A stretch of DNA of 64,000 bases, from assembly GCA_017545185.1 (NCBI GenBank), contig JAFWQJ010000079.1:49772-113771 (forward strand), written 5' to 3'. Source of the stretch: Oscillospiraceae bacterium (GTDB taxonomy: Bacteria; Bacillota; Clostridia; Oscillospirales; Ruminococcaceae). This document shows, piece by piece, positions 1 through 64,000 of this stretch. The position numbers and the translations under genes were made by a program. The notes below the pieces were generated by a model, which was not told the DNA's origin, did no database searches, and saw only the letters and a list, made by a program, of their open reading frames with translations. How positions within the stretch are numbered: position 1 is the first letter of the stretch; every line of letters starts with the position of its first letter.

Positions 1-2043
1 GTCCATGTGCTTGAAATAATCCTTATTGAGCGGGCACTGGCCGTCATAGCCGGAGGAATACTCCGTATCAAAGAGCAGGAACCGCCATTTGCCGTCCGCA
101 TAGGGATTGGAAGCGTCCGGTTCATCTGCGCGCCAGATCAGCCAGTTGTTGTTGTTCAGCATACAGTCCCAGTTGACGATGTAGCTTTCAAACGCCACAA
201 AGTCCATAAAGCCCGGTACGTCGATCGTATCGCAGACGCGCTTGTAATTCTCTGCATTGGCCATATCCGCCGACATCGCCCAGTTCCAGAACTGCTTGTA
301 ATCCTGATACACGGCATCAACGCCATCAAATTCCTTGCCGTTCTTCAGCATACTCACATTGTCCGCATCGACATGATAATGCGACTCGACATAATTCTCG
401 TCGAGCTTTTCCTGCATCGAATAGGCACCCCAGAACTCGCCGTCCAGAAAGACGATGTAGTCCTGCTTGGCCTGCTTTCCGAGTGCAAGTCCCTCTGCAA
501 GCGACTGGTTCAGGTCATCGCGGAAGCGGCAGTTGTCGTAGCCGTTGCCGCCGTTGCGGATCGTGACCTTTTTGTACTCCTTGATCTTGGCGCCCTCGGT
601 ATCGCGCGCGCCGCCCTCGAAGAAATCATGCTGCATTTTGTTGGAGCCGTACTCCTTCCGTGCATAGAACGTCATGCTTTTCTGCGGGAAGGCGGTCGTC
701 CAGTTGCCGGAAATGCGCACGCCGACATCCTCGGTATATTTCAGCTTTCCCTGCTCGAACACCTGAATATTGCAGGGACGCTCCCATTCCTTGCCCTCCA
801 TGTTGTAATTCGTGGGATTGTCGCAGCTGCCGAGGTCAAGCTTCGGATCGAAATTCCCGCTGTTCTTCCAGCGGTCATACTGGTTTCCGATCATGTAAAT
901 GCCGGTTTCCCTGTCAAAGAAATTGCTGCTGTCCGTAGAGATCGACAGCACCTTCATGTCCTTGTAATAGGACGCGGTCTTGCCGACAAAATAGCTGTTT
1001 GTCGCAACGGCGCTGAACTGCCCGCTGCTGTCCCTGCAGACCGCCCGGACGATCATGCCCTTATCGACATTGTAATCGGGCGGGGTATATCCGCGCAGGG
1101 AGATCTCGCGGACGGAAGCCAGCTTGTTCGGGTCACTTGTATTGTTGCGGATGCTGATGCCGCTCTGATACTGCTTCGCCGAGGAAGAAGTCCGCGGGTC
1201 GGAGCCGTCCAGCGTATACAGCACCGTGCAGCCGTCTGCGCCCGAAAGCGTCAGATCAAACGCTGAATCGTAGAATCCGCCCTCAGAGGAAAACACCGGC
1301 TTCTCCACGCGGTAGACCGGTTCTGCCGTATCATTGGATTTCCCCGGCGTCGCGTTCAGCAGCGCAAAGCTGCCGTCCGCCGTTCTGCCGTAGGTCACAT
1401 CCGGATCAAGCTCCGGCAGTGCGACGCGGTCAAGCTCCGTGCCGTCCGCTGCGGTCAGGTAGATCGTTTCCCCTGCTGCGCTGATCTTGAACGCGGCATG
1501 CAGCTCACCGGTTGTCACATCGGTATCGTCACAGAAAATGATGAGATAATCCCCTGCCCCGAGCTTCGTCCCCTGCGGGAACGTGAACTTGTAGCGGTTT
1601 TTGTCACCGTCGGAAACGCCGACGCCGCTCAGATCACAGGCAGCGGTTCCGGCATTGTAAAGCTCGATCCAGTCCGGCGAGCTGCCGTCAGCAGCCTTCA
1701 GCGATTTCTTATTCGTGGAGCAGACCTCGCTGATGACCAGCCCCGATGCGACTGCCGGTGCGGCTTCGCCGGAAAGCAGCTGCCGTTTCAGCACTGTCAG
1801 GTCTTTTGCATTGACCGTGCCGTCATTGTTGACGTCGGCACCCATTGCGCTGCTCTGCTTCGTCAGAAGCCAGCCGGTCAGTGCAGCGGCATCGGCTGCA
1901 TCGCGCGTGCCGTTCCCGTCAATGTCTCCGAGCACGGCTGCCTGTGCCGGGATCCGTGCATAATCCGTCATAGGCAGCACTCCGCCCGCCGCGGACAGTG
2001 CTGTCCCGGCCGCACAGAATCCGGCAATCAGTTTTCTCCTCAT
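1..2043 (-). CDS. CotH-type protein with N-terminal dockerin and lamin-tail domain (partial)
   Basis: Secreted protein cut by the left edge; about 681 codons are visible. It begins with a signal peptide (MRRKLIAGFCAAGTALSAAG). Two dockerin calcium loops follow directly (DIDGNGTRDAADAAAL and DVNNDGTVNAKDLTVL, near residues 45-110). Then come a lamin-tail-type domain (VISEVCSTN...WIELYN), a chitobiase-like beta domain (TVLYTLDGSDPR) and a CotH-kinase-like domain (RISGN, KWRFLLFDTEYSSG). CotH proteins of spore coats are atypical protein kinases. Dockerin-bearing relatives are known in ruminococcal cellulosomes, where their role is unclear. The ATG lies about 9 bases after GAGGGGG. An N-terminal rather than C-terminal dockerin is unusual. 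Kinase activity is not claimed, because the catalytic end lies partly outside the window. Confidence 0.85.
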   Translation of the reverse strand, partial: MRRKLIAGFCAAGTALSAAGGVLPMTDYARIPAQAAVLGDIDGNGTRDAADAAALTGWLLTKQSSAMGADVNNDGTVNAKDLTVLKRQLLSGEAAPAVASGLVISEVCSTNKKSLKAADGSSPDWIELYNAGTAACDLSGVGVSDGDKNRYKFTFPQGTKLGAGDYLIIFCDDTDVTTGELHAAFKISAAGETIYLTAADGTELDRVALPELDPDVTYGRTADGSFALLNATPGKSNDTAEPVYRVEKPVFSSEGGFYDSAFDLTLSGADGCTVLYTLDGSDPRTSSSAKQYQSGISIRNNTSDPNKLASVREISLRGYTPPDYNVDKGMIVRAVCRDSSGQFSAVATNSYFVGKTASYYKDMKVLSISTDSSNFFDRETGIYMIGNQYDRWKNSGNFDPKLDLGSCDNPTNYNMEGKEWERPCNIQVFEQGKLKYTEDVGVRISGNWTTAFPQKSMTFYARKEYGSNKMQHDFFEGGARDTEGAKIKEYKKVTIRNGGNGYDNCRFRDDLNQSLAEGLALGKQAKQDYIVFLDGEFWGAYSMQEKLDENYVESHYHVDADNVSMLKNGKEFDGVDAVYQDYKQFWNWAMSADMANAENYKRVCDTIDVPGFMDFVAFESYIVNWDCMLNNNNWLIWRADEPDASNPYADGKWRFLLFDTEYSSGYDGQCPLNKDYFKHMD

Positions 2044-2115
2044 TGTAATGAACCCCCTCTTAAAAACACCGCGTATACACCAAAACAGCGTACCGCTATC
2101 CATCCTGTAATTCTT

Positions 2116-2145
2116 ATTATAGCGTTTCTGATTCAGGCTGCGCAA
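2116..2145 (-). promoter_or_regulatory. Putative sigma-A promoter of the CotH-type gene
   Basis: Reads TTGCGC, 18 bases, TATAAT on the minus strand, about 70 bases upstream of the start codon. The -35 box matches poorly in its last three positions. Confidence 0.5.
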
Positions 2146-2200
2146 TGTTTTATCATCCGGATTATATGATATTTTGTGCAAACTTGTCCGCATACAAATG

Positions 2201-2246
2201 AAAACGGACATCCGTCCGCGCGAAGGGGATGCGCGAATGAATGTCC
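2201..2246 (-). terminator. Intrinsic terminator after the GH30/GH43 gene
   Basis: On the minus strand GGACAT...CGCGC pairs with GCGCG...ATGTCC, giving a stem of about 16 pairs with one mismatch. GTTTTCATTT follows. It lies about 80 bases past the stop codon of the xylanase gene. A second inverted repeat without a T tract (arms 2264-2274 and 2299-2309) lies between the stop codon and this terminator. Confidence 0.65.
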
Positions 2247-2325
2247 GATATCATCAGAAATCAGAATATGCGGGATCTCTCTCCTTGCGGGAAAAGACCC
2301 CGCATATTCCAAAATTAGGGGGAAC

Positions 2326-5300
2326 TTAACTCATTTTCCAGCTGTCAACGGAAGTCGTATTGTTGAATACGAAATACAGATCAACCGTGCCGGAGCAATC
2401 CTTCACCGGAGAAGTGACCTCCTGCATGGAGCTGCCTGCCGGGATCTCAATGTAAGAGACAACGTCACCGGTTGCGCTCCCCTTGCAGACCTTGATGATG
2501 CTGCCGCTCTGCGAAGAAGCCTTGACCGTGATCGCAGACACGCTTGCGCATTCCACACCGGAAACGCGGAACCAGTCGCCCTTGTCCGCCTTGACGGTCG
2601 TATTGCCTCTGCCTTCGATCTCAATGCCGCCCTGATGCGACAGCGTCGCTGCGCGCACCTCCCCGGTCGGATCGAGCGTCTTGATCTGGGAAATGCCCTT
2701 CTTGGTGCCGGTCACCTGCTGCATGGAACCGTCTGCATTGACGGTCAGCTTGTCAATATGCGTGCTTCTGTAGCCGCCCTTGATGCCCATGCTGTCCTGC
2801 AGATACTGCGCGTGATAGAACAGGTAATACTGACCCTTGAACTGCATGATCGTGTGGTGATTGTTGCCGCCGGTGCCGAAGAAGGTACCGATGCCCTTGA
2901 ACACCTCGCCCTTGTAGGTGAACGGGCCGAGCGGGCTGTCACTGACCATGTAGTCGATCGCACCGCTGGTCAGACCGTACTGGTTGCCGCTGGTGTTGAA
3001 GTTGGTGCAGTAGCTGTAATAATACTTGCCGTTGTACTTGTGGATGCCGCTGTCCTCGAACAGATACGGCGGGTCGATCGAAACCGGCGTGCCGACGATC
3101 GAGGTCATGTCATCGCCGAGCTGTACCGCTCTGGCAGTTTTCGGGTGCGCGTTCTGACCCTGCGGGACGCCGCCGCCGAAATAGAGATATGCTTTGCCGT
3201 CGTCATCGACAAGCACAGCCGGGTCAAACAGCCATTCGACATTGCCGCAGTTCGGCGTCTGGCGGGAGATCAGTGCCTTGCCGATCGGATCGCTCCACGG
3301 ACCGATCGGGCTGTCAGCGGTCATGACCGCGATGCCGTTGCCGCCGTTCGCGAAGTACAGGAAGAATTTTTCCTTGCCGTTGATTTTCTTGTGGCAGGCG
3401 GTCGGTGCCCATGAGTTGCCGCCCCATTTGCAGATGCCGTTGTTGCCCGCTGCATTAATCAGGCCGTGGTCTGTCCAGTTGACGAGGTCATCGGACGAGA
3501 TGCAGCGCAGGCAGTTGATCGTGGAATACTCAATATCCTTGATGCTGTTGCCGTTATAAAGCAGATGATCGTCTGTCATGTAAATGTAGACTCTGCCGTC
3601 ATACTCCATGACGCCGGGGTCTGCGCCGAAATACTGTGAGATGAGCGGATTGTGCTCGTCGTCCTTTTTATAGGATCTTGCAAGATTCACGGAGCCGAAC
3701 TTCCGCTCCATTTCAGAGAAATCGACCTCCGGGACAGGACGCTCCGCGACCGGGAACTCCTTGATCTTTCCGAGCACGAAATCGCGGATCAGCTTCACAT
3801 CGTCCGCATCCGCAGTACCGCTCTGGTCGGCGTCTGCTGCACGCTTAGCCGTGGAATCGGTCAGCTTACCGGAACCGACCTGCTTTGCAAGCGACACATC
3901 CGCCGCATTGATCACACCGTCGCTGTTGACGTCGCCGCGCGTGAATACGGTCTGCTTCGGACCGGTGACAGCCGTGCCTGCGACCGCGCCAATCGCTTCG
4001 TCGATCGTGAGATCGCCGGTACCGGTCTCGGTCTCAACATACAGGATCAGCGAGCTTGCACCGGCAGGGATCTTGAAATTCGGATTGGAAAGCAGCACGA
4101 AACCGCCTTCCGAAACGCCGTTCGCGATATGCGCATACTGCGTATCGCCTGCGGAATCGGTATACTGCATGGAGAGCATCACATTCTGCGAGGATGCACT
4201 CTTGGCAACGACGCTGAAGCTGTATTCCTTGCCGGCCTCAAAGGTCGCGCTGTTCAGCGTTTTCTGTGCGCCGTTCCATGCCGATTCACGGCCGGTCACG
4301 GCCAGACCCTTGCTGCCTGCATAGGCATCGCTGCCGGTCGATGCGGAAGCGGAGCCTCTGCCTTCCCAGCTGCAGCTGCCGTTCTCAAACGTATCATGGA
4401 AATAATAACCGTTCTCGTCCGGCTGTTCCGGCTCGGCGACAACAGGCTGATTCGGATTCTCCGGAACCGCGACGCCGTCGCTTTCCAGCGAGATCACAAA
4501 CGTGGAGACGCTGTTTCCGGGGAGCGATGCCCAGTAGCTGGACGTCTCATGCTCCATGTTCTGCGTCCGTGCGATGTTCTCGCTGCCGGTCGTGCGGTAG
4601 CGGTCAACATTCGTGATCGTTCTGCCGTCCACGGAGAACTGCTGCGAGACTTCGCTGCTGCCCTTGTTGACTGCCACAACCGTGATCTGCTTGTCGCTGT
4701 GCTTATAAGCAGAGACAAGGATATTATTGTTCGGCTGCTCGGTCGCGTCGATGCGGACGTCGCCCGGGCGCACCCACTTGGAATACTGTGCCATCATATA
4801 GCCGCGCTTGGAGATATTGCCGTTCTCCTTCATCGGGCCGTAGCTGCGGCGAATATACCACCAGACGTATGCGTTCATGTTGCCGACGACCAGACCGTTG
4901 TGGATATTCTCCGCGACCTGGATCGCCTGCGGCCATGTATCGGCATCGGAATTGGAATCCGGGACATAGACCTCGGTCATCCAGATATCCTTGCCGGAGT
5001 TTTCCAGCGCGGAAAAGTCCATCTGGTTGCGCTGCGTGCCGTAGAAATGCGTGCCGAACAGGTCGATATTGTTCTTCGCCTGCTGATTATTCAGGATCGC
5101 GTTGTAGATGTCCTTGCGGTACTGGAAGCTCTCCGGCGACATCAGCTTCGCATTTGTGCCGTTCGTAACCGCCTTGCCGTACTGCGCCGCAAAGGATGCG
5201 AGGTCATTCGCAGACCAGTATGTCCAGTCAGCCGCATAGTCCGGCTCGTTCTGGATCGAAACGGAATACAGGTTGACGCCCTGTCCCTCCATGTACTTGA

Positions 5301-5769
5301 CATAGCTGTTCAGATGCTGTGCGTATTCCGCCCACTTGTCCTTTTTCAGCTGATACTTGCCGCCGGAATTGCCGCCGTTGACCGTGTTGCGGATCGCGGC
5401 AGGCGGGTTCCACGGCGTTGCAAAGACCGTCGCGCCGAGGCTCTGCGCGGCCTTAGCCGTCGGGACGGCACGCGACCATGAATTGCTGTCATCGCTGACA
5501 TAGATGCGGAGAACCGTCAGTCCCATTTCGTCCGCGCCGTTTCCGAATGCCTTCTGCACCTGTGCAGAGGTCATATCGGAGCCCATCCACTCCGGCAGGT
5601 TCATGCCGCCGAAGCCGCGGATCATCTGATAGGTCTTGTTCGTGTTGATCGTACATGCGCCGGCTGCATCGGCAACCGGGACCGGCATGAACGATGCCGT
5701 CTGCACCAGCATCGCGCCTGACAGCACGGATGCGAGCAGATGCTTCAGGATCCTTTTTTTCCTCATCAT
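2326..5769 (-). CDS. Cellulosomal GH30-CBM22-dockerin-GH43-CBM6 xylan-degrading enzyme
   Basis: Secreted multimodular hemicellulase of about 1147 residues. After a signal peptide comes a GH30 (subfamily 8-like) glucuronoxylanase domain, with acid/base Glu in QNEPDY (about residue 175), nucleophile Glu in MTEVY (about 266) and the Arg-rich WWYIRRSYGPM segment. A CBM22-like domain follows (about 455-595), then an internal dockerin with two loops (DVNSDGVINAADV and DADQSGTADADDV, about 611-668). Next is a GH43 domain (base Asp in ADPGVMEYDG, then FDPAVLVDDDG, acid Glu in LFEDSGIHK) and a C-terminal CBM6-like domain. GH30_8 enzymes cut glucuronoxylan; GH43 enzymes release arabinose or xylose. The start is placed at the ATG following GGGGG by 6 bases; a second ATG follows at once. 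The regulator gene immediately upstream and the shared palindrome suggest xylan control. Confidence 0.93.
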   Translation of the reverse strand: MMRKKRILKHLLASVLSGAMLVQTASFMPVPVADAAGACTINTNKTYQMIRGFGGMNLPEWMGSDMTSAQVQKAFGNGADEMGLTVLRIYVSDDSNSWSRAVPTAKAAQSLGATVFATPWNPPAAIRNTVNGGNSGGKYQLKKDKWAEYAQHLNSYVKYMEGQGVNLYSVSIQNEPDYAADWTYWSANDLASFAAQYGKAVTNGTNAKLMSPESFQYRKDIYNAILNNQQAKNNIDLFGTHFYGTQRNQMDFSALENSGKDIWMTEVYVPDSNSDADTWPQAIQVAENIHNGLVVGNMNAYVWWYIRRSYGPMKENGNISKRGYMMAQYSKWVRPGDVRIDATEQPNNNILVSAYKHSDKQITVVAVNKGSSEVSQQFSVDGRTITNVDRYRTTGSENIARTQNMEHETSSYWASLPGNSVSTFVISLESDGVAVPENPNQPVVAEPEQPDENGYYFHDTFENGSCSWEGRGSASASTGSDAYAGSKGLAVTGRESAWNGAQKTLNSATFEAGKEYSFSVVAKSASSQNVMLSMQYTDSAGDTQYAHIANGVSEGGFVLLSNPNFKIPAGASSLILYVETETGTGDLTIDEAIGAVAGTAVTGPKQTVFTRGDVNSDGVINAADVSLAKQVGSGKLTDSTAKRAADADQSGTADADDVKLIRDFVLGKIKEFPVAERPVPEVDFSEMERKFGSVNLARSYKKDDEHNPLISQYFGADPGVMEYDGRVYIYMTDDHLLYNGNSIKDIEYSTINCLRCISSDDLVNWTDHGLINAAGNNGICKWGGNSWAPTACHKKINGKEKFFLYFANGGNGIAVMTADSPIGPWSDPIGKALISRQTPNCGNVEWLFDPAVLVDDDGKAYLYFGGGVPQGQNAHPKTARAVQLGDDMTSIVGTPVSIDPPYLFEDSGIHKYNGKYYYSYCTNFNTSGNQYGLTSGAIDYMVSDSPLGPFTYKGEVFKGIGTFFGTGGNNHHTIMQFKGQYYLFYHAQYLQDSMGIKGGYRSTHIDKLTVNADGSMQQVTGTKKGISQIKTLDPTGEVRAATLSHQGGIEIEGRGNTTVKADKGDWFRVSGVECASVSAITVKASSQSGSIIKVCKGSATGDVVSYIEIPAGSSMQEVTSPVKDCSGTVDLYFVFNNTTSVDSWKMS

Positions 5770-5841
5770 GATTTTCCCCCTTGTATCGTATACATCGGAA
5801 TTTGTATTGACAACCCGTTTCCCATTCGGACTGCCAATTCT

Positions 5842-5870
5842 ATTGTACAATACAAGGGGGTGTTCGTCAA
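5842..5870 (-). promoter_or_regulatory. Sigma-A promoter of the GH30/GH43 gene
   Basis: TTGACG, 17 bases, TACAAT on the minus strand, about 75 bases before the start codon. The -10 box lies inside a palindrome. Confidence 0.75.
5843..5855. promoter_or_regulatory. Putative operator over the -10 box of the GH30/GH43 gene
   Basis: TTGTACAATACAA, a near-perfect palindrome. It matches 12 of 13 bases of the site over the -10 box of the AraC-type regulator gene and is placed identically relative to the -10 hexamer. Related half-sites occur downstream in the leader (TTGTATTGACAA and TTGTATCGTATACA, within 5781-5815). It probably binds the neighbouring regulator (inference). Confidence 0.55.
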
Positions 5871-5906
5871 CTCATAAAATCCGTAATAGGTGGACAATAT
5901 CTGCAT

Positions 5907-8111
5907 TCATCTCAAATAATTCCGGATCATCTGCCGGTATTGTTTCGGAGAGACGGCAGTTTCCGCCGTAAACTGCCGGATAAAGTATTTGCTGTCGGTA
6001 TAGCCGCAGGCCTCTGCGATCTCCGCGACGGTGCGGTCTCCGGAGATCAGCAGATGCTTCGCCATGCGCAGCCGCGCAAGGATATGATCCTGATGAAAGC
6101 TAACCCCGAAGCTGCGGCCGTATATGCGGTTAAAATGGTTGATGTTCATGTGCAGCGCCTGCGCTGCGTCAGACAGGCCGGTCTCGCAGAGCGGTTCCCG
6201 ATGCAGGCGGTCGTGCAGCGCTTTCAGTTCATGATAATGCGGCTGATTCTCGCGCTCGTCCTGCGTATTCTGGATGCTGTCGAGCTGCTCCGTCATCCGC
6301 TCTAGGATTCGCGGCAGATCAGCCTCATCCGGTGCAAACTCATCGCTGCACATCAGACAGGTTTCCGGCAGAGAATACCGGATAAAATCCGCATTATACA
6401 TCATTTCCGTATAAATAGAATCTGCAAGCAATTCCGCAGGAATCTCGCACCCGCAGAACAGCAGCAGAAACTCAAATTCCGATATGCGTCCGATGATGCC
6501 GCCGCTGCCGTGAAAACGTTTGACCGTCCCTGCTGCCACCATCAGGCTGCTGACAGTTTCCCGCGCCTGTACGGTCGAGCTGCGCGCATTCTGTCCGTAC
6601 CGCAGGCGGAATGCAACTGCCGTAACGCGCTGCGGCTGCTGCGCATTCAGCATCAGCTGATAGGCATCCCGCAGGCCGTCTGCGCTGAACATGCCGGTCA
6701 GGCTGTCGTAGGACTGCGAAAGCGTCCGGCACTGCAGCAGGAACCGGACATCGCCCTTGAGCCGCAGAAATTCAAGGCCGTTCGCGACCGTTTTCAGCCA
6801 GTGCAGATAGATCTCATCATACGTGTCCGGCTTGTCGTACCACACCATGCAATAGCCGAGCAGACGCTCCTTGAAACAGATCGGATTGATATATCCGACA
6901 GCAGCTTTTTTGTACTGCCGGATCATCCCGGGCAGCGCCATCCGGTCAACCGTAAAGACGGTATGATCCGCCCACGGATTGATGTTCCGGCATACAAGCT
7001 TTCCGCTTTCGTCGTCCGCATGTCTGTACCAATCCTCAAACAGGCATAGTACAACATCGACCGCATCGCGCACCAGATACAGAAATTCTCCCATGATCTC
7101 CGCAAACTGCTCAATGTTTCTGCATTCGGTCAGCCGGTACTCCATACCCGAGCCGAGATTCCACTCCGCGAACTTCTGCGTCAGCCGGGCAGCCGCAAGC
7201 TCCTCATGCTGCCGGATCAGAGCCGGGTCACAGGGACAGCTGAATCCGCCGATCAGCGAACCGGTCGGGGGTTCAAACGGGCGCTGCGGTTCCTCGCTGA
7301 GCTGCCGCAGCAGAATATCCGCAGCAGCCGCACCGAGCCCGATCCGGTTCCGCCGGTAGGTCATCAGCAACGGCGTATGCAGATTGCGCTCCGGAATGAA
7401 CTCATAGCCGATGACCGCTATATGTGAAGATATATCTTCGCCGGCATCTGCAAAGGCATCCAGCAGGCCGAACGCCATATAATCATTGGAGCAGATCACG
7501 GCCTCCGGTTCCCGGCGCGCGCCGCGGAGATATTCCTGTGCGAGCTTTTCTCCGGCATCATACCAGAAATTGCCCTCGATCACCAGATCACTTTCATACG
7601 GGATCCCGTGCTTTTTAAGAGATTTCCGGTATCCGCCGATGCGGACATGCGATATATCAAGCGAAAGCGGTCCTGTCAGCAGCGAGATCTGCCGGAAGCC
7701 GCACTGTTCGATCAGATAGTCCGTGATCGCTTCCAGATCATTTTCGTCGCTGGTATTGATCTGCGGAAAATGCGCTTCTTCAAATTCCGGAAGACTTGCG
7801 CCCACAAGGATCAACGGCACCTGCGCAAGCTTCAGAAGCTGCTCCCGGATCCGCCTCCGCAGAACGGGATTGACGAAGCATTCCGACAGAACGATCAGTG
7901 CGTCAAACCTATCCCCGGTAATCAGCTCATAGATCCGGTTTTCGGCGGATGCTGCCTGATCCTCGTCAAACGGGTTATACAGATTCGAGAGCACCACGGT
8001 CTGCGCGCCCGCTTCCTGTGTGCGCCGGATAATCCCTGACAGGATCCGCCGCTGCTCAATGCTGCTGACCTCCGCGCCGATGACGCCGATCAGACAGGTA
8101 CCGTTTTTCAT
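5907..8111 (-). CDS. AraC-family regulator with LacI-like sensor domain (XylR-like)
   Basis: 734-residue transcription regulator. The N-terminal half resembles the periplasmic-binding fold of LacI/GalR sensor domains (CLIGVIGAEVSSIEQRRILSG through VICSNDYMAFGLLDAF), although there is no N-terminal LacI helix-turn-helix. A middle region has a degenerate GGDEF-like stretch (YDSLTGMFSADGLRDAY). The last 100 residues are an AraC helix-turn-helix pair (TVAEIAEACGYTDSKYFIRQF...SPKQYRQM). This is the domain order of sugar-responsive XylR-type regulators. The start follows GGGGAGGTG by 6 bases. It lies upstream of the GH30/GH43 gene in the same direction, 137 bases apart, each with its own promoter. 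Both promoters carry the same palindrome, so autoregulation and control of the xylanase are likely (inference). Confidence 0.88.
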   Translation of the reverse strand: MKNGTCLIGVIGAEVSSIEQRRILSGIIRRTQEAGAQTVVLSNLYNPFDEDQAASAENRIYELITGDRFDALIVLSECFVNPVLRRRIREQLLKLAQVPLILVGASLPEFEEAHFPQINTSDENDLEAITDYLIEQCGFRQISLLTGPLSLDISHVRIGGYRKSLKKHGIPYESDLVIEGNFWYDAGEKLAQEYLRGARREPEAVICSNDYMAFGLLDAFADAGEDISSHIAVIGYEFIPERNLHTPLLMTYRRNRIGLGAAAADILLRQLSEEPQRPFEPPTGSLIGGFSCPCDPALIRQHEELAAARLTQKFAEWNLGSGMEYRLTECRNIEQFAEIMGEFLYLVRDAVDVVLCLFEDWYRHADDESGKLVCRNINPWADHTVFTVDRMALPGMIRQYKKAAVGYINPICFKERLLGYCMVWYDKPDTYDEIYLHWLKTVANGLEFLRLKGDVRFLLQCRTLSQSYDSLTGMFSADGLRDAYQLMLNAQQPQRVTAVAFRLRYGQNARSSTVQARETVSSLMVAAGTVKRFHGSGGIIGRISEFEFLLLFCGCEIPAELLADSIYTEMMYNADFIRYSLPETCLMCSDEFAPDEADLPRILERMTEQLDSIQNTQDERENQPHYHELKALHDRLHREPLCETGLSDAAQALHMNINHFNRIYGRSFGVSFHQDHILARLRMAKHLLISGDRTVAEIAEACGYTDSKYFIRQFTAETAVSPKQYRQMIRNYLR

Positions 8112-8149
8112 GCATACACCTCCCCTCTGACAGTTTTCCTTCTGTCCTT

Positions 8150-8178
8150 ATTGTACTATACAAAACCGCAGCCTGCAA
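8150..8178 (-). promoter_or_regulatory. Sigma-A promoter of the AraC-type regulator
   Basis: TTGCAG, 17 bases, TACAAT on the minus strand. The -10 box is embedded in the palindrome described next. Confidence 0.7.
8151..8163. promoter_or_regulatory. Putative autoregulatory operator of the AraC-type regulator
   Basis: TTGTACTATACAA. It differs at one position from the site at the GH30/GH43 promoter and overlaps the -10 hexamer in the same register. Confidence 0.55.
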
Positions 8179-8241
8179 TGCATTATGATACCGAATGTAT
8201 GCCGCATTGTCTGATTTCTGCATTTTTCACCCGGAAAGTGC

Positions 8242-8281
8242 CAAAAATAAACAGTCTCCCCGTTACCCGCAGGGAGACTGT
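8242..8281 (-). terminator. Intrinsic terminator of the signalling operon
   Basis: On the minus strand ACAGTCTCCC pairs with GGGAGACTGT across an 11-base loop, followed by TTATTTTT. It lies 24 bases after the stop codon of the kinase-DegV gene. Confidence 0.85.
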
Positions 8282-8304
8282 CATGCTTATGCACAGCCGG
8301 TATC

Positions 8305-10992
8305 CTACTCTGTTCCCGGATCCGCATCGCGCACCAGAAGCCCGAAGGTCCCGCTGCCGCAGTTCACGGCAATAACAGGCGATGCCTGCTGAAAATAGAT
8401 ATTCTCAAACTTCGCGCGCTTCTCCACCTGATTCCGGATCCATTCCATATCCCGGCCGGTAATGCCGACATACGTCACGAACAGAATGCGGCGGTCAATG
8501 GACGACGGCGACCGCAGCACACTCCGGATGTACTGCTTCCAGACATTTTCGCGTGCACCGAAAAACACCTTTCCGACTCCCATTTTTCCGTGCTTCAGAA
8601 CCAGCACGGGCTTTGCCATGAGTGCCTTTGTCACGCCCGCGACCCGGCTGCTCACCTGCTCTGCACGCGCAAGGAAATCAAGGCTGTCCACGACAAAGCT
8701 GGTATGGATCCGCGATTTCATGTGCTCCAGATGCTCCCTTATCTCCTCGGGGCTTTTGCCGTCCTCTGCCATGCGGCAGGCCTCAATCACCATAAGCCCC
8801 TGTCCGCTGGAGAGATGACCGGAGTCAATGACCGTCACATTGTTGAAGGCTCTTGCCGCCTCCTGCGCGATCGTGCAGCCGCTGTTCGTCAGCGCACCTG
8901 AAATGGAGATATGGATGATATTATTCGCCGTGGTCAGCTGCTTCGCGAAAAACGCTTCGACCGTCTGGACATCCGGAATACCGGTGCGTACCTTCCGCTC
9001 CCGGTCATTCATATAGTCCAGCAGACCCTTCGTTTCGATCTCAACACCGTCCAGAAAATCGCCCTCTGCCGTGCAGACCATGTGCGGCAGAACAGCGATG
9101 CCGTAACGCTCGATGATCTCCTGCGGCAGATCGGCAACGCTTTCCGTCGTGATCGCGACGGTCTTTTTGCGCTGCTCCTTCTTCATCCACGAGACGGTCT
9201 CTTTCAGGATATCCTCGCCGTTGCCGGTCGCAAATGCCAGATTCCGCGGCAGCAGCCGGTAGAGCTCCTTCTCCAGAATGTCGCCGGTGATCGGCTTCGT
9301 CAGATAGCCGTCAAAGCCTGCCTTTTCATACAGCACCTTGTTTTCGTTGCCGGCATTGGCCGTCAGCACAACGATCTTCGATTCCTTGCTCTGGCCGCCG
9401 ATCTGCGAACGGATCGCTTTCAGGCACTCGATACCGTCCATCTCGGGCATCAGATGATCCATAAAGATCACATGATAATGCTGATTCAGCGTGCGCTTCA
9501 AAGCGTCCTCACCGCAGGAAACAGTCTCGACCTGCACCTTTGTTTCGCGCAGCAGCTTGGAGACGACCAGCAGATTCGATGCGTTGTCATCGACGACCAG
9601 AACCTTTGCCTCCGGTGCCTCAAAGCCGGCAATGTGTTCCCTGCGCTGACCGGGCGCGGATTCGCTGTCTATGCGGATCTCGCCGATCTTCTGCGTTGTC
9701 ACGATCTTCTGCGGGATCTCGATGATAAAGGTCGAGCCCTTCGTATAAATACTGTTGACCGTGATCTTTCCGCCCATCAGATCGACAAACTGCCGGACAA
9801 TCGAAAGCCCGAGACCGGTGCCTTCGATATGCCGGTTCTTTTCCTCGTCCACGCGCTTGAACGCGGAGAACAGATACGGGATATTCTCCTTCTTGATGCC
9901 GATGCCGGTATCGCTGACCGAATACACGACATTCAGGCTGCCGTTTTCGGTCTCGCCGGGCTCGATCGTCAGGGAGACGGAGCCCTGCTGTGTATACTTG
10001 ATCGCGTTGTTCAGCACATTGATCAGGATCTGCTTGATGCGCACCTCGTCGCCGAGCAGCTCGACCGGGATATCCGGCGAGACATGCACCTGAAAATCAA
10101 GACCCTTTTCCTTTGCACGGATCCAGAGCATTCCGACGATCTCTGAGAGCATGTCGCCCGGATTGTATACGACAGGCGTCAGCTTCATCTGACCCGATGC
10201 AAACTTGGACATATCCAGAATATCGTTGATCAGATGCAGCAGCATCTTACTGGCGGACTGGATATTCGCCGCATCCTCCGCGACCTCGTCGTTGATGTTC
10301 TCGCGCAGGATCATTTCATTCAGCGCGATGATCGTATTGATCGGCGTGCGGATCTCATGGCTCATGCTCGAGAAAAAGTGATTCTGCGCCTCGTTCAGCG
10401 CTTCGATCTCCTTTTTCTGCCCGATCGAGCGCCGGACCTCCTGCCGGTAGAGCAGATTCCGGTAGCCGACCGTAATGCTGACGGTCATGCCGGTGAGGAT
10501 CAGCGCAATGAGCGAGAAGGTATGCGCCGAAAAAAAAGACTCCTTTACGACCATCTCCGGGAATCGGAGTGAGCAGTACCAGCAGCCGAGTGCCTCGGCC
10601 AGTTCTGCAGCAAGATAAATGATCATGGTCCTGCCGCTGAGACAGGTGCTGATAAAAAACACGCTGAACAGGAACCAGATCGGCGCCTCGCCGTAAATGC
10701 CGCCGTCATGGAAAAATACATTCGGCGTATACACAAGGCAGACAATCAGCGCGACCGCCGACGCCCCCAGTTTTCCGCGTCCGGTCCGGATCGCGTGGAT
10801 CATGACCGCGGCAATCAGAACCATACTGAAAACCAGGAACAGAATGTGATAAAACGGCGCCTTAGCAATGATGATCTCCGCGAGCTTCACTGCCCACGCA
10901 AACAGCGTCAGACAGGTGATCAGAATGAACAGTCTGTCCTTCTGCGGATACCGGTCGCTGAACAACAAGCCCTTGATCTGTAAAGAACTCAT
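8305..10992 (-). CDS. Membrane histidine kinase-REC-DegV fusion protein
   Basis: Hybrid sensor kinase of about 895 residues. About six membrane segments occupy residues 20-175. A HisKA domain follows (phospho-acceptor His in SHEIRTP, about 212), then a HATPase domain with N and G boxes (NVLNNAIKYT, DTGIGI, GTGLGLSIV). The receiver domain has VLVVDDNASN and phospho-acceptor Asp in VIFMDHLMPEMDG (about 512). The last 280 residues form a DegV/EDD domain (VAITTESVADLP, TGIPDVQTVEAFF, HISISGALTNSGCTIAQ, VIDSGHLSSGQG). DegV/FakB proteins bind fatty acids for the FakA kinase. A DegV domain on a kinase suggests lipid sensing or delivery (inference). The start follows AGGAG by 7 bases. One base separates it from the preceding stop (TGATATG), so translation is coupled. 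Confidence 0.9.
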   Translation of the reverse strand: MSSLQIKGLLFSDRYPQKDRLFILITCLTLFAWAVKLAEIIIAKAPFYHILFLVFSMVLIAAVMIHAIRTGRGKLGASAVALIVCLVYTPNVFFHDGGIYGEAPIWFLFSVFFISTCLSGRTMIIYLAAELAEALGCWYCSLRFPEMVVKESFFSAHTFSLIALILTGMTVSITVGYRNLLYRQEVRRSIGQKKEIEALNEAQNHFFSSMSHEIRTPINTIIALNEMILRENINDEVAEDAANIQSASKMLLHLINDILDMSKFASGQMKLTPVVYNPGDMLSEIVGMLWIRAKEKGLDFQVHVSPDIPVELLGDEVRIKQILINVLNNAIKYTQQGSVSLTIEPGETENGSLNVVYSVSDTGIGIKKENIPYLFSAFKRVDEEKNRHIEGTGLGLSIVRQFVDLMGGKITVNSIYTKGSTFIIEIPQKIVTTQKIGEIRIDSESAPGQRREHIAGFEAPEAKVLVVDDNASNLLVVSKLLRETKVQVETVSCGEDALKRTLNQHYHVIFMDHLMPEMDGIECLKAIRSQIGGQSKESKIVVLTANAGNENKVLYEKAGFDGYLTKPITGDILEKELYRLLPRNLAFATGNGEDILKETVSWMKKEQRKKTVAITTESVADLPQEIIERYGIAVLPHMVCTAEGDFLDGVEIETKGLLDYMNDRERKVRTGIPDVQTVEAFFAKQLTTANNIIHISISGALTNSGCTIAQEAARAFNNVTVIDSGHLSSGQGLMVIEACRMAEDGKSPEEIREHLEHMKSRIHTSFVVDSLDFLARAEQVSSRVAGVTKALMAKPVLVLKHGKMGVGKVFFGARENVWKQYIRSVLRSPSSIDRRILFVTYVGITGRDMEWIRNQVEKRAKFENIYFQQASPVIAVNCGSGTFGLLVRDADPGTE

Positions 10993-10993
10993 A

Positions 10994-13537
10994 TCATTGC
11001 TCCTCTCTGTCCGGCTCAAATTCCGTCACGGCGCCGTCCTCCGGCAGAAACTCCATGACTTCATCTTCCTCATCTGTTTCTGCGCCGCCGAGCATCCGCA
11101 GAAGCTCTGCCGCAAGGCTCTGACAGTCCGCCGCGAGCGCACCGTGCTTTTCTCCGATCAGAGTCTCATTGCCGTCCTTTGCCGCAAATTCCAGCTCCTT
11201 TGCACGTTCGGAAAGTGACTCGCTGCCGAGCATTTTCAGATTGCTTTTCAGCGCATGAACGAGGATCTCATAATTTTTCAGGTCATGCGCTGCGAGGAAA
11301 CCCTGCATTTTTTCCGCACGCTCCGGATATTCCGCGGCAAACTGCCGCAGCAGTGAGAAATAAAAATCCTCGTCGCCCGCGCAGTATTTCAGGCCGTCAG
11401 ACGTTTTCAGGCCGCAGCCCTCCAGCCGCTGCAGAACCGGTATCTCCTGCGGCCCGGAGCTTTGCGCAGGCTCCGGCTGCTCCTCCGGCACATCCGAACG
11501 GTTTGTCACGAGCGATTTGCGCAGCACCCTCCGCAGGACGCGCTCAAGCTCGATCAGCTCGATCGGCTTGCTGACAAAGCCGTCAAATCCGGCAGCTAAG
11601 AAGGTTTCCCTTGCCGTACTGACCGCATTGGCTGTCAGTGCAACGACCGGAACCTCCGCGTATCTCTTGCCGGAGCGGATCCGCTTCATCGCCTCGACGC
11701 CGTCCATGCCGGGCATCATGTGATCCATAAAGACAATGTCAAAGCTGCGCTCCCTGCACAGATCGACCGCTTCACTGCCGGAACCGGCCGTCGTCACCTT
11801 CATGCCGTAGCGCTTAAAAATGTTCTGCGCGACCGTCAGGTTCATCGGCTCATCATCGACAACAAGTGCGCGTGTCCCCGAGAAGCTGATCCGTTCATCC
11901 AGCACGTTCATATCCCGTTCGGCATTCAGCACCGCGGCCACAGGGAAACAGTAGAACGGCTTGACCATGATCCGCGCCTTTGAACCCTCCGGGAGACGGA
12001 AATCGTCATTCGCGACCACAACCGTCACGACCTCCGCGGCAATTGATTCGATCAGCTCAGGTGCCGTCGCATATTCCTCCTCCGCAATGAACAGATGCGT
12101 CAGCTGCACGGAGGCCAGCAGCTTTTTCAGATTGGCAACATTGTCTACGCGGTGCATCTGCACGCCGAATCCCTTGACGATATTGTGGATCATCATGTTA
12201 TAGTATTCGCGGACATTCGGATTCGCGTACTTGTCCAGATGCAGGAACGCACCGAGACAGAGCTTCTCCGGCTTCGAGATCGACATGCAGCTCGCCGGCT
12301 CGACGACCTTCTGTGGAAGGCTGACCGTGACCGTTGTGCCCTCTCCGGGCTTGCTGCTGACGGTGATGAAGCCGCCGAGCGATGCCGTAAACCCCTGCAC
12401 GATCGTCATGCCGAGGCCGAGACCGCCGCCCTGCCGGTTCCGGCCGGAATCCGCCTGATAATACCGCTCGAAGATGCGCTCCTGTTCCTCCGCCGTCATG
12501 CCGATGCCGGTGTCTGTCACCTTGATCAGCAGATTGACGCCGTAGGTCTCCGGGATCGAATACAGCCGGACATACACACCGCCCTCATGCGTATATTTCA
12601 GGCCGTTCATGATCAGATGCCGCAGGATCTTCCGCAGCTTGCTGATATCTGTATTCATCACTGACGGGATCGCCGGATCAACGTCAATGACGAGCTCCAG
12701 CTCCTTCGGCTTAAACGGACGGAGCTCCTCAGCCAGATCGTTCAGCACCGAGGACAGCATATAATCCTCATAATGATTCGTCAGCTTTTTCCGGTCGATC
12801 TCCGTAAAATCGAGAATATCGCTGATCTGCTCCGCGACGCGCCGGCCGGCCTCCCGCACGGAAACCAGATTCGCGCGGCGCTCCGCGTTCTCCTCCTCGT
12901 CAATACAGATGCCCGTCAGACCGATGATCGCATTGATCGGCGTGCGCGTTTCATGGGAAACATTCGCGAGAAAATCGTTCAGACGGTCGGTCGCGTCCGT
13001 CAGCTTTTCGATCTCATCATGCGAGTGGTCTACCACATCTGTCCATTTGTCGATGATCGTCCGCGAAATAATGCCGATCGCGGTGATCACGGCGGCATTC
13101 ATCAGCGCACGCGACCAGAGCAGCGTATCAAATTCCGCGCCCGCCTGATGCAGCATCAGCAGTCCGTAGCCAAGCGTCAGATAATAGATCAGCTGCAGGA
13201 ATGTGATGAGCGGCTTGATACAGACCATGGTGTACAGGATCATGATCATCGCCATGACCGCGACTGTATCAAATACACTTGTGCCGTGACTGCCGTAATA
13301 GAAGAACGAAAACATCACAAAGGTCGAATACAGCCAGAGGCGCTGCCGGTCCGTCAGGCGCTGCTGGATATGCATCATCCATGAGACCACAAGCCCGATC
13401 ATGATCGGGATCAGCGGCCAGAGCTCCCATGACATCAGACAGGCTTCCACGGCAAGGATCACGGAAAAAACGGACAGGCTCACAAGAATGGTCAGCTGTG
13501 ATGCCTGAAACAGTTTGCTTTTTTCAAGATATTTCAT
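10994..13537 (-). CDS. Membrane hybrid histidine kinase with REC and HPt domains
   Basis: 847-residue phosphorelay kinase. Five to six membrane segments lie in residues 15-165. HisKA has its His in SHETRTPINAIIG (about 195), followed by a HATPase domain (DTGIGM, GGLGLGMTIV). A receiver-like stretch without a clear acceptor Asp follows (KLCLGAFLHLDK...), then a true receiver (ALVVDDEPMNL, acceptor Asp in IVFMDHMMPGMDG). A C-terminal HPt domain carries His in LVHALKSNLKMLG. The chain therefore holds every element of an intramolecular His-Asp-His relay and could pass phosphate to the REC domains of its operon partners (inference). The start follows AGAGGGA. There is a 33-base gap from the upstream gene and near overlap with the downstream gene. 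Confidence 0.9.
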   Translation of the reverse strand: MKYLEKSKLFQASQLTILVSLSVFSVILAVEACLMSWELWPLIPIMIGLVVSWMMHIQQRLTDRQRLWLYSTFVMFSFFYYGSHGTSVFDTVAVMAMIMILYTMVCIKPLITFLQLIYYLTLGYGLLMLHQAGAEFDTLLWSRALMNAAVITAIGIISRTIIDKWTDVVDHSHDEIEKLTDATDRLNDFLANVSHETRTPINAIIGLTGICIDEEENAERRANLVSVREAGRRVAEQISDILDFTEIDRKKLTNHYEDYMLSSVLNDLAEELRPFKPKELELVIDVDPAIPSVMNTDISKLRKILRHLIMNGLKYTHEGGVYVRLYSIPETYGVNLLIKVTDTGIGMTAEEQERIFERYYQADSGRNRQGGGLGLGMTIVQGFTASLGGFITVSSKPGEGTTVTVSLPQKVVEPASCMSISKPEKLCLGAFLHLDKYANPNVREYYNMMIHNIVKGFGVQMHRVDNVANLKKLLASVQLTHLFIAEEEYATAPELIESIAAEVVTVVVANDDFRLPEGSKARIMVKPFYCFPVAAVLNAERDMNVLDERISFSGTRALVVDDEPMNLTVAQNIFKRYGMKVTTAGSGSEAVDLCRERSFDIVFMDHMMPGMDGVEAMKRIRSGKRYAEVPVVALTANAVSTARETFLAAGFDGFVSKPIELIELERVLRRVLRKSLVTNRSDVPEEQPEPAQSSGPQEIPVLQRLEGCGLKTSDGLKYCAGDEDFYFSLLRQFAAEYPERAEKMQGFLAAHDLKNYEILVHALKSNLKMLGSESLSERAKELEFAAKDGNETLIGEKHGALAADCQSLAAELLRMLGGAETDEEDEVMEFLPEDGAVTEFEPDREEQ

Positions 13538-13570
13538 TGCTTGATCCCTCTGATATTCTGCTGCGGCAGA

Positions 13571-15328
13571 TCAGTTCCGTGCACGGATAATACCCTTCCG
13601 TGCAGCGATCTCAACCGTATTTTGTATTCTGTGGAGCAGGAGCTCCGGCAGAAGCGGCTTCCGGATGATCTCCGCCGCACCGAGCGAAAGACATCCGGAA
13701 ACGGTATCCGGTTCAGCATCATCCGTCAGGAAAATGACCGGGATATCCGCAGCGCCCCGGATCTCACGGAGCTGCTTCAGCGTTTCAAAGCCGTCCGTCT
13801 CCGGCATCTGCGCGTCGAGCAGGATCAGATCCGGCGTCTGCTCCGACAGATATTTCAGAAGCGCCCGCCCGGACTTCATCGCCGAGACCCGGAATCCTGC
13901 TTTGCTGAGCGTATTGCCGAACAGGCGCAGAACCGTCTCATCGTCATCCGCTGCGGCGATCCGGATCTCGTCGGTGCGCTTCGGCACCGTCAGATCGACG
14001 CAGACAAATTCCGTTTCGTATCCGACCGAAAGCCCGGAGCCGCCGTTCATCCGCCACCTTTTCATGATGTTGCCGGTCACGATATCAATATCATTCCTGC
14101 GGATATCAGTCAGCAGCACAAAAAACTGATTGAACCGGTTGCGCATCAGGATATCCGTTTTCCGGAGCGATGCGCGGATGTGGCTTCCGAAGGCATCGCA
14201 GTTTGCCTTATAATCACGTTCGGGCGTGCCGGTTTCCGGGAGCAGCGTAAACAAGACCTTATAAAGCGTGCGCTGATTGCGGATCATATAGCGCATGATG
14301 TAGCGATAGACATAAGAGAACGCATCCTTATCCAGCTGCAGCGCCATGTTCGGCACGGAGCGCTCCCCGAGGATCTCGGAAAGCTTGTCGATATCATGCG
14401 CAGATGCCTGCATCATATCCTCCGGTGCGATTTCCGCACGGTGCAGCGAATAGCCGTGCTTGCCGTTTTTCTTGACATGATACATTGCCTGATCGGCCAG
14501 TCTGAACAGGGATTCGTAATCATCCCCGTGCTGCGGAACAAACACCGCGCCGACGGATGCACCGAGCGGGATGCCCATATCTTCGCCCATGAGCTCCTTT
14601 GCTTTGACGACAAGCTCATCATTGATCCGCTTTGCAAAGGCAGCGACCTCTGCTTCCGTCTGCATCCCTCCGGCAAAGACCGTGAACTCATCACCGCCGA
14701 TCCGCCCGATGACGCTGCCCTCCGGTGCTGCGCTGCGCAGGACTGCGGCAAAGCAGATCAGCACATTGTCTCCCATTTTGTGCCCGAACAGATCGTTGAC
14801 CAGCTTGAACGAATCCAGATCGACCAGCATGAGGCAGCCGAGATCCGAGGCGCAGAGCGATGCCGTTGCTCTTGCAGCAGCCGCCTTGTTCAGAAATCCG
14901 GTCAGATTGTCGGTATCCGCTTCCGAACGCAGCGTGCTGAGCCGCTTCTCCTTCGACACGATGTTGCTGACGCGCCGGAGCAGGATATCCGGATCAAACG
15001 GCTTGCGGATGTAATCGGAGACACCGGCCTCAAAGCCCTGCCGTTCCGTATCGGGCGCTTCGTCGGCAGTCAGGAAGATCACCGGGATCTCTCCGATGCC
15101 GAGCGCCTGCTCCTTCTTCCGGAGATGCGACAACGCTTCAAAGCCGTTCATTTCCGGCATTTTGATATCCAGCAGGATCAGATCCGGCAGGTCATCGCTG
15201 CGGATATGATCGAGCAGCGCCTGCCCGGAACCGAGCGCTGTCACACGCATTTTGTTTTTGCTGAGAATATGCCCTGCCGCACGCAGATTGGCAGCATCAT
15301 CGTCAACAATCATAATATGCATCATCAT
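13571..15328 (-). CDS. REC-GGDEF-REC response regulator / diguanylate cyclase
   Basis: About 585 residues. The N-terminal receiver has IMIVDDDAAN and acceptor Asp in LILLDIKMPEMNG. The GGDEF domain has an intact active-site motif (RIGGDEF) and the usual DTDNLTGFLNK opening and LMLVDLDSFKLVND. A second GGDEF-like fold lacks the motif (KTDILMRNRFNQFFVLL). The C-terminal receiver has Asp in LILLDAQMPETDG. It should synthesise cyclic di-GMP under phosphorylation control. It is the first gene of an operon with the two hybrid kinases, which are the likely phosphate donors (inference). The start is the first of three ATGs, 7 bases after AGGA. Cyclic di-GMP targets are not visible in the window. Confidence 0.9.
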   Translation of the reverse strand: MMMHIMIVDDDAANLRAAGHILSKNKMRVTALGSGQALLDHIRSDDLPDLILLDIKMPEMNGFEALSHLRKKEQALGIGEIPVIFLTADEAPDTERQGFEAGVSDYIRKPFDPDILLRRVSNIVSKEKRLSTLRSEADTDNLTGFLNKAAAARATASLCASDLGCLMLVDLDSFKLVNDLFGHKMGDNVLICFAAVLRSAAPEGSVIGRIGGDEFTVFAGGMQTEAEVAAFAKRINDELVVKAKELMGEDMGIPLGASVGAVFVPQHGDDYESLFRLADQAMYHVKKNGKHGYSLHRAEIAPEDMMQASAHDIDKLSEILGERSVPNMALQLDKDAFSYVYRYIMRYMIRNQRTLYKVLFTLLPETGTPERDYKANCDAFGSHIRASLRKTDILMRNRFNQFFVLLTDIRRNDIDIVTGNIMKRWRMNGGSGLSVGYETEFVCVDLTVPKRTDEIRIAAADDDETVLRLFGNTLSKAGFRVSAMKSGRALLKYLSEQTPDLILLDAQMPETDGFETLKQLREIRGAADIPVIFLTDDAEPDTVSGCLSLGAAEIIRKPLLPELLLHRIQNTVEIAARKGIIRARN

Positions 15329-15411
15329 CGGATCATCCTCCGTTTTTGCAAAACAGTTCCTGATTCTTTTTATGTGCGTCAATTATGTACCAAAATATGT
15401 ATGATATTCAT

Positions 15412-15440
15412 ATTATAACATATATTGCTGAATATTTCAA
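15412..15440 (-). promoter_or_regulatory. Sigma-A promoter of the three-gene signalling operon
   Basis: TTGAAA, 17 bases, TATAAT on the minus strand, about 85 bases before the first start codon. Confidence 0.8.
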
Positions 15441-15635
15441 TATACAATCTCAAAAATTTGTATACTATTGTTTCATTTTGACTTATGATCCATGCGCGGC
15501 ACCCGCCGGTCGGTTCATGAGAGCGCTTGCATTCCGGAAACCCGCATGATATAATCATCATACACGCACAGGGCATTCCGATCCCTGATCCGCTCATGCA
15601 ACAGTGTTTCGGAAGTAAACGGAATGCTGAAAAAA

Positions 15636-15663
15636 TGTAACCTTTCCGGCTCTTTTACGACTC
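15636..15663 (+). promoter_or_regulatory. Putative ECF-sigma promoter of the first sigma gene
   Basis: TGTAACCTT, 13 bases, CGACTC, ending 22 bases before the sigma factor start. The same 9-mer at the same distance from a CG-starting box precedes the second ECF sigma gene in this window. AAC at -35 and a CG-starting -10 box are typical of ECF promoters, so autoregulation is likely. Confidence 0.65.
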
Positions 15664-15685
15664 AGTATACAAAGGGGGTGAAGCA

Positions 15686-16255
15686 ATGCACAACGACAGC
15701 CGCATCATCGCGCTGCTGCAGAAGCGGGATGAACAGGCACTGAACATGATCCGCGCCGCATACGGAAAGCTCTGCTTCCGGATCGCACAGCGGATGCTGG
15801 GCAATCAGGAGGACGCGGAGGAATGCGTCAACGATATGCTGCTGGCGGTCTGGCAGACTGTGCCCCCGCATCAGCCGGAGTCGCTGGAAGCGTATCTGGT
15901 CACATTGCTTCGCCGTTCGGCCATGGACAGACTCCGGCAGAGAAACAGTCAGAAGCGCGGCGGCAGACAGCTCGCGGCGGCGCTGGATGAGCTCTCGGAG
16001 CTGCTGCCCGCAAGGGATAACGTGGAGCTGGAATGCAGCCGCCGTGCCCTCACAAAGGCGCTGCGGAAATGCATAGACGGGCTCCCCGCAAAGGCACAGC
16101 GGGTCTTTCTGCAGCGTTATCTGCTTGCAATGCCGCTGCAGGAGATCGCAGCAGACAACGGCATGAGCCTTTCTGCCGTCAAAGTCCTGCTGCACCGCAC
16201 AAGAAAGCAAATGCGCGATTTTTTGCGAAAGGAAGGTTTCGATGAACAGCTTTGA
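15686..16255 (+). CDS. ECF-type RNA polymerase sigma factor (copy 1)
   Basis: 189-residue sigma-70 family protein of the ECF class, with only regions 2 and 4. Region 2 reads RMLGNQEDAEECVNDMLLAVW. Region 4 contains LPAKAQRVFLQRYLLAM followed by the helix-turn-helix MSLSAVKVLLHRTRKQM. It directs RNA polymerase to a small regulon. The start follows AAAGGGGGTGAAGCA. The stop overlaps the next gene by 14 bases, so regulator and sigma are translationally coupled. It is clearly paralogous to the sigma factor at the right end of the window (RDEQAL, EDAEECxND and NAVKV/SAVKV blocks shared). Confidence 0.93.
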   Translation: MHNDSRIIALLQKRDEQALNMIRAAYGKLCFRIAQRMLGNQEDAEECVNDMLLAVWQTVPPHQPESLEAYLVTLLRRSAMDRLRQRNSQKRGGRQLAAALDELSELLPARDNVELECSRRALTKALRKCIDGLPAKAQRVFLQRYLLAMPLQEIAADNGMSLSAVKVLLHRTRKQMRDFLRKEGFDEQL

Positions 16256-17645
16256 GATCATGGATGCGCTCGGCGGTCTGCCGGAGCAGTATTATTTGCG
16301 CGCACTCCCGCATACGCCAAACCGGAAGGCATCTGCGGGCATCACCGCACCGCGCTTTCTCACGGCGTCGGCACTGGCTGCCTGCACGGTATTCGCAGTC
16401 GGTGTGACGGCGATGCTGATCCGCGGCGGGGCGGAAATCTCCGGAGAAAAAACCGGCTTCACAAAACTGGAGCTGTATGCGCAGAAGGAAATGCGTGTAT
16501 GCAGCTATGATGAAGTCATGGAACTGATCCGGACGGAATGGGCAGCGGACAGCAGCCCGGCTCCGATCGACACGGAAAAATATATCTCGGAATGCTTCAC
16601 GGGCAAAACCGATGCGGAGATCAATACGCCGGAATCCAAAAGCTATCTTTATCACATGATGATCAACAGCATCGACTATTTTCAGACAGCCGAAGGAACG
16701 ATCAGAAATATCACGGCACAGGACAGATTTGATGAACCGTTTGACGTTGTGTTTCAGGCGGATCTTGAACAGCATGCCTCTTATGTCGGACTGACGGAAA
16801 ACGGTGAGAAAAAGCGGGAGTGCTTCCTTGCAGACGGAACCGTCACTGTGACCGATCCGCCGGAAAAGACCCTTCTGCATAGCCTGCGCGGTGCGGAACA
16901 TGATCTGTCCCTCAGCGACAGCGAACGGACGCTCCTGCTGGATGACGGTTCTTTGATTGCGGTCAACCGTCCGGACAAAGCATATCTGGATGCCGCAGGC
17001 GATTTCTGTCTGTTTCCGCAGCATTTTGCAATGACCCGGCTGCACGATTTCGACAAATGGAAGATCACCGGCACCGAAACGCTGCTGAACAGAACCTGCG
17101 CGGTGATCGAGGGGACCGGTCTGAACAGCACGTTCAGAATCTATACGGATATCGCCACAGGCATGATGCTGAAGCATGAGGAATACGACAAAAACCGCAC
17201 CAGAACCGGTTATTCCGAAGTGACCGCGCTGACACTCGATCAGGAGATCACGGTCAGGCGGTTTGACCCTGCAGATTACCCGGATTATCAGTTGGAAGAG
17301 AAATCGAATGATGATCCGACGGTCTATACCGATGCCGAGATGACACAGGCGCTCCCGCATAATCATCCGGACTATCCCGTCAACGAAAACGGGCAGACCT
17401 ACGGCACAACCGGAGATGCGAACTATGTTGAAGATTATCCGGATCTGATCGCGGTGATCGGCGACAGCGGAAAACAGGGCTATATTTACCGCGAGGACTT
17501 TCTCGGTGATGTGCCGTCCTCTTTGGAGGAAGCGGTCGAAATCGAAAACACGATCCGGAACGGCACGTATGTCCCGCGGTCGGTCAAAGTCTACGATGCG
17601 GACGGCGTCACGGTCATTGATACGTTCACAGAAAAGCTTTCATAA
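16242..17645 (+). CDS. Membrane anti-sigma-like regulator with RseB/LolA-like ectodomain
   Basis: 467 residues with a short cytoplasmic N-terminus (EIMDALGGLPEQYYLRALP), one membrane segment (about residues 45-65) and a large extracellular part. The N-terminus and membrane segment resemble those of the anti-sigma at 59,996-60,940 (ALAACTVFAVGV versus ALAACMLFAVGV). No zinc-binding HxxxCxxC motif is present. The ectodomain (about 150-350) has the beta-rich pattern of MucB/RseB/LolA proteins (DVVFQADLEQHASYVG, FRIYTDIATGMMLKHEEYD). A short C-terminal motif ends SVKVYDADGVTVIDTF, which is seen in other Firmicute envelope proteins. It probably holds the sigma factor at the membrane and releases it on an envelope or lipid signal (inference from gene pairing). 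Confidence 0.75.
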   Translation: MNSFEIMDALGGLPEQYYLRALPHTPNRKASAGITAPRFLTASALAACTVFAVGVTAMLIRGGAEISGEKTGFTKLELYAQKEMRVCSYDEVMELIRTEWAADSSPAPIDTEKYISECFTGKTDAEINTPESKSYLYHMMINSIDYFQTAEGTIRNITAQDRFDEPFDVVFQADLEQHASYVGLTENGEKKRECFLADGTVTVTDPPEKTLLHSLRGAEHDLSLSDSERTLLLDDGSLIAVNRPDKAYLDAAGDFCLFPQHFAMTRLHDFDKWKITGTETLLNRTCAVIEGTGLNSTFRIYTDIATGMMLKHEEYDKNRTRTGYSEVTALTLDQEITVRRFDPADYPDYQLEEKSNDDPTVYTDAEMTQALPHNHPDYPVNENGQTYGTTGDANYVEDYPDLIAVIGDSGKQGYIYREDFLGDVPSSLEEAVEIENTIRNGTYVPRSVKVYDADGVTVIDTFTEKLS

Positions 17646-17654
17646 ACTGCATAC

Positions 17655-17688
17655 AAAAATCCGCTCTGCGAAAACAGGGCGGATTTTT
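17655..17688. terminator. Bidirectional terminator between sigma and B12 operons
   Basis: AAAAATCCGC and GCGGATTTTT pair across the loop, with A and T tracts on both sides. It serves the converging anti-sigma and S-component genes. The stop codon of the latter lies in the T tract. Confidence 0.85.
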
Positions 17689-18373
17689 ATAGACCGTATT
17701 TTTTGCCGATGCGCGCAAGCTTTTCACCGAACGGCTTTGCAAGCAGCATCAGAAAGATCAGATTCGAGACAGCGTAAACGACCGGATACGGCATGGAGCT
17801 GATGACTGCTGCGGCGTACTGCCGGAGCGAAAACTCGCCGTAGGTCCAGACCGTCGTCCAGATATCCATGACCATCGAGTAGCCGATGCCGGAGAGAATG
17901 CCGTAGAGATACAGCAGAAGCTTTGACCGCCGCAGCGGCTTTGAAAGCAGTCCGGCAAACAATCCGATCAGTCCCCATGCGAGCATCTGAAAGGGCGTCC
18001 ACGGCCCCTGCCCCATGATAAAATTCGAGAGCACCGCCGAGAGCGCACCGGTCAGGAATCCGGCTTCAGGGCCTAAGTACATTGCCGAGAGCACTGTCAG
18101 CGCGGTGATCGGCTTGATGACCGGCAGCATCCGCCCGAGCACGGAAAGTGCCGTCATCACCGAGACAAGGATCATGCGCCTGGTGCCGAGCTCGCGCCGT
18201 TCAAATCCTGCCAGAAACAGCAGCAGCGCAAAGCCGGTCATCAGGAATGTCACCGGCGCGTAGTATTTCGCCTGCATCGCGCGCGGCAGCAGCAGCACCA
18301 GCGCAGGCATGATCGCAAAGGGCAGCGCGATACGCAGCACTCTGCGGACTTTTTCCGAACGGATCACAAGCAT
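17687..18373 (-). CDS. ECF transporter S component, probably for cobalamin (CbrT-like)
   Basis: 228 residues with about six membrane segments. The central stretch (LSVLGRMLPVIKPITALTVLSAMYLGPEAGFLTG) is the typical core of ECF substrate-binding S components. Substrate is inferred from the operon, which starts with a cobalamin riboswitch and encodes its own EcfT and EcfA. CbrT proteins are S components predicted and shown to take up B12. The ATG follows GGGGGTG by 7 bases and overlaps the end of the hydrolase gene by 10 bases. It is the last gene of the operon. A different corrinoid or cobalt precursor cannot be excluded. Confidence 0.8.
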   Translation of the reverse strand: MLVIRSEKVRRVLRIALPFAIMPALVLLLPRAMQAKYYAPVTFLMTGFALLLFLAGFERRELGTRRMILVSVMTALSVLGRMLPVIKPITALTVLSAMYLGPEAGFLTGALSAVLSNFIMGQGPWTPFQMLAWGLIGLFAGLLSKPLRRSKLLLYLYGILSGIGYSMVMDIWTTVWTYGEFSLRQYAAAVISSMPYPVVYAVSNLIFLMLLAKPFGEKLARIGKKYGL

Positions 18374-18912
18374 ATTGCCGCACCCCCGTTCGTTTCCATC
18401 ATCGCGATCGCATCCGCCGCCGGGATGCACGCGGCATAGCGGCGGTTCCAGATAAACGCGTTGTAATAATGATAAGTCTGCTCCCCGGTCAGATACGCAT
18501 TGTCGGTCGTGGTATTCGCATAAGCCGGAACGATGATCCGGAAGCCGTGCTCAAAGCCGCATTTGACCGCAGCGTCAATGCAGTATTCCGTTTGCAGCCA
18601 CGCGATCATCAGCGTATCCTCGCCGTGGTTTTGCAGATATTCCGTCAGGCCGGTGCCGTGGAACGGACTGTTGACATTTTTGTCAAAGATGCGCTCTCCG
18701 GAAAACGGCGCAAACGGTGCAGCGATCTCAAAACCGGGATTCCCGGGCGAAAGCGGCTCCCCGGCGCCGTCATCATGCCGGACAAAGATCACCTCGGTTC
18801 CGGTTCTGCGCGCGGTCTGTATCAATCGCGTGAGATTTTCCGTAAATGCATCATACGCATACAGCGCAGGCGTATAGACTGCATTCTGCACGTCGATCAC
18901 AAGCAGCTTCAT
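18364..18912 (-). CDS. Isochorismatase-like cysteine hydrolase
   Basis: 182 residues of the isochorismatase/nicotinamidase superfamily. The catalytic triad candidates are Asp in LLVIDVQNAVY, Lys in RIFDKNVNSPF and Cys in TEYCIDAAVKCGFEHGF. It starts by an ATGA overlap with the EcfA gene and has GGAGG 6 bases upstream. Its own stop lies inside the start of the S-component gene. The position inside a B12 transport operon suggests a role in corrinoid or dimethylbenzimidazole/nicotinate-related metabolism, but nothing in the sequence fixes the substrate. It may simply be a passenger gene. Confidence 0.85.
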   Translation of the reverse strand: MKLLVIDVQNAVYTPALYAYDAFTENLTRLIQTARRTGTEVIFVRHDDGAGEPLSPGNPGFEIAAPFAPFSGERIFDKNVNSPFHGTGLTEYLQNHGEDTLMIAWLQTEYCIDAAVKCGFEHGFRIIVPAYANTTTDNAYLTGEQTYHYYNAFIWNRRYAACIPAADAIAMMETNGGAAICL

Positions 18913-20549
18913 CTGCAACCTCCGTTCTGTTCGCCAAGCTGCACGACCTGCTCCACGGTGACGGTCTGCCGGTAATACCCGCGGGAGATGCGGCTTGCGG
19001 CGGTCGTATAAAACGCGTTTTCCGAGAAAAAGCGCGTCGGGATATCCGTGGAGATCAGTGCGCCGCGGGAGAGAAATCCGCAGCGGTCGGTGTGACAGGC
19101 GGCAAATTCAATGTCATGCGTTACCATGAGGACGGTCACGCCCTGTGCCGTCAGGCCGTGCAGAACGTCAGCCAGCCGCGCCTTTGACTGCGCATCGAGC
19201 CCCTTGGTCGGCTCGTCAAGCAAAAGCAGCCGCGGCTTTGTCAGCATGACCTTTGCCAGTGCCAGAAGCTGCTGCTCACCGCCGCTCAGATCATAGGGAT
19301 GCCGGGAGAGCAGCGGCGTCAAATCAAACGGGAAATCAGCGAGTGTCTCCGCGAAATGCCTGTCGATCTCGGCCAGCTCCTCTGCCGCGGTATTCCGCAG
19401 GAACACGGTCTGCACATCCTGCGGCAGAAGCGTCACGCAGTTCTGATGCAGTGTCCGGTGCTTATATTCCTGAATGCGTTTGCCGAAGATCATGACCTTA
19501 CCCGCATAGCAGTGGTTCAGCCCGGACAGCACCCCGAGCACCGTTGATTTGCCCGCACCGTTTCCGCCGATCAGGCAGTAAAGCGCACCGGTCTGCACGG
19601 AAAAAGTCAGGTCGTTGAGAATGTCGCGGCCGTTTTTTTCATAGCGGAAATACGCCCCGGTGATCTGTACCGCCGGTTCCGTTTCCGGACGCGGTGCAGG
19701 CTCAGGCAGATGATCGCAGGCACAGGAAAGCTGCGGCATCAGATTCTGTCTTGCCTCGCTGACCGAAAGCGGACATTCCCCGCGCATCCCGAGCGCGTGA
19801 TACAGCCGGACTGCAGCAGGCATTCCTGCAAGTACCGGAGCATCTGCCGGCATTTTTTTCAGCAGAGCCCGCGGCGCATCCTGCATGAGGACTGTGCCCT
19901 GCTCCATGAGCAGCAGCGTCGTGCTGTGCGGGATGACCTCTTCGAGGCGATGTTCCGCAAGCAAAATCGTCACGGAGAAGTCCCGGTTCAGACGGTGCAG
20001 CGTCGTCAGAAAGTCTGCTGCCGCGATCGGGTCAAGCTGCGCAGTCGGCTCATCCAGAAGCAGAAGCTTCGGCTGCATGATCATGACGCTCGCGAGATTC
20101 AAAAGCTGCTTCTGTCCGCCGGAAAGCGTCGCGGGATCGCGGTCAAGCAGCTCCTCAATGCCAAAATACGATGCGATCTCCGCGATGCGCCGCCGCATGA
20201 TATCGGGCGGCGTATTGAGATTTTCGAGTCCGAAGGCCAGCTCATGCCAGACGCGGTCGGTCACGATCTGCTGCTCGGGGTGCTGCATCACAAAGCCGAT
20301 CTTTGCTGCGGATGTCCGGTTATCGAGCGCGGAAAGCGGCTGGCCGTCAAAGGAAATGCTCCCGGACTGCGTACAGAGCGGCGTCAGCTCCGGCTTGCAC
20401 ATCCGCAGAAGCGTGGTTTTGCCGCAGCCGGTCGCGCCGCAGAGCACGGCAAAATCCCCGGCGTTCAGCGAAAAGGAAACGTCGGATAAAACCGGAGCTT
20501 CACATTCCGGAAATGTTACGGTCAGATGCTCCGCCGCAAGCAATGCCAT
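18909..20549 (-). CDS. Fused double ATPase of an ECF transporter (EcfA-EcfA')
   Basis: 546 residues holding two complete ABC ATPase domains in one chain. The first has Walker A GATGCGKTT, signature LSGGQKQ and Walker B LLLLDEPTAQLD. The second has GGNGAGKST, LSGGEQQ and LLLLDEPTKGLD. ECF transporters usually have two separate EcfA subunits; here they are joined by a linker (about residues 250-300). It provides ATP hydrolysis at the membrane for EcfT and the S component. The start follows GGAGG by 7 bases and lies 28 bases inside the EcfT gene. Confidence 0.93.
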   Translation of the reverse strand: MALLAAEHLTVTFPECEAPVLSDVSFSLNAGDFAVLCGATGCGKTTLLRMCKPELTPLCTQSGSISFDGQPLSALDNRTSAAKIGFVMQHPEQQIVTDRVWHELAFGLENLNTPPDIMRRRIAEIASYFGIEELLDRDPATLSGGQKQLLNLASVMIMQPKLLLLDEPTAQLDPIAAADFLTTLHRLNRDFSVTILLAEHRLEEVIPHSTTLLLMEQGTVLMQDAPRALLKKMPADAPVLAGMPAAVRLYHALGMRGECPLSVSEARQNLMPQLSCACDHLPEPAPRPETEPAVQITGAYFRYEKNGRDILNDLTFSVQTGALYCLIGGNGAGKSTVLGVLSGLNHCYAGKVMIFGKRIQEYKHRTLHQNCVTLLPQDVQTVFLRNTAAEELAEIDRHFAETLADFPFDLTPLLSRHPYDLSGGEQQLLALAKVMLTKPRLLLLDEPTKGLDAQSKARLADVLHGLTAQGVTVLMVTHDIEFAACHTDRCGFLSRGALISTDIPTRFFSENAFYTTAASRISRGYYRQTVTVEQVVQLGEQNGGCR

Positions 20550-21400
20550 GTCAGCGCCTCCTTTCCCTCATAGATCACCGGCAGCAGCGCCAGTGCGGTA
20601 TATGCAGCAAGTGCCGCCAGATACGGCAGCGTCACGGCAGGCGGGATCCGCTGCGGATAAAACTGCCATGTCAGGATCCCCCTGAATGCCGCATCAATCA
20701 CAAAGGCAGCGAGGATCAAAGACATGAGCAGCAGGACAATATCGCCGTTATGCCAGCGGAAATACGTGAAGCTGCTGCGTTTTCCGCTGCCGTAGCCGCG
20801 GGCGGACATACTGTTCGCGGTCGTGATGCCGTTTTCCAGCGCCCATGTCAGCAAGATCGAAAACACGCGCATCCCGCCGCGCAGATCGTCGATGAGATGC
20901 CCCTCGCGGTAAAGCCCCAAAGCCCTTTGCGCCGTCTGGATCTTTTTGGCCTGCGCACGGAACAGTGAGAGATTCCGCACCGCCATCGTAAAGATCAGCG
21001 CGAGCTTCGGGGAGAATCCGCGGAACAGATAAAACAGCTTTTCGCTCGTCATCAGGTCGGAGAAATTACGGAACCAGTAAAACACCGCCGCCAGACGCAG
21101 ACCCGTCACGCCGCCGTAAAACAGCGCCTCCTGCGTAATTGCGCGCTGATTGATGATAAACAGCACCGTCTCGCCGTGCTGATTCCACAGCGGATTCAGC
21201 AGCGCGAACAGCAGCGGCATCCCGAGCGCGCCGATGTGAAACGCGGCATGCCGGCGGCCGTTCCGCATCAGATAATACGCGATCGCACAGGCCAGCGATA
21301 TGCCCAGCAGCACCGGCTCCAAGCAGAAGATCGTAATGCAGGCGGTCAGCAGCAGCGTGACCGTGACCGCCGCGGGATTCATGGCTTCAAATGCACGCAT
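20522..21400 (-). CDS. ECF transporter transmembrane coupling protein EcfT
   Basis: 292 residues with several membrane helices at both ends and a cytoplasmic coupling region holding the two short Ala-Arg motifs typical of EcfT (AQRALG and SARGYGSG, about 50 residues apart). These helices contact the two ATPase domains and pass the power stroke to the S component. The start has AGGGGAGG 7 bases upstream and lies 16 bases after the preceding stop. Dedicated EcfT and EcfA genes next to an S component indicate a group I (single-substrate) ECF transporter. Confidence 0.92.
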   Translation of the reverse strand: MRAFEAMNPAAVTVTLLLTACITIFCLEPVLLGISLACAIAYYLMRNGRRHAAFHIGALGMPLLFALLNPLWNQHGETVLFIINQRAITQEALFYGGVTGLRLAAVFYWFRNFSDLMTSEKLFYLFRGFSPKLALIFTMAVRNLSLFRAQAKKIQTAQRALGLYREGHLIDDLRGGMRVFSILLTWALENGITTANSMSARGYGSGKRSSFTYFRWHNGDIVLLLMSLILAAFVIDAAFRGILTWQFYPQRIPPAVTLPYLAALAAYTALALLPVIYEGKEALTWHCLRRSI

Positions 21401-21416
21401 CGCTGCGCCTCCCCTC

Positions 21417-23216
21417 TTACAGACTGACGGTATATGCCCAGACGACGCGGTCGCCGTCCTGCAGATGATACGCGCCGCAGCCGACAGACGGCCGCTCGCC
21501 GTTCACGGTATATGTCCAGCCGGACAGATCACCGAAATCAAATTCATAGAGTGATGCGATCCCGCGTACATACGCGGTTTCCACGGCTTCTCCGGAAATA
21601 CCGTCCACCTCGATCTGCAGCGTGTACGCCTTGACCGCGTCATAGAGCAGCTCGAGCGCGGACTCGTCCGGCGCGATCGAGAATTCGGTCAGCGGCATGA
21701 TGACGCCGTCCGCAGGGTATGCCTCACTGCCGGGCATCCCGCGGATCACATCGCAGCGTATCTCCATGGTGACAGTCCCGCCGCCGGTTTTCCGCTCGGT
21801 CTGATAGAACTGCTCCGGCGATTCGATTTTGATGAACCATACGAGGCCGGTCAGAATCACGCAGATTCCCGCAAGCGTCAGATAGGTTTTCGGGCTGCGG
21901 CGTTTGCGTATCAGGCAGATCACAGCCAGAATCAGACCGATGATCCAGACCGCGGCAGTCAGCGGAATGCGGTAGGGGTATTTTTCGGTATCACTGCGCG
22001 GGTCCTGCGGCGGCGCGGTCGTGCGGACGGTCTCCGCAGAGGACACAGCGGTCAGTGCCGTTGTCAGCGTCGTATCGCATACGGAAGAAGCACGCACAGT
22101 CTGCGATGTGACAACTGCGGATTCCGTTCCGGTGATTTCGGATGCACTGACAGCGGCAGCCGTCTGCTGTGATTCGGTTACAGCGGGAACGGTCTGCGCA
22201 GACTGCGGATCAGACTGCGGCGGTGCGGTCTCAGCCGGTTCTTCCGGGAGAGACGGCTCCGCACCGTGAAACAGCAGCAGCGAACCGGCACCGTTTTTGT
22301 GCAGTTCCTCGGCGGTCAGCGCAAGGCAGGTCTGCACGGCTGCCAGACTGCTTTCCGCGCCGCCCGCCGTATGCGCATAGCTGCCCGGCGCGATGCGGAA
22401 CTGCAAAATGCCGTCCAGCAGTGTATGCCCGTTTTTGATGAAGCGGCTGTCCGTCAGCGGGTCATCCCCCAGCGAACAAAGCGCGATCCAGACCTGCGCC
22501 GTACTCTCCGGATTCTCCGTGCCGAAGCTCCGGTAGGCGCCGCTGTCAAGCTGCGCGTCGGCCAGATACTGCACGCCGCGTCCGACGGCTTCCGATACGG
22601 ACGGTGCATCCCGGTACGGCGCGATCGCCTGCAGCGTCATCGCGGTGACGTCGGGGTCGCCGAAATCACCCGCCAGTGACCAGCCGCCGTCCGGAGCCTG
22701 CCGGGCGGTCAGCTCGGTGACGATCTGCTCACCGGAATACTGCGCGGAGGATACGCCGTTGTTGATCAGATGCAGCGCGAAGATCCAGCTCATGATTCCC
22801 ATTTTACCCGCGCTTCCGTCCAGGATCTCCGTACAGAGCGAAGAATCCGCCGTCGATGCGTCACAGGCGATCAGCGCAAGTGCCATACGCTCACGCGAGG
22901 TCGCGGAGGGCTCGTCATTTGCTGCAAGATGCGCCCGGAGTGCCGATGCATAGGCAGAGCAGTCATATCCGCGCTGCACCGAGATCATCGCGTACCAATC
23001 AGACGAGCTGAGCCCGGTTTTCTCCGGCAGCGTATGGCTGAGCCAGCCGGAAAGATCGCCGCCGCTTTCCCGGTCGAGGATCTCTGCCGCAAGTGCTGCG
23101 CAGTCCGCTGCGTCATAGCCGGATGCGGGCAGCGGCAAAAGCAGCCGGATGCTGCTCAGGATCACGATCAGAGCACAGCATCCGGCTGCAAGCATCCGTT
23201 TCAGTTGACGGTTCAT
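21417..23216 (-). CDS. Membrane-anchored transcobalamin-like protein (alpha/alpha-barrel repeats plus DUF4430)
   Basis: 599 residues. After an N-terminal signal anchor come helical repeats of the prenyltransferase/terpene-cyclase type (QAPDGGWSLAGDFGDPDVTAM, AQLDSGAYRSFGTENPESTA, about 60-310). A Ser/Thr-rich linker follows (315-400), then two membrane helices around a basic loop (IRKRRSPKTY, about 407-455), then a C-terminal DUF4430-like domain (SLYEFDFGDLSGWTYTVNG, HLQDGDRVVWAYT). Eukaryotic B12 carriers (intrinsic factor, transcobalamin) join exactly these two folds, an alpha/alpha barrel and a DUF4430-related beta domain, with the vitamin between them. The topology puts both domains outside, tethered by a membrane hairpin. 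The role is probably surface capture of cobalamin and hand-over to the ECF transporter (inference). The start overlaps the previous stop as ATGA. Confidence 0.82.
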   Translation of the reverse strand: MNRQLKRMLAAGCCALIVILSSIRLLLPLPASGYDAADCAALAAEILDRESGGDLSGWLSHTLPEKTGLSSSDWYAMISVQRGYDCSAYASALRAHLAANDEPSATSRERMALALIACDASTADSSLCTEILDGSAGKMGIMSWIFALHLINNGVSSAQYSGEQIVTELTARQAPDGGWSLAGDFGDPDVTAMTLQAIAPYRDAPSVSEAVGRGVQYLADAQLDSGAYRSFGTENPESTAQVWIALCSLGDDPLTDSRFIKNGHTLLDGILQFRIAPGSYAHTAGGAESSLAAVQTCLALTAEELHKNGAGSLLLFHGAEPSLPEEPAETAPPQSDPQSAQTVPAVTESQQTAAAVSASEITGTESAVVTSQTVRASSVCDTTLTTALTAVSSAETVRTTAPPQDPRSDTEKYPYRIPLTAAVWIIGLILAVICLIRKRRSPKTYLTLAGICVILTGLVWFIKIESPEQFYQTERKTGGGTVTMEIRCDVIRGMPGSEAYPADGVIMPLTEFSIAPDESALELLYDAVKAYTLQIEVDGISGEAVETAYVRGIASLYEFDFGDLSGWTYTVNGERPSVGCGAYHLQDGDRVVWAYTVSL

Positions 23217-24187
23217 TTCTCAGTGCGGCGGCGCATTGCCAGCGCGGTGCCGAAGGCTGCCAGCATCGTGACTGCCAGTGCCGGAACTGCGCTGCTGTCA
23301 CCGGTGCTTGCGGCAGCGGCTTTCGTCGTACCGGCATTGCCGTTCGGAGCTGCCGTCGCACCGGCTGTTGTTGCCGCTGCAGCGGTCGTCGTAGCTGCTG
23401 CGGTCGTATCCGCGGCTGTTGTGACGGCCTCAGCAGTCGTTTCCGGAGCAGCGGTCGTTTCTGCTGCCGGAGCCGTTGTCTCAGCAGGAGCCTCTGCTGC
23501 CGCGACGGTCGCACGCACGGCTGCCGGAGACAGCGGATGATCCGCCTTGAAGCTGATGATCTGCTCGCCTGCCTTGTCCAGCTTGACGGAAACGCTGCCG
23601 TTTTCATCGGTCTTAAATTCGGTATCCTGACCGTCCAGCGTGATGACAGCATTCGGGACAGGCTTCAGCTCGGTTGTCCAATCCGGCTTATAGGCGATCT
23701 CCGTCAGCTTGAGCGTCACGGTATCGCCCTGCTTCGCATCCTTCAGCTCATGAACGTCAAAATATGCATAATGATCCGTAAAACCGGTCACATCCTGGAA
23801 AGAATACGCACTCAGATAATCGCCGTCCTTCACCTTGTCCGAAAGACTCATGGACATCACATCATTGACCGCATAGCCGAAGCTGCCGCCGTTTGTCACG
23901 CCCCAGAGCGTCTTGACCGACAGACCCCAGTCGGTGTTCTGCGCTTCATAGCCGGTGCCGTCTCCTTTATAGAACTGCTCGTGGGTCGCTTTCAGCACCT
24001 CGTCGATCGTGTACGAGCCGTCGCTGTCATAGTCCTTGACCGTGACCGTCTCGCAGGGCAGCACGAGCGTGCCCTCCTTGCCGATCGTGACACGGACGCT
24101 GATCTGACCGTCCTCTGCCGCTGCGGAAAATGCCGCTGCCTGTACAGCAGCTGCTGCCGTCAGCAAAATGATACCGAGCTTTTTCAT
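23213..24187 (-). CDS. Surface DUF4430 protein, first gene of the cobalamin operon
   Basis: About 324 residues: signal peptide (MKKLGIILLTAAAAVQAAAF), a DUF4430-like domain (VTVKDYDSDGSYTIDEVLKA, WGLSVKTLWGVTNGGSFGYA, VKDGDYLSAYSF), a second beta domain, a long Ala/Thr/Glu-rich stalk (about 220-290) and a C-terminal STGD motif, hydrophobic segment and RRR tail. The tail resembles a sortase signal but lacks LPxTG, so it may only be membrane anchored. It lies directly behind the riboswitch. Together with the next gene it supplies the second half of a transcobalamin-like pair. The start follows AGGAGGAG; longer upstream in-frame starts would lie in the riboswitch terminator and are rejected. Confidence 0.82.
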   Translation of the reverse strand: MKKLGIILLTAAAAVQAAAFSAAAEDGQISVRVTIGKEGTLVLPCETVTVKDYDSDGSYTIDEVLKATHEQFYKGDGTGYEAQNTDWGLSVKTLWGVTNGGSFGYAVNDVMSMSLSDKVKDGDYLSAYSFQDVTGFTDHYAYFDVHELKDAKQGDTVTLKLTEIAYKPDWTTELKPVPNAVITLDGQDTEFKTDENGSVSVKLDKAGEQIISFKADHPLSPAAVRATVAAAEAPAETTAPAAETTAAPETTAEAVTTAADTTAAATTTAAAATTAGATAAPNGNAGTTKAAAASTGDSSAVPALAVTMLAAFGTALAMRRRTEK

Positions 24188-24223
24188 GATTCTTCTCCTC
24201 CTGAGCGAACATCCTTCACGCAT

Positions 24224-24256
24224 AAAAAATGCGCCTTCCGTTTCCGGAAAAGCGCA
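24224..24256 (-). terminator. Riboswitch-controlled terminator
   Basis: On the minus strand TGCGCTTTTCCG, GAAA tetraloop, CGGAAGGCGCA, then TTTTTT. It lies between the cobalamin aptamer and the first start codon, so it is probably the expression platform. Confidence 0.8.
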
Positions 24257-24324
24257 GCGGAAGCAGCCCTGCACAGCATCATGCAGCGGGGCGTTCCGAC
24301 GGCTGCACTTTTCTTTCCCAAAAA

Positions 24325-24437
24325 TGTGAGCAGATCACCGTCTGCTCTGACCGTATCACACACGGCAAGCGATCCGACTTTGACGGTAGTGGAAGCTGCG
24401 ACGGATTTGCACCGCACTTCTCTCCCGTGTGCTTCAA
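24325..24437 (-). ncRNA. Cobalamin riboswitch aptamer
   Basis: Minus strand carries the core GGTGCAAATCC, then GCAGCTTCCACTACCGT, and a B12-box-like AGTCGGATCGCTTGCC. Outer arms CACACGG and CCGTGTG pair. A downstream hairpin (GAGCAGA/TCTGCTC) displays GACGGT in its loop, the exact complement of ACCGTC in the aptamer, as expected for the kissing loop of cobalamin riboswitches. Under B12-rich conditions it should favour termination and switch off the uptake operon. Confidence 0.88.
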
Positions 24438-24449
24438 TATAACAATCGT

Positions 24450-24478
24450 ATTATAGCACATCATGTGCTGTTTGTCAA
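24450..24478 (-). promoter_or_regulatory. Consensus sigma-A promoter of the cobalamin operon
   Basis: TTGACA, 17 bases, TATAAT on the minus strand, a full consensus match. A palindrome (AGCACATGATGTGCT as read on the minus strand) fills most of the spacer. Confidence 0.88.
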
Positions 24479-24490
24479 GTATTCAGCAAG

Positions 24491-24525
24491 AAAACAAGCG
24501 GCAGGCTCACCGTGAACCTGCCGCT
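24491..24525 (-). terminator. Terminator of the GH9-tautomerase operon
   Basis: AGCGGCAGG pairs with CCTGCCGCT on the minus strand, followed by TGTTTTC. It lies 8 bases past the tautomerase stop. Confidence 0.85.
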
Positions 24526-24532
24526 GTTTCAT

Positions 24533-24874
24533 TCAGAAATTGGAACAGTTCCAGCCCCAGCTGTCGGTACACATGTAGCTGACGTAAATGCGGTCGGACG
24601 ATATGCCGAGCGCATCGGTCAGAATGCCGGTGATATGCGCGGTCAGCGTGCTCATCGCATTGCCGGATGCAGAGCCGTACAGGCTGACGGAAACCATTGC
24701 CGCGGGCTCAGCCGTGCCGCGGAAATAAAGCATCTGCTCCCCCTCGATGTCGACCATGAGCCAGCCCTCGGATTTGCCGGGGATCGCGGTGATCGCGGTG
24801 CCGAGCTTCGATTTGATCTGCTCCGCCAGATCGGCAGAGACCTTTGCATTTGTCTTGACATTGATAAACGGCAT
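24533..24874 (-). CDS. MIF-like tautomerase
   Basis: 113 residues of the macrophage migration inhibitory factor/D-dopachrome tautomerase family. Pro-2 follows Met (MPFINVKTN) and is the catalytic base once Met is removed. The central MVDIEGEQMLYFRGTAEPAAM and the C-terminal DRIYVSYMCTDSWGWNCSNF match the MIF pattern, including the terminal W-N-x-S/T-F. Known members tautomerise phenylpyruvate or dopachrome; the role in bacteria is mostly unknown. The start follows GGAGG and lies only 24 bases after the GH9 stop, so it is probably cotranscribed with a cellulase. No export signal is visible. Confidence 0.88.
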   Translation of the reverse strand: MPFINVKTNAKVSADLAEQIKSKLGTAITAIPGKSEGWLMVDIEGEQMLYFRGTAEPAAMVSVSLYGSASGNAMSTLTAHITGILTDALGISSDRIYVSYMCTDSWGWNCSNF

Positions 24875-24898
24875 AAGACAGCCTCCTTCAAAAATAAA

Positions 24899-27241
24899 CT
24901 ACTGCGCAAGGATCAGACGCTTCAGGCATGTCGCATCCTTCGCGTCCAGCTTGCCGTCGCCGCTGAAATCAAACAGCGCGGCGGTCTCTGCATCCTCAAA
25001 CGGCTTCTGCGCGGTCAGATGCTTCATCAGGCGGGTGAGCTGTGCCACGGTATAGACCTTTGCGGGCTTGGTGCCGTCCGGCTCCGTTCCGCCGACCAGC
25101 TTGCCGCTTGCATACACGCAGACATTCGGGCAGCGCTCCGCGACCTCGACACCGCTGACCAGCGTATCGTATTCCTCGCCGAGTTCTTTCATTCCTTTCA
25201 GGCTCCAGTCGTTCGACGGGTCAAAATTGTCGCCGTAGAACATGCCGAGGATCAGCTGCACCTTTTTGTTGGAGTTCGCGATCGCGTAATCCGGCCACGA
25301 GATCTCCACGTAATAGATCTTGTCCTTGTAATGCTGCACCTCGGAGATCACGGCCTTTTTGCCGCTGACCTCGGTCTGCACCTGATCGTAAGGGCACTGA
25401 AGAACAAAGCTGCCCGGAATGCCGTCGTTCTTTTCAAATTCGCTGACATCGAAATAGTAGCGGATCGAAAGATCGGTATGCGGCTCCAGCGCATCGGTAT
25501 TCACAAAGAACGTCAGCTTTGTGGTACCCGCACCGGTGCTCTCCGGCGCGTCCATGTAGTAGCCGGACACCCAGAAATCGCTGCCGGAAAACAGCGTCGT
25601 ATCATCCTGCTTTTCCTCCGGCGGGAAGTCCGCGACCGGCTTCATGGTGTCGTCGCCGTAGCGCGCATACAGTCCGGCGGATGCGCCGACGAATGCCGCA
25701 TTGTAGTCGATCGTGACCTCGTTATCAACCCAGTCGTTTGTCGTATCGCTGTGCTGGTCGGTCTTGCGCGGACCGCCGACCAGTGCGCCCCAGAGTACAT
25801 GCTTGTGCGTGCCGGGATCCTCCGCCATGGTCAGGCCGGACGCCGCACGGTGATGCGGGAACTTCGCGGAGTTTTCGCCGTAGCCGACCACGTAGCAGCG
25901 GTTGATCGGGTTGTCGCCGAGCAGATATTCCATCTGACCGAGCGCCCAGTCGGAGAAGTGATAATCCTTCTGGGTCTCGTCGTAGACATCCTTGCCGTTC
26001 TTGTATTTGTCGTAGACCAGTGCGCAGAACTGCGCCGCAGCATTGTAGCGTACGGAGCCCCATTCGTCCATGAAGAAGAATCCGCCGGGCGTATCCTTCG
26101 AGCCGGATGCATAGAAGTTCAGTGCCTTCGCCTCCTGCAGCCAGAAGTCCAGCTTTTCATACTGTCCTCTGCCGGTCGCGACGCGCGCCTCCTCGCAGAT
26201 CTCCGGATATTCGTCCTGAATGCGGCCGAAGATGATCGACACGCCGTTCCACATATCGTTCCAGCAGAGCACATATCCGGGCGGTGCGTAGTAGTCGTCA
26301 TATTTCAGGCAGAGATCGAGATATTTGTGATCCTTCGTAATGAGATACAGCCAGCCGCCCGCAAAGCAGTAGTCATCCTCCCACTTCTTGGACTCGTAGA
26401 ACGCGGCAGGGCCGTCATCCGATTTCAGGACCGCCTTGTCGCAGTCCGAAGCGAACTGATACAGTGCCTTTGCATAGTCAAGACACTTGTCCGCATAGTC
26501 CGGATCGGTCTCTTTGAAATTGCAGTAGTTGATCGCAAGGCAGGCCGCTGCCTCGGAGACAACGCAGGTCGCAGGCTTATCCGCCGTGACAAAGAACGCC
26601 GGACGGTGCATCGCGTCGATCTCCGGTGACTGCCAGTATCTGTGATCCTCCGCGCCGTCGCCGACCTGATGACAGAACGCAATGACCTCGCCGTCTGCCT
26701 TGCGGAAGGTGCTGCGCATGAAGTAGTCGCAGAAATGCCGCAGGATCGTTTCGGTATGCGCGGCCTCGCCGATCTTCTCGTAGGAATCGCGGAACTCGTA
26801 ATAGCCCCATGACACGATCGAGCCGGCATAGGTCTCCGGCATACCGAATTTGACATGGTCGCCCGCATCGTGGAATCCGCCGGAAACGTCAATGAACCCG
26901 TCACCGTCCGGATCAAGAATATCCTTGTTCGTCTGCATAAACGACGCGCTCATGTTCGTGCCGGTCAGATCCTCGATCGGCTGCATCGGCACCTTTGCGT
27001 CATAGATATGACAGTTGCCGCGCCATGCAAGACGGCTCTGCTCGGTCACATCCGTGCCGCACATATTCGCGTCGTAGAAATACAGCGAATACTGCAGGAG
27101 CTTTGCAAAATTCTTGTCTGTTTCCTCGTAGTCCGCCTTGTTCGGCGTCGCAGCAGCGAACGCATGAAGCGGGACCGCGGAAAACAGCATCGCCGCACTG
27201 AGCGCCAGCGCAGCAAGCTTTTTCTGTTTCATAGATTTCAT
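24899..27241 (-). CDS. GH9 cellulase with CBM3-like module and dockerin
   Basis: 780-residue secreted endoglucanase. Signal peptide ends near AFAA. The GH9 domain (about 35-500) shows catalytic Asp residues in SGGFHDAGDHVKFG and the acid Glu in NDWVDNEVTIDYN. A CBM3c-like beta module follows (about 520-700), the usual partner of processive theme B GH9 enzymes. The C-terminus is a dockerin with one clear calcium loop (FDFSGDGKLDAKDATCLKRLIL); the first loop is degenerate (DGTKPAKVYTVAQLTRLM). It acts on cellulose outside the cell, attached to the scaffold. The start follows GGGGGAGAAAGG. A MIF-like gene follows 24 bases later. Its promoter and leader are almost identical to those of the next gene upstream. 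Confidence 0.95.
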   Translation of the reverse strand: MKSMKQKKLAALALSAAMLFSAVPLHAFAAATPNKADYEETDKNFAKLLQYSLYFYDANMCGTDVTEQSRLAWRGNCHIYDAKVPMQPIEDLTGTNMSASFMQTNKDILDPDGDGFIDVSGGFHDAGDHVKFGMPETYAGSIVSWGYYEFRDSYEKIGEAAHTETILRHFCDYFMRSTFRKADGEVIAFCHQVGDGAEDHRYWQSPEIDAMHRPAFFVTADKPATCVVSEAAACLAINYCNFKETDPDYADKCLDYAKALYQFASDCDKAVLKSDDGPAAFYESKKWEDDYCFAGGWLYLITKDHKYLDLCLKYDDYYAPPGYVLCWNDMWNGVSIIFGRIQDEYPEICEEARVATGRGQYEKLDFWLQEAKALNFYASGSKDTPGGFFFMDEWGSVRYNAAAQFCALVYDKYKNGKDVYDETQKDYHFSDWALGQMEYLLGDNPINRCYVVGYGENSAKFPHHRAASGLTMAEDPGTHKHVLWGALVGGPRKTDQHSDTTNDWVDNEVTIDYNAAFVGASAGLYARYGDDTMKPVADFPPEEKQDDTTLFSGSDFWVSGYYMDAPESTGAGTTKLTFFVNTDALEPHTDLSIRYYFDVSEFEKNDGIPGSFVLQCPYDQVQTEVSGKKAVISEVQHYKDKIYYVEISWPDYAIANSNKKVQLILGMFYGDNFDPSNDWSLKGMKELGEEYDTLVSGVEVAERCPNVCVYASGKLVGGTEPDGTKPAKVYTVAQLTRLMKHLTAQKPFEDAETAALFDFSGDGKLDAKDATCLKRLILAQ

Positions 27242-27258
27242 CCTTTCTCCCCCGGATC

Positions 27259-27274
27259 GTCACCTTCCCGTGAC
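27259..27274 (-). promoter_or_regulatory. Conserved leader hairpin of the GH9 mRNA
   Basis: GTCAC, loop GGGAAG, GTGAC on the minus strand, within the first 30 bases of the predicted transcript. The cohesin-dockerin gene has the same element with a pair-preserving change. Confidence 0.5.
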
Positions 27275-27281
27275 TGCTTTT

Positions 27282-27310
27282 ATTTTACCGTATTAAACCC
27301 GCTTTGTCAA
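27282..27310 (-). promoter_or_regulatory. Sigma-A promoter of the GH9 operon
   Basis: TTGACA, 17 bases, TAAAAT on the minus strand. Flanks (GCTATTGACAAA and AATAAAAGCAGTCA) are shared with the next promoter. Confidence 0.8.
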
Positions 27311-27334
27311 TAGCATTCCTGCAGTTTTTCACGC

Positions 27335-27365
27335 AAAAACGCACGGCATGCTGAATACCGTGCGT
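27335..27365 (-). terminator. Terminator of the cohesin-dockerin gene
   Basis: ACGCACGG pairs with CCGTGCGT on the minus strand, followed by TTTTTG. Confidence 0.85.
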
Positions 27366-27372
27366 CCTGTGC

Positions 27373-28269
27373 TTATTCTGCGGATTCCTTTTCGGACTGC
27401 CGCTGAAGGTCATAGCTCTCATTGGAGATATGCACCGACGGGTACTGCGGCTGCTTGCCGAGGATCTCCTCCCATGTGATATCCTTGAGTGCCGTCTGCT
27501 CCGTATAGTATTTCAGCAGGAGCTGAACGTCGATGATATCGACATTGCCGTCCTCGTCGATATCGGCGATCTTCCGGTGATCCTCCGCCAGTGCTGATGC
27601 ACGGCCGGAAAGCGTTGTCACATACTCTTTCAGAAGCTGCTGCACATCATCCACGCCGACCGAGCGCGTAAAATTCATATCGCCCTTGTCAAAGCGCATA
27701 TCATCGTGATATCCGCCGATCTCTATATAGCCGTCCGCGATATTGTATGCGATATCGCCGGAAGCACCGGAGAGCTTCTGCACCTCTGTCTTGACCGGAT
27801 ATTTGTCACCCATCTTTGCATTGGCAGAAACTGCAAATATGACTGAAAACAGAATGCCGTCCTCCCGGATCGGCTGCTCGCTGTGAACGGAGACCTTCAG
27901 CGCACGGTTCTCCTCATCGAGCACAAAGCTTGCGTCGCTGTCCGCAAGAATGTCTCCTTTTATCGCAGGTTCTCCTTTTGCATTCAGCTCAATCCGCAGA
28001 ATCTCCGGGTAGTACAGCGTGAGCTCAATATCCTGAATGCCCTCTTTCAGATTCCAGAGCTCCACATCATAGGAATCCAGCCTGAACTCTGTATACCGCG
28101 GATCGAACCTGCTTTCCTTCGCGGCTACGATATTGACGCAGCGCTCATCCAGGTCATAATTATCCGGATTGACCTCAATCTTGAACGCTTCCGCAGGAAT
28201 CGCACGGAACACCGTGCAGGCCGTCAATGCAGCAAACAGTGCTGCCGCCGTCTTTTTGTGCTTCATCAT
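27373..28269 (-). CDS. Cohesin-like/dockerin adaptor protein (ScaC-like)
   Basis: About 298 residues. Signal peptide; then a beta domain (about 45-185) with the cohesin pattern: ELTLYYPEILRIE, NRALKVSVHSEQPIREDGILFSVIF, AKMGDKYPVKTEVQKL and a closing DGYIEIGG. A dockerin follows with two loops (DMNFTRSVGVDDVQQLL and DIDEDGNVDIIDVQLLL) and a short hydrophilic tail. A cohesin plus a dockerin in one small protein is the plan of the adaptor scaffoldin ScaC of Ruminococcus flavefaciens, which changes which enzymes a scaffold binds. The cohesin call rests on pattern, not on a search. Three consecutive ATGs lie after AAAAGGATA; the middle one is chosen by spacing. Confidence 0.7.
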   Translation of the reverse strand: MMKHKKTAAALFAALTACTVFRAIPAEAFKIEVNPDNYDLDERCVNIVAAKESRFDPRYTEFRLDSYDVELWNLKEGIQDIELTLYYPEILRIELNAKGEPAIKGDILADSDASFVLDEENRALKVSVHSEQPIREDGILFSVIFAVSANAKMGDKYPVKTEVQKLSGASGDIAYNIADGYIEIGGYHDDMRFDKGDMNFTRSVGVDDVQQLLKEYVTTLSGRASALAEDHRKIADIDEDGNVDIIDVQLLLKYYTEQTALKDITWEEILGKQPQYPSVHISNESYDLQRQSEKESAE

Positions 28270-28299
28270 CATTATCCTTTTCCTTTCGCCCCCCGGCTT

Positions 28300-28315
28300 G
28301 TCACCTTTTCATGAC
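28300..28315 (-). promoter_or_regulatory. Conserved leader hairpin of the adaptor mRNA
   Basis: GTCAT, loop GAAAAG, GTGAC on the minus strand. Relative to the GH9 copy a C-G pair has become U-G. Confidence 0.5.
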
Positions 28316-28322
28316 TGCTTTT

Positions 28323-28351
28323 ATTGTACCGCATCAGCAGCAGTTTGTCAA
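28323..28351 (-). promoter_or_regulatory. Sigma-A promoter of the cohesin-dockerin gene
   Basis: TTGACA, 17 bases, TACAAT on the minus strand, with the same flanks as the GH9 promoter. Confidence 0.85.
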
Positions 28352-28383
28352 TAGCAAATACTCGTAATTTGACAGATAAAGAA

Positions 28384-28409
28384 CACGGTACCCTATGAAA
28401 GGTACCGTG
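28384..28409 (-). terminator. Hairpin after the small membrane protein gene
   Basis: CACGGTACC pairs with GGTACCGTG on the minus strand. The following TTCTTTAT is only moderately T-rich. Confidence 0.6.
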
Positions 28410-28413
28410 CAGT

Positions 28414-28962
28414 TCACTGATTCAGATAGGAAAGCAGCAGCGTATATGCGTTATAAAGCGGAACAGACTCGTCCGGCAGCGGTTCCATTGTGCTGAACAG
28501 ACCGCCGGGCAGTCCGCCTTGCGCCGTCATCGCCGTGTCAGTCAGCACGATATGTTTCCCGTTCATGACAGAGATTGTCATGCGCAATCTCTGCTCCGCG
28601 AACATGTAGCCGCCGTGCGGGGAAAGGGTGCTCTTTTTTTTGCGGATTCGTTTATAGCGTTCGATCTGAACATCACTGATATCGCTGAACGCGACTCGCT
28701 TTGTTCCGAACAGATGCTTTACCGTCACAAAGCCGTCCTCAACAGTGATCACGGTTCCGAGCAGCTGCTCCGCAAAATACAGGCAGGAAGCAGCAGTCAG
28801 CAGAACCATGATGCCTGCAAAAGGCAGAGTCAGCCAAAGCGGCATTTTGTCCGCCTTTTCTGCGATCAGGCAGAATAAGCAAATAGCCTGAAACCAGAGG
28901 ATGATCGAAACAATCGAAATGATCTTGACGGCTGTATTCTCATGTTTGATCTTGAAACACAT
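28414..28962 (-). CDS. Small membrane protein with PH-like domain, function unknown
   Basis: 182 residues. Two membrane helices (about 15-35 and 45-65) are followed by a soluble beta-rich part (TVITVEDGFVTVKHLFGTKRVAFSDISDVQIERY) whose pattern resembles bacterial PH-like domains. No family was recognised with certainty. The start follows AGAAAGGAAAG. The in-frame extension upstream has no ribosome binding site and overlaps the promoter, so it is rejected. Flanked by its own promoter and a hairpin, it appears monocistronic. Confidence 0.75.
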   Translation of the reverse strand: MCFKIKHENTAVKIISIVSIILWFQAICLFCLIAEKADKMPLWLTLPFAGIMVLLTAASCLYFAEQLLGTVITVEDGFVTVKHLFGTKRVAFSDISDVQIERYKRIRKKKSTLSPHGGYMFAEQRLRMTISVMNGKHIVLTDTAMTAQGGLPGGLFSTMEPLPDESVPLYNAYTLLLSYLNQ

Positions 28963-29021
28963 GATGACTTTCCTTTCTGTCTGGAAAAATGTCGTGCGGC
29001 AGATGCGCTGCCGTTTCATAT

Positions 29022-29050
29022 ATAATACCATTAACTTGAGAAAAAGTCAA
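29022..29050 (-). promoter_or_regulatory. Sigma-A promoter of the small membrane protein gene
   Basis: TTGACT, 17 bases, TATTAT on the minus strand. Confidence 0.8.
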
Positions 29051-29060
29051 GGGACAAGCT

Positions 29061-29085
29061 GCATTTTTGCTGCACGCAAGGGCTG
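29061..29085 (+). repeat. 25-base direct repeat, copy 1
   Basis: Begins GCATTTTTGCTGC and matches positions 29,978-30,002 at 23 of 25 bases. It lies upstream of the minus-strand promoter at 29,022-29,050. Confidence 0.7.
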
Positions 29086-29113
29086 CAATGTGAACGGTTT
29101 TCCGGAAATCTCC

Positions 29114-29776
29114 TCACTGATCCGCATCGTCGGATTCAGTCATCTGCGCAGCGACTTCCTGAAAGATCATCTGATAGAGTTTGTAATCCCAGCTCTCCTG
29201 ATCCATGTCCTCTCTCAGCCATGACCCGACTGTTTTGTCGTCATAGGTATAGATTCCGTACTCAGAAAAGGTAAAATCCCATGTTTCTTCATTTGACCGC
29301 TTCGTGAGATATAAAAGGTACTTTTCTCCGATCACAGACGGCTTTTCATTGGAAAAACTGATGATACAATCCGTGGTCGTTCCGTCCTCCTCATACCAGA
29401 CCCAGTTATAGTGATATTCATTGATGTCAAGTGTATCTCCCTCCTGAATATCACCCGCTAAGACCCGATCGACTTTGTAGGTAACCACTGTACGTCCGCT
29501 GCCTGCCAGCATCCTATCAAGATTGGCATCATAGGACTTATCAATAAATTGTTCCTTTTCCGCAATCGGTTCCGCAATCACAACTACATCTGAACAGTTC
29601 ACCAGTTCCGAATACGATTCCGGCAGCCTTCTGTCCATTGTACTGCTGCCGCCGGTGTAATAAACCGGCAATTCCGGCTCCGCTTTGCTGTCAGCCGGCG
29701 ATTCTGTCTCCGCTATGCTGCCGCAGGCTGTAAGGCAGCAAATACCAATCATGACAAACGGAAATAATCTTTTCAT
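29114..29776 (-). CDS. Putative lipoprotein of unknown function
   Basis: About 220 residues. The signal peptide ends in a lipobox (ICCLTACGS), giving a lipid-anchored Cys at about residue 18. The rest is an acidic domain with a repeated pattern of aromatic and acidic residues (VDRVLAGDIQEGDTLDINEYHY, GEKYLLYLTKRSNE). The segment on turnover of expression cost (VLAGDIQEGDTL, SVIGEKYLLYL) resembles beta-rich lipoproteins common in Firmicutes, but no named family was recognised. Three ATGs follow GGGAGG; the third, at a 7-base distance, is chosen. No terminator is evident. Confidence 0.75.
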   Translation of the reverse strand: MKRLFPFVMIGICCLTACGSIAETESPADSKAEPELPVYYTGGSSTMDRRLPESYSELVNCSDVVVIAEPIAEKEQFIDKSYDANLDRMLAGSGRTVVTYKVDRVLAGDIQEGDTLDINEYHYNWVWYEEDGTTTDCIISFSNEKPSVIGEKYLLYLTKRSNEETWDFTFSEYGIYTYDDKTVGSWLREDMDQESWDYKLYQMIFQEVAAQMTESDDADQ

Positions 29777-29977
29777 CATCATACCTCCCGTTGATACCCT
29801 GTTCCGCACAGCATGGATCACAGCAATTTGGAATCTCATAAATACAGTATGGAAAAAGCCGCCTCCGGTTACTTACAATGATACCAGAAAAGCAGACGGA
29901 TGTCAAGTGCGCCGCGCTGATTTATTCCGCTCTCCGCATCGCAGGATTTCCGCTGAACCCCGGCGGAGCGCTCTGCG

Positions 29978-30002
29978 GCATTTTTGCTGCCCGCAAGGGT
30001 TG
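29978..30002 (+). repeat. 25-base direct repeat, copy 2
   Basis: Matches positions 29,061-29,085 at 23 of 25 bases. It ends at the -35 box of the RiPP operon promoter. Confidence 0.7.
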
Positions 30003-30028
30003 AAATTCGCTTCAAAATATGCTATACT
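30000..30028 (+). promoter_or_regulatory. Sigma-A promoter of the RiPP candidate operon
   Basis: TTGAAA, 17 bases, TATACT, about 38 bases before the small peptide start. Confidence 0.8.
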
Positions 30029-30065
30029 GAATCAGATACCGCACAAAAAATGCGAGGTGATGATC

Positions 30066-30221
30066 ATGTTTGAAATGGAACTTCTGACGGATGCGGCGGC
30101 GGCTTCTTCCCGCACGGAAAGCTGCGTGCCTGACTGTCCCTGCCAGCCCGATCAGCGGGAAAACGAATGCTGGCCGTATTTCGTGGACGAGCCGAAAAAC
30201 ACCGATGCTGCGGCTGAATGA
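30066..30221 (+). CDS. Candidate RiPP precursor peptide with four cysteines
   Basis: 51-residue peptide. The leader-like part (MFEMELLTDAAAASS) is acidic and Ala/Ser-rich. The core-like part holds Cys at 20, 24, 26 and 35 (SCVPDCPCQPDQ, NECWPYF) and ends in an acidic tail. GAGG lies 8 bases before the chosen ATG, and a strong promoter lies upstream. Its last 17 bases overlap the start of a radical SAM maturase gene, so the two are translationally coupled. Cys-rich peptides beside an RRE-radical SAM-SPASM protein are usually substrates for thioether or other side-chain cross-links. The peptide matches no class that I can name. Confidence 0.7.
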   Translation: MFEMELLTDAAAASSRTESCVPDCPCQPDQRENECWPYFVDEPKNTDAAAE

Positions 30222-31401
30222 CGGCATCTATCCGGTCAGCGGCAAGGCAAAGGACTGTCTCTATGATCTGAACCGGAAAAGGCTCTGGCAGATCGGGAAG
30301 GATACCGCCGGACTGATTCGCCGCTGCATCACAGAGCCGGACGCCCGGTTTTCCCCGGCGGAGCAGGCTGCGATCAAAAAGCTGAAGGACGCGGACATTC
30401 TCACGGAGGGCAAAGGCGGGATCCCGGATATCACGGCGCTTCGCCGGAAACCGGTGATCCGTGCCGCATGGATTGAGGTCTGCACGGGCTGCAATCTGCG
30501 CTGCATCCACTGCTATAACGGCGAACAGCCGCAGTTGCAGATGCCCCTGCAGGATTTCCGCGAAGTCTGCGAAACGCTTTCCGCATCCGGCATTCAGCGC
30601 GTGCAGCTGATTGGCGGCGAGCCGTTCTCTCACCCGGATATCATCAGGATGATGCAGACCGCTGCCGATGCGATTTCCTCTGTCGAGATCTTCACGAACG
30701 GCACGCTGCTCACCGATGAACACTGTGCCGTCATGAAGGCGCACAGGATCCGCGCGGCGCTGTCGGTGTATTCCTACCGGGACGATATGCACGATGCGGT
30801 CACGGGGATCCCCGGCTCACATCGGAAAACGGAGCAGGCGATCGCGATGCTCGCCGCATACGGCATCCCGCACCGGATCGCGCCGATCAGGATGAAAGGC
30901 ATCGCGATCGGCGAACGCGGCGGAAAGCCCTATCAGCTGGCGGATGCGGATATCGTCCGCACGGCAGGACGCGGCACTCTGCGGCTGCTGGATGCGCAGC
31001 TGCTACGCGAAAAGCTGATCACCAGAGAAACCTTCCGCAGACCGCCTGACCCCGAAAAGATCATCGCGGCAGTCAGCGGGCATTCATGCTTTGCGCGGAA
31101 AATCTATGTTGCGGCAGACCTGACCGTTTATCCCTGCGTCATGGAGCGGCGCATCCTGCACGGGACGCTCCGCGGGCACACGCTTGACGGGATCCTGGAC
31201 CCTGCCGTCACGGGGATGAACAAGGATCATGTCACCGGCTGCAAAGACTGCGAATACCGCTATGCCTGCAGCGACTGCCGCCCGGATTCGCTGTCCGGTG
31301 ATCCCGCAGCAAAGCCTTACTACTGTACCTATGACGAGCAGCGCGGCGTCTGGCTTGAGCCTGATGCATTCATTGAAGCGCTGCTCCAGCAACAACAATA
31401 A
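30205..31401 (+). CDS. RRE-radical SAM-SPASM peptide maturase
   Basis: 398 residues. Residues 1-75 (LNDGIYPVSGKAKDCLYDLN, WQIGKDTAGLIRRCI, AAIKKLKDADILTEG) resemble a PqqD-type winged-helix peptide recognition element. The radical SAM core carries the iron-sulfur motif CNLRCIHC (about 98-105) and GGEPFSHPD. The C-terminal SPASM region has clustered cysteines for auxiliary clusters (GHSCFARK, YPCVMERR, GCKDCEYRYACSDCRPD). Such enzymes cross-link or otherwise modify ribosomal peptides. The 51-residue peptide encoded just upstream, with overlapping reading frames, is the evident substrate. The ribosome binding site is weak (GACGAG), consistent with coupled translation. HflX follows 11 bases later. 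No transporter or protease gene is adjacent. Confidence 0.88.
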   Translation: MLRLNDGIYPVSGKAKDCLYDLNRKRLWQIGKDTAGLIRRCITEPDARFSPAEQAAIKKLKDADILTEGKGGIPDITALRRKPVIRAAWIEVCTGCNLRCIHCYNGEQPQLQMPLQDFREVCETLSASGIQRVQLIGGEPFSHPDIIRMMQTAADAISSVEIFTNGTLLTDEHCAVMKAHRIRAALSVYSYRDDMHDAVTGIPGSHRKTEQAIAMLAAYGIPHRIAPIRMKGIAIGERGGKPYQLADADIVRTAGRGTLRLLDAQLLREKLITRETFRRPPDPEKIIAAVSGHSCFARKIYVAADLTVYPCVMERRILHGTLRGHTLDGILDPAVTGMNKDHVTGCKDCEYRYACSDCRPDSLSGDPAAKPYYCTYDEQRGVWLEPDAFIEALLQQQQ

Positions 31402-31412
31402 AGGGGTGCTGT

Positions 31413-32663
31413 ATGCACGAAAATTTACAGGAGGTATCCGCGCCGAGAGCGATCTTAGTCGGGCTGGATACCGGAGAATATGACGCGGAGATCTCCATGC
31501 AGGAGCTTTCCGCGCTGGCAGAGACCGCCGGCTGCGAGGTGCTGCGCTGTGTCATCCAGCCGCGGAGCAATCCCGAGGCCGCGACCTGCATCGGCAGCGG
31601 CAAGCTGGAAGAAGTCAAAGCACTGACCGAAGCACTCGAAGCGGACATGCTCATTTTTGATACCGAGCTGACCGGCATTCAGCTGCGCAATCTGACCGAT
31701 GCGACCGACTGCAGGATCATTGACCGCACCATGCTGATCCTCGACATTTTTGCCGGACGCGCAAGAACCGCAGAGGGCAAGGTACAGGTCTCGCTCGCGC
31801 AGTACAAATACCGGCTGAGCCGTCTGACCGGCAGCGGGACCGCACTGTCAAGATTAGGCGGCGGCATCGGGACACGCGGCCCCGGTGAGACCAAGCTGGA
31901 AACCGACCGCCGGCATATCCGCACGCGCATTTCCACACTGGAACACGCGCTCAAAGAAATGGAAAAGCACCGGAAATTCCTCGGGATCCGCCGCAAAAAG
32001 GACGGCATCCTCACGGCCGCGATCGTCGGCTATACGAATGCGGGAAAGTCCACGCTGTTCAATATGCTGACGGATGCAGGCGTACTCGCCGAGAACAAGC
32101 TGTTCGCAACACTGGACGTCACCGCGCGGGCACTGGAGCTCCCCGACGGCAGAACGGTGCTGCTGTCCGATACCGTCGGGCTGATCCGCCGCCTGCCGCA
32201 TCATCTGGTCGAAGCGTTCCGTTCCACACTCGAGGAGACTGCGCAGGCCGACCTGATCCTGCACGTACTTGACGCTTCGGAGCCCGATATCCGCGAGCGG
32301 ATGCAGATCACGCAGGATCTTCTGAACGATCTCGGCTGCGCGGAGATCCCGCAGATCCATGTGCTGAATAAAGCGGACCTTGTTGACCTGAATCAGCACA
32401 ATGAGCCGGACACAGTCTGGATCAGCGCGAAAAACGGCACCGGCACCGACGAGCTGCTCCGCGCAATTTGTGCACATCTGCCGCAGACCGCCAAACGGAT
32501 GCGGCTCTGCATCCCTTATGCAGAGGGCGGCTTTCTACAGCTGCTCCGCGAGGAGGGCAAACTCTTTTCCGAGGAATATACCGCAGACGGCACGCTCGTC
32601 GATATCATGGTCGATGTGAAGCGGCAGAAAAAGGCCGCGGAATATGAGGTAAAGCCGGAATGA
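31413..32663 (+). CDS. hflX: Ribosome-associated GTPase HflX
   Basis: 416 residues. The N-terminal HflX domain (RAILVGLDTG, RSNPEAATCIGSGKLEEVK, FDTELTGIQLRNL) and coiled-coil linker precede a GTPase domain with G1 GYTNAGKST, G3 DTVGLI and G4 NKADL. The SRLGGGIGTRGPGETKLETD signature is diagnostic. HflX binds the 50S subunit and splits stalled ribosomes under stress. The start follows AAAGGGGTG. It is cotranscribed with the maturase upstream and overlaps glycerate kinase as ATGA. The association with a RiPP gene pair is unexpected and may be chance. Confidence 0.97.
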   Translation: MHENLQEVSAPRAILVGLDTGEYDAEISMQELSALAETAGCEVLRCVIQPRSNPEAATCIGSGKLEEVKALTEALEADMLIFDTELTGIQLRNLTDATDCRIIDRTMLILDIFAGRARTAEGKVQVSLAQYKYRLSRLTGSGTALSRLGGGIGTRGPGETKLETDRRHIRTRISTLEHALKEMEKHRKFLGIRRKKDGILTAAIVGYTNAGKSTLFNMLTDAGVLAENKLFATLDVTARALELPDGRTVLLSDTVGLIRRLPHHLVEAFRSTLEETAQADLILHVLDASEPDIRERMQITQDLLNDLGCAEIPQIHVLNKADLVDLNQHNEPDTVWISAKNGTGTDELLRAICAHLPQTAKRMRLCIPYAEGGFLQLLREEGKLFSEEYTADGTLVDIMVDVKRQKKAAEYEVKPE

Positions 32664-33802
32664 AGATCGTCATTGCTATGGATTCGTTCAAGGGCAGTCT
32701 GACCTCGTCCGAAGCAGGACAGGCCGCTGCCGCCGGATTTCTGCGCGCCGATCCGGCAGCGGATATTTCGGTGTATCCGGTCGCGGACGGCGGCGAGGGA
32801 ACCGCGGAGGCACTGGTCAGCGGACTGCACGGGCAGTACCGCAGCGTCACGGTCTCCGACCCGATTGGCAGACCGATACAGGCAAAATACGGCATACTCC
32901 CCGACCGGACGGCGGTCATTGAACTTGCTGCTACATCCGGACTGCCGCTGCTCACCATACCGGAGCGCGACCCGATGAGAACGACGACACGCGGCTTCGG
33001 GGAAATGATCCGCGATGCGGTCAGGCAGGGCTGCAGAAGCTTTCTGCTCGGCATCGGCGGCAGCGCGACGAATGACGGCGGAACGGGGCTGCTCCGTGCG
33101 CTCGGCTTTCGTTTTCTTGACCGTGACGGCAAGCCTGTTCCGGAGGGCGCCGCGGGGCTCTCTGAGATCGCCGTAATTGACCGCAGCGGCGTCATGCCGG
33201 AGCTTTCAGAATGCAGCTTTCATACTGCAAGTGACGTTGCAAATCCGCTCTGCGGGGAAACCGGCTGCAGCCGCATTTTTGCGCCGCAGAAAGGTGCAGG
33301 TGCGGAAACCGTCGAAATCATGGAGACCGCCATGCGGCATTATGCGGATGTTGTCCGCACCTTTGTTCCGGGCGCCGATCCGGATGCAAAGGGCGCAGGT
33401 GCCGCGGGCGGCGTCGGGTTCGCACTGCAGAGCTTTCTTCATGCGGAATGCGAACCGGGCATCGGACTGGTCATCCGCATGACGGGTCTTGCGAAGGCGA
33501 TCCGGAACGCTGATCTGATCGTCACCGGGGAAGGCTGCCTCGATGCACAGACCGCGATGGGCAAGGCGCCTGCCGGGATCGCGGCAGCGGCAAAGCAGTA
33601 CGGCAAACCGGTCATCGCGTTCAGCGGGATCGTCAAAGACGGCGCATCAGCCTGCAATACCTGCGGGATCGACGCGTTTTTCCCGATCCTGCGCAGCATC
33701 TGTACCGCAGAGCAGGCCATGGAGCCGGCATACGCTGCCGCCGCGCTGACCGATACCGCGGAGCAGGCCGGCAGACTGATCGGGCTTTATGCCGGACGCT
33801 GA
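32660..33802 (+). CDS. Glycerate 2-kinase
   Basis: 380 residues of the GarK/GlxK family. It opens MKIVIAMDSFKGSLTSSEAG and contains PVADGGEGTAEALV, GIGGSATNDGGTGLL and LIVTGEGCLDAQT, all family signatures. It phosphorylates D-glycerate with ATP to 2-phosphoglycerate, feeding lower glycolysis from serine, glyoxylate or pectin-derived acids. Full length compared with the family. The start overlaps the hflX stop by four bases (ATGA). No terminator is obvious before the next promoter. Confidence 0.95.
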   Translation: MKIVIAMDSFKGSLTSSEAGQAAAAGFLRADPAADISVYPVADGGEGTAEALVSGLHGQYRSVTVSDPIGRPIQAKYGILPDRTAVIELAATSGLPLLTIPERDPMRTTTRGFGEMIRDAVRQGCRSFLLGIGGSATNDGGTGLLRALGFRFLDRDGKPVPEGAAGLSEIAVIDRSGVMPELSECSFHTASDVANPLCGETGCSRIFAPQKGAGAETVEIMETAMRHYADVVRTFVPGADPDAKGAGAAGGVGFALQSFLHAECEPGIGLVIRMTGLAKAIRNADLIVTGEGCLDAQTAMGKAPAGIAAAAKQYGKPVIAFSGIVKDGASACNTCGIDAFFPILRSICTAEQAMEPAYAAAALTDTAEQAGRLIGLYAGR

Positions 33803-33844
33803 CATTTCCGGATACACAGTTGAAAAATTTTCGTATTGCTCCCA

Positions 33845-33873
33845 TTGCAATTTTTTGCAAAATATGATATAAT
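33845..33873 (+). promoter_or_regulatory. Sigma-A promoter of pta
   Basis: TTGCAA, 17 bases, TATAAT. Confidence 0.85.
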
Positions 33874-33937
33874 AGTAACGCAGCTTATCCGTGCGGGATC
33901 CTGCACGGAGCGAATATCAATATCCTGGAGGTTTATT

Positions 33938-34954
33938 ATGGGCATGTTTGACAAGCTGCTTGCGAATCTGAAGGCAAGCAAAAAGACGATCGTTTTCACA
34001 GAGGGTACCGATGCGAGAATCCTCTCCGCAGCTGACAGACTTCTGAAGGAAGATCTGATGGGCGTCGTTCTCTGCGGCAATGCAGACGAGGTCGCTGCTG
34101 CTGCAAAGGCAGGCGGCTTTGACGTCGCAAAGGCGACGGTTCTCGATCCGCTGACCTATCAGGAAATGGATGCGCTGGTCGCACAGATGGTCGAGCTCCG
34201 CAAGGGCAAGATGAGCGAGGAAGAATGCCGCACTGCCCTGCAGAAGTCCAATTACTTCGGCACGATGCTCGTCAAGGCGGGCAAGGCTGACGCACTGCTC
34301 GGCGGTGCGACCTACTCCACCGCAGACACCGTCCGTCCGGCTCTGCAGATCATCAAGACAAAGAAGGGCTCCAATCTGGTCAGCTCCTCGTTCATCCTGT
34401 TCCGCGAGAAGGACGGCGCAGAGGAGAAGATCGCAATGGGCGACTGCGCGATCAACATCAGCTACTCCGACCGCGTGGACAAGGACGGCAATGTGACCCT
34501 GACCGCTGCACAGCAGCTCGCAGAGGTCGCTGTCGAGACTGCAAGAACCGCTGCGTTCTTCGGCATTGACCCGAAGGTCGCCGTGCTGAGCTTCTCGACC
34601 TACGGCTCCGGCAAGGGCGCGACCGTCCAGCTGAGCCACGATGCGGTCATCGAAGCAAGGAAGATCGATCCGGAGCTGACCATTGACGGTGAGTTCCAGT
34701 TTGACGCGGCTGTCTCCGCCGAGGTCGCAAAGACCAAGTGCCCGGATTCCAAGGTCGCAGGTCAGGCAAATACCTTCATCTTCCCGCTGATCGAGGCCGG
34801 CAACATCGGCTACAAGATCGCACAGAGACTCGGCGGCTTCGAGGCATACGGCCCGATCCTGCAGGGTCTGAATGCGCCGATCAACGACCTCTCCCGCGGC
34901 TGCAACGCCGACGAGGTCTACAAAATGGCGATCATCACCGCAGGTATGGCATAA
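33938..34954 (+). CDS. pta: Phosphate acetyltransferase
   Basis: 338 residues of the Pta family. Signatures seen include VFTEGTDARILSAADRLL near the start, LLGGATYSTADTVRPALQII in the middle, and GDCAINISYSD, SFSTYGSGKG and ANTFIFPLIEAGNIGYKIAQ towards the end. It interconverts acetyl-CoA and acetyl phosphate, the step before acetate kinase in acetate formation and ATP gain. The start is the ATG after CTGGAGGTTTATT; the upstream in-frame extension crosses the promoter and is rejected. It has its own promoter and terminator. No acetate kinase gene lies nearby. Codon choice looks strongly biased, as in highly expressed genes. Confidence 0.97.
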   Translation: MGMFDKLLANLKASKKTIVFTEGTDARILSAADRLLKEDLMGVVLCGNADEVAAAAKAGGFDVAKATVLDPLTYQEMDALVAQMVELRKGKMSEEECRTALQKSNYFGTMLVKAGKADALLGGATYSTADTVRPALQIIKTKKGSNLVSSSFILFREKDGAEEKIAMGDCAINISYSDRVDKDGNVTLTAAQQLAEVAVETARTAAFFGIDPKVAVLSFSTYGSGKGATVQLSHDAVIEARKIDPELTIDGEFQFDAAVSAEVAKTKCPDSKVAGQANTFIFPLIEAGNIGYKIAQRLGGFEAYGPILQGLNAPINDLSRGCNADEVYKMAIITAGMA

Positions 34955-34972
34955 TCCCGATCCCGATTACAG

Positions 34973-35000
34973 ACAGCCCGTGCATCACGACGCGGGCTGT
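34973..35000 (+). terminator. Terminator of pta
   Basis: ACAGCCCG pairs with CGGGCTGT, followed by TTCTGT. Confidence 0.75.
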
Positions 35001-35037
35001 TTCTGTATCCGGCCGCAAATGATCCGTAGAAAGTGAG

Positions 35038-38000
35038 ATGAAGTCGATGAACTATCTGTACAAACATGCTGCCGCGCTTTCCGCTGCCGTGATCCTGCTG
35101 CAGGGCGTCGGAACCGGACTGCCCGCGCAGAAGCTGATCCCGCTCGGTACGGTGCGCAGTGCTGCGGATTTTTCCGCCATGCTGGCAGCCGCATCCGAGC
35201 CGACAGCCGAACCCTTTGCGGTACTGTGCTGCGATCCGGCATCCGGACAGATCATCTGTGACGGCAGACCCGTCGGCGAAAGCTACGGCGGATTTACCGT
35301 ATCAGACGGAACACTGATCGCTGACAGCGGCTCCGGCGAACAGCTCACCGCAGAGCAGGCAGCTACGTCCATGGGCTGCGAGATCGTCACGGAAGCAGAC
35401 GGCACCTTGACTGTCCGTTCGCCGTTTCAGACCGCAAGGCTCGTTGTATCGAGCAGCAAAGCGGTTGATCCGCTCGGCGGCAGCATCACCGCAGAGGGCT
35501 ACAACGGGCTGCATGTCATCCAGTATGATTCCCCGCAGGCCGCCTACCGCGCATACAATCTCTATCAGCAGGACAGCAGCATCCGCTTTGTTCAGCCGGA
35601 CAGGATCCGCTATACGGTTCCGGCGGAAGCTGACGCCGCAGAAAAATCAGCTGCTGAGGATACCAAATCATGGGGCTATGAAGCGATCGGAACCGCTGAT
35701 TATCTCGCATGGCTGAATGAGCACAACCCGGAGCTGCCGGAGATCACGGCCGCGGTACTCGATTCCGGCATCAACGCGGAGCACAGCTGGTTCAGGGGTC
35801 GTATTCAGGAAAACGGCATCGACTGCACCGATTCCAGTGCTTTTTCCCTGAATGATACGCACGGACACGGTACGCACTGTGCCGGCATCATCTGTCAGAA
35901 CACGCCGGAATCAGTCAAGATCCTGCCGGTCAAGGTCATCGCGGATGACGGCTACGGCTCCGACCTCATGATCTACTGCGGCATTATGTATGCGGTGGAG
36001 CAGGAAGCTGATGTCATCAGCATGAGCCTCGGCGGGGACGGTGAGGCGCCGCTGATGCTGGAAGGCATCCGGATGGCGGCTGAGGCGGATATCCCCTGCT
36101 GTGTCGCCGCCGGCAACTCCGGCTTTAACGCGGATTATTCCTCGCCGGGCTGCTACGAAACCGTATTCTGTATCTCTGCCGTCTCGTTTGACGGCGGGAA
36201 CAGCACATCCCCGGACTATACCGATCCGGAACGGTATCAGTTCTGCGGATTCAGCAACTACGGCAGCGATGTCGATTTCACGGCACCGGGTCAGGATATC
36301 GTCAGCGCGGGCATTGATTCGCCGGATGCGCTGGTCTCGATGAGCGGCACCAGCATGGCGGCACCGTTTGCGGCTGCTGCATGTGCCGATCTGCTGAGCG
36401 CAAAGCCGGAGATGAAAACATCGGAGCTCCGCAGCATGCTGCGCGATCTCGCGATCCGGCTGCCCGAACCGAACAGCACCGACCTGCCTGCCGCAGTCTG
36501 CTACGGCGAAGGGCTGATCAATCTGCGCGGCGCATTCATTTCGAGTGCCTATATCGCGCCGCCGGTCATTTCCGTAAACGGCGCAAAGGGCAATGCCCCG
36601 TACTATGAAGCAGATGAAAGCGTCACGCTCTCCTTTGTTTCAGATACTCCGGACGATCCGATCTATTATACGCTGGACGGCTCCGAACCGGATGCGCAGA
36701 ACGGCATTCTGTATACCGGCATCCCGACGCTGACAAAAAGTGCGGTCGTCCGTGCGGCGGTCATCCGCAGCGATGCATACAGCAAGAGCACTGAGGCCTT
36801 TATCTGCATAGGCGGAAAGGAAGTCAATACGCCGTTCACCATTGAAAACGGTGTTCTGACCGCCTATGACGGCGTAATGAAAGCGCTCGATCTGACAGAA
36901 AATTTTTCCGGTGATTACCTGAAAGCGATCGGCGATGAAGCGTTCATGTACCGCAATGTGGAATCGGTCATTCTGCCGGATTCCGTCACATCCGTCGGCA
37001 GCCGGGCGTTTTACGGCACACCGCTGAAGCAGCTCACCGGAAACGGCGTCACGGAGATCGGGGATTATGCGTTTGCAGATACGGCACTGCAGGTTCTGGT
37101 GACCGCAAAGCTGAAAAAGCTCGGCGCGGGCACATTCATGAACTGTGCTTCGCTCGCGAGCTTTCCTGCACTGGACGATTCACTGACGGAGATCCCGGAT
37201 CATGCATTTGAGGGCTGCGCCGGCATGAGCACGCTGAATTTTGATCCGGAAAACCTGACGAAGATCGGCAAATACGCATTTGCGTCGATCCGTTACAGCG
37301 GTGCATTCGATCTGCCGAAGCTGAAGGAGCTGGGCGCCGGTGCATTCTCGGAAAGCAATGTCACATCCGTGACGCTGCCCGAAACGATCACGGCGCTGGA
37401 TGAATTTGTTTTCTATGACTGCAGCGGTCTGGATGAGCTGAACGCGCCGGGCATCACGGAGCTCGGCCCCATGGCACTTTACGGCTGCAGTCTCACAAAA
37501 AAAGGCATCGACTTCTCCAAGCTGAAGAAACTGGGCCGCGTTTCGCTCATCGGCATGACATTCGGTGACCAGCCGGTGTTCTTCGATGAACTGGAAATAC
37601 TGGAGGAGCAGGCGATCGGCGGCACGACCGGCGGTGCACTGGTATTCCCGTCGGTCAAAACGGTTGACAGGGAGCTCTTTATCGAAACGGAGAACCTGAT
37701 CTGGCTGCCGAACGCCGAATCCGTCACCCTTAACACAGAGAACATGACGGGTCTCCGCGTTTCGGAGAAGCTGAAATCTGCAGAGCTCCGCACCGCGAAT
37801 TGCTGCAAATATATCATCGGGCCGAAGGATTCCTGCATCCGCAGGGAAGCCGAAAAACGGAATATCCCGTATTTCCCGGAGCAGACGCTCATCACCGAGC
37901 AGACGAATGTCAGGGTGCGCCCGGGCGATCCGTTCACGCTCTATGCAGCTTATGTCAAGGATCCGGAGACATGGGTCACATGGTATGAGATCATTGACGG

Positions 38001-40143
38001 AAAAGAAGCGGCAGCCGCACCGGAAACGGTCACAACGGACGGAAAGCCCTTCGACCTGAACCGCTCGGCCTTCACAGGAACACGCAGCGCTGCCGGTACC
38101 TATCAGTTCCGTGCCGTGCTGACCGGCCCCGACGGCATCGCGGAGCAGAGTGACTTCACGGTGTACGTCACCGAGAACGCCCCGCAGACTGAGAAAGAGG
38201 ATCTCGATTATACAATTGACGAAAACGGTTCCGGCGTTTTCAAAAAAATCTGCACCGTCGGCGAGACGCTTCTGTTCCGGCCGACAGACGCATATTATAC
38301 GTTCTATTCTGACGAGGCATGCAGAGTCAGGCTTGCATCGGACAACCGCTGCGTGAATGTGAACGGTACGCTGGAATCCCGCGTGTTCGGCACCCTTGAG
38401 CCTGTTTCCGATACGGATTATGCGGAGCTGCACGAGGGCTTTAACCGGCTGCGGATCAATTGCGGCATCAACAAAAGCGTATTCAAAATGCCGCTGACCT
38501 TCCGGCTCGAAAAGGTGCAGACCGGACTCAGACAGGCGGAGATCGTCCCGCTGAACACAGAATACACCGGAAAGCCGATCAGACCTGCATTCCGCATCAC
38601 AATGGATGACAAGCTGCTGGAAGAAGGCAAAGACTATCTGATCGGAAAGGAACTGACCTTCACGGAAGCCGGCAAATATCAGGTGACGGTCACGGGCACC
38701 GGCGATTATTACGGCGACGTCATCAGGACGTTCACCGTCCTGCCGAGAACAGACGGAGCGCTGCCCGCGCTGACCGAGGGGACACAGACCGTTACGCTCG
38801 GCACCGATCCGGCAGTCTACAGCTGGACGCCGGATAAAGAGCAGTACGGCATCACGGCCGAATCGCTGCACAGCAGCATCCTGACCGTTTATGCGCCGGA
38901 CGGCACCGTGACAGAATCGCTGAGCGGCAACGGCTACCTCTACAGTATCCTGAACGTCGAACCGGGAAAAACCTACAGGATTTCGGTTTCCAATCTGTAT
39001 CAGACGGAAACGGGCAAGGTCACATTCTCGCTGATCCCGGACTGCCGCCTGCTCGACGACGCGGAAATTGAGATCACAAAGCTCGTCGGTTACGGCGAAC
39101 AGCCGGTCTGTACGCTGAAGGACAGCGGCACCGTGCTGAAAGAAGGCACTGATTATACCGTTTATATTTACGGCACACTTCAGCATATCGGCACCACGTA
39201 TCTCGCATTCCGCGGCTGCGGCAGCTATATCGGCCTGACCGATGTCACCTACTGCATCGCACCGCAGAACACCGGCGCATTCCCGGACAACCCGCTCACA
39301 GGACAGCCGGAACCGGTCACACTGCAGGCGGATGTTCCGGTGGAATGCAACATCACGCATTATCCGGGCACGGTCAACCGGTTCTATTTCACAGCCCCCT
39401 ATGACTGCGAATATACGCTGACGCTGCCGGATCACGAACAGCAGAGCACCTCTGTCCTGCTTTATGTCAATGACGGCGCGCCGATCCTTGCCGAGGAGCC
39501 GGAAATGAAGCTGAAGCTGAAAAACGACGATTTTCTCCAGATCCTGATCATCAGCGATTATCTGCTCAACACCGTCATTTCGGATATCCCGCGGCCGTTT
39601 ACGGTCTGCGTTTCGGGTATAAAGACCGGTTCCGATCTGACCGCTGACGGCATCCGCTATCACATTGAGAACGGCAGGGCGTCCGTCACCGGGGCAGAAC
39701 CGGAAGCCCGCGCGCTGACGATCCCGGAGCAGATCACGGATCCGGTGACCGGTGCACTGAATCCGGTCACCGACATTGACGCACTGGCCTTTGCGCCTTA
39801 TGCGGAAACCTGCACGATCTATACGAAGAAGGGCAGCAGCATTCACGATATCTGTGAAAAGCAGGATTACAACTTCATCCTGACCGATTCCGATTTCGCA
39901 CTGACGGGCGATATCAGCGGCAGCGGTGCGCTGGATTACCATGACGTCATCCTGCTTCAGAAATATCTGACGGAATGCGGGGACGTCCGCTTTACCGCGG
40001 CACAGGCAGCAGCAGCCGATCTCAATCAGGACGGCAGCATCGACCTGCGCGATCTGTTTGCGCTGATGCAGCAGCTCGATCCGCCTGCAGAAACCGTCAG
40101 TCTGGCAGACCTGCCGTTCTTTCGGAACAATGATACCAACTGA
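35038..40143 (+). CDS. Dockerin-bearing subtilisin-like protease with leucine-rich repeats
   Basis: 1701-residue secreted protein. Signal peptide and prodomain-like region (to about 210) precede an S8 peptidase domain with Asp in AAVLDSGINAEH, His in THGHGTHCAGI and Ser in MSGTSMAAPFAAA. A chitobiase-like beta domain follows (IYYTLDGSEPDAQNG), then BspA-type leucine-rich repeats (IGDEAFMYRNVESVILPDS, IGDYAFADTALQ, IPDHAFEGCAGM), several beta domains, and a C-terminal dockerin (DISGSGALDYHDVILLQKYL and DLNQDGSIDLRDLFALMQQL). It should be an active protease attached to the cellulosome. Possible roles are processing of scaffold proteins or digestion of plant wall glycoproteins (inference). Two ATGs nine bases apart are possible starts after GAAAGTGAG. 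A 98-residue gene follows 20 bases later. Confidence 0.92.
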   Translation: MKSMNYLYKHAAALSAAVILLQGVGTGLPAQKLIPLGTVRSAADFSAMLAAASEPTAEPFAVLCCDPASGQIICDGRPVGESYGGFTVSDGTLIADSGSGEQLTAEQAATSMGCEIVTEADGTLTVRSPFQTARLVVSSSKAVDPLGGSITAEGYNGLHVIQYDSPQAAYRAYNLYQQDSSIRFVQPDRIRYTVPAEADAAEKSAAEDTKSWGYEAIGTADYLAWLNEHNPELPEITAAVLDSGINAEHSWFRGRIQENGIDCTDSSAFSLNDTHGHGTHCAGIICQNTPESVKILPVKVIADDGYGSDLMIYCGIMYAVEQEADVISMSLGGDGEAPLMLEGIRMAAEADIPCCVAAGNSGFNADYSSPGCYETVFCISAVSFDGGNSTSPDYTDPERYQFCGFSNYGSDVDFTAPGQDIVSAGIDSPDALVSMSGTSMAAPFAAAACADLLSAKPEMKTSELRSMLRDLAIRLPEPNSTDLPAAVCYGEGLINLRGAFISSAYIAPPVISVNGAKGNAPYYEADESVTLSFVSDTPDDPIYYTLDGSEPDAQNGILYTGIPTLTKSAVVRAAVIRSDAYSKSTEAFICIGGKEVNTPFTIENGVLTAYDGVMKALDLTENFSGDYLKAIGDEAFMYRNVESVILPDSVTSVGSRAFYGTPLKQLTGNGVTEIGDYAFADTALQVLVTAKLKKLGAGTFMNCASLASFPALDDSLTEIPDHAFEGCAGMSTLNFDPENLTKIGKYAFASIRYSGAFDLPKLKELGAGAFSESNVTSVTLPETITALDEFVFYDCSGLDELNAPGITELGPMALYGCSLTKKGIDFSKLKKLGRVSLIGMTFGDQPVFFDELEILEEQAIGGTTGGALVFPSVKTVDRELFIETENLIWLPNAESVTLNTENMTGLRVSEKLKSAELRTANCCKYIIGPKDSCIRREAEKRNIPYFPEQTLITEQTNVRVRPGDPFTLYAAYVKDPETWVTWYEIIDGKEAAAAPETVTTDGKPFDLNRSAFTGTRSAAGTYQFRAVLTGPDGIAEQSDFTVYVTENAPQTEKEDLDYTIDENGSGVFKKICTVGETLLFRPTDAYYTFYSDEACRVRLASDNRCVNVNGTLESRVFGTLEPVSDTDYAELHEGFNRLRINCGINKSVFKMPLTFRLEKVQTGLRQAEIVPLNTEYTGKPIRPAFRITMDDKLLEEGKDYLIGKELTFTEAGKYQVTVTGTGDYYGDVIRTFTVLPRTDGALPALTEGTQTVTLGTDPAVYSWTPDKEQYGITAESLHSSILTVYAPDGTVTESLSGNGYLYSILNVEPGKTYRISVSNLYQTETGKVTFSLIPDCRLLDDAEIEITKLVGYGEQPVCTLKDSGTVLKEGTDYTVYIYGTLQHIGTTYLAFRGCGSYIGLTDVTYCIAPQNTGAFPDNPLTGQPEPVTLQADVPVECNITHYPGTVNRFYFTAPYDCEYTLTLPDHEQQSTSVLLYVNDGAPILAEEPEMKLKLKNDDFLQILIISDYLLNTVISDIPRPFTVCVSGIKTGSDLTADGIRYHIENGRASVTGAEPEARALTIPEQITDPVTGALNPVTDIDALAFAPYAETCTIYTKKGSSIHDICEKQDYNFILTDSDFALTGDISGSGALDYHDVILLQKYLTECGDVRFTAAQAAAADLNQDGSIDLRDLFALMQQLDPPAETVSLADLPFFRNNDTN

Positions 40144-40163
40144 CAGAGCAAGGAGGAAACTTT

Positions 40164-40460
40164 ATGTACGGACTGAAAGTCAGGATCCGGCGCGTGATCG
40201 AAAATGACACCTATCCGGAGCGCGTCGAATGCTTCATGACGGACTACGAGGGACAGACGCATTTCTTTGAGGATAAGCTGCCGGTCTTTACGGCGGAAAC
40301 CGATCCGATGATCCCCGGAGACGGCGTGATCCGCTGCACCGTGCTCCGTGAAACGCCGCTGTTCGTCGAGGTCGATACCTCGCTCCCCGACGGCGTGGAA
40401 TCCACGACAGGAAGGACGGTCTTCGCTGTTTCCGCAGACGATCTGACCGAGGACGCATAA
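40164..40460 (+). CDS. Small acidic protein of unknown function
   Basis: 98 residues, no signal peptide, no membrane segment. It contains DYEGQTHFFEDKLPVFT and GDGVIRCTVL, with alternating hydrophobic residues suggesting a small beta barrel. GGAGG lies a few bases before the start. It is 20 bases behind the protease gene and ahead of a shared terminator, so it is probably cotranscribed. No family recognised. Confidence 0.8.
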   Translation: MYGLKVRIRRVIENDTYPERVECFMTDYEGQTHFFEDKLPVFTAETDPMIPGDGVIRCTVLRETPLFVEVDTSLPDGVESTTGRTVFAVSADDLTEDA

Positions 40461-40461
40461 T

Positions 40462-40499
40462 AAAAAAGCCGGTATCCCGCAGGATACCGGCTTTGCTTT
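40462..40499. terminator. Bidirectional terminator
   Basis: AAAAAAGCCGGTATCC pairs with GGATACCGGCTTTGCTTT between converging genes. Confidence 0.88.
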
Positions 40500-40506
40500 C
40501 GGTGAA

Positions 40507-41136
40507 TCAGAGCTTGGAGTAGCCAAAGCTGTTGATGAGCGCATCGACCTTGATGCCCTTCTTGCAGAGCGGGCATTCATCGGAAGGATAGTTGTCATAG
40601 CGCGGCAGATCGGTCTCCTTGAACAGCGCCTTGATCTCAATGCCGTTGACCGCTTCGATCGCGGAGAAGATCGCGCCGATCGCGACCATTTCGCCGCTGT
40701 AATACTGCAGGCAGTCGATCGCTCTGTTGATCGTCTGACCGGTGGACGCGGAGCTGACGAGGATCAGCACGCGCTTGCCCCAGATCTTCTTCTGCGTGTT
40801 GTCGCGGAAGATCATCTGATTGACCGCATTCATCTCCGGCGTGATCAGATTGATGTCCTTGCCGAGATTGATGCCGTTGCCGGAAAGATACTCCGCGAGA
40901 AATGCGCCGAGCATCTCCGTGCCCTCCAGACAGATCACCGTATCAATATACACATTATAGAATTCCGCACCGAGGTCATGTGCTGCATCGCGCGCCATTT
41001 TCATGCTGGTTTTGATCGAGGTCATATCCAGATAATAATTGACATGGGAATGGTTCGTCGCATAATGCCCCGGAATAATACCGATCGAAATATGCGTATT
41101 CTTCTTCGAGTTGATCGTTTGCATTCTGTCTTCCAT
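40507..41136 (-). CDS. Phosphoribosyltransferase-like protein with C-terminal CxxC
   Basis: About 209 residues. The fold order and the segment RVLILVSSASTGQTINRAIDCL match type I phosphoribosyltransferases of the orotate type. However, the two acidic residues that normally bind ribose of PRPP (usual pattern VDDVxTTGxT) are replaced by Ser-Ser. The C-terminus holds a CPLCKKGI pair that could bind metal. It may be an orotate phosphoribosyltransferase relative with altered activity or a regulatory protein. AGGAGG lies 10 bases before the chosen ATG; a second in-frame ATG lies 12 bases on. No pyrimidine gene is near. Confidence 0.72.
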   Translation of the reverse strand: MEDRMQTINSKKNTHISIGIIPGHYATNHSHVNYYLDMTSIKTSMKMARDAAHDLGAEFYNVYIDTVICLEGTEMLGAFLAEYLSGNGINLGKDINLITPEMNAVNQMIFRDNTQKKIWGKRVLILVSSASTGQTINRAIDCLQYYSGEMVAIGAIFSAIEAVNGIEIKALFKETDLPRYDNYPSDECPLCKKGIKVDALINSFGYSKL

Positions 41137-41185
41137 AGAAAAGGAAACCTCCTGACGGCAGAGCCCTGCCACAAAATATATCTAT

Positions 41186-41214
41186 ATTATATCATATCCG
41201 GCCAAAAAATGCAA
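41186..41214 (-). promoter_or_regulatory. Sigma-A promoter of the phosphoribosyltransferase-like gene
   Basis: TTGCAT, 17 bases, TATAAT on the minus strand. Confidence 0.85.
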
Positions 41215-41273
41215 GTATTTTGCACAAAAAATATAATCCGGTTGAAATTCCGGTGAAAGATATGTTAAAACCC

Positions 41274-41302
41274 TTGCATTCCGGGAGCCCCCGTGCTATA
41301 AT
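41274..41302 (+). promoter_or_regulatory. Sigma-A promoter of the GlsB-type gene
   Basis: TTGCAT, 17 bases, TATAAT. Divergent from the preceding promoter. Confidence 0.85.
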
Positions 41303-41356
41303 ACAGTCAGCCGGGATCCACCGGTGAAACCGTTAACATCTGAGGAGGTACATACA

Positions 41357-41599
41357 ATGCTTTTCAAACTGATTATTGAGATCGTGGTCGGTGCACTGTG
41401 CGGCTCCGTTGCCGGAAAGATCATGGGCAAAGAGAAGCAGGGCTTTGTCGTGAACGCCGTGCTCGGCATTGTCGGCGGCTTCGTCGGCGGCCTGATCGGC
41501 AATCTGCTGCATGTCGGCGGCGGCTGGCTGTCCGGACTGATCCTCGCGATCGTCGGCTCCTGCCTTGTGATCTTCGTCGTCGGAAAAATGAAGAATTAA
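41357..41599 (+). CDS. GlsB/YeaQ/YmgE-family membrane protein
   Basis: 80 residues with three hydrophobic stretches and Gly-rich turns (GALCGSVAGKIMGKEKQGFV, GIVGGFVGGLIGNLL, GGGWLSGLILAIVGSCLVIFV), the pattern of transglycosylase-associated/GlsB stress membrane proteins. Function in the family is unknown beyond induction by stress. The ATG follows GAGGAGGTACATACA. It is monocistronic, with its own promoter and terminator. Confidence 0.92.
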   Translation: MLFKLIIEIVVGALCGSVAGKIMGKEKQGFVVNAVLGIVGGFVGGLIGNLLHVGGGWLSGLILAIVGSCLVIFVVGKMKN

Positions 41600-41610
41600 C
41601 CGAAATGATC

Positions 41611-41640
41611 CCGCCTGTGAGCATATCACAGGCGGTTTTC
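41611..41640 (+). terminator. Terminator of the GlsB-type gene
   Basis: CCGCCTGTGA pairs with TCACAGGCGG, followed by TTTTC. Confidence 0.9.
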
Positions 41641-41707
41641 TGTCCCGAAAGTTATTTTGCAGTCCGATTATTTACTGTGAGTATATATAATTATTCTGAA
41701 ATAGACG

Positions 41708-41905
41708 TTAATCATCCCGGCTGTATCCGGGATGATCGCTTTTCTGCCGTTTGAATCGTTGCATATTGCGTATGCTTCCATGTAAAAGCGAAAAAACACC
41801 TACGATTATAGCGGCTTCTGTGATAATGATGCCCGCACTGAGAAAAGAGCCCGTCTTACGTTTTGTGCTGTAAATATTCGTTTTATCCAGTGATTCTATA
41901 TACAA
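41708..41905 (-). CDS. Possible small membrane protein (uncertain)
   Basis: 65-codon frame with a TTG start, a basic segment (STKRKTGS), one hydrophobic stretch (FLSAGIIITEAAIIVGVFSLL) and a basic tail. A good minus-strand sigma-A promoter lies 24 bases upstream, but there is no clear ribosome binding site. The last codons fall in a hairpin (arms ATCATCCCGG and CCGGGATGAT). It could be a real short protein, a decayed cell-wall anchor, or a non-coding transcript. The rest of the 41,641-41,999 interval contains only this and the control elements noted. Confidence 0.35.
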   Translation of the reverse strand: MYIESLDKTNIYSTKRKTGSFLSAGIIITEAAIIVGVFSLLHGSIRNMQRFKRQKSDHPGYSRDD

Positions 41906-41928
41906 TCCGTGATAAAATATACTTTATA

Positions 41929-41957
41929 ATAATATGACAATCATGTGATTTTGTCAA
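41929..41957 (-). promoter_or_regulatory. Minus-strand sigma-A promoter before the pilus locus
   Basis: TTGACA, 17 bases, TATTAT on the minus strand, pointing away from the pilus genes. A plus-strand TATAAT (41,925-41,930) overlaps it. Confidence 0.65.
41935..41956. promoter_or_regulatory. Inverted repeat in the pilus control region
   Basis: TGACAA, 10 bases, TTGTCA. It lies just downstream of the plus-strand TATAAT and inside the minus-strand promoter, so a protein bound here could affect both directions. Confidence 0.4.
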
Positions 41958-41999
41958 AAGAGTCACAAAAATTGCCGTATCCGAAACGGAGTGAGCCGG

Positions 42000-42635
42000 A
42001 TGAAAAAAAAGAATGATTTGCAGCGGCTCAGCCGGAAGGAGCTTGTTTCGCTGATCCACACACTGCAGGAGGACACTGCGCCCGACGCGGATACCGCCGC
42101 AAAGCTGCAGCAGGCAGAGGCGGAGCATCAGAAGCGGATGCACCGCGCCGGTATCGGCAGGATCATCCGGACTGTTGCGGCAGCGGCACTGGTCGCAGCA
42201 GCGGCTGCCGTTCTGCTCACGACGATTTTCCTGCCGGTCATCCAGATCTCCGGCAGCAGCATGGAGCCCTCCCTGCACGACGGCGATATTGTCCTGCTGT
42301 GGAAGGGGCACCGGTATGCGTCCGGTCAGCTCTGCTGCATCTCGTGGCAGAATAAGCTCCTTGTCAAGCGCGTGATCGCGCAGGGCGGCGAGACTGTCGA
42401 TATGGACGAAAACGGCAATGTCTACGTCAACGATACGCTCCTTGACGAGCCGTATCTCAAAGAAAAAAGCATCGGGGAATGCGACATCACATTCCCGTAT
42501 ATCGTACCGGAGGACACCGTGTTTGTCCTCGGTGACAGCCGCGCGGCTTCGGTTGACAGCCGGAGCTCTGTCATCGGCTGCATCACAGACGAGCAGATCG
42601 TCGGCCGCGTCCTGTTCCGGGTCTGGCCGCTCTGA
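42000..42635 (+). CDS. Signal peptidase I of the pilus locus
   Basis: 211 residues. An unusually long charged cytoplasmic N-terminus (about 55 residues, KNDLQRLSRKELVSLIHTLQ) precedes one membrane helix. The S26 catalytic domain has Ser in SGSSMEPSLHDGD and Lys in NKLLVKRVIAQGGE, and a conserved GDSR motif. Dedicated signal peptidases (SipA type) accompany sortase pilus operons in Gram-positive bacteria and process or chaperone pilins. The start is the ATG 8 bases after GGAG; an upstream GTG in frame is less likely. It is the first of four genes. Confidence 0.93.
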   Translation: MKKKNDLQRLSRKELVSLIHTLQEDTAPDADTAAKLQQAEAEHQKRMHRAGIGRIIRTVAAAALVAAAAAVLLTTIFLPVIQISGSSMEPSLHDGDIVLLWKGHRYASGQLCCISWQNKLLVKRVIAQGGETVDMDENGNVYVNDTLLDEPYLKEKSIGECDITFPYIVPEDTVFVLGDSRAASVDSRSSVIGCITDEQIVGRVLFRVWPL

Positions 42636-42672
42636 TCTGACAGTTTATGCAGAAAGGGGTGAGATATCGGTT

Positions 42673-45600
42673 TTGAAGCGCAGAATTGAACAGGCCGTCG
42701 CGCAGTTCCGGATCAACCGGACAAAGCGACGACGAACCGCCGCATTGCTGCTGGCACTATCCTGCTTTGTATCCGCAAACGTCTTCTGGGCTCTGCGGGA
42801 TACCGGAACGGCTCTGACAGACGAAGCACTCTGCGGTACGGAAGAACATGTACACACTGCAGAATGCTATGAAGCATTCCCGGCAGACGGCTCCGGTGAC
42901 GCAGCCGATATCGCCCTTGACGAGAACGGCAACAGGATCCGCCGCCTGATCTGCGGAAAAGAGGAGCATATCCACTCCGCGGAATGTGTGCCGTCTCTGA
43001 CTGCGGATGTTGAATCTGCAGCAGACTGGGAGGCGACCCTGCCGGACAGCACAGCCGATTCCCTGCGCGAGCAGCTTGCACGCACGGCGGAATCGCAGCT
43101 CGGCTATACCGAAAGTGAACGGAACTTTTCCGTCACGAACGGAGAACGCCGCAATTATTCGCGGTACGGACAATGGTACGGTAGTCCCTACGGGAACTGG
43201 AATCCGCTGTTCGTATACTTCTGCCTCTATTATGCAGGCGTCCCGGAGGATCGCATCCCCGGACGCGGCGGCTGCTGGGCATGGTCGGTGAAGCTCGCGA
43301 AGGAAGGACTCATCCGAACAGCCGAAAACGGTACGCCTGCCCGCGGCGACATTCTCCTGCTCGATCAGGATTCAGACGGCAGAACCGACCGCATCGGCAT
43401 TGTCACGCTGACGCAGACCGCCGGAGAAGGGCTGGTCATCACGGCGGCAGAGGGTGCCTGTGACGGCGCCGCAGCCGAAATGTGCTATCTCTGGAACGAT
43501 CCCTGCATTGCAGGCTTCGTTTCCCCGGAGGATCCGGAGACGCTGCCCGCACTGGAATACAGCGTCGCGTCGGAATCTCTGATTACCGTTCACGCTTCTG
43601 CGGAGACTGACGTTTTCCCGGCCGGAACCGTGATGTCCGTGACGGATATCACGCCGGAGGAGGCCATGCAGCTCGCAGAGAATGCAGCAGACGGGACGGA
43701 GCTGGTACAATCTGCACGCGCAGTTGATATCAGCTTCCGCGATAAAGAAGGCAATGAGCTGGAGCCCGCTGACGGTCAGACGGTCAGCGTACAGATCGCT
43801 TTGCCGGAGGATCAGCAGTTTTCGGGCGATTCGCGCAGGCTGCTCCATATCAGAGACGACGGCACGGCTGAAACAGTCCCCGACGCGGTGTTCACGGAGA
43901 ATGCCGTCACGTTTGAAGCGGAATCCTTCTCCATCTATCTTGTGACGGAGGACGGACCCGTTCACAAGGACAGCATCCTGCTCCCCGGTTCCTACGGTCA
44001 GATCTATCCGAATTCCTACGATCATCCCTATGTGATGAACGTAGGTGAAACGATCACGCTGATCGGTGAGGGCTCCATAGATAACGGAGAGGAACACTAT
44101 CTGTATATCAATCCGGAGAACAGCTATGTCCGGCAGGTCGGCACGATCTCCCCGCTGCCGTCCGATGATCCTTCCGTCTGCAGAACAACAGGTCAGTTCC
44201 AGGCGATCCGCCCCGGCAAAACGAATGTTGTCGTAGACATCGGAAGAAACGGCAATCACGATTATCAGAACTTCTGGATCGAAGCAGTGCCGCAGATCTA
44301 TGTCAAGACGGCCATGGGCGAAACCAGCAAGGACGAGGTACATGAATATCTGCCGGGCGTCGATCTGGCTGACGGCGGTGTCGCATATTTCTTCGGTTCG
44401 GATATCAAAATGGTCTATGACAGCAACGGCAATCCGAAATACGTCATGAACGCCGACCATTCCGAAAACACCTATTACCGCATAGCATTCGGGGATGAGA
44501 TCGAAGTCGTCAGCTACGCTATGAAATCCGATATCGACGCAAATCATCTCGATTTCTCCAGCAGTCACTGGTACATTCTTGAAAAAGTCGGTGATTCCAG
44601 TTACGAACCGGTCGATCCGGAGAAACCGGACGATCTGATCCGTATCACCGCGAAATACAGAGTCAACGAATGCTATGAGTGGGACAGAGAGCACCAGTAT
44701 ATACAGTTCCGTGATACGAAAATGTATGTCTGGGGTGAGTACAGTGATAAGGGGCTTTCCCACGCTGATATTGAGATCGCTGACGGCGGCACGTACCGGG
44801 TCGAAACAACGATCGAGGATCTCGACGGCACCATTACAACGGTCATCACTGAATACGATGCCTTTGTTTCCGATGTTAACAGCTGTCAGATTATCGGCTA
44901 TGACAACAATGTGATCGTATCTTTTTCAAGCGGCGATTACTTCCGCAACGGCGAACCCGGCGGCGGCTCACAGTTTGAGCTGACCTCAAACTATGTCCGG
45001 GATCCGAACGGTCCTTTTCTGATAAACGGAGAACGGATTTCGGTCCGGGGCGATTCTTTCGCTCTGAACGCTGTCAATACCACAAGGTTTGATGTCAAGC
45101 TTCTGCTGAAGCCGAAAACCGAAACCGTTACCAAAACCAGAGACGGCGTGCAGATCTCGCAGAACTCCTACGACATCACGGACCGGCAGGAAATGACCGT
45201 TCCCAGCCAGGTCTTTGAGATGAATCACCAGAGCGTGATTGATGCATTCAACAAATGCCCGATGCGAAGCGGTCTTGACTTCACGCTGAAAGCCGATGTC
45301 AATTCGGTATCCAGCTTGTTCCTCCTGAATCCGTATGCCAAAAAGATCGTGGAAAACGGTGTGCTTGAGGACAATGCATACGAATTTGAACTGCTCGACT
45401 GGAATGACCTCCGGTATGCAGGACATTTCAATCCGGATGCCAATGCCCATGTCAGCAGCAGCGATCCTGCGTTCGCGCAGATCCCGAATGACGCACAAGC
45501 CGATCGAGCATTCCAGATCATTGACCGCGATCAGCAGCACGCTTACGAATACGTCTGGGGCGCGGATATCGACGGTGACGGTCTGGAAGCGGCACTGAAC

Positions 45601-46188
45601 CGGGATGAATACTTCCGAAACCAGAACCTGAACAGACCGGACCGCATCTATTGGAACTGGAATTCGATCCCGCAGGACCAGAAGGAACGGTTCTTCGCAC
45701 TCGCGAAACAATATGTGACAGGAGAAGGCAGCAGTATTGAAGCCGGTGATTCCTATTACGCCGTTCCGTACAGAGGGCTTTGCCTCTATCAGTTCCGCGC
45801 AAAGTCCACTGTGATCCAGACCGCGCGCAATGACGCAAACGGCGATGTCAACTTCGATATGATCACGATCCGAGACGCCGGAACCTATTTTTACCAGATC
45901 CGGGAGGTCATACCGCCGGATGCCGGCGAAGGAATGGATTATGATGCCCACACTGCCACGATCAGGGTCGATATCCGGAAGGACGGCGACAAATACCAGA
46001 AGGAAGTTTCCTATATCGGCAAGGACGGGTCGGCAACCATGAACTTCATCAATACGTTCCGGCCGTATACGCTCCCCGCCACGGGCGGCAGCGGCGTAAT
46101 CCCCTATCTTTTTGCAGGCACAGGCATCATCGCCTTGTCTATACTGTTGATTTACCGCAGAAGAAAAGAGGTGTTTGACAGCCGATGA
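42673..46188 (+). CDS. Large sortase-anchored pilus adhesin with pseudo-CHAP domain
   Basis: About 1171 residues. It probably starts at TTG, 12 bases after AAAGGGGT; there is no better start before the basic N-terminus and signal segment (RRRTAALLLALSCFVSANVF). Two copies of a Cys/His motif follow (CGTEEHVHTAECYE, CGKEEHIHSAEC). A CHAP-like domain (about 135-290, RYGQWYGSPYGNWNPLFVYF) has Asn where the catalytic Cys is expected and lacks the His of the usual HxGIV motif (DRIGIV). Long beta regions lead to an FctA/Spy0128-type domain (TIRDAGTYFYQIREVIP) and the LPATG sorting signal with membrane helix and basic tail. It is the likely tip or minor pilin. Confidence 0.88.
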   Translation: MKRRIEQAVAQFRINRTKRRRTAALLLALSCFVSANVFWALRDTGTALTDEALCGTEEHVHTAECYEAFPADGSGDAADIALDENGNRIRRLICGKEEHIHSAECVPSLTADVESAADWEATLPDSTADSLREQLARTAESQLGYTESERNFSVTNGERRNYSRYGQWYGSPYGNWNPLFVYFCLYYAGVPEDRIPGRGGCWAWSVKLAKEGLIRTAENGTPARGDILLLDQDSDGRTDRIGIVTLTQTAGEGLVITAAEGACDGAAAEMCYLWNDPCIAGFVSPEDPETLPALEYSVASESLITVHASAETDVFPAGTVMSVTDITPEEAMQLAENAADGTELVQSARAVDISFRDKEGNELEPADGQTVSVQIALPEDQQFSGDSRRLLHIRDDGTAETVPDAVFTENAVTFEAESFSIYLVTEDGPVHKDSILLPGSYGQIYPNSYDHPYVMNVGETITLIGEGSIDNGEEHYLYINPENSYVRQVGTISPLPSDDPSVCRTTGQFQAIRPGKTNVVVDIGRNGNHDYQNFWIEAVPQIYVKTAMGETSKDEVHEYLPGVDLADGGVAYFFGSDIKMVYDSNGNPKYVMNADHSENTYYRIAFGDEIEVVSYAMKSDIDANHLDFSSSHWYILEKVGDSSYEPVDPEKPDDLIRITAKYRVNECYEWDREHQYIQFRDTKMYVWGEYSDKGLSHADIEIADGGTYRVETTIEDLDGTITTVITEYDAFVSDVNSCQIIGYDNNVIVSFSSGDYFRNGEPGGGSQFELTSNYVRDPNGPFLINGERISVRGDSFALNAVNTTRFDVKLLLKPKTETVTKTRDGVQISQNSYDITDRQEMTVPSQVFEMNHQSVIDAFNKCPMRSGLDFTLKADVNSVSSLFLLNPYAKKIVENGVLEDNAYEFELLDWNDLRYAGHFNPDANAHVSSSDPAFAQIPNDAQADRAFQIIDRDQQHAYEYVWGADIDGDGLEAALNRDEYFRNQNLNRPDRIYWNWNSIPQDQKERFFALAKQYVTGEGSSIEAGDSYYAVPYRGLCLYQFRAKSTVIQTARNDANGDVNFDMITIRDAGTYFYQIREVIPPDAGEGMDYDAHTATIRVDIRKDGDKYQKEVSYIGKDGSATMNFINTFRPYTLPATGGSGVIPYLFAGTGIIALSILLIYRRRKEVFDSR

Positions 46189-46247
46189 TCTCCTGCGTAC
46201 ATACAGTATCCGATACTCCGAATCCAAAACAGAAAGGAATTGTAACC

Positions 46248-47960
46248 ATGAAAAAAATGAAACGACTGGCATCCCTGCTTCTCGTGACGGCATCCTTCTT
46301 TGCAATGAGCATGACATCCTTTGCAGAGGACTACACGATCACGATCAACAAGCCGAGCTCCAGCAGCATCACGCTTGCAAACCACACCTATGAGGCCTAT
46401 CAGATCTTCAGCGCCGTGCTGGATTCCGCGCACACCGATTCACAGGAGGGCACGCTCTCCCAGATTCAGTGGGGCACAAACGCGAACGGTACTGCGATCA
46501 TTGAAGCGCTGACCGGTACGAGCGCACCGGCTGCGCTGAAAACCGCATTCGCATCCTGCGCAGGTGTTCCGGAAGCACAGCAGGCAGAAGCCGTTGCAAG
46601 AGTTCTGGAAGAAAATCCGGATCTTGCACCCGCATTTGCCGATGCAGCTGCACCGACGCTGACCGGCACACCCGTAAAGGGCGCAAAGGGTGATACTACC
46701 CTGACTGTGACGGACGGCCCCGGCTACTACCTCATCAAGGATGTGGACAACACCCTGACCGCGGCAGGCTCCGAGGCATACACCGACTTCATCCTCAAGG
46801 TCGTGGATAATGTGGATGTGACCGTCAAGGCAGACGCCCCGACACTGACCAAGGTCATCGACGAGGGCGAGGGCGTGGAAGCCAACACCGCAAGCATCGG
46901 TGACAAGATCCCCTACAAGGTCACCTCCAAAGTCCCGGATATGCAGGGCTACACCAAGTATTTCTTCGTGATCGACGATACCATGGATACAGGTCTTACC
47001 TTCAACGATGACGTTGCGGTCGCGATCGGAGACACAACGCTGGCCAATGATGCATTTGAAGTTACAAAGAACGGCCAGTCGTTCAAGATCGTTCTGAAGA
47101 ACTTTATTCAGTATAATACCGAGGATTTCATTGACAAGCCGATCACCGTGACCTACAGCGCAACGCTCAACGAACAGGCAAAGGTCACCACGGAGGGCAA
47201 TGAGAACAAGGCACAGCTGACCTACTCCAACAACCCGAACGTCAAGCCGGATCCGGATAACGATACCGATGTTCCGGGCGATCATGATGTCTACGGCCAG
47301 ACGCCGGAGGACAACACCATGACCTATACCACCGAGCTGAAGCTGATTAAGCTCGACAACTCCACCGGCGATCCGCTGAAGGGCGCAAAGTTCAGCATCA
47401 CCGGCGAAGCACTGAATGCCGTGCTGATCAACGGCCAGGTCTATGAGAAGGACGCTGAAGGTACCTACTACAAGCTGAAGGACGGCACCTATACCACGGA
47501 CGGTTCCGGTGATGACAAGCTCTACGATTCCAAGGATCAGAAGTACAGCCTTGTGGAAAGCGTCACCAAGACAACCGATAAGACCAAGATCAACACCGAA
47601 GCTTACACCGGCGCGGACGGCATCCTGCGGTTCACGGGTCTCGGCGCAGGCACCTATGAGATCGAGGAAATTGAGGCACCGGAGGGCTACAACAAGCTCG
47701 ATCCGAGCAAGATCACTGTGACGATCGGCACGGACGGCGAAGTGACCGTCAGTGACTGCAGATGGACGTTCGTCAGCAATCCGGAAGGCATCGCGGAGGA
47801 GGACGGCGTCTACACGCTGACCTTCAAGAACAGCAAGGGCATCATCCTGCCCGGCACCGGCGGCATCGGTACCGTGATCTTCTACATCATCGGTTCTGCC
47901 ATGATCGCAGCGGCGATCATCATGGTCGTCAGAAAGAAAAAGACAGCATCCAATAAGTAA
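46248..47960 (+). CDS. Major pilin with isopeptide domains and LPGTG signal
   Basis: 570 residues. Signal peptide (MKKMKRLASLLLVTASFFA); an N-terminal domain with PGYYLIKDVDN; a fimbrial isopeptide D2-type domain (SIGDKIPYKVTSKVPDMQGY); a Cna-B/SpaA-type domain with the E-box-like GTYEIEEIEAPEGYN; and a C-terminal LPGTG, membrane helix and KKKTASNK tail. Sortase joins such subunits into covalent pili through a pilin Lys and the LPxTG Thr. The start follows AGAAAGGAA. Between this gene and the sortase lies a very strong hairpin without a T tract. Confidence 0.95.
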   Translation: MKKMKRLASLLLVTASFFAMSMTSFAEDYTITINKPSSSSITLANHTYEAYQIFSAVLDSAHTDSQEGTLSQIQWGTNANGTAIIEALTGTSAPAALKTAFASCAGVPEAQQAEAVARVLEENPDLAPAFADAAAPTLTGTPVKGAKGDTTLTVTDGPGYYLIKDVDNTLTAAGSEAYTDFILKVVDNVDVTVKADAPTLTKVIDEGEGVEANTASIGDKIPYKVTSKVPDMQGYTKYFFVIDDTMDTGLTFNDDVAVAIGDTTLANDAFEVTKNGQSFKIVLKNFIQYNTEDFIDKPITVTYSATLNEQAKVTTEGNENKAQLTYSNNPNVKPDPDNDTDVPGDHDVYGQTPEDNTMTYTTELKLIKLDNSTGDPLKGAKFSITGEALNAVLINGQVYEKDAEGTYYKLKDGTYTTDGSGDDKLYDSKDQKYSLVESVTKTTDKTKINTEAYTGADGILRFTGLGAGTYEIEEIEAPEGYNKLDPSKITVTIGTDGEVTVSDCRWTFVSNPEGIAEEDGVYTLTFKNSKGIILPGTGGIGTVIFYIIGSAMIAAAIIMVVRKKKTASNK

Positions 47961-47980
47961 TCCGTTCAAATAACAGGCAG

Positions 47981-48029
47981 GATCCGGCGGCGGGAGATGT
48001 GTTCGCACATTTCCCGCCGCATCCGGATC
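47981..48029 (+). other. Strong hairpin between pilin and sortase genes
   Basis: GATCCGG pairs with CCGGATC outside, and CGGCGGGA-ATGTG pairs with CACAT-TCCCGCCG inside, closed by a TTCG loop. No T tract follows. It may protect the pilin mRNA end or reduce sortase expression. Confidence 0.7.
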
Positions 48030-48049
48030 ACTGCAGCAGGGAGAATCCC

Positions 48050-48919
48050 ATGAAAAAGTATCTTTACAGTCTCACAGTTGCGGCACTTTTTCTCGTCGGA
48101 TTCTCCGTGCTGCTGTATCCTGCGGTCAGTGCTTACATCAACGAAAAGCACGCCTCGCATCTGGTCGCGGGTTATAACGACAAGGTTGAAAACGCAACGG
48201 ACGAGGAACTCGACCGATTGTTTGAGGAAGCCGCAGCCTATAACAAAACGCTGCGCGAGACCTCCGGCTCGTTTTATCATCCGCAGAGCGTGGAGGGCTA
48301 CCGCGATGTGCTCGATATCACCGGCACCGGCATCATGGGATATATCACGATCCCGAAGATCAAGGTCGAGCTGCCGGTCTATCACGGCATTGACGAGGGC
48401 GTCCTGCAGATCGGCGCGGGACATCTTGAGGGCAGCGATCTGCCGATCGGCGGCGTTTCGGTGCACAGTGTCCTCTCCGGACACCGCGGCCTGCCGAGCG
48501 CAAAGCTCTTTACCAATCTGAACAAGCTGGACAAGGGCGACCGCTTTATCATCACGATCCTGAACCGGACGCTGAACTACGAGGTCGATCAGATCAAGAT
48601 CGTCAAGCCGACCGAAAGCGACGATCTGCTGCGCATTGCGGGCGAGGATCACTGCACGCTGCTGACCTGCACCCCCTACGGCATCAACAGTCACCGGTTG
48701 CTCGTGCGCGGCATCCGCGTGGATGACCCCGAGACCGCAAAGCCGGGTATCTATGTCCCGAATGAGGCGTTCCGCATCCATACGCTGCTGGCCGCATCGG
48801 TCGCCGGCGTCCCGATCATGCTGCTCTTTATGCTGCTTCTGTTCTGCCGGTACTGCCGGAACAAACGGACAGCGAAAAAGGAAAACGCCGCGCAGAACAA
48901 AGCAGAAACATTGCAATAA
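48050..48919 (+). CDS. Class C sortase (pilin polymerase)
   Basis: 289 residues. N-terminal membrane helix, sortase domain with catalytic His in VLSGHRGLPSAKLF, Cys in TLLTCTPYGINSHRLLVRG and the conserved Arg in that same stretch, then a C-terminal membrane helix and charged tail. Two membrane segments and the gene order mark class C, which polymerises pilins. The DPF/W lid motif usual before the core is not obvious (DITGTGIMGYI instead). The start follows AGGGAG. Housekeeping sortase A, needed for wall anchoring, is not in the window. Confidence 0.95.
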   Translation: MKKYLYSLTVAALFLVGFSVLLYPAVSAYINEKHASHLVAGYNDKVENATDEELDRLFEEAAAYNKTLRETSGSFYHPQSVEGYRDVLDITGTGIMGYITIPKIKVELPVYHGIDEGVLQIGAGHLEGSDLPIGGVSVHSVLSGHRGLPSAKLFTNLNKLDKGDRFIITILNRTLNYEVDQIKIVKPTESDDLLRIAGEDHCTLLTCTPYGINSHRLLVRGIRVDDPETAKPGIYVPNEAFRIHTLLAASVAGVPIMLLFMLLLFCRYCRNKRTAKKENAAQNKAETLQ

Positions 48920-48928
48920 TTTATGACA

Positions 48929-48965
48929 AACAGGGAGAATGCTTCGGCCTTCTCCCTGCTTTTTA
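48929..48965 (+). terminator. Terminator of the pilus operon
   Basis: CAGGGAGAA pairs with TTCTCCCTG, followed by CTTTTT. Confidence 0.88.
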
Positions 48966-49018
48966 TGCGTAGCAGAATGCAGAACCTGCGCGGTTCAGCT
49001 TGTTTTTTTTCGTATCAC

Positions 49019-49047
49019 TTGACAATATCCGCCGAAAACAGTATAAT
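49019..49047 (+). promoter_or_regulatory. Sigma-A promoter of the oxidoreductase operon
   Basis: TTGACA, 17 bases, TATAAT, full consensus. Confidence 0.9.
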
Positions 49048-49100
49048 AGTATCATACACTGCAAATCCTGCAAAATATCAAACAGAAAAGAGTAATGCGT

Positions 49101-50528
49101 ATGTATGATATCGTCATCATCGGAGCCGGTATCACCGGTTCCATGCTGAGCTGGAAGCTCTCCCGCTATCAACTCAAGGTCGCGGTTCTCGAAAAGGAAA
49201 ACGACATCGCAGAGGGTGCGACCATGGCAAATTCCGCGGTCGTGCATGTCGGCTACGATCCGGAGGACGGCTCCCTCAAAGCCGAGCTGAACGTCAAGGG
49301 CGCGCAGCAGTATGAAGCGATCTGCAAACAGCTGCACTGCACGTACAAAACTGTCGGCGCGTATATCGCGGCCTGCGGTGCAGAGGAAGAACAGCAGCTG
49401 CTCGTATTAAAAGGCAGAGCCGATGCGAGAGGCATCCCCTATCGCCTGCTGACCGGTGACGAAGCCCGTGCAGAGGAGCCGAATCTCTCCGAGAATGTCA
49501 CGCAGGTGCTTGATTTCTACACGACTGCGGTCATTTATCCGTGGGAGGTCGCGATCGCCTGCATGGAATCCGCATGTCAGAACGGCACGGAGCTGTTCCT
49601 GAATGCGCCGTGCCTCAACATCAACAAGCATGAGGACTGCTATGTGATCGAAACGCCGAAGGGCATCTTCCGGACGAGATACGTCGTCAATGCGGCGGGC
49701 GTTCATGCGGAGGAGATCCACAATATGATCGCGAAGGCGGACTGGCACGCGACCCCGAGAAAGGGCGAATACTACGTGCTCGATCAGGACGCACAGCCGA
49801 TCCGGCATATCATCTTCCCGGTGCCGTCTAAGGAAAAGGGCAAGGGCGTGCTTGCGATCCCGACTGTTTACGGCAATACGCTGATCGGCCCGAACAGCGA
49901 TTTTCTGGACGATCCGGACGACAACGGCACGACCGTCGAGGGGCTTGCCTACGTCCGTACCAATATCAGCAAGACGCTGAAAAACATTCCGCTGAACCGC
50001 TCGATCCGCACCTTTGCGGGCATCCGTCCGACGACGACATGTCCCGATTTCATCGTCGAGGAGGTCGCGGGCACACCGCATTTCATTGACGCCGTTTCGA
50101 TCGAGTCGCCGGGTCTGGCATCGTCTCCGGCGATCGCGGACAGGATCATCTCGATCCTCGCGGAAACACTGAAGCTGACCGAGAACCCGGATGCGGACAT
50201 GTCCCGCAGAAAGCCTGTCGTGCTTGCGGATATGACGCCGGAGGAACGCAATGCGCTGATCGCAAAGGAACCGGCATACGGCAAAATCATCTGCCGCTGC
50301 GAGCAGATCTCCGAGGGCGAGATCCTCGACTGCATCCGCCGTCCCTGCGGTGCCAAAACCGTCAAGGGCATTAAGAAGCGGGCGCGTCCCGGCATGGGCA
50401 GATGTCAGGGCGGATTCTGTGAGCCGAAGATCGTGCATATCCTTGCAGCAGAGCTCGGCATCTCGCCGCTGGACGTCGTATACGACAGCGAAAAATCTAA
50501 CATTCTGGAAAGTGAAAATCGGCTATGA
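49101..50528 (+). CDS. GlpA-like FAD-dependent dehydrogenase with [2Fe-2S] domain
   Basis: 475 residues. The N-terminus has the FAD-binding GAGITGSMLSWKL, and the DAO-type fold continues to about 370 (RKGEYYVLDQ, TFAGIRPTTTCPDFIVEE). The C-terminal part has a BFD-like cysteine cluster (IICRCEQISEGEI, RPGMGRCQGGFC). This is the usual build of the clostridial glycerol-3-phosphate dehydrogenase-like protein found in operon with an FAD/NAD oxidoreductase and a DUF1667 protein, both of which follow. L-2-hydroxyglutarate is an alternative substrate. GAAAAGAG precedes two close ATGs; the second is chosen. The stop overlaps the next start (ATGA). Confidence 0.87.
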   Translation: MYDIVIIGAGITGSMLSWKLSRYQLKVAVLEKENDIAEGATMANSAVVHVGYDPEDGSLKAELNVKGAQQYEAICKQLHCTYKTVGAYIAACGAEEEQQLLVLKGRADARGIPYRLLTGDEARAEEPNLSENVTQVLDFYTTAVIYPWEVAIACMESACQNGTELFLNAPCLNINKHEDCYVIETPKGIFRTRYVVNAAGVHAEEIHNMIAKADWHATPRKGEYYVLDQDAQPIRHIIFPVPSKEKGKGVLAIPTVYGNTLIGPNSDFLDDPDDNGTTVEGLAYVRTNISKTLKNIPLNRSIRTFAGIRPTTTCPDFIVEEVAGTPHFIDAVSIESPGLASSPAIADRIISILAETLKLTENPDADMSRRKPVVLADMTPEERNALIAKEPAYGKIICRCEQISEGEILDCIRRPCGAKTVKGIKKRARPGMGRCQGGFCEPKIVHILAAELGISPLDVVYDSEKSNILESENRL

Positions 50529-51781
50529 AAAGAGTACAGGCAGTTATCATCGGCGGCGGCAGCGCAGGCTTGTCCGCAGCCGTCACATTGAAGAAAAACG
50601 GCATCACGGATATCCTTGTCATTGAAAAGGACGAGGAACCGGGCGGCATTCTGGAACAGTGCATTCACAACGGCTTCGGCCTGCAGACCTTCAAGGAGCA
50701 GCTTTCCGGACCGGCCTACGCGGAGCGCTTTGTCCGCATGGCGGAGGAACAGAATGTCAGGATTTTGCTGAACACCATGGTCACGAAGCTGACCGCTGAC
50801 CGCATCGTCGAATACGTGAACGCGGAGGAAGGCACCGTGCAGGTGCAGGCCGATGCAGTCATTCTCGCGGTCGGCTGCTATGAGCGTCCGCGCGGCGCGA
50901 TCAACATTACCGGCACAAGACCCGCCGGCATCTACACCGCGGGACAGGCACAGCGTTACCTGAACATTGACGGCTATCTGGTCGGCAAGCGCGTGTTTAT
51001 CTTAGGCTCCGGCGACATCGGCCTCATCATGGCCAGACGCATGACGCTCGAGGGCGCAAAGGTCGTCGGTGTTGCGGAGATCATGCCGTATTCCAACGGC
51101 CTGCCGCGCAACATGAAGCAATGTCTCGAGGATTTCAATATCCCGCTGTATCTGTCGCATACCGTCACGCAGGTCTACGGCAAGGACAGACTCGAAAAGA
51201 TCGAGGTCGTCGAGGTAGACGGGAACAAGAACCCGATCCCCGGCAGCGAGCAGTATTTCGAGGTCGATACGCTGCTGCTCTCCTGCGGCCTGATCCCCGA
51301 AAATCACCTTGCCGAGGAAGCCGGCATCCGCATGGATCCTGCGACCAAAGGGCCGGTCGTCGATGACCGCTATATGACCAGCGCGGAGGGCATCTTTGCC
51401 TGCGGAAACGGTCTGCATGTGCATGATCTGGTCGATTTTGTCTCCATTCAGGCGGCAAAGGCGGCAGAGGGTGCCGTGGACTATCTGAAAAACGGAAAGC
51501 CCGCCGGAGAACCGCTCCGCATCACGAACGGCAATCAGGTGAGCTACTGCGTCCCGTCCCAGTTCTATCCGGATGCGCCGGCAGAAAAGCTGACGGTCTA
51601 TTTCCGCGTCCGCACGCCGATGGACAGCGGCACGCTGGTCGTCCGCTCCGGTGACCGCGTAATCCGCAGCCTGAAAAAGCGCAAGCTCGTGCCCTCTGTC
51701 ATGGAGGAGGCACTTCTGCTGCGCAAGGATATGGAAGGGCTGACAGAGGATATCACTATCGAGATCGTTGAGGAAAAGTGA
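50525..51781 (+). CDS. FAD/NAD(P)-dependent oxidoreductase, partner of the GlpA-like protein
   Basis: 418 residues with two dinucleotide-binding motifs (IIGGGSAGLSAAV near the start and ILGSGDIGLIMARR about 160). There is an invariant CIHNGFG segment, the ATG motif region AVGCYERPRGA, and a flavin-end GIFACGNGLHVHDLVD. It probably moves electrons from the GlpA-like subunit to NAD or another acceptor. It overlaps the preceding stop by four bases; the DUF1667 gene follows after one base. Confidence 0.88.
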   Translation: MKRVQAVIIGGGSAGLSAAVTLKKNGITDILVIEKDEEPGGILEQCIHNGFGLQTFKEQLSGPAYAERFVRMAEEQNVRILLNTMVTKLTADRIVEYVNAEEGTVQVQADAVILAVGCYERPRGAINITGTRPAGIYTAGQAQRYLNIDGYLVGKRVFILGSGDIGLIMARRMTLEGAKVVGVAEIMPYSNGLPRNMKQCLEDFNIPLYLSHTVTQVYGKDRLEKIEVVEVDGNKNPIPGSEQYFEVDTLLLSCGLIPENHLAEEAGIRMDPATKGPVVDDRYMTSAEGIFACGNGLHVHDLVDFVSIQAAKAAEGAVDYLKNGKPAGEPLRITNGNQVSYCVPSQFYPDAPAEKLTVYFRVRTPMDSGTLVVRSGDRVIRSLKKRKLVPSVMEEALLLRKDMEGLTEDITIEIVEEK

Positions 51782-51782
51782 A

Positions 51783-52145
51783 ATGGAAAAAGAACTGATT
51801 TGCGTCAACTGTCCGGTCGGGTGCCGCCTGACCGTGACCGTCGAAAACGATACCGTGACGAATGTGACAGGCAATAACTGTCCGCGCGGCAAGGCCTATG
51901 CCGAGAGCGAATGTATCCGGCCGGAGCGCATCCTGACGACGACCGTTCGCATTACGGGCGGCCTGCACCGGGTTCTGCCGGTCATCTCCGAGCGCGAGAT
52001 CCCGCTCGATCAGATCACGGATGCGATGGATGCCGTGCGCGGCGTACAGGTCAAGGCACCGGTCAGCGTCGGGGATGTGATCGTGGAGAATATCCTCGGC
52101 ACCGGCGTCAACATCATCGCATCGCGCTCCATGGAAAGCGTCTGA
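51783..52145 (+). CDS. DUF1667 protein
   Basis: 120 residues with four cysteines in two pairs (ICVNCPVGCRL, NNCPRGKAYAESEC) that probably bind an iron-sulfur cluster. The family always accompanies the two upstream gene types in anaerobes and may be a small electron-transfer subunit (inference from gene order). The ATG follows GAGGAAAAGTGAA. Confidence 0.88.
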   Translation: MEKELICVNCPVGCRLTVTVENDTVTNVTGNNCPRGKAYAESECIRPERILTTTVRITGGLHRVLPVISEREIPLDQITDAMDAVRGVQVKAPVSVGDVIVENILGTGVNIIASRSMESV

Positions 52146-52148
52146 GCG

Positions 52149-53384
52149 ATGCCGAAGCAAATTATCACAGACCCGCAGTCCGGCGAGAAGATCTGCAAAT
52201 GCTTCAAACGCTGCGGCGGATGTCAGCTGCAGGAAAGCTACGCCGAACAGCTTGCGCGCAAGCAGGAAAAGGCGGAGCGGATGCTCGGGAAATTCGCACC
52301 CGTTCAGCCGATCATCGGCATGGGAACGCCGTACCACTACCGCAACAAAGTACAGAACATCTACGGCACGGACAAGAACCGCAAGATCATCTCCGGCATT
52401 TTTCAGTCTACCGGCAAAAAACTGGTCGCCGTCGATGACTGTATGCTGGAGGATCAGAAGGCTGCGCCGATCGTCAGTACGCTGAAAAAGCTGATGCATG
52501 ACCTGAAGATCACGCCATATGATCTCCGCGGCGGCACCGGCCTGCTCCGGCATACGCTGATCCGCACCTCTGCCGCGACCGGCGAGATCATGCTTGTGCT
52601 GGTAACCGCCTCTGCGATGCTGCCGGCAAAAAACAATCTCGTCAAGGCGCTGATCAAGGCGCATCCGGAGATCACGACGATCGTGCAGAATATCTGTCCG
52701 GACGGAATGCCGCTGACGCTCGGCAACCGAAGCGTCACGCTGTACGGCAGCGGCTTCATTGAGGATGTACTCTGCGGCTGCCGGTTCAGGGTCTCCCCTG
52801 CCTCGTTTTATCAGGTCAACTCCCGCCAGACCGAGCGGCTCTACGGCTGCGCAGTCAGGGCGGCGGGCATCACCGAGGGCACGACCGTGATCGACGCCTA
52901 CTGCGGCACCGGCACGATCGGTATTGTTGCAGCAAAGCAGGGTGCGGCCGTCACGGGCGTAGAGCAGAACCGCTTTGCCGTCCGCGACGCCGTGGAGAAC
53001 GCGAAACGCAATCAGCTGACGAATATCCGGTTTTATCAGGACGATGCCGGAGACTTCATGCAAAAGCTCGCGAAGGACAAAGCTAAGATCGACGTCCTCA
53101 TCATGGATCCGCCGCGCGCGGGCGCATCGCCTGCATTTCTGCGCAGCGCCGGAACGCTCCGCCCCGACCGGATCGTCTATGTCTCCTGCAATATCGAGAC
53201 ACTGGAACGCGATCTGCTGCTCCTGCAAAAGGAAGGCTACCGCGTCAGCATGATCCAGCCGGTTGACATGTTCCCGCATACGACCGGCATTGAGACGGTC
53301 TGTCTGCTGAACCGGCAGCCGAAGCCGGAACCGCAGAACCGCCGGCCGGAGAAACCGCGCAATCATAAAAAGCCGAAAGCATAA
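52149..53384 (+). CDS. TrmA/RlmD-family tRNA/rRNA uracil-C5 methyltransferase
   Basis: 411 residues. An N-terminal cysteine cluster (CKCFKRCGGCQLQ) for an iron-sulfur cluster precedes the SAM-binding domain (DAYCGTGTIGIVAA, MDPPRAGAS) with catalytic Cys in VYVSCNIETL and the general base Glu in TTGIETV. It methylates uracil-54 of tRNA or a 23S uracil. The usual N-terminal TRAM domain is missing. It starts 3 bases after the DUF1667 stop with a poor ribosome binding site, so it is probably read by coupling. The basic tail (RPEKPRNHKKPKA) may bind RNA. Confidence 0.94.
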   Translation: MPKQIITDPQSGEKICKCFKRCGGCQLQESYAEQLARKQEKAERMLGKFAPVQPIIGMGTPYHYRNKVQNIYGTDKNRKIISGIFQSTGKKLVAVDDCMLEDQKAAPIVSTLKKLMHDLKITPYDLRGGTGLLRHTLIRTSAATGEIMLVLVTASAMLPAKNNLVKALIKAHPEITTIVQNICPDGMPLTLGNRSVTLYGSGFIEDVLCGCRFRVSPASFYQVNSRQTERLYGCAVRAAGITEGTTVIDAYCGTGTIGIVAAKQGAAVTGVEQNRFAVRDAVENAKRNQLTNIRFYQDDAGDFMQKLAKDKAKIDVLIMDPPRAGASPAFLRSAGTLRPDRIVYVSCNIETLERDLLLLQKEGYRVSMIQPVDMFPHTTGIETVCLLNRQPKPEPQNRRPEKPRNHKKPKA

Positions 53385-53387
53385 CGC

Positions 53388-53421
53388 AAAGGGCGCCGAC
53401 TGTTTCAGCCGACGCCCTTTT
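53388..53421. terminator. Terminator between converging methyltransferase and leuB
   Basis: AAAGGGCG and CGCCCTTTT pair around CGAC...CCG, usable in both directions, stronger on the plus strand. Confidence 0.8.
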
Positions 53422-53435
53422 CCTATCCGTATCAA

Positions 53436-54518
53436 TTATTGAGAAGCGATGCACCTGACCACTTCCGCAGTCATCTCCGTACACGAAAGCGGCCGGATGC
53501 CGGAATCCCCGACCAGATCGGCCGTGCGGCAGCCGCGTTCCAGCACCGTATCCACGGCCTGTTCGATCGCGTCCGCTTCCGCTGAAAGCCCGAACGCATA
53601 GCGCAGCATCATTGCACCGGAGAGGATCGCCGCGACCGGATTTGCCAGATCCTTCCCCGCAATATCCGGTGCGGAGCCGTGGATCGGCTCGTACAGCCCG
53701 CGTGTTGTATCGCCGAGCGACGCCGACGCCAGCATTCCGATCGAACCGGTCAGCTGCGAGGCTTCATCCGAGAGGATATCCCCGAACATATTGGAGGTCA
53801 CGATCACATCAAACTGCCGCGGGTCGCGCACAAGCTGCATCGCGGCATTATCCACGAACAGGTCGCTGTACTGCACTTCCGGATAGTCCGCCGCAAGCCG
53901 GTGCATCGTGCTCCGCCAGAGCCGCGAGGTCTCCAGCACATTCGCCTTGTCCACGCTGACCAGCCGGCGGTTTCTGGGCATCGCGGCTTCAAACGCCGCC
54001 TTGCCGATGCGCTCGATCTCCATGACGCTGTAGCATTCCGTGTCGAACGCCTCCTCGCCGTATTTTCCCTCGCGGTATCCGCGGTCACCGAAGTAAATGC
54101 CGCCGGTCAGCTCGCGGACAATGAGGATATCAAAGCCCTGCGCCGTCAGATCGTCCCGCAGCGGGGATGCGCCCTTCAGCGCGGGAAAGAGCTTCGCAGG
54201 CCGCAGATTCGTATACAGCCCGAGTGCCGCACGGATGCCGAGCAATGCCTTTTCCGGACGCTGATCTCCGGGCAGGCCGTCCCATTTCGGACCGCCGACC
54301 GCCCCGAGCAATACACTGTCGCTGTTGAGACAGCCCTGCACGGTCTCATCCGGCAGCGGCTCCCCGACCGCGTCGATCGCGGCACCGCCGATCAGATACG
54401 GCGTGAACACAAAGCGGTGCCCGAACCGGTCTGCGGTCTGTTCCAGCACCTGCACGGCACTGTCCGTGATCTCCGGACCGATGCCGTCGCCCTTTAATAA
54501 TGCGATGCGATATTCCAT
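53436..54518 (-). CDS. leuB: 3-isopropylmalate dehydrogenase
   Basis: 360 residues. Opens [15 protein letters not shown]; contains [22 protein letters not shown], the catalytic Lys in [15 protein letters not shown], the metal-binding [20 protein letters not shown], and [17 protein letters not shown]. It oxidises and decarboxylates 3-isopropylmalate in leucine synthesis with NAD. It is the last gene of the T-box leu operon, 15 bases after the acetyltransferase. Confidence 0.98.
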
Positions 54519-54533
54519 ACTGCACCTCCTGCC

Positions 54534-55034
54534 TTACAGCAGCTTCTCCATGAGCAGAAATCTGCCCTTTCTCCAATCCGCCGTACCGGTCTGCCGATAG
54601 CCGTTCCGCGCATACAGCCGCAGTGCCGCGGGATTTTCTGCGAACACATCAAGCCGGATCGCTTTGCAGCCTGCGTCCCGCAGACCGGATTCGATCTGTT
54701 CCAGCGTCTGCTGCGCGATCCCCTGCCCCCGGTAATCAGGATGCACACAAAGCCTGTGGAGCACCGCAAACCGGCTGCCGTCATACGACCAGTCCGCGCT
54801 GTCATACGCCGGGTCACATTCCTGATTCAGCACATAGATCACGGCAAGGCGTTCGCCGTCCCGACCGCAGACAAGCTGCCCGTCTTCGATATCCGCGGCA
54901 AGATGCGTTTCCGCAGGATAGACGTCGTCCCACTGGTCAATCCCCTGCCGCTGCATCTCCGCGATCGCCGCACGGATCAGCTGCATGACAGCAGGCAGAT
55001 CGCTGCGCGCCGCGTTCCGGTATTCAAGCTTCAC
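54534..55034 (-). CDS. GNAT-family acetyltransferase inside the leu operon
   Basis: 166 residues of the GNAT fold. The acetyl-CoA site is [21 protein letters not shown], followed by [19 protein letters not shown]. It starts with GTG overlapping the leuD stop (GTGA), so it is firmly inside the operon. The substrate is unknown; a small amino compound or protein N-terminus is possible. An upstream in-frame extension runs through leuD and is rejected. Confidence 0.88.
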
Positions 55035-55522
55035 AGGATGCCGTCCGCGACCGACTGCATCAGTCCGCCGTGTGCGATGATCTCCTGCACGAACGGCGGG
55101 AACGGCGCCGTATGATATTCCGCACCGGTCGTCAGGTCGCGGATGATGCCGCTGTCCAGATCGGCCTCCACGGTGTCGCCCTCCGCGATGCCCGCAGCAG
55201 CCTCGGGGCATTCAACGATCGCAAGCCCGATGTTGATCGCGTTGCGATAGAAAATGCGCGCAAAACTTTTTGCGATCACAAGCGAGATGCCGCTTGCCTG
55301 GATTGCGATCGGCGCGTGCTCTCTCGACGAGCCGCAGCCGAAGTTCTGTCCGGCGACCAGAATGTCGCCCGGCCTGACGCGCTGCACAAAGCTGCGGTCA
55401 AGATCCTCCATGCAGTGCGCGGCAAGCTCCTGCTTTTCGCTCGTATTCAGATACCGCGCCGGAATGATGACGTCCGTATCCACATGGTCGCCGTATTTCA
55501 GGACGCTGCCTGTCAGCTTCAT
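55031..55522 (-). CDS. leuD: 3-isopropylmalate dehydratase small subunit
   Basis: 163 residues. Contains [15 protein letters not shown], the loop [14 protein letters not shown] and [15 protein letters not shown], typical of LeuD. With LeuC it isomerises 2- to 3-isopropylmalate. It overlaps leuC as ATGA with GGGAGG upstream; both ends overlap neighbours. Confidence 0.97.
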
Positions 55523-56784
55523 TGCGACACCTCCCACGGGCTCGTGATTTTGCCGGTCAGTGCCGTTGCAGCCGCGACCGCAGGGCTCGCGAGATAGACC
55601 TCCGATTCCGGATGCCCCATTCTGCCGACGAAATTGCGGTTCGTTGTCGCGACGGCGCGCTCACCCTTTGCAAGAATGCCCATATATCCGCCGAGACACG
55701 GCCCGCAGGTCGGCGTTGAAACGACCGCGCCGCTCTCGACAAAAATTTTCAGGAGCCCCTGCTCCATTGCATCCAGATAGATCTGCTGTGTGGCCGGAAT
55801 GACGATCACACGGACACCGGGCGCGCAGGTCTTTCCGCACATGATCTCCGCGGCGAGCTGCAGATCCTCCAGTCTGCCGTTCGTACAGGAACCGATCACG
55901 ACCTGATCGACCGGAATGTCCCCGATCTCCGCAAAGGTCTTTGCGTTCTCCGGCAGATGCGGGAACGCGACCGTCGGCTCGATCTGCGAGAGATCGACCG
56001 TCAGCGTTTCGTCATATACGGCATCCTCGTCCGCCGCATAGACCCGCGGCTCCTTCGCATGATGCGCCCGCAGATATGCAAGCGTCACATCATCGACCGG
56101 GAAGATGCCGTTTTTCGCGCCCGCCTCGATCACCATATTCGCCATACAGAGCCGGTCGCTCACGGAAAGCGTATGCACACCGTCCCCGGTGAACTCGACC
56201 GAACGGTACAGCGCACCGTCCACGCCGGTTTTCCCGATGATGTGCAAAATCACATCCTTGCCGGTCACGCATTTCCGCAGCGCGCCGGTCAGTTCGATAC
56301 GGATCGCAGAGGGCACCTTGAACCAAGCCTTGCCCGATGCCATGCCGCAGGCCATGTCCGTAGAGCCGACACCGGTCGAGAATGCGCCGAGTGCGCCGTA
56401 GGTGCAGGTATGCGAATCCGCGCCGATGACAACGTCACCTGCCGTGACGAGTCCCTTCTCCGGCAGCAGCGCGTGCTCAATGCCCATTCTGCCGGCATCG
56501 TAAAAATGCGTGACTGCCTGCTCGCGGCAGAAATCCCGGCAGACTCTGCACTGCTCCGCCGCCTTGATATCCTTGTTCGGGACGAAATGATCCATGACCA
56601 TGACGACCTTTTCCCGGTCAAAGACCGCCCTTTTGCCGAGCGATGCAAACGCCTTGACCGCGACCGGTGCCGTGATATCGTTGCCGAGCACAAGGTCAAG
56701 CGACGCTAAGATCAGCTCGCCCGCCTGCACGGAATCCCGCCCGGCATGTGCCGCAAGGATCTTCTGCGTCATTGTCATACCCAT
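55519..56784 (-). CDS. leuC: 3-isopropylmalate dehydratase large subunit
   Basis: 421 residues of the aconitase superfamily. The cluster ligands are Cys in [13 protein letters not shown] and the pair in [33 protein letters not shown] and the substrate loop [12 protein letters not shown] are present. It is the prokaryotic short LeuC type that works with the separate LeuD. The start follows GGAGGGAACTGT. Confidence 0.98.
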
Positions 56785-56821
56785 ACAGTTCCCTCCTTCC
56801 GCACCGCGGCTCCGGAGCCGG

Positions 56822-58492
56822 TCATGCCTTCTGCTGCGTCAGCATGTTATTGAGTGCGCTGACAAATGCCTTGACGGACGACGTCATGATATCGTTGTCG
56901 ATGCCGACGCCCCAGAAGCTCTCTTTTTCGCTGTTCAGCAGCTCAACATAGGAGACCGCCTTCGATGTCGAGCCGACCTCGAGTGCGTGCTCCGTATAGG
57001 AATTGAGCGTATACGTAATGCCGGTGTACGAACGCACCGCATTGCTGACCGCATCCAGACGGCCGTTGCCGTTGTTCGTCGCGGAGGCTGTCTCACCGTT
57101 GTATTCAATGTCGATCGTCGCCTCAATGCCGTTGTGCTGAACATAATGCACATCGGTCAGATTCAGCGGCTTCGTAATGTCGATATAATGCTCGCGGAAG
57201 ATCAGATAGACCTCATCCGGCGAAAGCTCTCTGTGCTCGTGGTCGGAAATGCTCTTGACCAGATAGCCGACATGCTCGCGCATCCGCTTCGGCAGATTGT
57301 AGCCGAACCGCGTTTCCAGCACATAGCCGATGCCGCCCTTGCCGGACTGGCTGTTGATGCGGATAACGTCCGTCTCGTATGCTCTGCCGATATCGGCGGG
57401 ATCAAGCGGCAGATACGGCACCGTCCAGTGCGGGTCGCCGGTCTCGGTGCGCCATTTCAGCCCCTTTGCGATCGCATCCTGATGCGAGCCGCTGAACGCC
57501 GCAAAGACCAGCTTGCCGGAATACGGCTGCCGTTCGTTGATCTCCATCTGGGTCAGGCGCGTGTACATTTCCGTCAGGGTCGGGAGATCGCTGAAATCGA
57601 GGCCGGGGTCAACACCCTGCGTATACAGATTCAGCGCGAGCGTCACGATATCCACATTGCCGGTGCGCTCACCGTTGCCGAACAGCGTTCCCTCGACGCG
57701 CTCCGCACCCGCCAGCAGACCCATTTCTGTATCCGCGACCGCGCAGCCGCGGTCATTGTGCGGGTGCAGCGAGAGGATCACATTCTCACGGTATTTCAGG
57801 TTCTCGCTGATGTACGCGACCTGATTCGCATACACATGCGGCATGGAGAGCTGCACGGTCACCGGCAGATTGATAATGACCTTGTCCTCCGGTGACGGCT
57901 GCCAGACATCCAGCACGGCATTGCAGATCTCCAGTGCATAGTCCGGCTCGGTACCGGTGAAGCTTTCCGGCGAATACTCAAAACGGATCTTGCCGGAACA
58001 GCGTTCTCTGTACTGCTTGCAGAGCTTCGCGCCGGATACCGCAATTTCGGTGATCTCGTCCTTGTCCATGCGGAACACCTGCTCGCGCTGCACCAAAGAG
58101 GTCGAATTATACAGATGCACGATCGCCTGCTTACATCCCTCGATCGCTTCAAATGTCCGCTGAATGATGTGCTCTCTGGACTGCGTCAGCACCTGGATCG
58201 TCACATCGTCCGGGATCAGATCCTGCTCGATCAGCGTGCGGCAAAATTCAAATTCCGTATCGCATGCCGCCGGGAACCCGATCTCGATCTCCTTGAATCC
58301 GATCTTCACGAGCGCGGAGAAATACTCGAGCTTATCCTCCAGCGACATCGGGGTCACAAGTGCCTGATTGCCGTCGCGCAGATCGACGCTGCACCACTGC
58401 GGCGCATGGTCGATATAGGTTTTCTGCATCCAGTCTGTTTTCGGTGCAGGCGCGGCAAAAAACTGCCGGGTATACTTTTCTGCATTTCTCAT
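56822..58492 (-). CDS. leuA: 2-isopropylmalate synthase
   Basis: 556 residues, the long LeuA type. The catalytic domain has [24 protein letters not shown] and the metal-binding [16 protein letters not shown] and [10 protein letters not shown]. The C-terminal allosteric LeuA dimer domain extends to the end ([16 protein letters not shown]). It condenses 2-oxoisovalerate with acetyl-CoA, the first step to leucine, and is usually inhibited by leucine. The ATG lies 8 bases after GGAGG; a GTG three codons upstream is less likely. It is controlled by the upstream T-box. Confidence 0.97.
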
Positions 58493-58534
58493 GTTGAACA
58501 CCTCCGTAATTTATCTGCCGGGAAGGGCTGATAA

Positions 58535-58572
58535 CAAAAAATCGCCCCTCTCCATGAATCCGGAAAGAGACG
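58535..58572 (-). terminator. T-box-controlled terminator before leuA
   Basis: CGTCTCTTTCC pairs with GGAGAGGGGCG on the minus strand (11 pairs with G-U), followed by ATTTTTTG. Confidence 0.88.
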
Positions 58573-58812
58573 AAGCTTCTGTCTGAATACTCCGCGGTAC
58601 CACTCTTCTTGACACGCAACTGTGCCCGCTCTGCTGCGTCGCATGAACGCATCTCTCTGTGACGGGAGAACCCGGTCAAGCCTAATTGCATCGCTGCGTT
58701 CAGCCGACTGCTCAGGGAGGAGTTATGACCCTTCGTCCGCTGCTGCCTTTCAGCCGGGGGCAGCTCTCTGGAAGCGTTCGGAAAAGGCTTTTGTTCCCTT
58801 CATCGCATTTAT
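58573..58812 (-). ncRNA. T-box leader, probably leucine-specific
   Basis: Contains the T-box core TGGTACCGCGG (58,592-58,602 on the minus strand) directly before the terminator. Some 200 bases of structured leader (repeated complementary arms such as CTGCCCCCGGCTGAAAGGCAG) lie between it and a strong promoter. An in-frame CTC codon in AACTCCTCCC could be the leucine specifier; this was not folded. Uncharged tRNA should stabilise the antiterminator and allow leu gene transcription. Confidence 0.88.
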
Positions 58813-58818
58813 ATATAA

Positions 58819-58847
58819 AGTATAGCATAATTCATACCGTTTGTCAA
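58819..58847 (-). promoter_or_regulatory. Sigma-A promoter of the leu operon
   Basis: TTGACA, 17 bases, TATACT on the minus strand. Confidence 0.88.
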
Positions 58848-58867
58848 GCACCTTTTCGGCGGTTATG

Positions 58868-58902
58868 CAAAATCAGCCGCCGGCAGTTGAATACCGGCGG
58901 CT
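58868..58902 (-). terminator. Terminator of the second sigma operon
   Basis: AGCCGCCGG pairs with CCGGCGGCT on the minus strand, followed by GATTTTG. Confidence 0.82.
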
Positions 58903-58918
58903 GTATCGGAATCAGTTG

Positions 58919-59983
58919 TCAGATTTTCTTCGCGATCTTTTTCAGGATGAGCTCGGTGTCGTCCGTTGTGACATTGCCGTCGCCGCTGATATCGGCGTTC
59001 AGCCTGCCCAGATCGGTGATGACGGCTTCTCTGTCCTCGGCGGCAAATCTTGCGACCAGAACCGCGTCTGCGACGTCAACCGAACCGTCGGCATTCGCGT
59101 CACCGTTTCCGGCAATGTCGTTGAATGCTTTGTAGGTGATATTCGCAAGCCCTGTCCGGAAACTCTGTGCATCCTGCTGTTCAGCGGGATACAGATAACG
59201 CCATTCCAGTGTGCTGCCGTCTGTATCCAGACGGATATACACGATTTCTTCCTGTTCGGCAATCGCAAGGATTTTCTCCGAGCCTGCATCATCAAACCAG
59301 TATTCGATCAGCGTGAGGCCGCTGCCGCCGAAATAATCCGGATACGCCTGTGCCGCGGCGAGATCCTGCATTGCCTGCTCAAAGGAACCGGCTTTTCCGG
59401 TGATCACACTGACTGCATTCAGTGTGAAGCGCGGTGTATCTTCCGGAAGATCGCCCCTGATCACGGCGCGCTCCCTGCGGAATTCCCCGATCAGACGGTT
59501 TTCTTTTTGCTCCAGCTGCTTCAGGGCGGCCTTCTGCGCAGCGGTCAGGGTGTTGTCAATGACCGTGACCGTCGCCGTGACCGTGCGGACGGGCGTATCC
59601 TGCGGCGAAAGACTGACCGCATCCGGATTCAGCTTGGCCGTGATGCGGATGACCGCGGTGCCCTCCGCTTTTGCTGTGACAAGTCCGTCACGGGTAACAG
59701 ACGCGGCCTGACTGTTGTCCGAAGTAAACTGCAGGGATTCCGCGTAATAGCATTCTGCGTCCCAGACAGCTTTCAGCTGGTATGTTTCTCCGGCATTCAG
59801 TGTGAGCGCCGGTGTTTCTGCTGCGAAGCCGTATAATTCGGGCTCCGGATCGGTATATTCCTGATTCACCGGCATTGTCGTGACCGGTTCCGTCGCTGCC
59901 GGTTCCGCTGCGGCGGGTGCAGAAGCTGCTGCACAGCATAACGCTGCAAGAATCAATGCGGATAAAAAGGCTGTCGTTTTCAT
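58919..59983 (-). CDS. Secreted dockerin protein sharing its central domain with the adjacent anti-sigma
   Basis: 354 residues. Signal peptide; a BIG2-like domain (about 50-145, ETYQLKAVW, AASVTRDGLVTAKAEGTAVI). The central domain (about 150-255) reads NRLIGEFRRERAVIRGDL and AYPDYFGGSGLTLIEYWFDD. The C-terminal dockerin has loops DANADGSVDVADAVLVARF and DISGDGNVTTDDTELIL. The central domain aligns with the ectodomain of the anti-sigma factor encoded just upstream (YPDYxGGSGxTxIEYWxDD identical in both). The protein should sit on the cellulosome. It starts about 12 bases after the anti-sigma stop, with GGAGG 7 bases before the second of two ATGs. The function of the shared domain is unknown; a ligand-binding or feedback role is inferred. 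Confidence 0.85.
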   Translation of the reverse strand: MKTTAFLSALILAALCCAAASAPAAAEPAATEPVTTMPVNQEYTDPEPELYGFAAETPALTLNAGETYQLKAVWDAECYYAESLQFTSDNSQAASVTRDGLVTAKAEGTAVIRITAKLNPDAVSLSPQDTPVRTVTATVTVIDNTLTAAQKAALKQLEQKENRLIGEFRRERAVIRGDLPEDTPRFTLNAVSVITGKAGSFEQAMQDLAAAQAYPDYFGGSGLTLIEYWFDDAGSEKILAIAEQEEIVYIRLDTDGSTLEWRYLYPAEQQDAQSFRTGLANITYKAFNDIAGNGDANADGSVDVADAVLVARFAAEDREAVITDLGRLNADISGDGNVTTDDTELILKKIAKKI

Positions 59984-59995
59984 CATGATCCCTCC

Positions 59996-60940
59996 TTAGC
60001 TCAGTAGCTTTTCAAACAGATTTTCTTCCCGGCTGCTGCCGTGTATCACATGAACCAGATCCTGCTGTTCGACAATCAGGTCGATATAATCCGTGCCGGA
60101 ATCGTCCAGCCAGTATTCGATTCTGGTGACACCGCTGCCGCCGACATAATCCGGATACGGATAAAGTTCCTGAAGTCTGTCTTTGACTGCACGAAAATCC
60201 ATGCCGCTGCTGACCATTTCCATGACCTCCGCAAGCGTGATGCGGGGTGCATCCGCGGCAAGCTCGCCGCGCAGCTGTGCAAGCCGACGTTTGTATTCGC
60301 CGATCATGCGGTCACCCTCACGCACGACCTCATCCTCGGAAGTCATAAGCATGACCGGATGCGGCTCTGCTGTTGCTGTGGTCTGTACGGTTGTTTCTTC
60401 CGCCGTGGTGACAGGCGGTGCAGTCGTCAATATTGCAGGCTCTGCGGAAGATTCCGGTTCCGCGGGCGGTTCTGTCTCTGCGGCGGGCTCCGTGACGGCG
60501 GGCTCGGTTTCCGTGACCGTGACCGTCTGAATCTGCAAGGTTTCCGTGACGGCGGCAGTTTCAGTCTTTACGGATACCGTCGTTTGCGCGGTTGTCACGG
60601 CAGAAGTCTCCGTATATGCGGCTGTGACCTCCTGCACCACGGAATCCGGCTGCGTACTCTGTGCCGTCAGCTCATCACGGTTCCCGTGGATCAGAAATGC
60701 ACCGACACCGACGGCAAACAGCATACAGGCTGCCAGTGCCGCCGCCGTGATCCAGCGCGGCGCGGAAAGGCCGGGCGTATCCGCATCGGGGTTCCGGTAC
60801 GGCACCGTTCCTGCCGGGGAGACTGCCGCTGTGCTGACAGCCGGCTGATCGCTCTGCGCCGCATAGGATGCAGTACAGGCCGTCACGATCATCTCATCCG
60901 GCAGCGTGTTCATCAGCTCCAGAAAAGTCTCAGCATTCAA
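59996..60940 (-). CDS. Membrane anti-sigma-like regulator with shared ectodomain
   Basis: 314 residues. Short cytoplasmic part (ETFLELMNTLPDEMIVTA) of about 60 residues, one membrane helix (about 62-84, AALAACMLFAVGVGAFLI), and a long Thr/Val/Glu-rich extracellular stalk (about 95-200). The C-terminal domain (about 205-305) has DRMIGEYKRRLAQLRGEL and PYPDYVGGSGVTRIEYWLDD. The start overlaps the sigma stop as ATGA. Cytoplasmic and membrane parts match the first regulator in the window, while the ectodomain differs and instead matches the dockerin protein next door. The plan recalls RsgI anti-sigma factors of Clostridium thermocellum, which carry polysaccharide-sensing ectodomains, but the sigma partner here is ECF, not SigI. 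Confidence 0.8.
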   Translation of the reverse strand: MNAETFLELMNTLPDEMIVTACTASYAAQSDQPAVSTAAVSPAGTVPYRNPDADTPGLSAPRWITAAALAACMLFAVGVGAFLIHGNRDELTAQSTQPDSVVQEVTAAYTETSAVTTAQTTVSVKTETAAVTETLQIQTVTVTETEPAVTEPAAETEPPAEPESSAEPAILTTAPPVTTAEETTVQTTATAEPHPVMLMTSEDEVVREGDRMIGEYKRRLAQLRGELAADAPRITLAEVMEMVSSGMDFRAVKDRLQELYPYPDYVGGSGVTRIEYWLDDSGTDYIDLIVEQQDLVHVIHGSSREENLFEKLLS

Positions 60941-61503
60941 AGCAATCCCTCCTCCCGCAGATATGTTTGCAGACGCTTCCGCAGTCTTGCCAGCGTGACC
61001 TTCACAGCGTTCTCCGTCATCCCGAACCGCGCAGCGAGGTCGGCGACGGCCGCGGACTGCCAGTACCGGCAGATAAACAGATCACGCTGCTTCTCCGGCA
61101 GATTTTGCAGGAACACCGTGACCGCCTGCATCAGCTCGCGCTGTTCCAGCTCCCGCTCGACGTTCTCCGCCGCGGGAAAGATCTCTGTCAGCTCGTCCAG
61201 TGCCTGCGAGACCTGCCCGCCGCCGCGCTTGCCTCTCCGGCGTGATTTGTACCGGTCAAGAGCTGCGTTGCGGACGGTTTTCAGAAGGTACGCACAGTAG
61301 TTTTCCGGGTTCGCGGGCGGGATCGCATTCCAGACGCGCAGCAGCGCATCGTTCAGGCATTCCTCCGCATCCTCATCGCTGCCCAGAATATTGCGTGCAA
61401 CAGACCGGCAGAGCGCACCGTACAGCTGTACGGAATCTTTCAGCGCCTGCTCGTCTCTGTTATGCAGCATCAAAAGAATTCTTTTGCCGTCTATGGCGAT
61501 CAC
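60937..61503 (-). CDS. ECF-type RNA polymerase sigma factor (copy 2)
   Basis: 188 residues. Region 2 reads NILGSDEDAEECLNDALLRVWNAIPP; region 4 has LPEKQRDLFICRYWQSAA and the helix-turn-helix MTENAVKVTLARLRKRL. It is a close paralogue of the sigma at 15.7 kb. The start is GTG; its ribosome binding site is weak (AAAGG very close), but the length matches the paralogue, whose RDEQAL motif lies at nearly the same distance from the start. It has its own ECF-like promoter and overlaps the anti-sigma gene by four bases. Confidence 0.92.
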   Translation of the reverse strand: MIAIDGKRILLMLHNRDEQALKDSVQLYGALCRSVARNILGSDEDAEECLNDALLRVWNAIPPANPENYCAYLLKTVRNAALDRYKSRRRGKRGGGQVSQALDELTEIFPAAENVERELEQRELMQAVTVFLQNLPEKQRDLFICRYWQSAAVADLAARFGMTENAVKVTLARLRKRLQTYLREEGLL

Positions 61504-61530
61504 CGCCTTTCGTGTTTCCCTTCACCCGTT

Positions 61531-61558
61531 ATAACGACATTTTGCGCATAAGGTTACA
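61531..61558 (-). promoter_or_regulatory. Putative ECF-sigma promoter of the second sigma gene
   Basis: TGTAACCTT, 13 bases, CGTTAT on the minus strand. The 9-mer and the spacing are identical to the element before the first sigma gene. Confidence 0.65.
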
Positions 61559-61614
61559 GCGATATGAAAAAATTTTTCGTATCTTCATTTTATCATCGGC
61601 GGCACGGTTTGTCA

Positions 61615-61656
61615 ATGCAAAAGAAAGGAGCAGCATGATCGCTCATACTGCTCCTT
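61615..61656 (-). terminator. Terminator of the nrdD-trxB operon
   Basis: AAGGAGCAG pairs with CTGCTCCTT on the minus strand around ATGA/TCAT, followed by TCTTTTG. Confidence 0.82.
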
Positions 61657-61671
61657 GTTTCGTATATGCAA

Positions 61672-62586
61672 TTATCTGTCGAGATACCGGCAGGCTGCAA
61701 GGGCAGCCGAAGCGCCGTCCGCGGTCGCGGTCACGACCTGACGGATCGCCTTCGTGCGGCAGTCGCCTGCTGCAAACAGACCCTCTGTTCCGGTCTTGCA
61801 GTTCTCATCGGAGATGATATAGCCTGCGGGATCAAGCGCTGCAAATTCCGCAAACGCGCCGTTCTCCGGCTGCTGACCGATCGCGGCGAACATGCCTGTC
61901 ACGGAGAGCACCTCCGGCGTTTTGTCCGCGCCCTTCAGAATGCGGATGCCGTTCAGCCTGCCCTCACCGAGCAGCGCATCGACTGTCGCATCACAGATCA
62001 CGCTGACGTTTTCGAGCTTCGAGACGCGTTCCTGCAGCACGGGATCACCGGTCAGCTCCGGCAGATTCTGCACGATCGTGACCGAGGTGCAGATATCCGA
62101 AAGGAACACGGCGTCCTGCAAAGCGGTGTTGCCGCCGCCGATCACCGCAACATCCTGATCGCGGAAGAATGCGCCGTCACAGACTGCGCAGTAGCAGACA
62201 CCGTGACCCGTCAGCTCCGCCTCATGCGGCAGGCCGAGCGTCCGATGCTTCGAGCCGGTCGCAAGGATCACGCTTTTCGCCTGATAGCTGCCGTATTCGC
62301 CGGTCAGCGTAAAGCCCTGCGCATCCTTTGCGATCGCAGTGATATTGTCCATTTCCAGCACGGTGCCGTGTGCCTCCGCCTGCGTCATCAGCTTTTCGGC
62401 AAATTCCGCGCCGCTGATCTCCATGGCAGTCGGATAGTTCTCGATCTTCGGGGAAAAGGTGATCTGTCCGCCGAAGTTCTCCTTCTCAATGACGATCACC
62501 GATTTGCCCGCTCTCCGTGCATAGAGCGCGGCTGTCAGACCGGCAGGACCCGATCCGACAACCGCGATATCATAAACCTTGCACAT
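61672..62586 (-). CDS. trxB: Thioredoxin reductase
   Basis: 304 residues. FAD-binding GSGPAGLTAALYARRAG, redox pair CAVC in GVCYCAVCDGAFF, NAD-binding GGGNTALQDAVFL, and a C-terminal GLFAAGDCRTKAIRQV. It reduces thioredoxin-like proteins with NADPH. The ATG shares its A with the nrdD stop (TGATG). The operon partner carries its own thioredoxin-like domain, so the reductase may act directly on that domain (inference). Confidence 0.96.
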   Translation of the reverse strand: MCKVYDIAVVGSGPAGLTAALYARRAGKSVIVIEKENFGGQITFSPKIENYPTAMEISGAEFAEKLMTQAEAHGTVLEMDNITAIAKDAQGFTLTGEYGSYQAKSVILATGSKHRTLGLPHEAELTGHGVCYCAVCDGAFFRDQDVAVIGGGNTALQDAVFLSDICTSVTIVQNLPELTGDPVLQERVSKLENVSVICDATVDALLGEGRLNGIRILKGADKTPEVLSVTGMFAAIGQQPENGAFAEFAALDPAGYIISDENCKTGTEGLFAAGDCRTKAIRQVVTATADGASAALAACRYLDR

Positions 62587-64000
62587 CACTGTGCGCTCCG
62601 CTTGACGGTCTCATCCGCGAATCTGCGGATATTGGAGACATTGACGACCGACTCGAAGCTGTCACCGGAGACAACGACGAGCGTCGGTGCCTGGTGAATG
62701 TCGAACTGCTCGACCATTGCAGGCTCCTCGTCCGCGATCACCTTCTTGTAGGCGATGCCGGCCTGATCGAGGAAACGCTCTGCCATTTTGCAGTTCGGGC
62801 AGGTACGCGTCGCAAACAGCAGGATCTCCTGCTCGGTCTCACCGGACTTGACCGCCGCAACGGATTCCGGCACATTGACAGCGCCCGTTCTTTTCAGGAT
62901 GCTGTTCTCAATCACATACTCCTTGCGGTCCTTGAACTCCTGCGCCTTGCCGTCGTTGAAGTTCTTGACCGGGCGGTAGTAGCCGGTGATCCGGCTGTAG
63001 ACCTCTGTCTCGCAGCCGCATTCCGGACACACATACTGCTCGCCGACCAGATAGCCGTGGTTCTTGCAGACGGAATAGGTCGGGGACATGGTGTAGTACG
63101 GCAGCTTGTAATTCTCCGCGATCTTGCGGACGAGATTTGCGGCAGCCTTCCAGTCCGGCAGCTTTTCGCCGAGGAATGCGTGGAACACGGTACCGGAGGT
63201 ATAGCGGGTCTGGAGGTCATCCTGAATATCCAGTGCGGAGAAGATATCCTCGGAGAAGCCGACCGGCAGATGCGAGCTGTTCGTGTAATACGGGGTCTTG
63301 CCCGGCTCTGCTGCGGTGATGATATCCGGATACTTTGCGACATCATGCTTGGCCAGACGGTAGGTCGTGGATTCAGCCGGCGTTGCTTCCAGATTGTAGA
63401 GGTCGCCGTATTCCTCCTGATAATCCATCAGACGCTCGCGCATGTGGTCGAGCACCTGCTTGGTGAATTCCTGTGTCTCAGTGTGGGTCAGATCCTTGCG
63501 GAGCCACTTGGCGTTCAGGCCGACCTCGTTCATACCGATCAGGCCGATCGTGGAGAAGTGGTTGTCCAGCGTGCCGAGATACCGCTTCGTGTACGGATAC
63601 AGACCCTCGTTCAGCAGCTTCGTGATGATCGTGCGCTTGATCTTGAGGCTGCGTGCTGCGATATCCATAAGCTTGTCAAGACGGTGATAGAAGTCCTGCT
63701 CGTCCTCTGCGAGATAGGCAATGCGCGGCATGTTCAGCGTAACCACGCCGACGGAACCGGTGCTCTCGCCGCTGCCGAAGAAGCCGCCGCTCTTTTTGCG
63801 GAGCTCACGGAGATCGAGACGCAGACGGCAGCACATGCTGCGGATATCGCTCGGCTCCATGTCGCTGTTGATATAGTTGGAGAAGTACGGCGTACCGTAT
63901 TTCGCGGTCATCTCGAACAGCAGACGGTTATTCTCGGTCTCGGACCAGTCAAAGTCCTTGGTAATGGAATAGGTCGGGATCGGATACTGGAAACCGCGTC
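62586..64000 (-). CDS. nrdD: Anaerobic ribonucleoside-triphosphate reductase with C-terminal thioredoxin-like domain (partial)
   Basis: About 471 codons; the 5' part lies beyond the right edge. The class III reductase features seen are YFSNYINSDMEPSDIRSMCCR, GVVTLNMPRIAYL, the zinc-type cysteines in CKNHGYLVGEQYVCPECGC, and the glycyl radical site RITGYYRP. After about 40 more residues a thioredoxin/glutaredoxin-like domain follows (EILLFATRTCPNCKMAERFL, HQAPTLVVVSG) with a CPNC pair. Standard NrdD ends shortly after the radical Gly and often uses formate as reductant. An attached redox domain suggests thiol-based reduction, with TrxB next in the operon. The frame is open up to the window edge. 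Confidence 0.93.
   Translation of the reverse strand, partial: RGFQYPIPTYSITKDFDWSETENNRLLFEMTAKYGTPYFSNYINSDMEPSDIRSMCCRLRLDLRELRKKSGGFFGSGESTGSVGVVTLNMPRIAYLAEDEQDFYHRLDKLMDIAARSLKIKRTIITKLLNEGLYPYTKRYLGTLDNHFSTIGLIGMNEVGLNAKWLRKDLTHTETQEFTKQVLDHMRERLMDYQEEYGDLYNLEATPAESTTYRLAKHDVAKYPDIITAAEPGKTPYYTNSSHLPVGFSEDIFSALDIQDDLQTRYTSGTVFHAFLGEKLPDWKAAANLVRKIAENYKLPYYTMSPTYSVCKNHGYLVGEQYVCPECGCETEVYSRITGYYRPVKNFNDGKAQEFKDRKEYVIENSILKRTGAVNVPESVAAVKSGETEQEILLFATRTCPNCKMAERFLDQAGIAYKKVIADEEPAMVEQFDIHQAPTLVVVSGDSFESVVNVSNIRRFADETVKRSAQ

Follow-up and report, generated by a model that had tools for sequence, protein, structure and literature searches.

What does the same extracellular domain do on both a membrane regulator and a secreted dockerin protein when the two are encoded side by side behind an extracytoplasmic function (ECF) sigma factor? 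The window, by which we mean the whole stretch of 64,000 nucleotides analyzed here, contains such a gene trio, and we refer to the domain common to the ectodomain of the regulator and the center of the dockerin protein as X. The genes and the protein regions that they encode are as follows:

60937..61503, minus strand: ECF sigma factor gene (188 aa, GTG start)
59996..60940, minus strand: membrane anti-sigma-type regulator gene (314 aa, TTG start)
60689..60745, minus strand: predicted transmembrane helix of the regulator (residues 66-84), suggested by a hydropathy window
60347..60688, minus strand: Thr/Glu/Pro-rich stalk of the regulator (residues 85-198), read from the sequence
59999..60346, minus strand: X domain forming the C-terminal ectodomain of the regulator (residues 199-314), from homology and a structure model
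58919..59986, minus strand: secreted dockerin protein gene (355 aa)
59627..59809, minus strand: Big_2 Ig-like domain of the dockerin protein (residues 60-120; 36 bits, cut-off 22.8)
59162..59533, minus strand: X domain in the central part of the dockerin protein, from homology and a structure model
58934..59104, minus strand: type I dockerin (Dockerin_1, residues 295-351; 29.6 bits, cut-off 22.9)

The trio spans positions 58919-61503, all on the minus strand, and the arrangement of overlapping or nearly touching genes described in the original prediction is confirmed: the regulator gene overlaps the sigma gene by 4 bp and is followed by the dockerin protein gene after a gap of 9 bp. An Rfam scan of positions 58300-62000 gave no matches at gathering scores. 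The first protein is an ECF sigma factor, with regions 2 and 4 present (Pfam: Sigma70_r2, 44.6 bits; Sigma70_r4_2, 38.4 bits) and a score of 95.8 bits against the cut-off of 42.9 for the ECF profile TIGR02937. The second protein matches no Pfam family above the cut-off; it is probably a membrane anti-sigma-type regulator, based on a single predicted transmembrane helix, where the hydropathy peak begins at residue 66, and on the overlap of its gene with the sigma gene. The third protein starts with a segment that resembles a signal peptide as read from the sequence, and its type I dockerin, together with a genome that encodes cohesins (18 matches above the cut-off) and at least 149 dockerin matches, suggests that it is a cellulosomal protein.

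Homology between the two copies of X had been proposed from the letters of the DNA, and it is well supported: the regulator and dockerin protein copies are 38% identical over 120 aa in BLASTP (E 6e-24), a significant similarity, and their Smith-Waterman score is 202, against at most 53 in 2000 shuffles (mean 28.0, s.d. 4.8). The R-x-IGE, RGxL and YPDYxGGSGxTxIEYWxDD blocks do occur in identical order in both sequences. Comparison of predicted structures, which had been suggested as a check, also agrees, in that the order of helices and strands is equal in the models of the two copies; the model of the regulator X has a pLDDT of 95.5 and a pTM of 0.87, and that of the dockerin protein X comprises helices at residues 149-164, 170-177, 189-198 and 202-212 and five strands within residues 217-266. 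The domain is undescribed, as the original prediction had it: a Pfam search with 29 X sequences yielded no family that is convincing (best E 0.018), some CBM families may be invisible to it as they may lie outside Pfam, and none of 13 X proteins scanned contains a catalytic or carbohydrate-binding domain above the cut-off. Comparison of the X model with solved structures yielded no clear relative; a BLIP / BamE-like fold was among the folds considered.

The arrangement of ECF sigma factor, anti-sigma and dockerin protein with a common module is real and recurrent. A search with the X alignment matched 18 of the 30 genomes of the genus, and 12 of 396 genomes in a sample of the family, four of which belong to the genus. 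The search for the same trio in other genomes, likewise proposed at the outset, found the gene order of the window (type 1: sigma, X-regulator, X-dockerin) in six of the 30 genus genomes including the window's (G000, G001, G002, G020, G024 and G025); the flanking genes differ in all six loci within the reach of the contigs, two of which are just ~6 kb long. Two further genomes have a regulator with a divergent X (type 2: G028, E 1e-12; G012, E 9e-14), and the partner gene in G012 extends past the contig end. In three loci on named contigs, with other types of sigma and anti-sigma, X is again present in both the regulator and the dockerin protein (type 3: L089, L091 and L093); the L093 contig is labeled Ruminococcus flavefaciens RUG14135. 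Proximity to dockerin genes, on which the original prediction depended, thus stands for regulator homologues in several genomes but not for every homologue. No dockerin gene lies beside the X-regulators L115 and L121 of two other genera, a third X-regulator (L120) has an adjacent dockerin gene that lacks X, and a downstream dockerin gene is also absent for eight long anti-sigmas with a divergent X.

Other modules besides X are found in this position. We assembled 29 distinct operons, excluding L090 as a duplicate of L035. A dockerin gene had to follow within three genes, and no gap could exceed 250 bp; this gene comes first in 26 operons, second in one and third in two. In 16 of the 29, a set biased towards X as many of the loci were fetched for carrying it, the ectodomain and the downstream dockerin protein of the same operon match, through X in nine operons, Y in four, and T, U and V in one each (V weakly, E 1e-5). 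Y, T, U and V are modules unrelated to X that are paired likewise in sensor and dockerin protein; the source of T is a metagenome-assembled contig. In the other 13 operons the ectodomain has no match to its partner, although one of them, in G028 (L040), carries a divergent X by profile (E 1e-12).

Two less biased subsets were available. Among loci selected only by the type-3 sigma factor, for which 22 of 40 places outside the window's genome were examined, three of the five with a downstream dockerin gene show a match. In the window's genome, where we covered 63 of 66 above-cut-off sigma matches (61 in the examined stretches and two in the window, with the three top matches excluded), 52 sigma/anti-sigma pairs were found, ten of which are followed by a dockerin gene; a module match occurs in two of these ten operons, and no common module was detected by blastp or phmmer in the other eight. 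Matches are found in two of 13 cognate pairs versus one of 2171 non-cognate pairs (Fisher p 1e-4) in a comparison using the 42 dockerin proteins from the examined stretches, out of the at least 149 dockerin matches in the genome, and the non-cognate one is to a further X protein. A non-X ectodomain on contig C89 of this genome (L140) has two matches to the dockerin protein encoded downstream of it (35% over 178 aa, E 6e-24; 25%, E 5e-10). As a separate matter, a dockerin-like loop is visible by eye in two anti-sigma ectodomains (L132); we dropped it as a candidate because the profile match is weak (E 0.3 and 0.6).

Sensor and partner modules can also change together. The sigma factors of L089, which carries X, and L212, which carries Y, are 83% identical, and the N-termini of their anti-sigmas including the membrane helix are 65% identical; the last 130 residues of the two regulators score 26 against each other, compared with a mean of 28 for shuffled X sequences, and the partner dockerin protein of each bears the module of its own regulator. 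L091 and L089 have X in common (score 468) with sigma factors just 49% identical. This joint change is the strongest clue to function. L211 speaks against a simple rule of module pairing: its sigma factor is 91% identical to that of L212, yet the ectodomain differs and the next gene encodes, rather than a dockerin protein, a product that terminates in an LPxTG-like sequence and, by eye, does not resemble the ectodomain.

How such pairs arise may be indicated by two loci. In G002 (L037), the T ectodomain resembles the entire dockerin protein minus its dockerin, with 92% identity over 268 aa between the T copies and 87% amino acid identity across 300 codons (pS 0.18, pN 0.08). The ectodomain of L089 also has the linker located behind X in the partner dockerin protein (E 1.4e-6), a match that is weaker in L091 (E 0.014) and L093 (E 0.008). 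The near-copy of T and the L089 linker would both be accounted for if a neighboring gene had been copied onto the anti-sigma. Extended to a general wiring rule for cellulosomes, in which anti-sigma ectodomains are gained by copying the nondockerin part of the cellulosomal protein that they control, this proposal is tentative, and we would place it somewhat short of an even chance. If true, copying from the partner would keep sensor and effector matched while whole modules could be exchanged between sigma frames, and cellulosome-rich relatives of Ruminococcus would use dozens of ECF sigma factors for this wiring instead of SigI-RsgI.

The same observations are open to a rival account, in which anti-sigma genes take up part of the neighboring secreted gene as a by-product of local duplication, so that pairing entails no shared function. 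The T locus looks like just such a recent copy, the linker in L089 and its weaker counterparts fit, and 13 of the 29 operons show no match. Against it, old pairs retain both copies. A tree built from 52 X copies puts the regulators of type 1 and type 3 into two distinct groups (98 and 95 SH-aLRT), and its labels require three changes, of which the well-supported branches by themselves force just one. GGSG is present in all 23 X copies of the trio set (nine regulator and 14 secreted copies, with the two divergent type-2 regulators excluded and, from three loci with a divergent X or U in the regulator, L084, L092 and L094, the secreted copies included), compared with nine of the 26 remaining secreted copies; once three short fragments are counted, the latter figure is 12 of 29. 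The tree and this count omit 13 X copies out of 65: eight long anti-sigmas with a divergent X, two divergent type-2 regulators and three 83-aa fragments. GGSG occurs in none of the ten divergent regulator copies and in all three fragments. The regulators L115, L120 and L121, counted separately, have it in one of three cases. A Fisher test of the GGSG counts does not give a true probability because the X copies are related, and we read the retention of GGSG in trio copies as support and not as a test. On balance we consider duplication devoid of shared function rather improbable.

Conservation extends beyond GGSG, with 17 positions at least 90% conserved in both regulator (n = 8) and secreted (n = 14) X copies, and this commonality bears on a further possibility, that of competition or feedback, which the original prediction had already raised. 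Here the secreted X-dockerin protein would compete with the regulator X for a limited ligand, or bind the regulator X directly, so that the sensor would gauge the undocked amount of its partner as opposed to the docked amount. Expression of both proteins from one operon-like cluster and the shared motif residues are in keeping with this, and the 92% identity of the T copies leads us to expect near-equal binding by the two; however, the sequences give no pointer to self-binding over a common ligand, and we judge this account unlikely.

We favor the reading in which sensor and cellulosomal partner bear one recognition module for a shared ligand, an ECF version of the SigI-RsgI logic, and give it about an even chance of being correct. 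Gene order, homology, recurrence and the joint change of modules are shown by the sequences; the chain that we infer comprises sigma–anti-sigma binding, ligand recognition, proteolysis, autoregulation and incorporation into the cellulosome. The N-terminal cytosolic segment of the regulator would keep the sigma factor inactive until its X domain meets an extracellular ligand, most likely a constituent of plant cell walls or a substance attached to one. Ligand binding would lead to loss of the regulator, probably via regulated proteolysis, and free the sigma factor, which would then transcribe its own operon and raise the amount of dockerin protein. The latter would bring X onto the cellulosome, where X may act on or hold the same ligand. 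X itself is exchangeable: in related operons, Y, T, U or V takes its place in both proteins. Several points weigh against this reading: X lacks a Pfam or clear structural relative, the X proteins scanned lack catalytic and carbohydrate-binding domains above the cut-off, 13 of the 29 operons (eight of ten in the window's genome) have no module match, some X-regulators have no X-dockerin neighbor, and the promoter pattern has a single exact site in the genome, with its AAC replaced in the other type-1 operons. Module pairing of this kind suggests how such gut bacteria could match their fiber-degrading machinery to what they meet. The matched anti-sigma/dockerin operons are concrete sensor-effector pairs for testing, may help to find the ligands of undescribed modules in dockerin proteins and supply a natural series of module swaps.

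The comparison with RsgI-SigI made in the original prediction is supported as a likeness of logic. In excerpts from PMC6056542 and PMC12203970, the SigI-RsgI systems of Clostridium (Acetivibrio) thermocellum and its relatives are described as a sigma factor and a membrane anti-sigma in one operon, with several paralogues per genome, usual autoregulation, and divergent outer sensor domains of RsgI, for example carbohydrate-binding modules or glycosidase domains. The operon in the window likewise pairs a sigma factor with a membrane anti-sigma bearing an outer domain and has paralogues in its genome. Unlike in SigI-RsgI, the sigma factor has regions 2 and 4 and fits the ECF profile, the module is undescribed, and the next gene encodes a dockerin protein with a matching module. 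An Fn3-like sensor in Pseudobacteroides is possibly the nearest precedent. RsgI_N (PF12791) has no matches in the window's genome, which is 95% complete, and none in the regulator. The claim that the sigma factor is of ECF type and not SigI agrees with the profile searches: the window sigma (C80:110729-111217) is absent from the five matches to the SigI profile TIGR02895 in its genome at E ≤0.001, none of which reaches the cut-off (best 153.2 versus 185 bits, on C46).

A second relative in logic is RsiV-SigV of Bacillus subtilis, an ECF sigma factor and membrane anti-sigma in which the outer part is a receptor for lysozyme, as described in an excerpt from PMC5014341. The window also encodes an ECF sigma factor and a membrane anti-sigma-type protein with a putative receptor ectodomain, but the partner is a dockerin protein, and the Pfam scan of the regulator shows neither DUF4163 nor DUF3298, the domains of RsiV. 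By analogy, X could be a decoy that binds and inhibits an enzyme from the host or from competitors, for example a protease or lysozyme-like enzyme; the regulator copy would then signal attack, much like RsiV in response to lysozyme, and more inhibitor would be made from the operon. We regard this as very unlikely.

R. flavefaciens FD-1 is reported to have 118 dockerin proteins with 155 putative unknown domains, and the main text of that paper has no word starting with "sigma" (PMC2930009), whereas the window has a regulator with the same module as its dockerin protein. A comparison of six ruminococcal strains states in its excerpted text that regulation of the large cellulosome is yet to be understood (PMC4081043), and an excerpt from a 2024 survey states that a dedicated RsgI receptor suite is used only by Acetivibrio-type cellulosome producers (PMC11557425). 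PMC5742341, in excerpt, names ECF factors solely for predicting polysaccharide utilization loci. Among the matches listed in a search of titles and abstract openings of the open-licence literature, we did not identify an ECF anti-sigma paired with dockerin proteins in Ruminococcus.

Two candidate promoters lie upstream of the sigma gene:

61533..61558, minus strand: ECF-like promoter TGTAAC-N14-GTCGTT, upstream of the sigma gene, from a sequence pattern
61587..61615, minus strand: sigmaA-type promoter TTGACA-N17-TAAAAT, upstream of the ECF-like site, by eye

The expectation that the promoter motif would reveal a regulon did not hold: with zero mismatches permitted, TGTAAC-N14-17-GTCGTT has one genomic occurrence, which is the promoter of the operon itself, and the reversed control occurs three times. 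Strict AAC-N-CGT at the position of the ECF site is found in the window alone among 13 upstream regions. By eye, TTGACA and TACAAT boxes are also present upstream of the five other type-1 operons, as is a stretch resembling the ECF site, with AAG or AAT replacing the AAC of the window. The putative ECF-like site fits autoregulation of the operon by its own sigma factor.

The genome that carries the window (G000, 3.6 Mb) yields 66 matches above the cut-off to the ECF/sigma-70 profile, a count that takes in other sigma types, together with at least 149 dockerin matches (150 of the 306 candidates scored) and 18 cohesin matches above the cut-off. A search of this genome for RsgI_N, the anti-sigma domain of the Clostridium (Acetivibrio) thermocellum SigI-RsgI systems, found none, although one SigI-like sigma factor is encoded on contig C46 (G000:C46:23175-23828, plus strand), its score of 153.2 bits lying below the family cut-off of 185.

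Two further loci of the same genome combine sigma and anti-sigma genes with dockerin genes. At L136:871-2754 (minus strand, contig C14), a GH26 dockerin protein, in which a CBM35 match falls below the cut-off, is encoded downstream of a sigma factor and an 855-aa anti-sigma factor; this anti-sigma factor and the GH26 protein may possibly be a mannan-related pair. At L163:1415-9000 (plus strand, contig C89), a series of three dockerin genes, with products of 341, 362, and 1198 aa, lies close behind the sigma and anti-sigma genes, and no module common to the anti-sigma factor and any of these proteins was found. The window itself contains a second ECF sigma/anti-sigma pair (15686-17645, plus strand; 189 and 467 aa) that no dockerin gene follows; the ectodomain of its anti-sigma factor resembles another G000 protein (locus L150; E 8e-53).

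At locus L132 (G000 contig C10), a calcium-loop motif like that of dockerins can be seen by eye once in each of two anti-sigma ectodomains, as GDVDMDGKITFVDAALV in one and nearly the same sequence in the other; this loop gives a weak profile match. By eye only, another domain, here called Z and marked by a motif resembling YTKEWF...DMAEW, seemingly occurs twice in a long anti-sigma factor of another genome, G023 (L054:5397-8174), and twice in a G000 dockerin protein (L140:10862-12847). X, the domain common to the regulator ectodomain and the dockerin protein of the window operon, is also borne by a 138-aa protein that looks like a small lipoprotein and is encoded in a record from an uncultured member of the Clostridia (L098:5842-6258, plus strand).
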